DNA of 36,718 bases from contig NZ_PJBZ01000077.1 in the NCBI RefSeq assembly GCF_002835995.1, positions 1 through 36,718 on the forward strand, written 5' to 3'. This stretch comes from Psychromonas sp. Urea-02u-13. Lineage in GTDB: Bacteria; Pseudomonadota; Gammaproteobacteria; Enterobacterales; Psychromonadaceae. The notes beneath the pieces are model-generated. The model was given only the letters and a program-made list of their open reading frames with translations, did not search any database and had not been told where the DNA came from. Below, piece after piece: positions 1-36,718 of the stretch. How positions within the stretch are numbered: position 1 is the first letter of the stretch; each line of letters opens with the position of its first letter. The translations under genes and the position numbers were made by a program.

Positions 1-262
1 GATGGATGCCATAAGCACCGAGGCCAAAATACGCCATATAGATGAGAAACAGAGCCGGTGTATTCCTTGCTATTTCTATCCACACATTGGCAATATGATA
101 AAAAGTTTTCGAATTTGACATCTTCCCTAATGCTAATAATACTGCAATAACAATGCCGATAAGCATCGATAAAACAGAGACATGCAGGGTGGTAAATGCA
201 CCACTTAACAGTTGCGGGAATGCATCAAACACCACATTCCAATGAAATTCATAATTGTCCAT
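1..262 (-). CDS. Polar amino-acid ABC transporter permease (HisM/GlnP family), N-terminal part
   Basis: An open frame runs leftward from an ATG at 260-262 and leaves the window, giving about 87 residues starting MDNYEFHW. It has a first membrane segment near residues 20-45 and ends with a second hydrophobic stretch containing EIARNTPALFLIYM. The RNTPxL(F/L) segment is characteristic of polar amino-acid uptake permeases of the HisM/GlnP type. Such proteins form the inner-membrane channel for an amino acid delivered by a periplasmic family-3 binding protein. The gene lies downstream of such a binding-protein gene on the same strand (558-1415), so the two are probably one operon. The substrate cannot be told, and the ATPase gene would lie outside the window. 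Confidence 0.9.
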   Translation of the reverse strand, partial: MDNYEFHWNVVFDAFPQLLSGAFTTLHVSVLSMLIGIVIAVLLALGKMSNSKTFYHIANVWIEIARNTPALFLIYMAYFGLGAYGIH

Positions 263-502
263 ATACCCTCGTTATAAATTTCTTTGATGCTTTTCACTGG
301 TCAATACCATGTGAAAAATCACCGATTAAATTTTCTGAAATACTCTGCGCGCTTGTTAATCTAGTGTCTGACTAACAACTCATTTCATCACCCCTTTAAA
401 AAAGAGCTATCCCTTATTAACCCAACAACTTAAACGATTGAATTTTACGAGGGACTGGGATGAAGATGATAGAGCGCTATCTATTATTGTTTTTTCAAGC
501 GA

Positions 503-546
503 CTTTCTGAGTCAGAAAGATGTCCTCCTACAAAGGTAGGAGAACA
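503..546 (-). promoter_or_regulatory. Two hairpins between binding-protein and permease genes
   Basis: Two adjacent inverted repeats lie in the 295-bp gap between the binding-protein stop (558) and the permease start (262). One is ctttctga/tcagaaag at 503-519. The other is ctcctac/gtaggag at 525-542 with loop aaag, extended by tgt/aca at 521-523 and 544-546. No long U tract follows on the minus strand, so this is more likely an mRNA-stabilising or attenuating structure than a full terminator. The rest of the 263-557 gap shows nothing else I can support. Confidence 0.45.
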
Positions 547-557
547 CTTTTTACTGC

Positions 558-1415
558 TTATTTATTGTCTCTTAGAGACTGCACCATATCTGGCGATACC
601 GGTGTACCAAAATGTTTAACGTGTAGCTCGTTTAAACGTCCATCTCTTACTTGATAAACTAAAAATAGGTTTAGATATTGAATCCAAGCAAGCTCATCTC
701 TTTTAGCAATTAAGCCAACAACATCATCGTAGTTTGGTACATAAGGACCCGCTACAAATTCGTCAAACTGACCTGAAGTTAGTTTTGTTGCAATGTTAGT
801 ATTAGTAGAAATAAGTGCATCAACTTTACCTTGGTATAGGCCTAAGAATGCATCGTTCTCAGATTTGAAAGAAGTATAGTTATCTCTTCCCCAGTCCTGT
901 GCATCAGCATATTTAAAGTACTCAGTTTCATAAGTAGTCCCTAATGCTGCACCTACTTTTACGTTTTTAAGATCTTCAAAAGAGTCAACTTTAACGCCTT
1001 TCTTAGATAAAACTTGGAATTTAAAAACAAAGTATGGGTAAGTAAAACCAACAGATTTAGCACGTGCTAATGTATCTGAAGTAGAGCCAACAACAACGTC
1101 TGTTTTAGCAGAAATCAATGACGGGATACGATCGCCCCATGTTAGATTGATTACATTTGATTACATTTGATTACATTTGATTACATTTGATTTTACGCCT
1201 AAAACTTTTGCTAAATCATTACAATAATCAACATCAAAACCAGCGGCTTTGTTGTCTTTATCGGTGTAACCCATTGGTGGAAAATCAAGTACAACACCAC
1301 AGTTTAAGGTGCCACGTTTGATCACATCATCAAGCTTGTCTGCGCTCGCGCTAGAAATTGCGCCCAATGCTGCAATTGAAGCAACGACTAACGAAATTTT
1401 CCTTACTAACTTCAT
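558..1415 (-). pseudogene. Family-3 amino-acid-binding periplasmic protein, interrupted by a 10-bp repeat expansion
   Basis: The first part (1415 down to 1161, 84 residues) begins with a signal peptide ending near SSASA, followed by the typical start of a bacterial extracellular solute-binding protein family 3 (LDDVIKRGTLNCGV, then GFDVDYCNDLAKVLG). It stops at a TAA at 1161-1163 inside four tandem copies of ttacatttga. Past the repeats the same reading frame continues (NLTWGDRIPSLISAKTDVVV) to the stop at 558, with normal family features including the GTTYE segment. Three extra copies add 30 bp, so the frame is kept but a stop is inserted. Removing three copies would give an intact protein of about 275 residues, the usual family length. 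The start has a good ribosome site (AAGGAG, read on the minus strand). The gene is either a true pseudogene, a phase-variable gene, or the result of a misassembled repeat. Confidence 0.85.
1151..1190. repeat. 10-bp tandem repeat, four copies of ttacatttga
   Basis: Four exact head-to-tail copies of ttacatttga occupy 1151-1190 inside the binding-protein gene. The flanks (gattga before, tttta after) fit a single ancestral copy. On the coding strand each copy reads tcaaatgtaa, and one of the three frames through it holds TAA. With one copy the gene is open. With two or three copies it would be frameshifted. With four copies it is back in frame but carries a stop. This is the layout expected for a slipped-strand mutation site. 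Confidence 0.95.
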
Positions 1416-1895
1416 GCTTTCTCCTTGAGTTTTTATGGTAAATTTATAGTTATCTTAAGAGCCCTAATACATAAAACTCAACACATCAACTTTCACCATC
1501 AATGTTAAACCATATACTCTAATGTTAAGTTTTTTCAACATTTTCAATAGCGTAGCAAAGTTTAAAGTAACTGCTCTGCTTCTCAATCACAGTTTAACTA
1601 GTTTATTGAAGTTCAAAAATCAACTTGCTTTTATGACAGTTGTACTAATCAGGATCTGCTTTAAATTAATATAACTTCTCCCCAAAATAGCAACATTGAT
1701 TTAATTAATGCTCATTACGTTATTAACTGCTTTTAGGGGCCAGCCGATGTGAATCCTGGTTATGTTATACCAGCCAAATTTTTGATAAGCGCCTCAATAA
1801 CTATAAATTATGTCATTGTATCGTACGCGATTAAGAAAAAAAATAATCTTGAGCTAAGCTATTAGTCTGTCAAATGTGAATAAAAAGGCTATTAA
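1416..1895. other. Divergent intergenic region, 480 bp
   Basis: This gap separates the leftward transporter operon from the rightward chemoreceptor gene and must hold both promoters. It is AT-rich. I see only a weak inverted repeat (ctggt/accag at 1756-1773) and no convincing coding frame, RNA gene or clear -35/-10 pair. Confidence 0.5.
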
Positions 1896-3806
1896 ATGAA
1901 AATCAAACAAAAATTAATCGTGGCGCTTGGCTCATTATCTGTAGTTATCCTTGTTCTTGGGTTATTTACCACAACAATGCTAGATCGTTTGGCAGCACAA
2001 AATACAATATTTTCTCAGTTAAGTAATGCCGACAGCCGGTTATTGCAAGCTCGGCTTTCTCAAGCTGATTATATGCTCCTTGAAGAAAAGAAATTTCGGG
2101 AAGGAGTGGACACCTTTTTACAACAAGCTAATGAAGAACTCACTAATGCAAAAGCAGCCATGGCTGTTGAACAGAGTATTACACAAGTTAATGACATTCA
2201 GAGTAATATCAATATATACCAAAGTGCCTTTAAGGCATTTACCCAAGCGAAACAAAAAGATATTGAAGGTAGAAAGAGTTTTTCTGATAAAGCTAAAGTA
2301 GTATCTAATAATATTGAAGCGGTATTGCTTTCGATTGAAACGTACTTTACGGCGAACCCAGAAGACTTTGAGGAATTCAATCGCTACTTAGCCGGAAATC
2401 AATTTAAAGATAATTTTAACGAGTTAAGGGTTGCTGTATGGCAATACAACCAGCGTTCAGGTCAATCACATCAAAACAGTATTTCACGCCGTATTAATGA
2501 TCTTGAGAAAGCAATCCCTTCTTTGCAAAAAATCATGTTATCTGATGAAACACAAACATTACTGATAGAACTACAAGGTGCACTTACACGCTATAAATCA
2601 CTTAATTTATCTATGGGATCAGCCCGTAAGCAACTAGGTGAATCTGTAAAAATAATGTTAAAAGAAGCAAATCAAGCATCAATTCGTACCGAAAAACTTA
2701 TTGTGGTTGAGAGCCAAATATCCAACCAGGTTAGAGCCCAAGTTAAGCAAGCTATTATTATTGCAGTCATGTTAGCTATTGCATTAAGCGTTGGCCTCGC
2801 AGTTTGGTTGATTAAGTTAATTATGACCCCGCTTAACCAGTCTATACATTTTGCTCAAGACATTGCAAAAGGTGATTTAACCTCGACCATAGTGATTACT
2901 GGAGATGATGAGTTTGCAGTGTTGAACAAAGCATTTAATGAATCCGCTAATGTATTACAAACGACTATGTCGGAGATTAAAGATGCCGTGACATCATTGT
3001 CACAGGGCAGTGCTCATATCGATGAAGTCATCAATAAAACCAATCAATCAGCACAAGAACAAGCTAATGAGAATGATCAACTTGTTAATGCTGTCAATGA
3101 AACCATGTCCGCAACTAACGATATTGCGGCAAGCGCAAGTGACGCTTCACAAAAAAGCACGCAAGCCACGGAAGAGGCAAAAAGTGGCAATCAAATTGTG
3201 GCCGACTCATCTAAAGCAATGGATGAACTAGCGACAGAAATGAATACCGCATCAAGCTATGTAGAAAAACTTCACACCGACTCTGCAAACATCAATCAAA
3301 TATTGAATGTTATTCGTGGTATTGCAGAACAAACTAATTTATTAGCACTGAATGCGGCGATTGAAGCGGCCAGAGCAGGAGAACAAGGTCGAGGTTTTGC
3401 AGTTGTTGCCGATGAAGTAAGAACATTAGCACAAAAAACACAAGGCTCTATTGAGGAGATAACACAAATTATTGATTTAATTCAACTTGGTGCAAATAAT
3501 GTGGTTAGTGTGATGGAGACATCTACTTTAAAAACCCAACAGGTACTTACGCTAACAGAAGATGCTTCAGCCGCTTATATCAATATAAGTGGCTCTATTG
3601 ATGCAATATCACAGTTAAATTGCCAAGTTTCCGTCGCCTCAGAGCAACAAGCGCATGTTGCGACAGACATGAATGGTAATGTAACTCGCATTAAGTCCCT
3701 CGCTGATATTAATGAAGAAAATCTCTGTAATATAACAGAACAAGTATCATTACAAAAAACGAAATTAGAGCAAGTTAATAAATTAGTACAATTTTTTAAA
3801 GTGTAA
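1896..3806 (+). CDS. Methyl-accepting chemotaxis protein (helical sensor domain type)
   Basis: This 636-residue transmembrane chemoreceptor passes periplasmic ligand signals to CheA/CheW. The N-terminal membrane helix is at about residues 8-30. A long helical periplasmic domain follows (about 33-283) and resembles the HBM (helical bimodular) class more than a Cache domain, although I cannot confirm the class by eye. The second membrane helix is at about 285-308, then a HAMP linker (about 308-362), then a cytoplasmic signalling coiled coil. The hairpin tip, with [19 protein letters not shown] and [12 protein letters not shown], sits at about residues 475-505 and is fully conserved. The protein ends in VQFFKV, without an NWETF-type CheR tether. 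The ribosome site is weak (aaaaaggct). It is a single-gene unit followed by a hairpin. The ligand is unknown. Confidence 0.95.
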
Positions 3807-3813
3807 TAGTATT

Positions 3814-3847
3814 CGCTGGTCTACCAAACCTTGATGGTAGGCCAGCG
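3814..3847. terminator. Hairpin between convergent genes
   Basis: The arms cgctggtctacca and tggtaggccagcg pair over 13 bp with one G-U pair and an 8-base loop. The site lies 7 bp after the chemoreceptor stop and about 60 bp from the end of the converging lipoprotein gene, which suits a bidirectional terminator. Neither side has a strong T run, so termination efficiency is uncertain. Confidence 0.55.
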
Positions 3848-3909
3848 TACATAATGGATGAAGTACGTCGTTTTCAGATTATTATCAAGGCTTCACCTAG
3901 GTTAGATTA

Positions 3910-4344
3910 TTACCCTTCACTTTCATGAATATGGTCCAACAACACTAAAACTTTCTCTAATAAATTATCTTGCGCCCCGAGACTTAACGTTTTTTTAGCC
4001 AGTGAACGGGCTTGTGAATATTTCCCCTCGAGATAATGTACTTTAGCTAAATAATAATAACTATCAGGATAACGTGGCGTGATACGTATCGCTCTCTCTA
4101 AAGAGGCACTAGCCCCTTTAAAATTACTATTATTAAGTTGGCTTTTGCTGCGTTCAATCAAACTTAATACAGCCTGTGGCGCGCTAGCTATTTTATTCAC
4201 CTTATCCGCACTAACTACTGGTTTAGATTTTGAAGGCATCGATATGTTCTGAGTATTTATGACTTGCTCTTGCTGAGGTGTACTAGCACAAGCAGCTAGT
4301 AATAACTGCATAATACACACAACTACTTTTGATCTATTTAACAC
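3910..4344 (-). CDS. TPR lipoprotein, candidate PBP1B activator (LpoP-like)
   Basis: The product has 144 residues and apparently starts at GTG (4342-4344); there is a GAGAG-like ribosome site but no ATG nearby. A short signal peptide ends in the lipobox LAAC, making Cys19 the lipid attachment site, so the protein should be membrane-anchored and periplasmic. After a linker of about 40 residues it has helical repeats (about 73-130) with TPR-like spacing, for example PDSYYYLAKVHYLEGKYSQA. The gene directly follows the PBP1B gene on the same strand, 95 bp away. In Pseudomonas aeruginosa a TPR lipoprotein, LpoP, is encoded beside the PBP1B gene and activates that enzyme. The same layout and domain type suggest the same role here, by inference. 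The protein is shorter than I would expect for LpoP, and a generic TPR lipoprotein remains possible. Confidence 0.75.
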   Translation of the reverse strand: MLNRSKVVVCIMQLLLAACASTPQQEQVINTQNISMPSKSKPVVSADKVNKIASAPQAVLSLIERSKSQLNNSNFKGASASLERAIRITPRYPDSYYYLAKVHYLEGKYSQARSLAKKTLSLGAQDNLLEKVLVLLDHIHESEG

Positions 4345-4439
4345 TCTACTCTCTCTTTTGAATAAAAATTTAAACTTTTTTGAATTTTCTAATAGCGAAC
4401 AGAAAAATTGATAGCGACGTAATCATTATCTTATCATCA

Positions 4440-6701
4440 TTAATTATCTGATAGAGCCTCAAACCAATCGAGTACTTTACCTAACCCTTTACGACAACGA
4501 ATTTCAATCTCGGGTTCCTTACCTTCAACAAACGGCATGGGGATCGTATCTGTACAATGAGCTTGGCTACCTATACCTGACTTCTTATTTACCCACGTAA
4601 TACTCATATCACTCGGCGGTATATTTTGTGTGGCTAATACCGACCGTTGTTTGAAAATATCGGCCCACACACGTAATGCACCACTTGAACCTGTTAAACC
4701 TGTATTTTTATTATCATCACGGCCTAACCAAACCACCGCCATCATGTCACCAGAAAAACCTGCAAACCAACTATCACGTAAATTGTTTGTTGTGCCGGTT
4801 TTACCCGCGACGCTAAAGTCAGGCAATAACCACTGTAATGCTTTACCCGTTCCTTCATGTGTTACCGCTAACATCGCATAACGCAGCTGATACATGGTTT
4901 TTGCATCAAAGCGTTGCTCAACCTCAAGCGAGTAACTTTTTAATGATTTCCCTTGCCCATCAACAACCGAATCAATCGCTAACAAAGGGGTATAAAAACC
5001 ATCGGCGGCTAATGTTTGGTATATTTGTGCCACCTCTAACGGCGCCATATTTACTGCGCCTAAGGTCATCGATGGCAATAGTCTTTTGCGTGATTTTCCT
5101 CCCAGCAGCTCAATGGTTCTCTGGATGTTAGCTAAACCTAACGTATTACCTAATCGTGCTGTGGCTTGATTATAAGAGTTTGCCAAACCTTGGTATAACA
5201 AAATATCCCCATGATCTTTTTTATCGTAGTTTTTGGGATTCCATTGTTGGCCATTATCCATGGTCAACGTATAACTATCATCATTAATGGGGGTGGCTAA
5301 ATTATATTTTTCAGGCTGTGCTAATGCAGCTAAATACACCGCGGGTTTGATAAGCGAGCCGACTTGTCGCTGTGCATCTAATGCACGATTAAAACCAGCA
5401 AAGCTCGCTTTTTTTCCGCCCACAATGGCAATCACTTCACCAGTATTAGGTCGCGTGATCACCACCGCACCTTGCAACGCAGCTTGGCCATTTTTTTTAA
5501 TAAAACGTTTTAAGCTATTTTCAGCGCTTGATTGCACTAACGGGTCAAAATGGGTAAAGATAGACAAACCATTCGAGCTTAAATCCTGCTCATTGTAATC
5601 ACGCTTTAATTGGCGACGCACTAAATCTAAATATGCCGGGTAACGTTGCTTACTCGCGATGGTTTTATCTTCCATCGTTAAAGGCTTTCTTTTTGCCTCT
5701 TCTGCCAGTTTTTTATCTAAAAACCCTTCACGTACTGCGATATCTAATACCAAATTACGACGTTTCAAAGCACGTTCAGGATTACGCCACGGATTGTAAT
5801 AACTTGCGCCTCGCACCAGTGCCACCAGCATCGCTTGTTGATCCAGGGTTAAATCGGCCAATGGACGTTTAAAGTAATATTGGCTCGCCAATCCAAAACC
5901 ATGAATCGCCCTGGGGCCATCTTGCCCAAGATAAATTTCATTCATATAACCTTGCAGAATGTCATCTTTATCAAAATGTAATTCCATCAATAACGCCATC
6001 AGCGCTTCTTTCGCTTTGCGGGTATAGGTTTGCTCTGCACTTAAATAATAGTTTTTAATCAATTGCTGGGTCAGCGTTGAAGCGCCCTGCGCAATGCCGC
6101 CTTGTTTGAAATTAGCGACCAGCGCACGCGCAATGCCTTTAACTGAAATCCCCCTGTGCTGGTAAAACTCAGAATCTTCGACAGCCACTAGCATGCCTTG
6201 TAGCGTTTTGGGCGCCTGCGACAATTGTATTAATAAACGATCTTCATTGTGGTCAGGGTAAATGCCGCCGATTGAAACCGGCTCAAGACGCACTAAATCA
6301 CTGTTATCTTCAGTTTTTAACGTCACCACAATATTGTTATCAAGCGAGATTTTTATCTTTTGAGCGGGTGATAGTTCATCGCTGAATTGAAAGCTTGAGC
6401 TATACAGTTCAAATTCGTTGTTGTGAACAACAACTTGGCGAGGCCCGGTTAAGCTTGATACAAAGTGATAACCGAGTTGCTTTAGCTCTAAACGTAAATC
6501 TGCTTGTTTAATCGACGCGCCGACATAAATTTCAAGCGGACGTGCATACACAGTTGATGGAATAGACCATTTTTTATCACTAAAGGTAGTGCGAATCGTA
6601 TTGTCTAATACCAATATAAAACCAGCAAAACTTACTATCGATAGGAGCAACAACCCTTTTACGGCGGTTGATACTTTTATTTTAAATACATTTTTTTTCA
6701 A
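4440..6701 (-). CDS. mrcB: Penicillin-binding protein 1B, bifunctional peptidoglycan glycosyltransferase/transpeptidase
   Basis: This 753-residue class A PBP polymerises lipid II glycan chains and cross-links peptides on the outer face of the inner membrane. A short cytoplasmic tail and one membrane helix (about 14-33) are followed by a UB2H-like region (about 50-135) typical of PBP1B. The GT51 domain contains EDSEFYQHRG with the likely catalytic Glu175, and GASTLTQQL. The transpeptidase motifs are all present: SLIK (Ser449 nucleophile, Lys452), SYN (509-511) and KTG (634-636). The start appears to be TTG at 6699-6701 with only a weak AGAAGAG ribosome site; no upstream ATG fits. The gene lies 30 bp after the thiol oxidoreductase gene and before the TPR lipoprotein gene, probably as one transcript. 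It is shorter than the E. coli enzyme, mainly at the cytoplasmic N-terminus and the C-terminus. Confidence 0.95.
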   Translation of the reverse strand: MKKNVFKIKVSTAVKGLLLLSIVSFAGFILVLDNTIRTTFSDKKWSIPSTVYARPLEIYVGASIKQADLRLELKQLGYHFVSSLTGPRQVVVHNNEFELYSSSFQFSDELSPAQKIKISLDNNIVVTLKTEDNSDLVRLEPVSIGGIYPDHNEDRLLIQLSQAPKTLQGMLVAVEDSEFYQHRGISVKGIARALVANFKQGGIAQGASTLTQQLIKNYYLSAEQTYTRKAKEALMALLMELHFDKDDILQGYMNEIYLGQDGPRAIHGFGLASQYYFKRPLADLTLDQQAMLVALVRGASYYNPWRNPERALKRRNLVLDIAVREGFLDKKLAEEAKRKPLTMEDKTIASKQRYPAYLDLVRRQLKRDYNEQDLSSNGLSIFTHFDPLVQSSAENSLKRFIKKNGQAALQGAVVITRPNTGEVIAIVGGKKASFAGFNRALDAQRQVGSLIKPAVYLAALAQPEKYNLATPINDDSYTLTMDNGQQWNPKNYDKKDHGDILLYQGLANSYNQATARLGNTLGLANIQRTIELLGGKSRKRLLPSMTLGAVNMAPLEVAQIYQTLAADGFYTPLLAIDSVVDGQGKSLKSYSLEVEQRFDAKTMYQLRYAMLAVTHEGTGKALQWLLPDFSVAGKTGTTNNLRDSWFAGFSGDMMAVVWLGRDDNKNTGLTGSSGALRVWADIFKQRSVLATQNIPPSDMSITWVNKKSGIGSQAHCTDTIPMPFVEGKEPEIEIRCRKGLGKVLDWFEALSDN

Positions 6702-6731
6702 CGCGGTTAACTCTTCTTATTTAAGTCATTC

Positions 6732-7358
6732 TTATTTAAGTAATGCTTGTATCTGTTTTAAGGTATTTTCAGCCTGAACATAATCAAGCTCAATCGCATG
6801 ATGTTGCCCATTGATTCGTAATGCTAAAGAAGGGAATCCCTGAATAGGTAACTGTCTTGCCATAGTGATTTCATCGTTCAGCTGTAACTTGATCGAGTCA
6901 CTATTAATGCTATTTTCAAACAAAACAGGATCTAAACCGACCTGCTCAGCTAATGCCACTAAAGTGCTTATCTCCGATGGGTTTTTAGCCTGCAGGTAAT
7001 AAGCTTGCTGAATCGCGTGATACATGTTTTTTTCTAGGCCTTGCTGACGAGCAACCAGTAACGCACGGCACGCGGGATAAGTGGAGCGTTTAGGCTCACA
7101 TTCACTCCAGAAATCAAAGTTAAATTCAGTGCCCAGTTGATCATGAATACGTGACCAAGTCTGCTGTAAAAAAAGCTGTAACTCGTCAGCCATAGGCGCG
7201 TTATTATCGGGTGCTAGTCCGCCTAGTACATATTGTATCTGTAGTTGCTCAGCAAACTGTTTACTCAACAAATCTTGTAGTTTTGTCCAGGTAATATGAT
7301 AACCCCAACACCAGCTACACATCGGATCGTACACATAATATAAAGTCGCTTTACTCAT
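6732..7358 (-). CDS. DsbA-family cytoplasmic thiol oxidoreductase (FrnE/predicted disulfide isomerase type)
   Basis: The product has 208 residues and no signal peptide. It begins with a thioredoxin-fold strand and the active-site motif CSWC (Cys14, Cys17) in DPMCSWCWG. The helical insertion and the late QGFPSLAL segment (cis-proline loop) match the DsbA/FrnE-like group of predicted protein-disulfide isomerases. It is probably cytoplasmic and acts on thiol/disulfide exchange; the substrate is not known. The start is supported by AAGGAAG 7 bp upstream. It is the first gene of a likely operon with PBP1B and the TPR lipoprotein, but no functional link is evident. Confidence 0.88.
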   Translation of the reverse strand: MSKATLYYVYDPMCSWCWGYHITWTKLQDLLSKQFAEQLQIQYVLGGLAPDNNAPMADELQLFLQQTWSRIHDQLGTEFNFDFWSECEPKRSTYPACRALLVARQQGLEKNMYHAIQQAYYLQAKNPSEISTLVALAEQVGLDPVLFENSINSDSIKLQLNDEITMARQLPIQGFPSLALRINGQHHAIELDYVQAENTLKQIQALLK

Positions 7359-7590
7359 AAATACTTCCTTTAAATGGACCTCTAATGCCCTTCATTATAC
7401 TGATGTCATCGCAAAATACTGTGTTGTCGTTTTAACCTTTCTAGCCTTAAAAAATACAGGCAGACAGGCGGGATGACATTAATCGTTAAAGAGAGTCAGC
7501 ATCAGACAGCAAATGAGACACTGCGTTCACTTTTCTTGGCACGTATTTCATTAACGAGGGCGTTGTTAATAAAAGCACATTATCACCCCT

Positions 7591-7664
7591 TTAACATTTC
7601 GTTCACATTTCGCTCACATTTGTAGTTGTTAGTGATTGACTTCAATAACACTGTGGTTACAGTG
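7591..7664 (+). promoter_or_regulatory. Direct-repeat and palindrome cluster upstream of the TRAP operon
   Basis: In the 384-bp gap 7359-7742, three near-identical 11-bp direct repeats (ttaacatttcg, ttcacatttcg, ctcacatttg) lie end to end at 7591-7622. They are followed by a 6-4-6 palindrome, cactgt-ggtt-acagtg, at 7649-7664, about 80 bp before the start codon. Helically phased repeats plus a palindrome in a promoter region suggest regulator binding sites. The regulator is unknown and no function is shown. The rest of the gap shows nothing else. Confidence 0.35.
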
Positions 7665-7742
7665 AACGATTATTGATTTATCAACCATTGATATTCAAAG
7701 GCAGTTAAAAACCAGAATATACTTAACAATCAAGGAGATACT

Positions 7743-8669
7743 ATGTTTAAACGTAATCTAATGTTGGCTGTATTATTTATATTACCAAGCGTGAGTCATG
7801 CTGAAAACTATTCAATTGGCACCGGTGGCCAAAGCGGTATTTATTACCCCTTTGGTGGTGCTTTAGCCAAGGTTTGGTCTGAACATGTCCCTGGTGTGAA
7901 TGCCAAGGCAGAGGTCACAGCGGCCTCCGTTGAGAATACGATTAAAGTCGTTCGAGGCGATATGATAGCCGGTATTGCCATGGGTAATGTTGTTCTTGAT
8001 GCTTATAATGGTGAGGGTAAATTCCCCTCAAAAATGCCCGTTAGAACCCTTTTTGCTTTGTATCCAAACCTCGTTCATGCCCTTACATTAGATAAATCTG
8101 GCATTACTTCGTTAGCGCAATTAAAAGGAAAACGAGTCTCTTTAGGTGCACCAGCCAGTGGCACGGCCGTCACCTCTGCTTCGTTACTTGAGTCGATGGG
8201 TATTGATGTTAAAAAAGACATTGATGCGGTTTATTTAAATTACTCAGAAACGACTAATGCATTAGCCAATGGTCAGATTGATGCCGGATTTATTGTCGGT
8301 GGACAAGGTGTCGGTGCAGTAACACAAATCGCCCTAACACATAAAATAAAAGTGCTGCCGATCAGTGCAAAAGAAAGCACCGCGTTTATCAGTAAATACC
8401 CAGCGTATAGCAACTATAACTTGCCAGCAGGTGTTTACAATAATGTTGATAGCGTATCAACGCTGAGCGTGTGGAACGTATTAGTAGTCAATGCTGCAAT
8501 GAGTGATGAAATGGCCTACAACTTAACTCAATCTGCTTTTGAGAATATGGGTGATGTACGTAAAGTGGTGAAAATGGCCGAGATGACCACACCAGAAAAT
8601 GCGACACGTTTACAAGGTGTTCCTCTTCATGCAGGTGCACAAAAATACCTTGATTCACTGAACAAGTAA
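7743..8669 (+). CDS. TAXI-family TRAP transporter periplasmic binding protein
   Basis: This 308-residue exported protein has a signal peptide ending SVSHA (about residue 20), followed by the family opening YSIGTGGQSGIYYPFGGALA. The SVENTIKVVRGDMIAGIAMGN region and the QLKGKRVSLGAPASGT region are typical of TAXI (TRAP-associated extracytoplasmic immunogenic) solute receptors. It captures a small solute, probably an organic acid or amino acid, and hands it to the sodium-driven TRAP permease encoded next. The start is supported by a strong AAGGAG site. TAXI systems pair with a fused permease, as seen here. The substrate cannot be read from the sequence. Confidence 0.93.
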   Translation: MFKRNLMLAVLFILPSVSHAENYSIGTGGQSGIYYPFGGALAKVWSEHVPGVNAKAEVTAASVENTIKVVRGDMIAGIAMGNVVLDAYNGEGKFPSKMPVRTLFALYPNLVHALTLDKSGITSLAQLKGKRVSLGAPASGTAVTSASLLESMGIDVKKDIDAVYLNYSETTNALANGQIDAGFIVGGQGVGAVTQIALTHKIKVLPISAKESTAFISKYPAYSNYNLPAGVYNNVDSVSTLSVWNVLVVNAAMSDEMAYNLTQSAFENMGDVRKVVKMAEMTTPENATRLQGVPLHAGAQKYLDSLNK

Positions 8670-8679
8670 TCAATCGGAA

Positions 8680-8709
8680 TGAAAAGGCTGTGCCCTATTG
8701 GCCTTTTCA
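8680..8709 (+). promoter_or_regulatory. Intercistronic hairpin in the TRAP operon
   Basis: A perfect 9-bp stem (tgaaaaggc at 8680-8688 and gccttttca at 8701-8709, loop 12 bases) starts 10 bp after the binding-protein stop. There is no U tract, so it is more likely a stability or attenuation element that favours the binding protein over the permease. The hairpin would sit on a possible TTG start at 8698, which is one reason to prefer the ATG at 8755 for the permease. Confidence 0.55.
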
Positions 8710-8754
8710 CTTCACCTCACCCTCACCTCCCTATATTCTCTTTTAGGCGTTCCT

Positions 8755-10671
8755 ATGCACACTAGCCAACCTCTCACCACAGAAAATAAAACGCCTGATA
8801 GCGACTTACCTTATCAAAAGTTAGTGACCTTAGTGAGCTACTTTATTTTAGTCATTGCCGTGTCTCTCTCAACCTTTCAAATTTGGCAAGGCATCAGTTC
8901 CACCATTTCAGCAACCTATTTTCGTCCTATTCATTTGTCTTGGGTTTTAGTGCTTATATTTTTGTATTACCCCTTAATTAGCAACCGCCATAGCATGTTT
9001 TATCTTGTCGGCCGAGGTATTGATATTGCTCTTTGTGGCTTAGTAATTTTTGCAGCTTACCGCCTATTTATTTTTGATTATAACGATATCAACCACCTAT
9101 TTTACGGCCTACAACTGCCCGACATGATTGCAGGTGGCTCCTTAGTTTTATTATTAATGGAAGCTTGCCGACGAACCATTGGCTGGGTGATGGTTTTTAT
9201 CGCGATAATATTTTTAAGCTACAGTGCTTTTGGCGATATGTTACCCAGTGGAATCGCGGTGAAAGCTTATTCATTACAAGAGATTATTCAATTTCAAATA
9301 TTCTCCGCTAATGGCATATTTGGCTCTGCATTAGGCATTGCAGCCACCACTGTATTTATTTTTGTTTTGTTTGGTGCTTTTTTAGAAGTCACTGGCGCAG
9401 GTAAGTTCTTTATTGATTTGGCCTTTTCTATCGCCGGAAAATATCGTGGCGGCCCCGCTAAAGCAGCCGTATTAGCCTCTGCAGGGTTAGGCTCTATATC
9501 GGGTTCAGCGATTGCGAATACAGTCACCACTGGCTCTATCACCATTCCAATGATGAAAAAATTAGGTTACAAACCAGAGCAAGCGGCCGGCATTGAAGCG
9601 GCAGCCTCAACGGGTGGGCAAATTATGCCGCCTATTATGGGCGCAGGCGCCTTTGTAATGGCACAATTTACTGGCGTACCCTATAGCGAAATTATGCTCG
9701 CTTCTATTGCCCCCGCTATTTTGTATTTTTTCTGCACATTATTATACGTCCACATCATGGCCTGTAAATTAGACCTAAAAGCCGTCAGCCGTACAGAGGC
9801 GGTGATCACCGTTATGAAAGATGGCGCACATCATTTAATCCCATTAATTTTCATTACCACGTTATTGATGATGGCCTACTCTCCCTTATTAGTCGGTGTT
9901 GCAGGTTGTGCAGCTATTCTGGTCACTGCAGCCCTGCGTAAACACAGTAGAATCGGTTTACAAAAATTCATTCAAGGTATGAAAAGTGGTGCGTTAATGG
10001 CACTGCCTATTTCAGCAGCTTGTGGCGCCGCGGGTATTATCGTGGGGGTAGTTGGTCAAACCGGTATTGGTTTGCAATTCACCCAGTTTGTCATGGATTT
10101 CTCGGGCGGTTATATGTTGATAGCGCTGGGGTTAATTTGTCTGGTCGCGTTAGTATTAGGCATGGGTTTACCTGTAACTGCGGCTTACATTGTATTAGCG
10201 GTAATGGCCGTGCCTATGCTCGGTGATTTTGGCTTACCGCTGTTAACGGCACACTTAATCATATTTTGGTTATCACAAACCTCTAATGTCACCCCGCCTA
10301 TTGCCCTGGCCGCGTTTGCAGGCGCTGGTGTGGCAAATGCAAATCCAATGAAGTCTTCAGTCGAAGCCTTTAAACTCGCCGGAGGTTTGTTCATTATTCC
10401 TATTATGATGGCCTATACCGATTTAGTCACACCCGGCACAAGTGCCTTTGAGTTAGCGTTATCCATTGCACAAACATTGTCGATTATTGTCGCGGTTGCC
10501 ATCTCCATTGAGGGCTATTTATTCCGACGATTAACGTTAATTGAACGTGTTTTTGCTTTATTAACCATCCCACTTATTTTAATGAATCCTTTTAGCATCG
10601 GTTTTATAGGAATCATCGCAATGGCTATTTTGATTAGCTTACAATGGCGAGACAGAGTGCCAATGAATTAA
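8755..10671 (+). CDS. TRAP transporter fused permease (DctM-DctQ, 4TM/12TM)
   Basis: The product has 638 residues from the ATG at 8755. The frame is open further upstream to a TTG at 8698, but that region lies in a hairpin and encodes no conserved start. The N-terminal third carries about four membrane helices (DctQ-like small subunit) and the rest the large DctM-like subunit. Motifs include GSISGSAIANTVTTGSITIP and GGQIMPPIMGAGAFVMAQ, characteristic of TRAP 4TM/12TM fusions. It is the sodium-coupled inner-membrane component that works with the TAXI binding protein upstream. The ribosome site before 8755 is poor (taggcg), consistent with translation after the upstream gene. A strong terminator follows, so the operon is two genes. 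Confidence 0.93.
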   Translation: MHTSQPLTTENKTPDSDLPYQKLVTLVSYFILVIAVSLSTFQIWQGISSTISATYFRPIHLSWVLVLIFLYYPLISNRHSMFYLVGRGIDIALCGLVIFAAYRLFIFDYNDINHLFYGLQLPDMIAGGSLVLLLMEACRRTIGWVMVFIAIIFLSYSAFGDMLPSGIAVKAYSLQEIIQFQIFSANGIFGSALGIAATTVFIFVLFGAFLEVTGAGKFFIDLAFSIAGKYRGGPAKAAVLASAGLGSISGSAIANTVTTGSITIPMMKKLGYKPEQAAGIEAAASTGGQIMPPIMGAGAFVMAQFTGVPYSEIMLASIAPAILYFFCTLLYVHIMACKLDLKAVSRTEAVITVMKDGAHHLIPLIFITTLLMMAYSPLLVGVAGCAAILVTAALRKHSRIGLQKFIQGMKSGALMALPISAACGAAGIIVGVVGQTGIGLQFTQFVMDFSGGYMLIALGLICLVALVLGMGLPVTAAYIVLAVMAVPMLGDFGLPLLTAHLIIFWLSQTSNVTPPIALAAFAGAGVANANPMKSSVEAFKLAGGLFIIPIMMAYTDLVTPGTSAFELALSIAQTLSIIVAVAISIEGYLFRRLTLIERVFALLTIPLILMNPFSIGFIGIIAMAILISLQWRDRVPMN

Positions 10672-10686
10672 CCTAAAACATGAAGT

Positions 10687-10721
10687 AAAAAGCCGCCACG
10701 GTTAAATGTGGCGGCTTTTTT
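10687..10721 (+). terminator. Rho-independent terminator of the TRAP operon
   Basis: Arms agccgccac (10691-10699) and gtggcggct (10708-10716), extended by four A-T pairs, enclose an 8-base loop and run into a T tract. The hairpin starts 15 bp after the permease stop. Confidence 0.92.
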
Positions 10722-10772
10722 ATGCGTGGCTAAAAATAAAATAATCACAAATAGAGACAGTACTTCAATTGC

Positions 10773-10823
10773 TATAACCCACTCACACATCTAAGGTTAT
10801 AACTTATTCTCAAGGAGTGAGTG
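10773..10823 (+). promoter_or_regulatory. Possible H-type pseudoknot over the ribosome site of the ABC exporter gene
   Basis: Two 7-bp pairings interlock. The first is tataacc (10773-10779) with ggttata (10795-10801). The second is cactcac (10780-10786, inside the first loop) with gtgagtg (10817-10823). The second pairing overlaps the last base of the AAGGAG ribosome site (10812-10817) and ends one base before the ATG. If real, folding would control translation of the exporter. The pairings are short and there is no linker base between the two 5' arms, so chance is possible. Confidence 0.25.
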
Positions 10824-10824
10824 C

Positions 10825-12606
10825 ATGCGCCCACAACAACATTCAGATCAACAAGTTATTGGCTTTAATTGGCAGGTATTAAAGGTGATATGGCCTTATT
10901 TACTGGAATTTAAAATGCGTATCTTTTTTGCGCTACTGTGTCTAATTTTAACTAAAGTGGCCAGCGTCTATTTACCTTTCATTTTAAAAGATGTGGTTGA
11001 TGTACTTGATACCAATAAAGACAACCGAATTATATTAGCGCCTTTTGGATTAGTAGCTGCTTATGGTGTGGCACGTTTTGCGACGGTTATCTTTGCAGAA
11101 GTAAGAGATACCCTGTTTGGTCGTGTCACCGAACGCGCAATAAGACGCATTGGTTTAAAGGTGTTTCGTCATCTGCACCAGCTAGATCTCGACTTTCACC
11201 TTAACCGCCAAACCGGTGGTTTATCACGCGATATTGACCGAGGGAATTCAGGGGTTAACTTTTTAATGCGTTTTATGGTGTTTAACATCGTACCGACGCT
11301 GTTAGAAATCATTATGGTGATCACCATTTTATTTGTTAATTATGGTTTTTGGTTTGCCTTTATCACGTTAATTTCAATTGTCAGTTATGTCGGATATTCA
11401 TTTTACGCCACCGAGTTACGCACAAAATATGTAAGAGCCGCTAATAAAGCCGACTCCAGCAGCAATACCCGCGCGATAGATAGTTTATTAAATTATGAAA
11501 CGGTGAAATATTTTAATAATGAAGAGTTCGAAGCCAAGGCTTATGACAACAATTTAGCCGACTGGGAAAAAGCCAAAGTTAAAAATCGCCTGTCTTTATT
11601 TGCCTTAAACGGTGGGCAAGCACTTATCATTTCGTTATCCATGAGTGCGATGCTGGCGCTATCCGTCTATCAAGTGAGCCGCGGTATGATGACCTTAGGG
11701 GATTTTGTGCTTATTAATGCCTTCATGATGCAATTGTTTATTCCGCTCAATTTTTTAGGGTTTGTATACCGTGAAATTAAAGGCTCATTAGCCAACATTG
11801 AAAACATGTTTTCCATCTTAAAGAAAACACCTAAAGTCGCCGACTTAGCCAATGCTAAACCGTTAAACTTAATCAAAGGTGAGGTTGAATTTGATCAGGT
11901 CAATTTCGCTTATAATAAAAAACGAAGCATCATTAAAGGTTTATCATTTTCAATTAAAGCAGGACAAAAAGTAGCTGTAGTCGGTGATAGTGGCTCTGGT
12001 AAATCAACCTTAGTGAAACTACTTTTTCGTTTTTATGATGTAAACAGCGGGCAAATACGTATTGATGGCCAAGCCATTAATGCTGTTACCCAACATTCCT
12101 TACGACAACATATTGGTATCGTCCCCCAAGATACAGTGTTATTTAACGATACCCTCTTTGCGAACGTACAATACGGTAATCCAAGCGCCACAAGCAGTGA
12201 GGTATTAAAAGCGATTGAATTGGCGCATTTAAATGATTTTGTCGCCTCGTTACCCGATGGACTTGAAACTACGGTGGGTGAACGCGGATTAAAATTATCA
12301 GGGGGAGAAAAACAACGAGTGGCGATTGCACGCACTATCTTAAAAAATCCCGCCATATTAGTCTTTGATGAAGCGACATCTTCTTTAGATAGCCACTCAG
12401 AACAAGCTATTTTAAGCGCGATTAAAGACGTTTCTGCGCATAAAACCAGCTTGGTTATTGCACATCGTTTGTCTACCGTCATCGACGCAGATAATATTTT
12501 GGTGATGCAATCAGGTGAGATTATTGAGCAAGGTAACCATAAAACGTTATTAGCACAGCAAGGTTATTATTCGACGATGTGGCAATTACAACAGAGCCAG
12601 TCTTAA
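10825..12606 (+). CDS. ABC exporter, fused permease/ATPase of the Atm1/HMT1 type
   Basis: The product has 593 residues: six membrane helices in the first about 310, then a nucleotide-binding domain. Walker A is GDSGSGKST (387-395), the signature is LSGGEKQRVAIAR, and the Walker B region is ILVFDEATSSLD. The N-terminal section (FNWQVLKVIWPYL, then DVVDVL) and the NYETVKYFNNEEFE segment are hallmarks of the Atm1 family, which exports glutathione-linked sulfur or metal compounds from mitochondria or the bacterial cytoplasm. The start is supported by AAGGAG 7 bp upstream. The 3' end overlaps the converging kinase-like gene by 4 bp. A family-level call is secure; the bacterial substrate (glutathione conjugates or metal-thiol complexes) is inferred. 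Confidence 0.93.
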   Translation: MRPQQHSDQQVIGFNWQVLKVIWPYLLEFKMRIFFALLCLILTKVASVYLPFILKDVVDVLDTNKDNRIILAPFGLVAAYGVARFATVIFAEVRDTLFGRVTERAIRRIGLKVFRHLHQLDLDFHLNRQTGGLSRDIDRGNSGVNFLMRFMVFNIVPTLLEIIMVITILFVNYGFWFAFITLISIVSYVGYSFYATELRTKYVRAANKADSSSNTRAIDSLLNYETVKYFNNEEFEAKAYDNNLADWEKAKVKNRLSLFALNGGQALIISLSMSAMLALSVYQVSRGMMTLGDFVLINAFMMQLFIPLNFLGFVYREIKGSLANIENMFSILKKTPKVADLANAKPLNLIKGEVEFDQVNFAYNKKRSIIKGLSFSIKAGQKVAVVGDSGSGKSTLVKLLFRFYDVNSGQIRIDGQAINAVTQHSLRQHIGIVPQDTVLFNDTLFANVQYGNPSATSSEVLKAIELAHLNDFVASLPDGLETTVGERGLKLSGGEKQRVAIARTILKNPAILVFDEATSSLDSHSEQAILSAIKDVSAHKTSLVIAHRLSTVIDADNILVMQSGEIIEQGNHKTLLAQQGYYSTMWQLQQSQS

Positions 12607-13010
12607 GGTTGCCATTGTCGGGTCATTTTTGCGAGAGTGGCGTCGGGAATATCATGAATGCTTTGGTATTTCCCTGTGCAGGTTGTAATCACTAGCTTAG
12701 CGTTATATTGCTTCGCGAAGGCTTGATAAACCTGCATTTCCCAGTGTTTAACAAACGTATTAGACACAACCACACTTTGCTTTTGTTGCAATAATAATTC
12801 GCATTGAGACTGACACCATTGATGCGCTTTTTGGATTAGCTGTGGTTGAAAGGTATAAACACCGGCTTCATCGACAAAAAACATATCCGCCTCTAAATGA
12901 GCAATGCCCATTTTACTGGCTAATGTACTTTTACCACTGCCCGGTAACCCTCTGATTAAGGTCAGCGTTAATTCAGGTGATTGAATAGGCTCTTTATGGT
13001 GTTTTTGCAT
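12603..13010 (-). CDS. Small P-loop kinase-like protein (N4BP2/polynucleotide-kinase-like)
   Basis: The product has 135 residues with Walker A RGLPGSGKSTLA near residue 20, then HLEADMFFVD and AHQWCQSQCELLL, and a VVVSNTF strand. This order matches small ATP-binding proteins related to the P-loop domain of NEDD4-binding protein 2 and T4 polynucleotide kinase. The enzyme activity of the stand-alone bacterial forms is not established. It is complete but short, with no extra domain. It converges on and overlaps the ABC exporter gene by 4 bp. The ATG at 13008-13010 has only a weak ribosome site. Confidence 0.8.
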   Translation of the reverse strand: MQKHHKEPIQSPELTLTLIRGLPGSGKSTLASKMGIAHLEADMFFVDEAGVYTFQPQLIQKAHQWCQSQCELLLQQKQSVVVSNTFVKHWEMQVYQAFAKQYNAKLVITTCTGKYQSIHDIPDATLAKMTRQWQP

Positions 13011-13157
13011 TAGCTTTCATTCTCTTAGGTTTCATTCGATTATGTTTCAGTAGCTCGGCCAGCCAATCGGATCACGATTATATCTGCCATAAGACAAACG
13101 CACTACTGTCTAACAGATAAAACGTGGCAACCTAAGTGAGATAACCTAAATAGGCCC

Positions 13158-13805
13158 CTAGCGCAGTTGCTTGTTAATAAAAATCGTCTCTTTTTGTTGC
13201 TCTATTTGTACGCCACACCAGTCTTGAAAATGATGATGACTATCAGCAAAAACAGGACTATGCGCTGCATGCATTATTTGTATGACTGACATACCCGCAT
13301 TAATACCACTGGTAATGCCCGCTTTTGCATCTTCAAAGACTAAACACTGCTCTGGACAAATATCTAACCATTGAGCGGCTTTCAAATAAGGAGCTGGATG
13401 AGGTTTTCCCTGCAATACATCATCAGCGCTCACTAAAACATGCGGAATAGGTAGACCGGCTATTTTCAATTTTTTTAATGCAGAACTTTTTGTACTCATA
13501 GTCACAATACCCCATGGCATATCACCGAGCTGTTCAAGCATTTCTTTTGCCCCTGGTATCGCAATGACATGCTCAACAAGCTTTTCTTCATGTGCAAATA
13601 ACAAATCTAGTTCGGCTTCTAAGTCCAAATGTGGCGCGAATTTTTTAACAATATACTCACCGGGTGTGCCATGTATTTCGCTGAGAATGGCCTCTTTATC
13701 AAGCCCGTGTTTATTAGCCCAATGCAACCATAGTTGCTCAACAGCAGCCGTGGTATCGACTAACGTGCCGTCTAAATCAAAAAGTAACGCTTTGCTAACA
13801 ATCAT
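13158..13805 (-). CDS. HAD-superfamily sugar-phosphate phosphatase (HxpA/YfbT-like)
   Basis: The product has 215 residues from the ATG at 13803-13805, which has a GGAG ribosome site. The frame is open 27 codons further upstream, but that part is not conserved-looking. Motif I is LLFDLDGTLVDT (Asp nucleophile and acid/base Asp). Motif II is IVTMST, the Lys of motif III is in KPHPAPYL, and motif IV is VFEDAKAGI. The cap region with EIHGTPGEYIV resembles the HxpA (YfbT) sugar-phosphatase and glycerol-phosphatase group. It probably dephosphorylates small sugar phosphates. It is likely a stand-alone gene between the kinase-like gene and udk. Confidence 0.88.
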   Translation of the reverse strand: MIVSKALLFDLDGTLVDTTAAVEQLWLHWANKHGLDKEAILSEIHGTPGEYIVKKFAPHLDLEAELDLLFAHEEKLVEHVIAIPGAKEMLEQLGDMPWGIVTMSTKSSALKKLKIAGLPIPHVLVSADDVLQGKPHPAPYLKAAQWLDICPEQCLVFEDAKAGITSGINAGMSVIQIMHAAHSPVFADSHHHFQDWCGVQIEQQKETIFINKQLR

Positions 13806-14048
13806 TTTATTCTCCGTTTTAATAAACCTGCAAAAGTGTGCACTAAAAGTTCTTATTAAAATAAAAACGTGCAACAACAAGCACATTAAAGCGATTTATT
13901 CAGGCAATATCAAGTAAAACCATGGAAAAAGAGGCACGAAGATAGAAGGAAATTTTATCTGTATGGAGTAAAAGCACGGAGGAATAAAGTTTTTTGAGAC
14001 ATAAGCGTATCTGTTTTTAAGCTCTAAATTCGTAAAAAACACGCAAAA

Positions 14049-14083
14049 AAAATAGCCCCACTGCAGAGCAGAAGGGCTATTTT
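14049..14083 (-). terminator. Rho-independent terminator of udk
   Basis: Arms aaaatagccc (14049-14058) and gggctatttt (14074-14083) form a 10-bp stem. On the minus strand the stem runs into a long T tract. It sits about 90 bp past the udk stop. The 243 bp between this site and the HAD gene start (13806-14048) show nothing else I can support. Confidence 0.88.
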
Positions 14084-14169
14084 CTAGATACTCGAATAGA
14101 TAGGCTTATAGATAGACTTATCGCACTATTTATAAGGCAGAGGCTAATTCAAAAGAATTAACCACACCA

Positions 14170-14808
14170 CTATTTTCCGAGTAAGTAGCGAATACGTGAT
14201 TTTAATAAATCCGTCGCAATACGATTTTTGCCACCACGTGGCACAATAATATCGGCATGTTGTTTTGATGGGTCAATAAATTGTAAGAACATAGGACGAA
14301 CCGTCGCTGTGTACTGTTCAATTACTGATTCCATGCTACGTCCACGCAATTCAATATCGCGTTTTAAGCGGCGCATCAAACAAATATCTAACGGCGTATC
14401 GATAAAAATACTGGCATCGAGCTGTGCACGTACATTTGCATCAGTCAGTAATAAAATACCTTCCAATATAATGATTTTCTTCGGTGTTAATGTTGTTGTT
14501 TCCGCCATACGAGTATGTTCGGTATAGCTATAACGTGGAATATCAACCGCTTGGTTATTTTTAAGTGCAATCAGTTGCTCGCACAGTAAACCATGGTCAA
14601 ATGCTTTGGGATGGTCGTAGTTTGTTAAAACACGCTGATCCATTGAAAGGTGTGATTGATCTTTATAATAAGCATCTTCAGAGATAATACCTATTTGATC
14701 AGTGCCAAGCTCTGCACATAACTCATCAAAAATAGTGTTTGCAATCAAACTCTTACCCGATGCAGACGCGCCTGCAATCGCAATTACTACACAATCTTTA
14801 CTAATCAA
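14170..14808 (-). CDS. udk: Uridine kinase
   Basis: This 212-residue cytosolic enzyme phosphorylates uridine and cytidine to UMP and CMP in pyrimidine salvage, using ATP or GTP. Walker A is GASASGKS (13-20). [30 protein letters not shown] and IILEGILLL are all family signatures, and the length is normal. The start is TTG at 14806-14808, supported by AGGTGA 6 bp upstream; no ATG fits. A clear terminator follows at 14049-14083. Confidence 0.96.
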
Positions 14809-15002
14809 TTTTAGTCACCTTATTTAATAGCTGGAATATTATCATTTTTGAAAGCCCGCATTGTACAGGAAATAACACAAAGTGTAGTAGTACATCGCGC
14901 AGAGAAGTGAAAAAGACAGGAATGCGAAAAGGCGCTAAGGGTTGATTGCTTTTGAATTTATTTAAGTGAGCTCATTTAGGCATATAAATAACACAAAAAA
15001 TA

Positions 15003-15084
15003 CGACCACCAAGCCACTGTGTTACACAGAGAACACCCAAAAAAACTAAATAATTAAGGGTGACTTCCTTTTCCTCCGTGTATT
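15003..15084. repeat. Degenerate copy of a dispersed intergenic repeat (ccacgaag type)
   Basis: This stretch contains aagccactgtgttacacaga and a later ttccttttcctccgtgt, matching the ends of the copies at 27108-27195 and 27235-27339. The outer inverted repeat is decayed here (gaccaccaag in place of accacgaag, cctccgtgta in place of the far arm). It lies in the 386-bp gap between udk and the M50 protease gene (14809-15194), which shows nothing else firm. Confidence 0.75.
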
Positions 15085-15194
15085 GATGCTGAAATAGTTA
15101 AGTTGTCGATCTTTATAAACTCGCTCTCTCGCTTCATGATCATTTTCAAGGCATAATCCGTGACATAAAAATACACGTAAAAAAGAGACTCTCT

Positions 15195-16295
15195 GTGGAA
15201 TTATTAAGAATTGATTGTTTAGGTAAAGAGCTAAGATTAGAAGGCTCGATGGCCGGTTGGCAACAACTATTTTGGGGTGGTACCGTCGTTGCAGTGAAAC
15301 ATGCTTCGGCAGATAACCAAGGACCTTATACGCATACCTTTGAGCTAACCACACCAGTAGCAGACGAAGGTGAGCCCAATACGATTAACATTAGTCTTGA
15401 AATCGACCTTACTTGGCAACCTTTCTCACTAAGTTATCGATTACTGCAAGAGCAAAACGTGCTCACCGAAGGCAGTCGAAATACTAAAGATATTGAGCAA
15501 CAGGTCCCCGTCAAAACGATTGAAGTAAAACGTAAAGTGAGCATGGTGGGGCTAGCGTCTTTAGGTTTTAAGTTACTTAAAAGTGCCAAAGTCATCAAAG
15601 TTGTTTTAGCCGGCGCCAGTATTGCAGCTTACTCTTGGTTATTCTCTTTCCAATTTGCACTGGCGCTGATTGCCTGTTTGGTTTTTCACGAATACGGCCA
15701 TATTAAAGCGATGAAACATTTTGGTATGAAAACCAAAGGTATTTACCTGATCCCCTTTATGGGCGGGCTCGCGATGAGTGATGAGAAAATCAATACTCGC
15801 TGGCAAGATGTGGTTATCTCTATCATGGGGCCTTGTTTTGGTTTAATCATGTCGGTAGTCGCTTTAATCGCTTATTGGATAACCGGCGAAGCTTTTTTTG
15901 CAGGACTAGCTGCTTTTAATGCATTGCTTAACCTGTTTAATCTTCTGCCAATATTACCCCTTGATGGTGGGCATATTCTAAAAAGCATTAGCTTTTCAAT
16001 GAACAGCAAAGCGGGATTAATCGCGTGTATTGCCGGTGCCGCTATTGGCGTTTATTTAAGTTACAGCTTAGGTCTCGCATTACTGGGTTTTATGTTATTA
16101 ATCGGCAGTGCAGAGATTGTTTTTGAATGGAAAACGCGCCACCAAAGCCACCTTTTACCCCTTGATAGATATGGGCAGATTTTTTCAGCTGCTTGGTACT
16201 TTCTCACTGTCGGTGCGCTAATTGCTATTATCTGGTATTTAGCGGCGTCAGGAGATGAAATTCTTGCTTTACCTTTAAAAATATTACAAAGCTAA
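15195..16295 (+). CDS. M50-family membrane metalloprotease (site-2 protease family)
   Basis: This 366-residue protein has a soluble N-terminal region of about 140 residues, then five or six membrane helices. The zinc motif HEYGH is at 165-169 inside a helix, and the second motif PILPLDGGH supplies the third ligand, Asp257. These are the hallmarks of site-2 type intramembrane proteases. The N-terminal soluble part is not one I recognise. The start is GTG at 15195 with a weak AGAG ribosome site, and no ATG lies upstream in frame. The substrate is unknown. No PDZ domain is visible, so it is not a typical RseP. Confidence 0.85.
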   Translation: MELLRIDCLGKELRLEGSMAGWQQLFWGGTVVAVKHASADNQGPYTHTFELTTPVADEGEPNTINISLEIDLTWQPFSLSYRLLQEQNVLTEGSRNTKDIEQQVPVKTIEVKRKVSMVGLASLGFKLLKSAKVIKVVLAGASIAAYSWLFSFQFALALIACLVFHEYGHIKAMKHFGMKTKGIYLIPFMGGLAMSDEKINTRWQDVVISIMGPCFGLIMSVVALIAYWITGEAFFAGLAAFNALLNLFNLLPILPLDGGHILKSISFSMNSKAGLIACIAGAAIGVYLSYSLGLALLGFMLLIGSAEIVFEWKTRHQSHLLPLDRYGQIFSAAWYFLTVGALIAIIWYLAASGDEILALPLKILQS

Positions 16296-16307
16296 ACACC
16301 TTTTTAT

Positions 16308-16340
16308 CCTGTAATAACAGCGCTTTGTTGTTATTGCAGG
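16308..16340 (+). terminator. Hairpin after the M50 protease gene
   Basis: Arms cctgtaataaca (16308-16319) and tgttattgcagg (16329-16340) pair over 12 bp with one G-U pair, 12 bp after the stop codon. A weak T-rich stretch follows (tcccgatttttat). It probably separates this gene from the Zur-box operon. Confidence 0.65.
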
Positions 16341-16444
16341 TCCCGATTTTTATCGTCTAATCAGAACACCCCTTTCAAAAACACTTTCAATTTTCGGCTT
16401 TCCGCTAAGATAAGCGAATGAAATAGTTGAACTTACCTTTCATT

Positions 16445-16461
16445 TTGTTACATTATAACAA
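16445..16461 (+). promoter_or_regulatory. Candidate Zur operator
   Basis: The palindrome ttgtta-catta-taacaa lies 99 bp upstream of the ATPase start. Its 15-base core, tgttacattataaca, differs by one base from the gammaproteobacterial Zur consensus core TGTTATANTATAACA. The flanking bases fit less well. Zur represses zinc-uptake genes when zinc is replete, so this operon is predicted to be induced by zinc starvation. The rest of the 16341-16559 gap shows no other clear signal. Confidence 0.7.
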
Positions 16462-16559
16462 TTACAACATGACTTAATGAATGTGTTGGCATTAAATGGC
16501 CACTAATATCTCCCTATTTCTGAATAATACACAGACCCAATTTATAAAGGTAACTAACA

Positions 16560-17261
16560 ATGATAAAGATTAATGACCTCTGTTTTTCTTGGAAAAATAC
16601 GCCTGTTATTAATATCGACAGACTACATATCCCAGTGGGTCAGCATCTTTTTATTGAAGGGCCAAGTGGCTCCGGTAAAAGTACCCTATTAAACTTACTC
16701 GCCGGTGTATTAGCACCACAGCAAGGTGAGATCTCTGTATTAGGGCAACCGCTAAGTGAGCTCTCGGGCAGTCAAAAAGACAGTTTTAGAGCGGATAATA
16801 TCGGTTTTATTTTCCAACAGTTTAATTTAATCCCCTACCTCAGCGTGATTGATAACATTACTTTGCCTTGCTCATTTTCTAAAAAACGGAAAACAAACGC
16901 GTTATTACGCGCAAATGGTGGCGACTTAAAAAGCGAGGCGATTCGATTATTAAATGCATTAGGGTTAGATGATAACGCCCTCTTTCAACGCTCAGTGAAT
17001 GAATTAAGTGTCGGCCAGCAACAACGTGTAGCGGCTGCTCGGGCCATGTTAGGCTCTCCAGAAATAATTATTGCCGATGAACCCACCTCAGCACTTGATA
17101 GCGAACACCGTCAGGCCTTTATTAAAACGCTATTTGAAGAGTGCCAAAAAGAAAATATCACCCTGATTTTTGTCAGCCATGATAAAAGCTTAAAACATCA
17201 CTTTGATCACTGTATCAATCTTCAAGAAATCAATAATGTAAATACAAAGGAGTCAGTGTAA
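16560..17261 (+). CDS. ABC transporter ATPase, LolD/MacB-like, of a candidate zinc-regulated system
   Basis: This 233-residue cytoplasmic ATPase has Walker A GPSGSGKST (34-42), Q-loop FIFQQFNLIPYLSV, signature LSVGQQQRVAAAR, and Walker B IIIADEPTSALD followed by the switch His in VSHDKSL. The signature has V in place of the usual first G, as in some LolD/MacB-type ATPases. AAGGTAA precedes the ATG. Its stop overlaps the next gene by one base (taATG), so the ATPase and permease are translationally coupled. With the permease and the DUF3299 protein it resembles part of the zinc-regulated zrg cluster described in Vibrio cholerae; this link is from memory of that cluster's make-up. Confidence 0.93.
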   Translation: MIKINDLCFSWKNTPVINIDRLHIPVGQHLFIEGPSGSGKSTLLNLLAGVLAPQQGEISVLGQPLSELSGSQKDSFRADNIGFIFQQFNLIPYLSVIDNITLPCSFSKKRKTNALLRANGGDLKSEAIRLLNALGLDDNALFQRSVNELSVGQQQRVAAARAMLGSPEIIIADEPTSALDSEHRQAFIKTLFEECQKENITLIFVSHDKSLKHHFDHCINLQEINNVNTKESV

Positions 17262-18994
17262 TGGCTATTTTACAATTGGCGTTAAAAAGCCTGTGGAACC
17301 GTAAGCTGACCTTTTTTATCACCCTATTTTCCATCGCAATTAGTGTGACCCTGTTACTCGGCGTACAAACCTTAAAAAATGAAACCAAAACCAGTTTCAT
17401 GAAAAGCATTTCGGGTACTGATTTGATCATCGGTGCACGTGGCGCGTCATCGCAACTGTTATTAAGCTCTGTTTTTCATATTGGTAATACCGTCAACACC
17501 ATTAAATATGATACTTATTTAACAATGAATGAATCCCCTGCCGTTGAATGGGCAGTCCCAATTTCATTAGGTGATTCACACAAAGGTTATACCGTGATGG
17601 CAACGGCATTAAACTTTTTTGAGCATTTTAGTTATGCTAATCAACAACAACTAACAACACAACAAGGTAAAATCATTGATGATATGTTTGCCGTGGTGAT
17701 TGGTGCTGATGTCGCTAAAAAACTTAATTATAAGATTGGCCAGCGCATTGTAATGACTCATGGGGGTGGTGAAATAGGTGGTCATGATCACGACAATATC
17801 CCCTATTTTGTTAGTGCTATTTTAGCGCCTTCGTTTACTGCGATAGACCAAACATTGATCATCTCATTAGAAGCAATGGAAGCGATGCATACCGATAATC
17901 ATGGGCATTTTGGTGCATTGCCTAATGAGCAAACTATCAGTTCAGAAGCCGAACATGAGGGTCATGAAGGACACAAAGCGCACGAAGATAAACATGAAAG
18001 TCATGAAGGACATCAGTCTCACGATAGCCATGATGACCACAAGGCGCACCAAGATACACATGAAAGTCATGAGGAACATCAGTCTCACGCTAGCCATGAT
18101 GACCACAAGGCACACGAAGATACACATGAAAGTCATGAAGGACATCAGGCTCACGATAGCCATGATGACCACAAGGCGCATGAAGATACACATGAAAGCC
18201 ATGAAGGACATCTGGCTCACGCTAGCCATGACGGCCATGATGACCACAAGGCACACGAAGATACACATAAAAGTCATGAGGGACATCAGTCTCACGATAA
18301 CCATGATGACCACAAGGCGCACGATAAACACCAAGGACATGAGCATCACGATGACCATGAAGCGCATGAAGGACATCAAGCGCATGATGATCACCAAGAT
18401 ACTGCCGAGCAACGTGTTGCTCGCCTATTTAAATTAAAACCGCAGAATATTAATGCCGTGTTTGTAGGTTTAACATCACCTCAAGCGGTTTTAGGTATGC
18501 AAAATTATGTCAATAACTTTCAAGATGAGCCTCTCACCGCCATTATCCCTGCACTGGCATTACAAGCGTTATGGCAATTCTTCTCTGTGGCTGAAGTGGC
18601 GTTAAACATTGTCACCGTGTTTGTTGTTTTAGTCGGTTTATTAGGCATGTTAAGCATCATTCTAATGAGTCTTAATGAACGTCGTCGTGAAATGGCTATT
18701 TTACGCTCAGTTGGGGCGCACCCAGGGCATATTTTTTCCTTGATTATCGGGGAAGCGGCTGCGGTTTGTTTCTCTGGTATTGTTGTGGGTGTGATGCTGT
18801 TATATGTTTTGTTATTTGTATTACAAGCCCCACTTGCGCAACACTTTGGCTTTTATTTAGACATTAATATGTTAAGTTCTAATGACTTATTAATATTAGC
18901 TGTGATTCAATTATGCGCATTAACCATTGCGATTATTCCCGGCTTACTGATTTACAAAACCTCATTATCCGATGGCATGAGTATTAAATTTTAG
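17261..18994 (+). CDS. FtsX/MacB-like ABC permease with a large periplasmic histidine-repeat loop
   Basis: This 577-residue inner-membrane protein has the FtsX-like layout: one N-terminal membrane helix (about 18-36), a large periplasmic domain, then three C-terminal helices (about 447-470, 492-525, 545-567) with the conserved NERRREMAILRSVGA loop before the third helix. The periplasmic domain contains an unusual insert (about 227-382) in which His recurs nearly every third residue, roughly 49 His in all, mixed with Asp, Glu, Gly and Ser. It is encoded by 66-bp tandem repeats. Short His clusters also occur before it (GGHDHD and DNHGHF). The insert should bind zinc or similar metals in the periplasm. 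FtsX-type permeases usually do not form import channels, so whether this system moves zinc or works on zinc-binding proteins is open. Confidence 0.92.
   Translation: MAILQLALKSLWNRKLTFFITLFSIAISVTLLLGVQTLKNETKTSFMKSISGTDLIIGARGASSQLLLSSVFHIGNTVNTIKYDTYLTMNESPAVEWAVPISLGDSHKGYTVMATALNFFEHFSYANQQQLTTQQGKIIDDMFAVVIGADVAKKLNYKIGQRIVMTHGGGEIGGHDHDNIPYFVSAILAPSFTAIDQTLIISLEAMEAMHTDNHGHFGALPNEQTISSEAEHEGHEGHKAHEDKHESHEGHQSHDSHDDHKAHQDTHESHEEHQSHASHDDHKAHEDTHESHEGHQAHDSHDDHKAHEDTHESHEGHLAHASHDGHDDHKAHEDTHKSHEGHQSHDNHDDHKAHDKHQGHEHHDDHEAHEGHQAHDDHQDTAEQRVARLFKLKPQNINAVFVGLTSPQAVLGMQNYVNNFQDEPLTAIIPALALQALWQFFSVAEVALNIVTVFVVLVGLLGMLSIILMSLNERRREMAILRSVGAHPGHIFSLIIGEAAAVCFSGIVVGVMLLYVLLFVLQAPLAQHFGFYLDINMLSSNDLLILAVIQLCALTIAIIPGLLIYKTSLSDGMSIKF
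17993..18328 (+). repeat. In-frame 66-bp coding tandem repeat (His-rich)
   Basis: About five head-to-tail units start at 17993, 18059, 18125, 18191 and 18266. The first three are exactly 66 bp (22 codons), the fourth has an extra 9 bp (one more His triplet), and the fifth decays into further His-triplet sequence to about 18400. Each unit encodes seven triplets beginning with His (HES HEG HQS HDS HDD HKA HED) plus one Thr. Units differ by a few substitutions. Length changes of 66 or 9 bp keep the frame, so the loop can vary between strains without breaking the gene. Confidence 0.95.
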
Positions 18995-19083
18995 AGTAGC
19001 AAAAAAATCAGTGTGACTATCTAGCGGTGGTTACGCTGATTAATCTAATGGCATCACATGGTAGGACGAAACTGCTTATATTA

Positions 19084-19118
19084 AGTATTGTTGTCAAAGG
19101 CCTGCAACTTACAATACT
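19084..19118 (+). promoter_or_regulatory. Inverted repeat between permease and DUF3299 genes
   Basis: Arms agtattgt (19084-19091) and acaatact (19111-19118) flank a 19-base loop in the 171-bp gap. No U tract follows. It may tune expression of the downstream gene or bind a regulator. Confidence 0.3.
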
Positions 19119-19165
19119 ATTCTATGACTATCAGATAAATGACCATTAAATTCCAAGGAAATAAA

Positions 19166-19837
19166 ATGAAAAAATTATTATTAATTCCATTTTTTTGTGC
19201 ACTATTTTCTGTCGCGCAAGCAGCAGAAACAACTGCGCCATTAAAAATAAATTTTACTGATTTACAAGGTAAAGTCGCGCCTTACAAAGACCCCTTTGAA
19301 AATTTAACAGAAGATCAGCTTTATAATTTATCGATTCATGCGCGTATTTTAGCGTGGCAAGAAGCTGCCCCAGAACAAGTCACAGAGGCGATGATAGAAG
19401 AGAGTGCCAAAGCAAAAGCGTTCTTAGATGAGCAAAAGATCGATATCGCCTACCTTTTTGAACAGCGCCTCATCATCATGGAAAAACGCCAACAAGCTTC
19501 GATGGTCACCAATGACCTATTAAAGAATAAAAACATAGAAATTGGCGGTTACATGCTAGCGCTTGAATTTGATGATGGTTTAGTTACCGAGTTTTTATTA
19601 GTGCCTACCATTGGCGCTTGTTCGCACAAACCCGTGCCACCAGCGAACCAATTGATATTAGTAAAAACCGATAAACCCATTGAAGCAGGCTCTCCTTATA
19701 TGCCTATTCGAGTCACCGGAAAATTGCTCACAACCGCACAGCAAAAAGACCTTTACCTAGTTGATGGCCAGAAAAACATTGCCATGTCCTACAGCATCGA
19801 TGGCGCAAAAGTAGAACCCTTTCTCGCAACACATTAA
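19166..19837 (+). CDS. Exported DUF3299 protein of the candidate zinc-regulated system
   Basis: The product has 223 residues from the ATG at 19166, chosen because AAGGAAAT lies just upstream and the protein then begins with a clean signal peptide (MKKLLLIPFFCALFS, cleavage after about AQA). The C-terminal half holds the DUF3299 pattern: GGYMLALEFDDG, then TEFLLVPTIGACSHKPVPP with the conserved C-x-H, then a small beta-barrel-like strand set. The domain is of unknown function; the Cys-His pair could bind metal. The gene follows the His-rich permease on the same strand and ends at a terminator, so it is the last gene of this operon here. I see no other zrg-like component in the window. Confidence 0.88.
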   Translation: MKKLLLIPFFCALFSVAQAAETTAPLKINFTDLQGKVAPYKDPFENLTEDQLYNLSIHARILAWQEAAPEQVTEAMIEESAKAKAFLDEQKIDIAYLFEQRLIIMEKRQQASMVTNDLLKNKNIEIGGYMLALEFDDGLVTEFLLVPTIGACSHKPVPPANQLILVKTDKPIEAGSPYMPIRVTGKLLTTAQQKDLYLVDGQKNIAMSYSIDGAKVEPFLATH

Positions 19838-19854
19838 ACGATAAGCACTTTATT

Positions 19855-19887
19855 AAAACGTAATGGATGATTCTGTTACGTTTTTTA
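19855..19887 (+). terminator. Rho-independent terminator after the DUF3299 gene
   Basis: Arms aaaacgtaa (19855-19863) and ttacgtttt (19876-19884) run into a T tract, 17 bp after the stop codon. The rest of the gap to 20126 shows no clear feature. Confidence 0.85.
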
Positions 19888-20126
19888 TTTCCCCTTTCTC
19901 AGCAAAAAAACAAAAAACTTACCTAGCAAACTATCACCTTCCCTTCTGCCTTAACCTTTTAGCCAGACACACCACGACTTAAGTAACTGTAAACAATACA
20001 ACTCATATTTATAAAACTTCCTTTAAAAATGGCACCAGATGGCAAGCGTTGACGTTTATTTTAGCTAAAATACTGTTAACTAAATGTTAAACCTCTTTCG
20101 TTTTACCTGTTTAAAGGAATACCAAC

Positions 20127-21530
20127 ATGAAGAAATTATTCAAACGCTGTGTTATTGCAGCTGTGATTGCCAGCTCTTTCAGTGCGCTTTCTGTTTCAGC
20201 AAGCGATAAAGTGACTCAACAGGTTTTATTTAAAAATGTCAGTATTTTTAACGGTATCGATAACAAGCTCTATAAAAATTCAAATGTGCTTATTGAAGGT
20301 AACTTAATCAAGTCGATTTCAGCAAAAGACATTAAAGCTAATGCAGATGCACTGATCATTGATGGTGAAGGCCGTACCTTGATGCCTGGATTAATTGAAG
20401 GCCATGGCCATTTACAAATGAATGGCACGGGGTTAGCTGATATTGAAAATAACCGTAACTGGGAAGAGCTAGCAGTACGCTCTGCTGCTCGCGCAAAATC
20501 AGCACTCATGTCAGGGTTTACCACATGGCGTGATGCAGGTGGTATGGGGGCAGGTTTGCGTAAATCGATTGATGCTGGGGTTGTAGATGGCCCACGTATT
20601 TACAGTGCAGGCGCATTTATTGGACCAACAGGCTCACATGCCGATTTCCGTAACTTCACGACCCCGAATGAAACCTTTAATGGCCCACAAACAGCAAGTG
20701 GACGCTTGGGTGTGAGCTGTACCGCTGACAGTATTGGCGATATTAAAGCCTGTGCCCGTCAAAACTTTATGCAGGGTGCAACACAAATTAAAGTGATGTC
20801 GAGTGGTGGTGTTGCTTCTGCCTTTGATCCTTGGCAGTTGGATGCTTACTCTCAAGCAGAATTAGCAGCCGCAGTTGAAGTCGCTGATGCTTACGGCTCT
20901 TACGTTATGTCACATGCTTACAGCAAAAAATCGATGATACGTAATTTAGAAGCGGGTGTAAAAACACTTGAACATGGTTTTATGTTTGATGCTGAAGTCG
21001 CTAAATTGATGGAAGAAAAAGGCGCTTATATCACTACCAACATGACCGCATTCTCGCCCTATTTAGGCGAAATAGAAGCCATTAGTGGTAGCCCAGCAGC
21101 TTCTCGTAAAGCAGAAACGGCACAAGCCACTTTTAAAGATTATTTGAAAAATGTAAACAAATATCAGCCTAAACTTGGCTTCCATGTAGATTGTGTAGGC
21201 GGTGTTGCAACCTGTGAACAGCAAGCTGATCACTCTATTTATTTAAGTGGTGAGTTTATTGGTAATTATTACACACTAAAATCAATGACTTCTACTAACG
21301 GTGAAATTGTTAAATTAACCGGATCGGTCTTAGACCCTTACTTCCAAGCTAAATTAGGCGTCGTAGCAAAAGGTGCTTATGCCGATCTTTTACTGGTTGA
21401 TGGTAATCCGCTAGAAGACCTAACCGTGATTGGGGCAAACAAGAAATGGTTCGACGCGCCTGCTCGTGATGAAATCAAAACCATGCGCGTTATAATGAAA
21501 GACGGTAAAATTTATAAAAACACGCTGTAA
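20127..21530 (+). CDS. Exported metal-dependent amidohydrolase
   Basis: This 467-residue protein has a signal peptide ending near SVSAS, so it should be periplasmic. The amidohydrolase barrel shows the HxH metal motif in EGHGHLQ, the likely carboxylated Lys in QIKVMSSGG, and later metal His in SHAYSK and KTLEHGF. The closing segment KLGVVAKGAYADLLLVDGNP is typical of the imidazolonepropionase/Xaa-Pro-dipeptidase-like subgroup. A candidate final Asp is in GFHVDC. Substrates of this subgroup include acyl-amino acids and dipeptides, but none can be assigned here. The start has AAGGAATA upstream, and a terminator follows. The linked regulator and porin genes downstream are broken. Confidence 0.9.
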   Translation: MKKLFKRCVIAAVIASSFSALSVSASDKVTQQVLFKNVSIFNGIDNKLYKNSNVLIEGNLIKSISAKDIKANADALIIDGEGRTLMPGLIEGHGHLQMNGTGLADIENNRNWEELAVRSAARAKSALMSGFTTWRDAGGMGAGLRKSIDAGVVDGPRIYSAGAFIGPTGSHADFRNFTTPNETFNGPQTASGRLGVSCTADSIGDIKACARQNFMQGATQIKVMSSGGVASAFDPWQLDAYSQAELAAAVEVADAYGSYVMSHAYSKKSMIRNLEAGVKTLEHGFMFDAEVAKLMEEKGAYITTNMTAFSPYLGEIEAISGSPAASRKAETAQATFKDYLKNVNKYQPKLGFHVDCVGGVATCEQQADHSIYLSGEFIGNYYTLKSMTSTNGEIVKLTGSVLDPYFQAKLGVVAKGAYADLLLVDGNPLEDLTVIGANKKWFDAPARDEIKTMRVIMKDGKIYKNTL

Positions 21531-21551
21531 TAATATTAAGCGTATTTAAAA

Positions 21552-21577
21552 AAAGGTGCGCTAAGCACCTTTATTTT
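21552..21577 (+). terminator. Rho-independent terminator of the amidohydrolase gene
   Basis: Arms aaaggtgc (21552-21559) and gcaccttt (21565-21572) with loop gctaa are followed by atttttag, 21 bp past the stop. Confidence 0.85.
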
Positions 21578-21633
21578 TAGCTCTTCTAAATGTAAACCTT
21601 ACCCCTTGCAGCAGTGAATCGATATGGACTTTC

Positions 21634-22661
21634 ATGTTAAAAAACAAGTTAAATCAGCCAATTGGGCTTATTAAAACAGAACAAGTAAAACGTTTTATCG
21701 ACATGCTTCAATTAGTCGAAGAAGATATTTATCCTATTCTCGAAAAAGTCGGTTTACCAGAAAGAGTACTTAATACGGCTCATCCGTATATCCCAGAAAT
21801 ACCCGTTCGATTATTACTCGCTGAAATAGTGGATAAATGTGGAATGGAAAGTTACCAACGCATCTGCTGGTTAGCCTGCCGTGACATGTTTATTCCGCAT
21901 ATATTAGATAAAATAAGTGACGCGACTAATTTACAAGAATTGCTTGTTGAGTTTATCGAGGTTTGAAAAATGAATCAACGCAGGTCAAACTTGAACTAAG
22001 AACGGTGGTTGATAAAACCTGGCTAGTTCGCGATAAAACATTCAGTGATGACCCTTGGTATCTCTATGCGGAGTTATTTTCAATCTGCTATTTAATTGAA
22101 TTAATCCGCGCATTAACAGAACCACAGTGGTTACCGGAAGAGGTATCAATTCAGAGTGAACAAGCGGCATTATTCGAACAACTTATTCTCAGTGATAATG
22201 CCAATAGCAACGTTCCACAAATTTATCAGCAACGCAGTGTTTGCTCTATCAGCATTCCTCAAGAAATGTTAGCCATCCCTTTCCATCATAATAAACATTG
22301 GGTAAAACCGGAAAAAAACAGTGATGCGCCGACTGATTTTTTAGGATCGCTAAAAATCGCTCTGCCTCCTTATTTACACGAAGGTAAACTGCCCATTAAA
22401 AAAACGGCACAAATCATTGGTTTGAGTGTGCGTACCTTTCAACGTCGCTTAGATACGTTAGGCGTAAGCTACACGCAAGTGCTTGAAAGTGTTCAATTAC
22501 AAGAAGCACAATATTACCTCAACAATACAGGCATCAGCATCACCACCATTGCCCTTGGATTAGGTTACTCAGATTTGGCACATTTCTCTCGCGCCTTTAA
22601 ACGCATGACAGAAATCCCCCCTAGTCAATACAGAATTGAACACAGTGGCACAAAAAGATAA
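21634..22661 (+). pseudogene. AraC-family transcriptional regulator, frameshifted
   Basis: Two frames that overlap by 4 bp together give one AraC-family protein of about 342 residues, a normal length. The first (21634-21966, 110 residues) covers the start of the N-terminal domain and stops at TGA at 21964-21966. The second (from about 21963) carries the rest of that domain and a complete C-terminal double helix-turn-helix, with TAQIIGLSVRTFQRRL and the signature LGYSDLAHFSRAFKR. A one-base loss near 21961 would explain the split. A TTG at 21963 could restart translation, so two coupled polypeptides cannot be excluded. It lies between an amidohydrolase and a broken porin gene, which it may once have controlled. 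Confidence 0.7.
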
Positions 22662-22723
22662 CAGCCTATTGAAAAAATGTATGGCTAAAATAATCAAATT
22701 TATTCATTTATATGGAGCAACTT

Positions 22724-23092
22724 ATGCTTTTCTATAAACAAACAATGAAAAACAGAACATTACTTCCCATCAGTATTTTTTGTGCTTTAAGTAGCCCGAC
22801 CCTATTAGCACAAGCGTCTCCAACATTTGGGGGTCCTGATAGCGTTGATAATACGATTGAAGACAATAAAAAAGGCTCACAAAAACCTTGGCGTGAAGCG
22901 TTAGCCGAAAAACAGGGGATCACTTTTGGTTTGGATTACAATATGCTTGGCGTTTATGCGACAGACCCTAACCAACTCGCTATTCCCGCTTTTGCTATTG
23001 ATGATGAAGATACCTCTGCCAGTGGTGTTGCTCGCTTTTATGGGACTTGGAACATAATCGGACAAACATCAGGAAACACAGGTGGCCTAAAT
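22724..23092 (+). pseudogene. OprB-like carbohydrate-selective porin, 5' fragment
   Basis: The fragment starts at the ATG at 22724, with GGAG 5 bp upstream, and has a signal peptide ending SSPTLLAQA. The mature part (KPWREALAEKQGITFGLDYN, then FYGTWNIIGQTSGNTGGL) matches the start of outer-membrane carbohydrate porins of the OprB family. Homology ends at about 23090. The frame then runs into AraC-derived sequence out of frame and stops at 23152. Only about 120 of the expected 400 or more residues remain, so the gene is dead by deletion. Confidence 0.75.
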
Positions 23093-23466
23093 TACATTGG
23101 CAAGCAGGTGAAGATGCCATTATTGCCAGACCCAATTTTTTTGATTCATTAAAAACCGCATTACCTGCTTATTTATGTGCAGGGAAACTGCCCATCAGCA
23201 AAGCTGCACAGATCACTGGCATGAGCATACGTACGCTACAACGTAACCTAAAAGTGGCTGGTATGAGTTATCGTGAGTTACTCGAAGAAGTGCAAATCAA
23301 TCAAGCCAAGTTATTGTTAGAAGATAGCGAACACAGCGTCACCGCAGTCGCGAATCATTTAGGTTATAGCAATATTTCACATTTCTCACGGGCCTTTAAA
23401 AAGGCGACGGGTATTCCTCCCAGCCAATACGTAAAAAACAGATTGCTCATTAATGATGAGGCATAA
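23093..23466 (+). pseudogene. AraC-family regulator, 3' remnant fused to the porin fragment
   Basis: From about 23092 the sequence encodes LHWQAGEDAII followed by a full AraC DNA-binding domain: AQITGMSIRTLQRNL, LGYSNISHFSRAFKKATG and IPPSQY. It aligns along its length with the C-terminal part of the regulator just upstream (HWVKPEKN through IPPSQY), so the two were paralogues. The N-terminal effector domain is missing. An ATG at 23047 in this frame falls within the porin fragment, so a short 139-residue DNA-binding protein could still be made. The simplest history is a deletion that removed the end of the porin gene and the start of this regulator. Confidence 0.75.
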
Positions 23467-23621
23467 ATTGATAACCAAATTTATCGCTAAGCATCATCAT
23501 GCTTTTACAAAAAAACGATGAGAACAAAAACAAAAAAAGATTTAAATAATACAAAAATTTGCCAATACCGTGGTACGTATCTCCTACAATTTATAAATAT
23601 AACTCCCTGTAGGTAGATTTT

Positions 23622-25946
23622 ATGAAACTCAAACAAAAAGTCGTTTTAGGCGCTGCTTCACTCGCCGCTATCCCGGTGATCATTGCTTGTATTATCATTG
23701 GTATGAAAGCAGCTGAAGACAGTAAAGTCGCCTTGCAACATGTGGCAAAAGAGCAACTTATTGCAGTACGGGAGCTTACCAAGGGGCGTATTGAAGATTA
23801 CTTTGCAACAATCAATCAACAAATCTTAAACCTCTCACAAAATCAACTTACCATTGATGCCGCGGGCTCTTTTGTACTCGGTTTTAAAAACTTTAAAAAA
23901 CAAACCAGTGCCGATATTGGACAATTAAAAACAGAACTGAGCCAGTATTATCAGCATGAATACCTTGGGGAATACAAAAAACGTAACAATGGCCAATCTA
24001 TTGATGTATTAAATTGGTTAAACCAACTCGATGATGATTCTATTGCCCTACAACACGCGATGATTCAGAAGAATAAACATCCGCTAGGGGCTAAAAACGA
24101 GCTCACCGATATGAGTAACTATTCGAGTTACAACCGTTCACACAAAGCCTTCCATTCCAGTTTTAATTATTATTTACAGCAATTTGGCTATTACGATATT
24201 TTTATTGCTGATAGTGAATCTGGTGATATTGTTTACTCGGTATTTAAAGAGTTAGATTACACCACCTCACTCATTGATGGCCCTTATAAAAACACGGCCA
24301 TTGGCGAGGTTTTCAAACAAGCTAACCAAGCAACTGATGCTAATTTTGTGGCGATTAGTGATTTCTCTCCTTATCCGCCCTCTTACCAAGATCCCGCTGC
24401 ATTTATTGCCTCTCCTATTTTTGAAAATGGCAAAAAAATAGCAGTGCTTATTTTCCAAATGCCCATTGATAATATTAATGAAGTGATGACCCACCATCAA
24501 AATTGGTCGGACAGTGGATTAGGCCATTCAGGTGAAACCTATTTAGTGGCTCAGGACAAAACATTACGCTCACTGAGCCGTTTTCTAATTGAAGATAAAA
24601 ACGCTTATTTACAGACATTAAAAGAAGCATCAGTAAGCAATAGTGTGATTGATAAAATCAACGCCAAAAATACCAGTATTGGATTACAACCCGCTAACTC
24701 ACCTAAAATAAGCGAAGCACTTGCCGGCAATAGTGGTTTTAATATCTATTCTGATTATCGAGGTATATCGGTTTTATCTGCCTATGCCCCGGTAAAAATT
24801 CAGGGATTACAATGGATTATTTTAAGTGAAATAGATGTTAGCGAAGCTTTTGAACCCGCCGAAAAACTGACCGATAGCATTTTAAAACTATCTATTACTA
24901 TTACCGCGATTCTTGTCTCAATCGGCTTAGTGGTGGGTTTTCTTTTTGCCAGTGCGACCACTAAACCGATTATTAGATTGAGTGAGGCGATCAATGATAT
25001 TGAAGCAAACTCTGATTTAACCAAACGATTAGTTGTCACCTCCGATGATGAAATTGGCATGGCGGCTAATTCGCTTAACTTAATGCTCGAGAAGTTCCAT
25101 ACCGGTATTTTACAAGTCTCAAAGGCATCACTACAAATAGCCGAAGCCTCGGAAGAAACATCAACGATCACCAATCAAACCAGCAGCACTATTTTTGAAC
25201 AAAAAAGCCAGACTCAACAAGTCGCCACCGCCATTACCCAAATGAGCGCGACCGTTCAAGAAGTGAGTATCAATATTAGTAATACCGCACAAGCAGCTGA
25301 ACAAGCCAACAATGAAACAACAATAGGCCAAGCGATTGTAGAAAAAACCGTGAGTGCGATAGAAGAGCTATCTGCATATATTGAAAATGCCTCTGCGGTG
25401 ATTCATCAAGTTGAACAAGACAGTGAAAATATCAACAGTGTGATGGAGGTGATTAGAAGCATTGCAGAGCAAACTAACTTACTGGCTTTAAACGCAGCCA
25501 TTGAGGCAGCCAGAGCAGGCGAACAAGGTCGTGGATTTGCAGTGGTTGCAGATGAAGTGCGCACATTAGCGGGACGCACACAAAAATCAACGCAAGAGAT
25601 TCATCAAATGATTGAAAAATTGCAATCGGGTGCCGTACAAGCCGTAAAAGCAATGGATGAAAGTAACGAGAAAGCACACTCAGTAACGGAACAAGCCAAC
25701 AAGGCAGGCACATCATTAAGTGTGATTGCGGATGCCGTTTCTCGCATCAACGATATGAGCACACAAATTGCCAGTGCAGCAGAAGAGCAAAATTCCGTTA
25801 ATGAAGATATTAATAAAAACATTGTCAGTATTAACGATATGGCAGAAGAGACAGCAACGGGCGCAGAACAAACAACAGAAGCCGCCAATAAACTGGCTCA
25901 ATTAGCGGAAGAGTTAAATATGATGGTGCAAGAGTTTAAGGTTTAA
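23622..25946 (+). CDS. Methyl-accepting chemotaxis protein (Cache-type sensor)
   Basis: This 774-residue chemoreceptor has membrane helices at about 8-30 and 424-447. The large periplasmic domain of about 390 residues ([20 protein letters not shown] at its start, [19 protein letters not shown] and [19 protein letters not shown] later) resembles a double Cache sensor. A HAMP linker (about 447-500) and the cytoplasmic coiled coil follow. The signalling tip, with [19 protein letters not shown], is intact at about residues 615-650. The C-terminus ends VQEFKV with no CheR tether. A 6-bp inverted repeat (cctaca/tgtagg, 23583-23613) just upstream could partly mask the weak ribosome site. The ligand is unknown. 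Confidence 0.95.
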
Positions 25947-26245
25947 AAAACAGCTATCAGAAAGTTAAAATGCAAAAACAGCTGTCGGCGATTAGCTTGC
26001 GGCGCTTAGTAAATTCAAATGTAAAAAACAGCTCACGGCGGTTAGCTTTCAGCGGTAAGTAAATTCAAATGCAAAAAAACAGCTGTCGGCGATTAGCTTT
26101 CAGCTGTTAGTAAATTCAAATGCAAAAAAACAGCTGTCGGCGATTAGCTTGCCGCTGTCAGTAAATTCAAATGTAAAAAACAGCTGTCGGCGATTAGCTT
26201 TCAGCAGTTAGTCAATTCACAAAAAACGCTGTTTAGCTTAAGTGA
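25947..26245. repeat. Tandem array of about 50-bp hairpin-forming repeats
   Basis: Five near-identical units of 46-51 bp start at 25974, 26023, 26073, 26124 and 26175, with partial units at each end (25945-25973 and 26221-26245). Each reads A-run, cagctgtcggcgattagctt, a variable inverted arm, then gtaaattcaaatg. In the unit at 26073 the arms aacagctg and cagctgtt pair perfectly; other units keep partial pairing with paired changes. The array fills the whole gap between the convergent chemoreceptor and fghA genes. A related trace (tagcctctagctttcagc) lies inside the repeat at 27235-27339. No unique spacers are present, so it is not CRISPR. Confidence 0.9.
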
Positions 26246-27085
26246 TTAGCTTAAGTTTTTTGCGTGAAACTCAAGGTGATCATCGATAAAGCTACTGATA
26301 AAAAAGTAACTATGATCGTAACCAGCTTGCATTCTTAACATCAAATCAGCATTGTTTTTGTTGGCTGCATTGATTAATAGATCTGGTTTTAGTTGTTCTT
26401 CTAAAAACTGATCGGCTTCGCCTTGATCAACCAATATAGGTAATGAAGATCCCTCTTTGATTAATTCACAAGCGTCATAGGCACGCCAATCTTCTTGGTT
26501 TTTACCTAAGTAGTTTGAAAACGCTTTTTTACCCCAAGGGCTATTAATTGGGTTACAAATCGGGCTAAACGCAGAGATAGACTGGTAATCAGCTTGATTC
26601 TTCAAACCAATGGTTAATGCGCCATGTCCACCCATGCTATGTCCTGAAATAGACTTTTTATTAGTTACTGGGAAATGTGCTTCAATTAATGCAGGTAACT
26701 CTTGTGCAATGTAATCATACATTTGGTAATGTTTGTTCCAAGGCGCTTGTGTTGCATTAACATAAAAACCAGCCCCTAAACCAAAATCGTAAGCCGCATT
26801 TTCATCATCTGCGACATCTTCACCACGTGGGCTAGTATCAGCGGTGACAATGGCGATGCCTAATTCAGCCGCTTTTTTAAACGCGCCTGCTTTTTGCATA
26901 AAATTTTGGTCATCACAGGTTAAACCTGATAACCAATACAATACGGGTACTTTATTGTTTTCACTGGCATTTGGCGGTAAAAAAATAGCAAACTTCATCA
27001 CGCTATTCACTGATTTAGCATCATGTTGGTACTGTTTATGCCAGCCACCAGCGACTTTATTTTGACTGATATTTTGTAAGTTCAT
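26246..27085 (-). CDS. fghA: S-formylglutathione hydrolase
   Basis: The product has 279 residues from the ATG at 27083-27085, chosen for its AAGGAAA site and standard length; the frame is open 9 codons upstream. It hydrolyses S-formylglutathione to formate and glutathione, the second step of formaldehyde detoxification. The fold is an alpha/beta hydrolase with nucleophile Ser150 in GHSMGGHG, acid Asp225 in GEADQFL and base His258 in GYDHSY. It lies downstream of frmA on the same strand, 270 bp away, with two dispersed repeats between them. They may be one transcript or two. Confidence 0.95.
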   Translation of the reverse strand: MNLQNISQNKVAGGWHKQYQHDAKSVNSVMKFAIFLPPNASENNKVPVLYWLSGLTCDDQNFMQKAGAFKKAAELGIAIVTADTSPRGEDVADDENAAYDFGLGAGFYVNATQAPWNKHYQMYDYIAQELPALIEAHFPVTNKKSISGHSMGGHGALTIGLKNQADYQSISAFSPICNPINSPWGKKAFSNYLGKNQEDWRAYDACELIKEGSSLPILVDQGEADQFLEEQLKPDLLINAANKNNADLMLRMQAGYDHSYFFISSFIDDHLEFHAKNLS

Positions 27086-27107
27086 CGATATTTCCTTAAC
27101 AATCATC

Positions 27108-27195
27108 ACCACGAAGCCACTGCGTTACACAGAGAACACGAAGAAAGGCAAACTTAGTGTGTTATTGCCTTCCTTTTCCTTCGTGTCTTCGTGGT
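27108..27195. repeat. Dispersed intergenic inverted repeat, copy with intact ends
   Basis: The element is bounded by accacgaag (27108-27116) and cttcgtggt (27187-27195). Inside are ccactgcgttacacagagaa near the left and ttccttttccttcgtgt near the right. It is non-coding and lies between fghA and frmA, just upstream of the fghA start. Size and structure suggest a small REP- or MITE-like element. Confidence 0.85.
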
Positions 27196-27234
27196 AAATA
27201 GGTTTTGAATTTATTATTTAACGAAAAACAACTC

Positions 27235-27339
27235 ACCACGACTACACTGCGTTACACAGAGAAGACGAAAAAAAGAATTGTTGAACTTATGGCTTTTTAG
27301 CCTCTAGCTTTCAGCACTCTATTCTCGTGTCTTCGTGGT
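27235..27339. repeat. Dispersed intergenic inverted repeat, second copy in the fghA-frmA gap
   Basis: The left part accacga (27235-27241), then cactgcgttacacagagaag, and the right part ctcgtgtcttcgtggt (ending 27339) match the copy at 27108-27195. The centre differs and contains gctttttagcctctagcttt, resembling the hairpin units at 25974-26220. The element ends 17 bp before the frmA stop. Confidence 0.8.
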
Positions 27340-27355
27340 TAATTATTTCATAACC

Positions 27356-28495
<1,140 letters not shown>

Positions 28496-28511
28496 TCAAT
28501 GGTGGTTTACT

Positions 28512-28524
28512 TGTCTGTTAGACA
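28512..28524 (-). promoter_or_regulatory. Candidate LysR-type binding site near frmA
   Basis: The palindrome tgtct-gtt-agaca has the T-N11-A form favoured by LysR-type regulators. It lies 26 bp upstream of the frmA ATG in the divergent gap 28487-28656. This close to the start it may overlap the promoter or the leader. Confidence 0.4.
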
Positions 28525-28608
28525 TTTGTTTAGGTGTTGATTACTCAACGATGGAAGAATTATAGTCAACAAATAAAAAGTAACAATCCTAGTAAATTGA
28601 AAAACATA

Positions 28609-28624
28609 ATTACAAATATGTAAT
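28609..28624 (+). promoter_or_regulatory. Candidate operator upstream of lysR
   Basis: The palindrome attaca-aata-tgtaat (6-4-6) is 33 bp upstream of the LysR start. It contains T-N11-A spacing and could serve autoregulation or the divergent frmA promoter. Confidence 0.4.
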
Positions 28625-28656
28625 AATGTAAAAAAGCATCATAAATAGGAATCATC

Positions 28657-29532
28657 ATGGATAACTGGTTAGGCATTAATGAATTTGTCGCCGTGGTAGA
28701 AACGGCAAGTTTTACCAAAGCAGCCACACAGCTCAATACCTCAGTGGCACAGGTGAGCCGTAAAGTCGCCAGCCTTGAAAAGCGTCTTGCCAGTAAATTA
28801 CTGTTGCGTACAACGCGAAAAATCACAGTGACTGAAGCAGGTTTACACTATTTCCAACATTGTCAGAGCCTCGTTGAAGGGCTAAAACAAGCGGATCTCG
28901 CATTATCTGACTTATCACAAGTCCCTAAAGGTTTGTTAAAAGTTACCGCGCCTATTACTTATGGCGAACAAGTTATCTCCCCCCTGCTTAATACCTTTAT
29001 GCAAAGTTACCCAGATTTGAAATTACAGTTAATATTGTCTAATCAAACCCTCGATTTAGTGCACGATAATATTGACTTAGCGATACGGGTTGGTCATTTA
29101 GAAGACTCGACTATGATGGCAAAAAAGCTGACACAACGACAATTGTACGTATGTGCCTCCCCAGCTTATATAGAACAATATGGTTTACCGTTTAGCTTAT
29201 CTGAACTCGATAATCATAACTGCCTGTCTAGTAGCTCTTCGTTATGGGCCTTTAATGAACAAAAAAAAGAACGCAATATACGTATTAACGGCAATATTAG
29301 CTGTAACAGTGGTTTTGCATTATTAGATGCTGCAGTTAAAGGCATTGGTTTAGTTCAACTACCTGATTATTACGTAAAAGATGCGTTAAAAAGTGGTCAA
29401 TTAATAGAGTGCCTGAGTGCTTATCGTGCGCCATTACAGGGTATTTGGGCACTTTATCCGAACAACCGATATTTAGCCGTAAAGGTATCACTACTCATTG
29501 AGTTTTTAGCGTCTCAGCTCGGATATCAGTAA
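28657..29532 (+). CDS. LysR-family transcriptional regulator, probable frmA regulator
   Basis: The product has 291 residues. The N-terminal winged helix-turn-helix (about 5-63; FVAVVETASFTKAATQLNTS, then VSRKVASLEKRL) is followed by a LysR substrate-binding domain (about 90-290), including the VTAPITYGE and DLAIRVGHL segments. The subgroup resembles the many LysR regulators with a DLAIR motif. Its divergent placement from frmA, with palindromes in the gap, suggests it controls formaldehyde detoxification, as LysR-type regulators do in several gammaproteobacteria. The effector is unknown. The upstream aggaatcatc is a fair ribosome site. Confidence 0.93.
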   Translation: MDNWLGINEFVAVVETASFTKAATQLNTSVAQVSRKVASLEKRLASKLLLRTTRKITVTEAGLHYFQHCQSLVEGLKQADLALSDLSQVPKGLLKVTAPITYGEQVISPLLNTFMQSYPDLKLQLILSNQTLDLVHDNIDLAIRVGHLEDSTMMAKKLTQRQLYVCASPAYIEQYGLPFSLSELDNHNCLSSSSSLWAFNEQKKERNIRINGNISCNSGFALLDAAVKGIGLVQLPDYYVKDALKSGQLIECLSAYRAPLQGIWALYPNNRYLAVKVSLLIEFLASQLGYQ

Positions 29533-29705
29533 GATCATAAAAATAAGTAATAAAAGAAGTTAATGAAAACTAGATGGCCCCCTTTTACATGGATCACATT
29601 TTAGTCACAAATACCTCATCAAAAGTAGTGTCTTTAATAAAGTAAGTAATACTTATCTCAACGTAGCTCGCAGTTAATTTACATTTGATAGGTGGTAAAT
29701 AATAT

Positions 29706-32171
29706 ATGTTACAACTTCAACCTGAAATAAGTACTCACCTCGAAAACGTAACATTACATTGGCAATTTGATCTCAAACATGGCCTTTTTGAGTGTGATAA
29801 AGCATTAGCGCGTTTATTAAATTCAGGTCAACAAAGTTTAACGTTACCACAGTTTTTTGCAGCCTTTGATCGTCGTCGAATAGCATCATTAAAAGCACAT
29901 TTTAAAGAGGTTATCGATCACCAAAAACCTTATGCAACTTCAGTATTAATCAACGTGACCGAGCAACGCTATTTCGTTAATTTGACTGTAGATTATGCAC
30001 GTAACAATAAAAGCGCCCTCGTCGGTAAAATTACTTTCTTACATTCTTTCCCGAGCCTTTATGAAGAGGAAGAGCTAGTAAAAATACTCTTCAACCGTGC
30101 CAGTAATGCGATATTAATAACCGATAAAAACCACTTCATCATTAAAGTAAACGAACAATTTTTGCGTAACTCAGGACATACACAAAATGAGCTGATTGGT
30201 CAGCCAGCAAATGTTTTTAAATCTGGCCAATACAGCCAAGAATTCTATCAAAAACTTTGGCACATCGTAGACACAGAAAATTTTTGGGCTGGAGAATTGC
30301 TGGCTAAACATAAAAATGGCGAAATATTTGCTAAAGAAGTGAAAATCCAACGTATCGAGCTCTCTGAAAATAACCATTTTTATATTTCAGAGTCTAAAAA
30401 ATTGGATTTTTCAACGCAATTTATCGTCGATAATCCACTCGACTTCCCCCTTAGTGCAAATACTTTACTCAATAAAACCGATATCACTAAAAGAATGCAT
30501 GAGCGATTTCAACAACTCACCAAAACAGAAACCATCGTGACAGCCGCATTTTCCGTACAATTATTGCAGAAAGTCAGTGATTCAATGTTGAAATGGTTAA
30601 TTTCACAACGTTTTTCAGAATCAAACTTAACCGGAAAAATAGGCCTAATTAGTGATGATACCTATATTGCTTTCTGGGTAGTTGAAAGAAATGCAGACAA
30701 AATTAATAATATATTACAGGAGGTGCAGAGCGATTTATCAGGGGGAGAACAAGCCAATGAATTAGACCTGCTTTCTATTATTAATATGGGCGTTTCCGTA
30801 CTGTCAATAGATGCAAAAAGCCCACAACAATTAATTAGCCACAGTGTGCAAACACTCATTACCAGTCCCAAAAAAGAGGCATCAACGATAAACTATTTTG
30901 ATCCTCGATTATCAAAACGTTTTAACAAAAGAAAAATCCTCTCTGGCTTACTCCATCGAGCTTTAAAAAATGAACAACTTGAAGTTTATTACCAACCCAT
31001 AGTGGATATGAAAAACATGTCGATTGTTAAATTTGAAGCGCTGATGCGCATCACATTAGACACGGACATAAGTTACGATACACAAGAATTAATTGAAATT
31101 GCAGAGCAATATGGCTGGGTCGATAAAATTGATATGAGTGTCGCGACTATCGCATTAAGAGACTTAAAAACAATCCGTCAACATTACCGTTCAGCAGAGA
31201 TTGGTATTGCTATTAACCGCTCTCTGTCTAACGATAAACTCGCTAACTGCTGCCTTTAAGATACACTGAAATTATTGACTCAATCAGATATTGACCTAAA
31301 TACCGTCACTATCGAGCTCACTGAATCCGCTTTGTTCGACAACCTTGATAGACAACAAGTGTGGGTAGAAAAGTTAAGAAAATTAGGCGTGAGTGTTGCT
31401 TTAGATGACTTTGGCACTGGCTATTCATCCTTTTCATACCTTAATAAATTACCCGTCAATATTGTGAAAATAGATAAGTCATTTGTTACCGACTTAACAC
31501 TTGATAGCACTGAATATTTGATGATAGAAATGTTGTGTCGCTTAACGCACAAGATGGGCGGTAAAGTCATCGCAGAAGGCGTAGAAACAGCAAGCGAATT
31601 ACTTTTATTATCCCGAGCAAAAGTAGATATGTTACAAGGTTATATTTTTAGTAAACCTATCAGCCTCAATAACATCCTCAGCAGTAGTAATAGCCTAGAT
31701 AAACCAGAATTATTAGCACTGTGTTATCAAGCACAACAGCCATTAGCCAGTGATGTTATGACTAAGGAGTTTGTTAGCATTTCAGCCGATGAGCGCTTAT
31801 TGGAAGCCAAGGAAGCCTTCACAGAACATGCCCTTACTTATCTCGTTGCTGTCGGTAATAAACGTTGCCGAGGTGTGTTAACCCGAGCAGATTTAGACAA
31901 AGCACTCAGTCCCTACCTTGATAGTAAAAGTGAACAACAAAGAGACCTGTTAACCTTAGATAAACGTATCCATCAAGTGATGCATAAAAAGTTTTATACC
32001 TTTCAGGAGCATGCTGCGTTGTCTGAAGTTGAAACGGTATTACGAGGCCAAACCGATGCCGTGATTATCATCAATAATGATTTAGGCCACTGTTGTGGTG
32101 TTATTACAGCACAGTTGTTACTGGCTTATTACCATACGCATCAGCAGAGAGAGTGTGAGAGTGAGACTTAA
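29706..32171 (+). pseudogene. PAS-(degenerate GGDEF)-EAL-CBS cyclic-di-GMP signalling protein, interrupted by one in-frame stop
   Basis: The reading frame continues unchanged from 29706 to 32171 except for a TAA at 31257-31259, codon 518. Without it the protein would have 821 residues. In order it has a PAS domain (about 130-225), a GGDEF-like region with no GGDEF motif, an EAL phosphodiesterase domain and two C-terminal CBS repeats. The EAL domain is split by the stop: KFEALMRI and IAINRS lie before it; ELTES, DDFGTGYSS, VKIDKSF, IAEGVET and LQGYIFS lie after it. All the usual catalytic residues are present, so the gene was probably functional until recently. An internal ATG at 31275 could start a 298-residue fragment lacking the EAL motif itself. 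Combining EAL with CBS repeats is uncommon. Confidence 0.85.
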
Positions 32172-32347
32172 CACTCTGATAAAAGAGGCCTTTAAAAACG
32201 CGATTTTTTATAGGAAAACAGATCCGTCATTCACAAAACCATGATAAAGGGTCGCCATTGCGAACCGATATCATGCATAATAAGTGCCTCTTATTTCTCC
32301 CTAAAAAATACTTATACAAAACACTTATATAAAAAATGGATACTACT

Positions 32348-33070
32348 ATGACACCTGTTGTAAAACTTAGCCTGGCTGTATTACTTGGCGCTTCAATCAC
32401 CGCTTGTTCAGAGCAACCTGAAACTACCGCTGCGCCAGTAGTAAAAGAAGCCCCCGTGACTAAGCAAGTAGAAGAAAGCCACGAAGGACACGCACATAAC
32501 GAGCCCGTTAAATTAACAAAAGCTGCGATTGCAACTGCTGATGATTTATTTCAACAAGATGTGCATTATCGTGTCTTAGAAGAGACATTTGTGGCAGAGC
32601 AAAATCAAGTGCATGAATTTTTCTGGTACGGCTGCCCTGCTTGTAAAGCAACAGAACCGCTAATGAAGGAATTGAAAGCAAGTAAGCACTTACAAGTTGA
32701 AATAAAAGGCTCGCTGATCAATGAGAAATGGGTATTTGATGCCATGGTTTTTGAAGCATTCAAGCACTTTAACGTATTAGAGACCGCACATTCAGCTTAC
32801 TTTGAAGCGCGTCAAAATGGCTCATTAAAAGACCAAGCAAGCTTTGATCAATTTCTGGCTAAACAAGGTATTGATAGCGCTAAATTCCAAGAATACAGCC
32901 AATCAGATGAATTAAAAAAAGCACTTGATGCATCGTTTTTACTTGAAAGTAAATTGAAAAGCACCGGTGTACCGACACTCGTTGTTGGCGGTAAATACGT
33001 TATCTTAAACCGTGGTTTTAGTAATGTGGCTGATATGCAAAAAGCCATTGAATGGTTAGCTAACAAATAA
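32348..33070 (+). CDS. DsbA-like thiol:disulfide oxidoreductase, lipoprotein
   Basis: The product has 240 residues from the ATG at 32348; an ATG four codons earlier (32336) is possible, but the later one gives a compact signal peptide. The lipobox SITAC places Cys20 as the lipid site. A linker holds a short His cluster, EESHEGHAHNEP (about 42-53). The thioredoxin fold follows, with active site CPAC (Cys96, Cys99) in FFWYGCPACK and the cis-proline in GVPTLVV (Pro209). It is thus a membrane-tethered periplasmic DsbA-type protein; the CPAC site differs from the CPHC of E. coli DsbA. It is a single gene ending at a strong terminator. Role: disulfide formation or a specialised periplasmic thiol function. 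Confidence 0.88.
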   Translation: MTPVVKLSLAVLLGASITACSEQPETTAAPVVKEAPVTKQVEESHEGHAHNEPVKLTKAAIATADDLFQQDVHYRVLEETFVAEQNQVHEFFWYGCPACKATEPLMKELKASKHLQVEIKGSLINEKWVFDAMVFEAFKHFNVLETAHSAYFEARQNGSLKDQASFDQFLAKQGIDSAKFQEYSQSDELKKALDASFLLESKLKSTGVPTLVVGGKYVILNRGFSNVADMQKAIEWLANK

Positions 33071-33083
33071 TCAATTAAAATTT

Positions 33084-33126
33084 AAAGAGACTCGAGTTGC
33101 CATTACGCGATTCTCGGGTCTCTTTT
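33084..33126 (+). terminator. Rho-independent terminator of the DsbA-like gene
   Basis: Arms aaagagactcgag (33084-33096) and ctcgggtctcttt (33113-33125) form a 13-bp stem with one G-T pair, starting 13 bp after the stop and ending in a T run. Confidence 0.88.
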
Positions 33127-33279
33127 CAATCAAAAAAACTAGGATTGTTAAATACTTTTATAAAAGAAAGATGCCGATATTAATTTATATCGACACTCGT
33201 CTTATCTAGATATATTAAAAGAAGCAATACAGTAAATATCAAAGAGAGTGCATTTTAGAGCGTAAACATAATCACCTAC

Positions 33280-34494
33280 CTAGCTATTTTCGCTACTAGA
33301 TTGATCACTTAACACTTCAGCAAGTGTTGAACGACATAAATGCCCTTCTACCTCCCCCTCTGCATTTAAGACCGGTAATGGATGAGTATTATCAAGCATC
33401 TCTGGAATGACAGTTTCGATTAACGCATCACTTTGCACTGCGGGGACGTCTTCGAGTAAAGAAGCATTAATACCCTTGCTGTAATCATTCTTTTCAATGC
33501 CTTCTAATGTCTCTTGAGTGATCACACCGCGGTAACCTTGATCATTAATCACATAACCATAATCTTGTTTTGATTTGCGCATTTGTATCACCGCTTCACC
33601 AATCGTTTCACTGGAGATACGGCAGATTTGTGGCTGCATAACCGTTTCAACAGTTAAAGCGCGCGCACGGTTAACATCTTTAACAAACGCCTCAACATAA
33701 TCATCGACGGGGTTAAGTAGAATATCTACGGGCTCACCTTGTTGCACTAAAATACCATCACGTAAAATAGCAATTTTATCGCCAATACGTAATGCTTCAT
33801 CAAGATCGTGGGTAATAAAGACAATGGTTTTGTGCAGTTTATCTTGTAACTCAATGAGTTGATCTTGCATCTCACTACGAATCAAAGGATCAAGTGCAGA
33901 AAACGCTTCATCCATTAGCAAAATATCCGCGTCAGTACACAGTGCTCGCGCGAGGCCAACACGTTGTTGCTGTCCGCCTGAAAGCTGTGCAGGATATTGA
34001 TTTGCATATCCTGCCAGCCCCACTGTTTCTAACCATTCTTGCCCATGTAATTCGCGCTCTTTTTTCTTAATGCCCTGTACTTGTAAGCCATAGGTAATAT
34101 TCTGTAAAACAGTACGATGTGGCATCAAGCCAAAACGCTGAAATACCATAGACATTTTATTACGACGAAAATCCTGTAACTCTTTTTCGCTAAGTTTCAT
34201 GACATCACAACCGGCGATTTCAATTTCACCAGCAGTAGGTTCAATTAAACGATTAAAATGACGGATAAGTGTCGATTTACCTGAACCAGAGAGACCCATT
34301 ATCACGAATATTTCACCGGGATAAATATCCAAATTAATATCTGCCAAACCCACTGTATGGCCGGTTTCAGCTAAAATAGCCTCTTTTGATTTACCCGCTT
34401 TAACTTGCTCCAACACCTTTTTTTCGTTCTTACCAAAAACCTTATATAGTTTTTTAATGCGTATCAAAGGTACTTTATTTTCAGTAGTACTCAT
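33280..34494 (-). CDS. proV: Glycine betaine/proline ABC transporter ATPase with CBS domains
   Basis: This 404-residue cytoplasmic ATPase powers osmoprotectant import. It has Walker A GLSGSGKST (67-75), signature LSGGQQQRVG (171-180), Walker B ILLMDEAFSALDPLIR, and the VFITHDLDEALRIGD switch region. Two CBS repeats fill about 280-395; in this family they sense ionic strength. The length equals that of E. coli ProV. The start codon overlaps the proW stop by one base (taATG), and its GGAGG ribosome site lies within the end of proW, showing tight coupling. Confidence 0.97.
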   Translation of the reverse strand: MSTTENKVPLIRIKKLYKVFGKNEKKVLEQVKAGKSKEAILAETGHTVGLADINLDIYPGEIFVIMGLSGSGKSTLIRHFNRLIEPTAGEIEIAGCDVMKLSEKELQDFRRNKMSMVFQRFGLMPHRTVLQNITYGLQVQGIKKKERELHGQEWLETVGLAGYANQYPAQLSGGQQQRVGLARALCTDADILLMDEAFSALDPLIRSEMQDQLIELQDKLHKTIVFITHDLDEALRIGDKIAILRDGILVQQGEPVDILLNPVDDYVEAFVKDVNRARALTVETVMQPQICRISSETIGEAVIQMRKSKQDYGYVINDQGYRGVITQETLEGIEKNDYSKGINASLLEDVPAVQSDALIETVIPEMLDNTHPLPVLNAEGEVEGHLCRSTLAEVLSDQSSSENS

Positions 34495-35387
34495 TATTCA
34501 TGACCTCCAAAATTCTGCAGTGTACGTTTAGCATAACTCTGCGAGATACGATCAAAAATAATCGCCAGCGCCACAATGGCCAAACCATTCAATAAACCTA
34601 AGGTGAAATACTGATTAGTAATAGACTTTAAAACCGGTTGACCTAACCCTTTAACACCTATCATTGAGGCGATGACCACCATTGCTAATGACATCATAAT
34701 CGTCTGATTAATACCGGCCATAATATTGGGCATTGCCAAAGGAATCTGCACACCAAATAATCGTTGCATCGGACTCGCGCCATAAGCTGTTGCGGCTTCT
34801 AACACTTCTTTATCAACTAAACGAATCCCTAAATTGGTTAAACGAATAACAGGTGGAATAGCATAGATAATCACCGCAATCACACCGGGGATTTTACCAA
34901 TACCAAGTAACATCACCACGGGAATCAAATACACAAAGGCAGGCATCGTTTGCATGATATCGAGGATTGGGGTGACGATAGATTGCACACGATTAGAGCG
35001 CGCCATAGAAACGCCAATGGGTACACCGAAGGTAATAGCGAGCATAGTCGAAACCAAAATAATGCTCATCGTGCGCATAGTATTATCCCACATACCAAAA
35101 AAACCAATCAGGAAAAAGGCAACGATTACACCAAGGGTAAGCTTCCAAGAGCGACTCGCCACATAGGCAAAAATAGCTAATGCGGCAATCACTAACCACC
35201 ACGGGCTATTGAGTAATAATTTTTCAAACCAAATAAGAAAGCTCAGTAGAGGGTCAAAAAAAGCTTCAATGCTATCACCGTATTCACGTGAAAAACTGCG
35301 ATAAGCACCATCCAGTGTTTTTCTGATATCTAAGAGTTGGTGGCGATCAAGCTGCGGAATTTCCGAAAGCCATGACTTGTCTGACAT
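34494..35387 (-). CDS. proW: Glycine betaine/proline ABC transporter permease
   Basis: This 297-residue inner-membrane permease starts at the ATG at 35385-35387, which has AAGGAAAT upstream; the frame is open 17 codons further, but that part crosses the terminator-like hairpin. Six or seven helices are visible from about residue 50. The binding-protein-dependent loop reads EAATAYGASPMQRLFGVQIPLAMPNI, a family signature. The N-terminal tail of about 45 residues is shorter than in E. coli ProW. It lies between proX and proV in one operon. Confidence 0.96.
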   Translation of the reverse strand: MSDKSWLSEIPQLDRHQLLDIRKTLDGAYRSFSREYGDSIEAFFDPLLSFLIWFEKLLLNSPWWLVIAALAIFAYVASRSWKLTLGVIVAFFLIGFFGMWDNTMRTMSIILVSTMLAITFGVPIGVSMARSNRVQSIVTPILDIMQTMPAFVYLIPVVMLLGIGKIPGVIAVIIYAIPPVIRLTNLGIRLVDKEVLEAATAYGASPMQRLFGVQIPLAMPNIMAGINQTIMMSLAMVVIASMIGVKGLGQPVLKSITNQYFTLGLLNGLAIVALAIIFDRISQSYAKRTLQNFGGHE

Positions 35388-35406
35388 TTTATTTATTTCC
35401 TTATAT

Positions 35407-35430
35407 AAAAAAGCCCAGATAATCTGGGCT
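35407..35430 (-). terminator. Attenuator-like terminator between proX and proW
   Basis: On the minus strand, arms agcccaga and tctgggct (35412-35430) with a 3-base loop run straight into six T residues (35407-35412), 14 bp after the proX stop. This is a full intrinsic-terminator pattern inside an operon. Partial read-through would keep binding protein in excess over the membrane subunits. It overlaps the gap just before the proW ribosome site. Confidence 0.8.
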
Positions 35431-35444
35431 ATTAGCATCGTTAA

Positions 35445-36449
35445 TTATAATTCTGACAAGGCTTTCTTTATTTTCTGTGCGGTTGTGGCATCAACCCATT
35501 TAGACCAGGTTGTTTCATAATTCACTAAAAAATGCTCAACGGCATACTCGCCATCTGCTTGCTGGTCTTCCATCCAAGCTAATAAGTCGTTCATTTGTGC
35601 ATTACCAAATGAGCGAGCCTGCAAATAAAGCATTGCTTCAGGTGCTCTTTTAGCAAAGCTTTCTGTAACCACCGAATCTACCGCCGAAGGTGGGTACATA
35701 GTCGGTTTTGGTGTTAGGCAATCATTTTGAGTAATACATTCTTTATAATGTTTTTCATCGATACCCGAGCCAAAATCAACCTTAACCATTTTGTATTTAC
35801 CTAATACAGAGGTCGGTGCCCAGTAATAACCAAACCATGCTTCTTTACGTTCATACGCTTTAGCAATTGAACCAGAAAGACCCGCACCAGAGCCTGGATC
35901 TAACAAATCGAAACCTGATTTCTCAAGCTCTAATGCATTAAATAGCTGACTTGAAGAAATTTGACAGTTCCAACCCGCAGGACAGCCCATAAAACCTGAT
36001 TTACTTGGGTCTTCAGGATGCTTAAATAGTTTTGCATTAGCTTTAATACCCGCAATGGTTGCCAGTGTAGGGTCTTTATCTACCATATAAGCAGGTACCC
36101 AAAAACCTTCCTCCCCTCCATCTTCAAGCGTTTTACCCGCATAACGAATACGCCCTTCTTTTACACCTTTGTCTAATGCCTCTTTCATTGAGTTGCTCCA
36201 AAACTCAGGCGCAATATCGGGTTGCCCCTTTTCAATCATTGAAGCACCCGTCGGCATTGTATCTCCCGGTACAAGTTCAGCATCACAGTCAAAACCATGC
36301 TCGAGAATAAAGCGATCAATATTGGCTATGAGGCTAGCAGAATTCCAGTTCATATCAGCAATGGTGACTTTGCCACATTCACTGGCAGTCGCTGGCACCG
36401 TAAATGAAGCACAAGCAAGTAACACTGTAGATGTAATGAGGTTACGCAT
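35445..36449 (-). CDS. proX: Glycine betaine/proline-binding periplasmic protein
   Basis: The product has 334 residues from the ATG at 36447-36449, which has AAGGATA upstream and gives a proper signal peptide ending PATA; 14 more codons are open upstream. The mature protein starts with CGKVTIADMNWNSA and shows the Trp-rich binding segments GFWVPAYM, AWFGYYWAPT and QADGEYAVEHFL expected for ProX. It binds quaternary-ammonium osmoprotectants in the periplasm and delivers them to ProVW. It is first in the operon, as in many marine bacteria, unlike the E. coli order proVWX. Confidence 0.96.
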   Translation of the reverse strand: MRNLITSTVLLACASFTVPATASECGKVTIADMNWNSASLIANIDRFILEHGFDCDAELVPGDTMPTGASMIEKGQPDIAPEFWSNSMKEALDKGVKEGRIRYAGKTLEDGGEEGFWVPAYMVDKDPTLATIAGIKANAKLFKHPEDPSKSGFMGCPAGWNCQISSSQLFNALELEKSGFDLLDPGSGAGLSGSIAKAYERKEAWFGYYWAPTSVLGKYKMVKVDFGSGIDEKHYKECITQNDCLTPKPTMYPPSAVDSVVTESFAKRAPEAMLYLQARSFGNAQMNDLLAWMEDQQADGEYAVEHFLVNYETTWSKWVDATTAQKIKKALSEL

Positions 36450-36503
36450 ATTAATATCCTTATTTATTAAAGTAATTGAACTGTTTTTCATATCTAGTCA
36501 ATG

Positions 36504-36532
36504 ATTATAGGCAATTATTTTTTATGCAGGGA
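36504..36532 (-). promoter_or_regulatory. Possible sigma-70 promoter of the proXWV operon
   Basis: Read on the minus strand, a perfect TATAAT (36504-36509) lies about 55 bp upstream of the proX start. The -35 position (tccctg, 36527-36532, 17-bp spacer) is a poor match, as is common at osmoregulated promoters. The rest of 36450-36638 shows nothing else firm. Confidence 0.3.
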
Positions 36533-36638
36533 ACTTGCTCCGGGGTTTTGATACTTCTAATTAAACGAAAAGGAATTTTTATGATCTTGATTGAAAAATA
36601 GGTAGGTAATTTCGCAAGAAATGAATAATTAGAAAAAA

Positions 36639-36718
36639 TTGAAATGTAGCGTAATTAGTATCGACCTAGCAAAGAATATATTCCTAATTTGTGTGCTAGA
36701 TGAAATGCGCCAAGTTCT
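36639..36718 (+). CDS. IS110-family transposase, N-terminal start only
   Basis: A frame beginning at TTG 36639 reads KCSVISIDLAKNIFLICV and continues to the right edge (26 complete codons). The IDLAKN(I/V)F segment near the start, which holds the first catalytic Asp of the DEDD nuclease domain, is the hallmark of IS110/IS1111 transposases. An in-frame TAG at 36630-36632 rules out a start further upstream. The rest lies outside the window. The insertion sequence would begin somewhere in 36500-36640; members of this family have no clear terminal inverted repeats, so I cannot place its end. Confidence 0.75.
   Translation, partial: MKCSVISIDLAKNIFLICVLDEMRQV

Follow-up and report, generated by a model that had tools for sequence, protein, structure and literature searches.

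A predicted Zur-controlled, ZrgA-less Zrg-type ABC locus with a histidine-rich permease loop in Psychromonas sp. Urea-02u-13

A locus in Psychromonas sp. Urea-02u-13 raises the question of how an ABC system of the Zrg kind handles zinc when its genome yields no ZrgA and its permease carries a periplasmic loop with 50 histidines. The Zrg mechanism is disputed in print, the available parts of the papers concerned presenting either a ZrgA-fed zinc importer or a MacB-type exporter of pyochelin-cobalt. The locus lies in a stretch of 36,718 nucleotides that is called the window here. In our reading, to which we give a probability of about one half, it is a form of the Zrg ABC system for zinc starvation that Zur represses and that lacks ZrgA, and the permease loop would capture zinc in the place of ZrgA.

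Three genes follow one another on the forward strand. The first (16560..17261) encodes a ZrgC-like ABC ATPase of 233 aa (ABC_tran E 4.7e-31), for which the best NCBIfam models were of the bacteriocin-export, LolD and FtsE types, every one under its cut-off. Its TAA stop shares one base (taATG) with the start of the second gene (17261..18994), which encodes a ZrgB-like permease of the FtsX/MacB type with 577 aa (FtsX PF02687 E 2.2e-17; MacB_PCD PF12704 E 2e-11). A spacer of 174 bp (18995..19168, forward strand) separates this gene from the third; a repeated element was considered here and rejected, as the spacer has one copy in the genome. The third gene (19169..19837) encodes an exported, ZrgE-like DUF3299 protein of 222 aa (PF11736 E 1e-25); an in-frame ATG at 19139 is an alternative start that was judged less likely. 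The operon ends with this gene; the adjoining genes encode an M50 peptidase and an amidohydrolase. A terminator-like hairpin follows (19855..19884, forward strand), of a type not clearly more frequent than in shuffles (six in the region against 3.6 ± 1.8 expected).

The DUF3299 protein has an OB-like barrel with an extra three-helix segment at the N-terminus, and its sole solved relative found was PA4066 (4hsp; phmmer E 1.8e-13, Foldseek E 1.5e-9). A Cys-x-His was present in 143 of 144 DUF3299 proteins, and C151-x-H153 was invariant in all 32 aligned. The earlier note on this DNA had called that motif conserved, and had listed a Zur-like box, the ATPase, the taATG coupling, an FtsX-like permease with a His loop, the DUF3299 gene and the hairpin, all of which were found in place. 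The kinship to the V. cholerae zrg cluster that it pointed to was borne out by the ZrgC-, ZrgB- and ZrgE-type genes.

The Zur-like operator, the 13-mer GTTACATTATAAC (16447..16459, forward strand; surrounding 23-mer ATTTTGTTACATTATAACAATTA), lies 100 bp upstream of the ATPase start and scored 23.3 with an AT-rich matrix made from six other sites of the same genome. On shuffled loci, this matrix gave seven matches with a score of at least 13 per 948,612 bases. The 13-mer pattern was not enriched genome-wide (14 strand hits vs. 22 for a reversed control pattern), and the case for the box was therefore based on its position and its conservation in relatives. The pattern occurred at 10 distinct places in 4.75 Mb, which corresponds to ~0.0006 expected in the 264-bp gap preceding the ATPase, and seven of these places were next to Zur-regulon-type genes or the present operon (rpmE2 and pyrC were named by eye). 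With one mismatch allowed, five matches were found in the window vs. 2.0 from shuffles, and 10 of 100 shuffles reached five. With the own-genome matrix, 12 of 13 Psychromonas-type loci, the present one among them, showed a strong box ahead of the ATPase gene, and with the same AT-rich matrix no box was detected throughout the fetched locus in 10 of the 14 loci with a His loop that do not belong to the Psychromonas clade. A Zur-like gene followed the His-loop permease in two loci (L160 and L161), and the present genome contains a FUR-family gene whose best-scoring model was Zur. Zur control of the operon, as claimed earlier, is a prediction that is supported by footprinting across relatives.

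The permease has a MacB/LolCDE/HrtBA type of fold, which agreed with the remark that it is not a classical import channel; no import channel is known for a MacB/Lol-type fold, which counts against uptake. It shared 34–48% identity with 53 named homologues that lie beyond the Psychromonas clade. Its periplasmic loop (residues 216–395; 17906..18445, forward strand) has 180 aa, with 50 His and 48 Asp+Glu, and consists mostly of 22-aa tandem repeats, coded by 5.2 copies of a 66-bp unit (17972–18324). Most of residues 223–372 were predicted to be disordered. The loop is predicted to bind metal, which is likely. At its base stands H210, which, together with H107, H167 and H177 (codons within 17579..17890, forward strand), was invariant in all 56 aligned permeases, all four being periplasmic; histidine made up four of the 40 invariant columns (hypergeometric p 0.02). 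A PDB sequence search with residues 1–210 gave nothing beyond one chance match. Homology of the loop to the His-rich segment of ZrgA was also considered, and the one local match (E 0.009, low-complexity filter off) was rejected as composition.

The earlier note had suggested looking for the missing binding protein elsewhere in the genome. ZrgA (DUF2796, PF10986) gave no matches in this genome, which was rated 100% complete. Across the order, the model was positive in 118 of 394 genomes, including a congeneric one, and in 112 of these the match exceeded the cut-off; it was silent in all 14 named control genomes. In the named genomes, ZrgA was searched for within the locus, up to ~6 kb either side. 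Among 156 permease loci, 115 were ZrgA-linked, 28 had a His loop, and 13 had neither, three of these being cut by contig ends. All 115 ZrgA-linked permeases had a short loop (15–39 aa, at most two His), apparently because ZrgA was present there, and a linked ZrgA was absent from all 28 His-loop permeases. Homologous clusters without Zur sites and His-rich segments had been held beforehand to speak against the idea of a zinc-scarcity system, and His-rich segments are indeed missing in the 115 ZrgA-linked and 13 other permeases of the 156; the His loop is not general to the family and occurred in this sample only where ZrgA was unlinked. The 13 permeases with neither indicated that ZrgA loss does not require a loop. 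ZrgA was found together with a His-loop permease in two genomes (G282 and G365) and without any Zrg permease in two genomes.

For the tree, 156 of 161 rows were kept; L159 (contig shared with L080), L173 and L234 (cut by a contig end), and L103 and L107 (interrupted ORFs) were dropped. Contig ends hide the ZrgA status of L109, L181, and L191, which stayed in the 156 and were excluded from the W-x-x-G count, the pairs test and the 101-row tree. The His-loop trait changed state ~10 times, at least seven of them on well-supported branches, and 10 changes were also counted on the careful 101-row tree. As the rows are related, the result of a simple Fisher test (ZrgA vs. His loop, p ~1e-22) was discounted; the phylogenetic independent-pairs test gave p = 0.06 with nine pairs on supported branches. 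A W-x-x-G motif right after H210 was found in 95 of 115 ZrgA-linked permeases, in none of the 28 with a His loop, and in three of 10 with neither. The family-wide exchange of ZrgA for a His loop ties ZrgA functionally to the periplasmic domain of the permease and suggests a docking site. That zinc capture moved several times independently from ZrgA to the permease loop, making the transporter its own zinc-binding protein, is a tentative proposal to which we give somewhat less than even odds. If true, the loop base, with H210 and the W-x-x-G motif, would mark the ZrgA docking place in ordinary systems.

Two congeneric, syntenic loci display the exchange side by side. Their permeases are 78%, their ATPases 79%, and their DUF3299 proteins 58% identical, and the MerC-like, DUF1826-like and two flanking genes are 68–94% identical. 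In L132, zrgA is present and the loop has one His; L092 has a 112-bp gap where zrgA sits in L132, and a loop with 11 His. These loci form a natural pair, and Psychromonas a natural ZrgA-less version, for testing zinc handling by the periplasmic domain.

When zinc is scarce, Zur would leave the operator, and the disordered loop, tethered at H210, would trap periplasmic Zn2+ in ZrgA's place and hand it to the permease core, with H107, H167, H177, and H210 as candidate ligands there. Through mechanotransmission of the MacB/Lol type, ATP hydrolysis might then shift the periplasmic domain and release zinc for uptake, either directly or by way of a further protein, which could be DUF3299 or an unlinked importer. 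Of these steps, the final translocation is the least certain. In the available text on V. cholerae, the His-rich loop of ZrgA itself was dispensable (PMC9820375, PMC9817125), which suggests that a His loop on its own may be no substitute for the folded sites of ZrgA.

An unlikely alternative, though the strongest of three, is a MacB-type exporter of a metallophore or metal complex under zinc scarcity, as proposed for PA4064/PA4065 with pyochelin-cobalt, the loop sensing or stripping metal. It draws on the fold and on eight matches to NRPS condensation domains in the genome, and in P. aeruginosa a PA4065 deletion in a znuA zrmB background reportedly led pyochelin and cobalt to accumulate (mBio 2024). 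However, no MacA-type adaptor gene was found in or adjoining the operon, the ATPase and permease are not fused, and the Vibrio zrgA mutants behaved like uptake mutants in the accessible parts of the reports, zrgA being needed for full low-zinc growth of V. cholerae and V. parahaemolyticus (PMC9820375, PMC9817125). No opine-metallophore dehydrogenase was found in the genome either, with a model that matched no control genome.

Slightly less probable still is that the loop acts as a buffer for zinc or as a gate, closing the transporter while the periplasm is rich in zinc; delivery would then fall to a Zur-controlled protein encoded at an unlinked site, for which the AztC/AztD-like pair in this genome is an example. 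Contig C320 does carry AztD-like and ZnuA-family genes next to a double Zur-like box. PA4063 was proposed as a negative regulator (PMC11481552, PMC8561739), and the V. cholerae ZrgA loop bound zinc mostly at low affinity (PMC9820375, PMC9817125), as far as the available text goes. This idea does not by itself explain the restriction of His loops to loci without linked ZrgA. Least probable is relaxed constraint, in which a former ZrgA docking loop was free to gather repeats after zrgA loss, its histidines having little function, as the W-x-x-G distribution and a tandem-repeat loop of variable length in the genus (61–264 aa) would allow, but His-rich sequence is present at the same spot in several separate lineages and short loops can persist without linked ZrgA (10 rows).

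The locus can be compared with several known systems. Like ZnuABC and AztABCD cluster A-I importers, it would respond to zinc scarcity under Zur; those importers have a permease of another type, and the present operon (ATPase, FtsX/MacB permease and DUF3299 only) contains no cluster A-I binding protein. It shares the MacB/Lol-type permease fold with MacB, in which the ATPase is fused N-terminally to the permease, whereas here they are separate ORFs; the His-rich loop and the Zur-like operator set it apart from MacB, LolCDE, and HrtBA alike.

The mechanism had been called poorly understood, and it is indeed disputed, but the system and its phenotypes were already described in V. cholerae, V. 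parahaemolyticus, and P. aeruginosa, according to the available parts of the papers (PMC9820375, PMC9817125, PMC11481552, PMC8561739). PA4063–PA4066 is under Zur control and encodes homologues of the ATPase, the permease and the DUF3299 protein (4hsp); it differs in having the ZrgA homologue PA4063 and in its proposed pyochelin-cobalt export; as far as the text available to us goes, the P. aeruginosa data favour export over import (PMC11481552, PMC8561739). Vibrio ZrgABCDE is likewise described as a Zur-controlled operon with an ABC ATPase (ZrgC), a 4-TM MacB-like permease (ZrgB) and DUF3299 (ZrgE), and ZrgD is missing in V. fischeri and P. profundum (PMC9820375, PMC9817125). Here, a ZrgC-like ATPase adjoins a ZrgB-like permease, with a ZrgE-type DUF3299 gene in the operon and a Zur operator recognized from the letters; no further forward-strand ORF of at least 60 aa, permease overlaps aside, lies between the three genes as a ZrgD (DUF2607) candidate. 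The locus was filed as a ZrgA-less variant rather than as ZrgABCDE because no ZrgA was found. A literature search by title and abstract start, covering few subscription journals, returned nothing on ZrgA-less His-loop permeases. The kind of system is already known, its genes corresponding to Vibrio zrgABCDE and Pseudomonas PA4064–PA4066; what is new is a genome in which ZrgA was not found together with a permease whose periplasmic loop has 180 residues and 50 His, against the 15–39 aa and at most two His of its ZrgA-linked relatives.

The operon in the window was preceded by a Zur-like 13-mer, GTTACATTATAAC (16447-16459), and comprised genes for a ZrgC-like ABC ATPase (16560-17261), a ZrgB-like permease (17261-18994) with Pfam matches to FtsX (PF02687) and MacB_PCD (PF12704), and a ZrgE-like DUF3299 protein (19169-19837; PF11736), followed by a terminator-like hairpin (19855-19884), all on the forward strand. 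The permease ATG shared one base with the ATPase stop, and a single-copy, forward-strand spacer of 174 bp (18995-19168) separated the permease and DUF3299 genes. The palindrome, the taATG-coupled ATPase and permease, the DUF3299 protein and the terminator were each located where the earlier note had placed them. The operon is a real, probably Zur-controlled system of the known Zrg kind.

Of the 12 other Psychromonas-type loci, 10 had 2-8 bp between the permease and DUF3299 genes and L079 had 144 bp; L089 carried its DUF3299 gene ahead of the ATPase gene. The DUF3299 protein of the window (19169-19837) had an additional three-helix segment (residues 48-111) N-terminal to an OB-like barrel. This segment was common to the Psychromonas-type proteins and that of Aliivibrio locus L158, and most, not all, other family members were ~30-50 aa shorter there by a crude measure. 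An M50-family membrane metallopeptidase (15195-16295) lay directly upstream of the operon. The EAL match of a PAS-EAL protein (29706-31256) spanned only profile positions 4-92 of 236, and this domain may be truncated.

Profile search identified two FUR-family genes in the source genome, and the one on contig C267 matched the NCBI Zur model best (146.8 bits, under the 167-bit cut-off). The pattern GTTAYNNTATAAC occurred at 10 distinct places in this genome (4.75 Mb). One was the box before the operon; two on C212 adjoined rpmE2 and one on C266 adjoined pyrC (both identified by eye), one on C255 adjoined a 741-aa permease, and two on C320 (3474-3509, L016) were flanked by an AztD-like gene on one side and by genes including one for a ZnuA-family protein on the other. 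Those on C246, C292 and C310 had no clear Zur target nearby. By count alone the pattern was not enriched in this genome (14 strand hits vs. 22 for the reversed control pattern). The pair on C320 likely marks a second zinc system of this genome. The 741-aa protein (C255:66011; L014:2767-4992), which adjoined a perfect Zur-like palindrome, combined PF03773 (ArsP_1-type permease region, E 1.8e-23) with a weak ZIP match (PF02535) under the cut-off, and is possibly a two-part zinc transporter.

A 23-column Zur matrix, built from six other sites of the genome, scored the window box at 23.3; in shuffled loci it gave 7 hits at ≥13 in 948,612 bases. Of the 12 other Psychromonas-type loci, 11 (L078-L088) had boxes scoring at least 18.9 ahead of the ATPase gene, with two boxes in seven of them, and L089, whose source genome was rated 51% complete, had no such box. 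With the window included, 12 of 13 Psychromonas-type loci carried a predicted box before the ATPase.

The binding protein that the earlier note had considered missing was sought across the whole source genome (320 contigs, rated 100% complete), and no ZrgA (PF10986) was found by profile search. Across 394 genomes of the order, the same model detected ZrgA in 118, with 112 scoring over the cut-off; it had no match in 14 named control genomes. The positives included a congeneric genome, G217, in which a short-loop permease adjoined zrgA (L090).

Permease loops were compared in 80 homologue loci from the order, covering 28 of the 34 other ZrgA-less and 51 of the 108 ZrgA-bearing genomes, and in the 80 best of 580 confirmed named loci of GTDB genomes; counting the window, 156 of 161 loci were measurable. 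Among these 156, with the named loci limited to the best 80 of 580, all 115 permeases with linked ZrgA had short loops (15-39 aa) containing no more than two His, all 28 permeases with at least five loop His were without linked ZrgA (14 of them in the Psychromonas clade), and 13 had neither feature, the upstream side being cut by a contig end in three. The His-rich loop was confirmed for the window but not as a family trait, being absent from the 115 ZrgA-linked and the 13 other loci. In the order, the permease was present in 143 genomes, 108 of them also with ZrgA over the cut-off; of the other 35, 27 were measured (21 His-loop, six short-loop) and eight fell outside the measurement. A literature search did not find this exchange in titles or abstract starts.

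The His-loop trait underwent 10 state changes (gains or losses) on the permease-core tree, at least seven on supported branches, and likewise 10 on a carefully built 101-row tree (named loci, best 80 of 580). In nine independent pairs differing in loop on supported branches, ZrgA differed the same way in 0, the opposite way in 4.6 (mean) and not at all in 4.4 (sign test on the 101-row tree with the best 80 of 580 named loci, median p 0.0625). For seven pairs differing in ZrgA, the values for the loop were 0, 4.2 and 2.8 (median p 0.125). The direction was consistent and the independent cases were few.

Loci L092 and L132, of one genus, formed a natural pair: identity was 78% between the permeases, 79% between the ATPases, 58% between the DUF3299 proteins and 68-94% for the MerC-like gene, the DUF1826-like gene and two flanking genes. 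In L132, the merC-like and DUF1826-like genes flanked zrgA, and the loop had 39 aa and one His; in L092, a 112-bp gap occupied the place of zrgA and the loop had 47 aa and 11 His. A genome-wide PF10986 search gave no ZrgA match in G194, the source of L092.

In Aliivibrio sp. 1S175 (L158:5309-8016), the ATPase, the His-loop permease and the DUF3299 protein were of the Psychromonas type, the permease was nested in the Psychromonas clade and the matrix gave no Zur box before the ATPase; horizontal transfer is probable. Another His-loop Zrg-type set with DUF3299 (L097:7491-10640; loop 129 aa, 34 His) adjoined an RND pump, CusA-like by eye, which raises the question of metals besides zinc.

Because ZrgA and the His loop exchange, we propose that the loop captures zinc. 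Zinc scarcity would free the Zur operator, a step supported by the sequence; the tethered loop would take up periplasmic zinc in ZrgA's stead and hand it to the core histidines; and ATP-driven motion of the periplasmic domain might, in the least certain step, release it for uptake, directly or via a hand-over. We give replacement of ZrgA by the loop an even chance (about 0.5). Against it, the Vibrio papers describe the His-rich loop of V. cholerae ZrgA itself as not essential for operon function (PMC9820375, PMC9817125), and 10 to 13 permeases had neither feature (named loci, best 80 of 580). Two genomes had both: G282, with one short-loop copy linked to ZrgA plus another, unlinked copy whose loop had six His, and G365, in which the His-loop permease and an orphan ZrgA lay on different contigs. 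Moreover, the orphan ZrgA of G005 (L239) and G319 (L240) belonged to a cluster with the order CobW-like - DUF1826 - ZrgA - Zur-like gene, plus MerC in L239, and no Zrg-type permease or DUF3299 was found in either genome; ZrgA can thus occur independently of the transporter, and the idea that it serves solely as that transporter's binding protein is weakened. Finally, 14 of the His-loop loci lay outside the Psychromonas clade, and in 10 of these the matrix recognised no Zur box. In L160 (5986-9610) and L161 (5983-8309), a box lay between the His-loop permease and a following Zur-like gene; L236 had a box and a cobW-like gene (by eye), and in L097 a box scoring 17.0 preceded the ATPase. On these sequence features the zinc link is better in these four than in the 10 box-less loci. 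The permease of L160 and L161 was also followed by a MerC-like gene (by eye), and that of L160 by cobW as well.

V. cholerae and V. parahaemolyticus have a Zur-controlled zinc operon whose zrgC, zrgB and zrgE correspond to the ATPase, permease and DUF3299 set; in P. aeruginosa the counterpart of this set is PA4064-PA4066. According to the Vibrio papers, the V. parahaemolyticus operon rose 76- to 206-fold at zinc limitation (Table 1) and operon function in V. cholerae required zrgA in a znuA background (PMC9820375, PMC9817125), whereas the P. aeruginosa pair is labelled a MacB exporter acting on pyochelin-cobalt (PMC11481552, PMC8561739). Import versus export is thus disputed in print. The source genome carried NRPS genes with condensation domains on C255 and C124, the latter with a 4072-aa open frame, and these bear on the alternative of metallophore export. 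Since the ZrgA of the ZrgABCDE definition was not found in the genome, the window's system is classed as a ZrgA-less variant.
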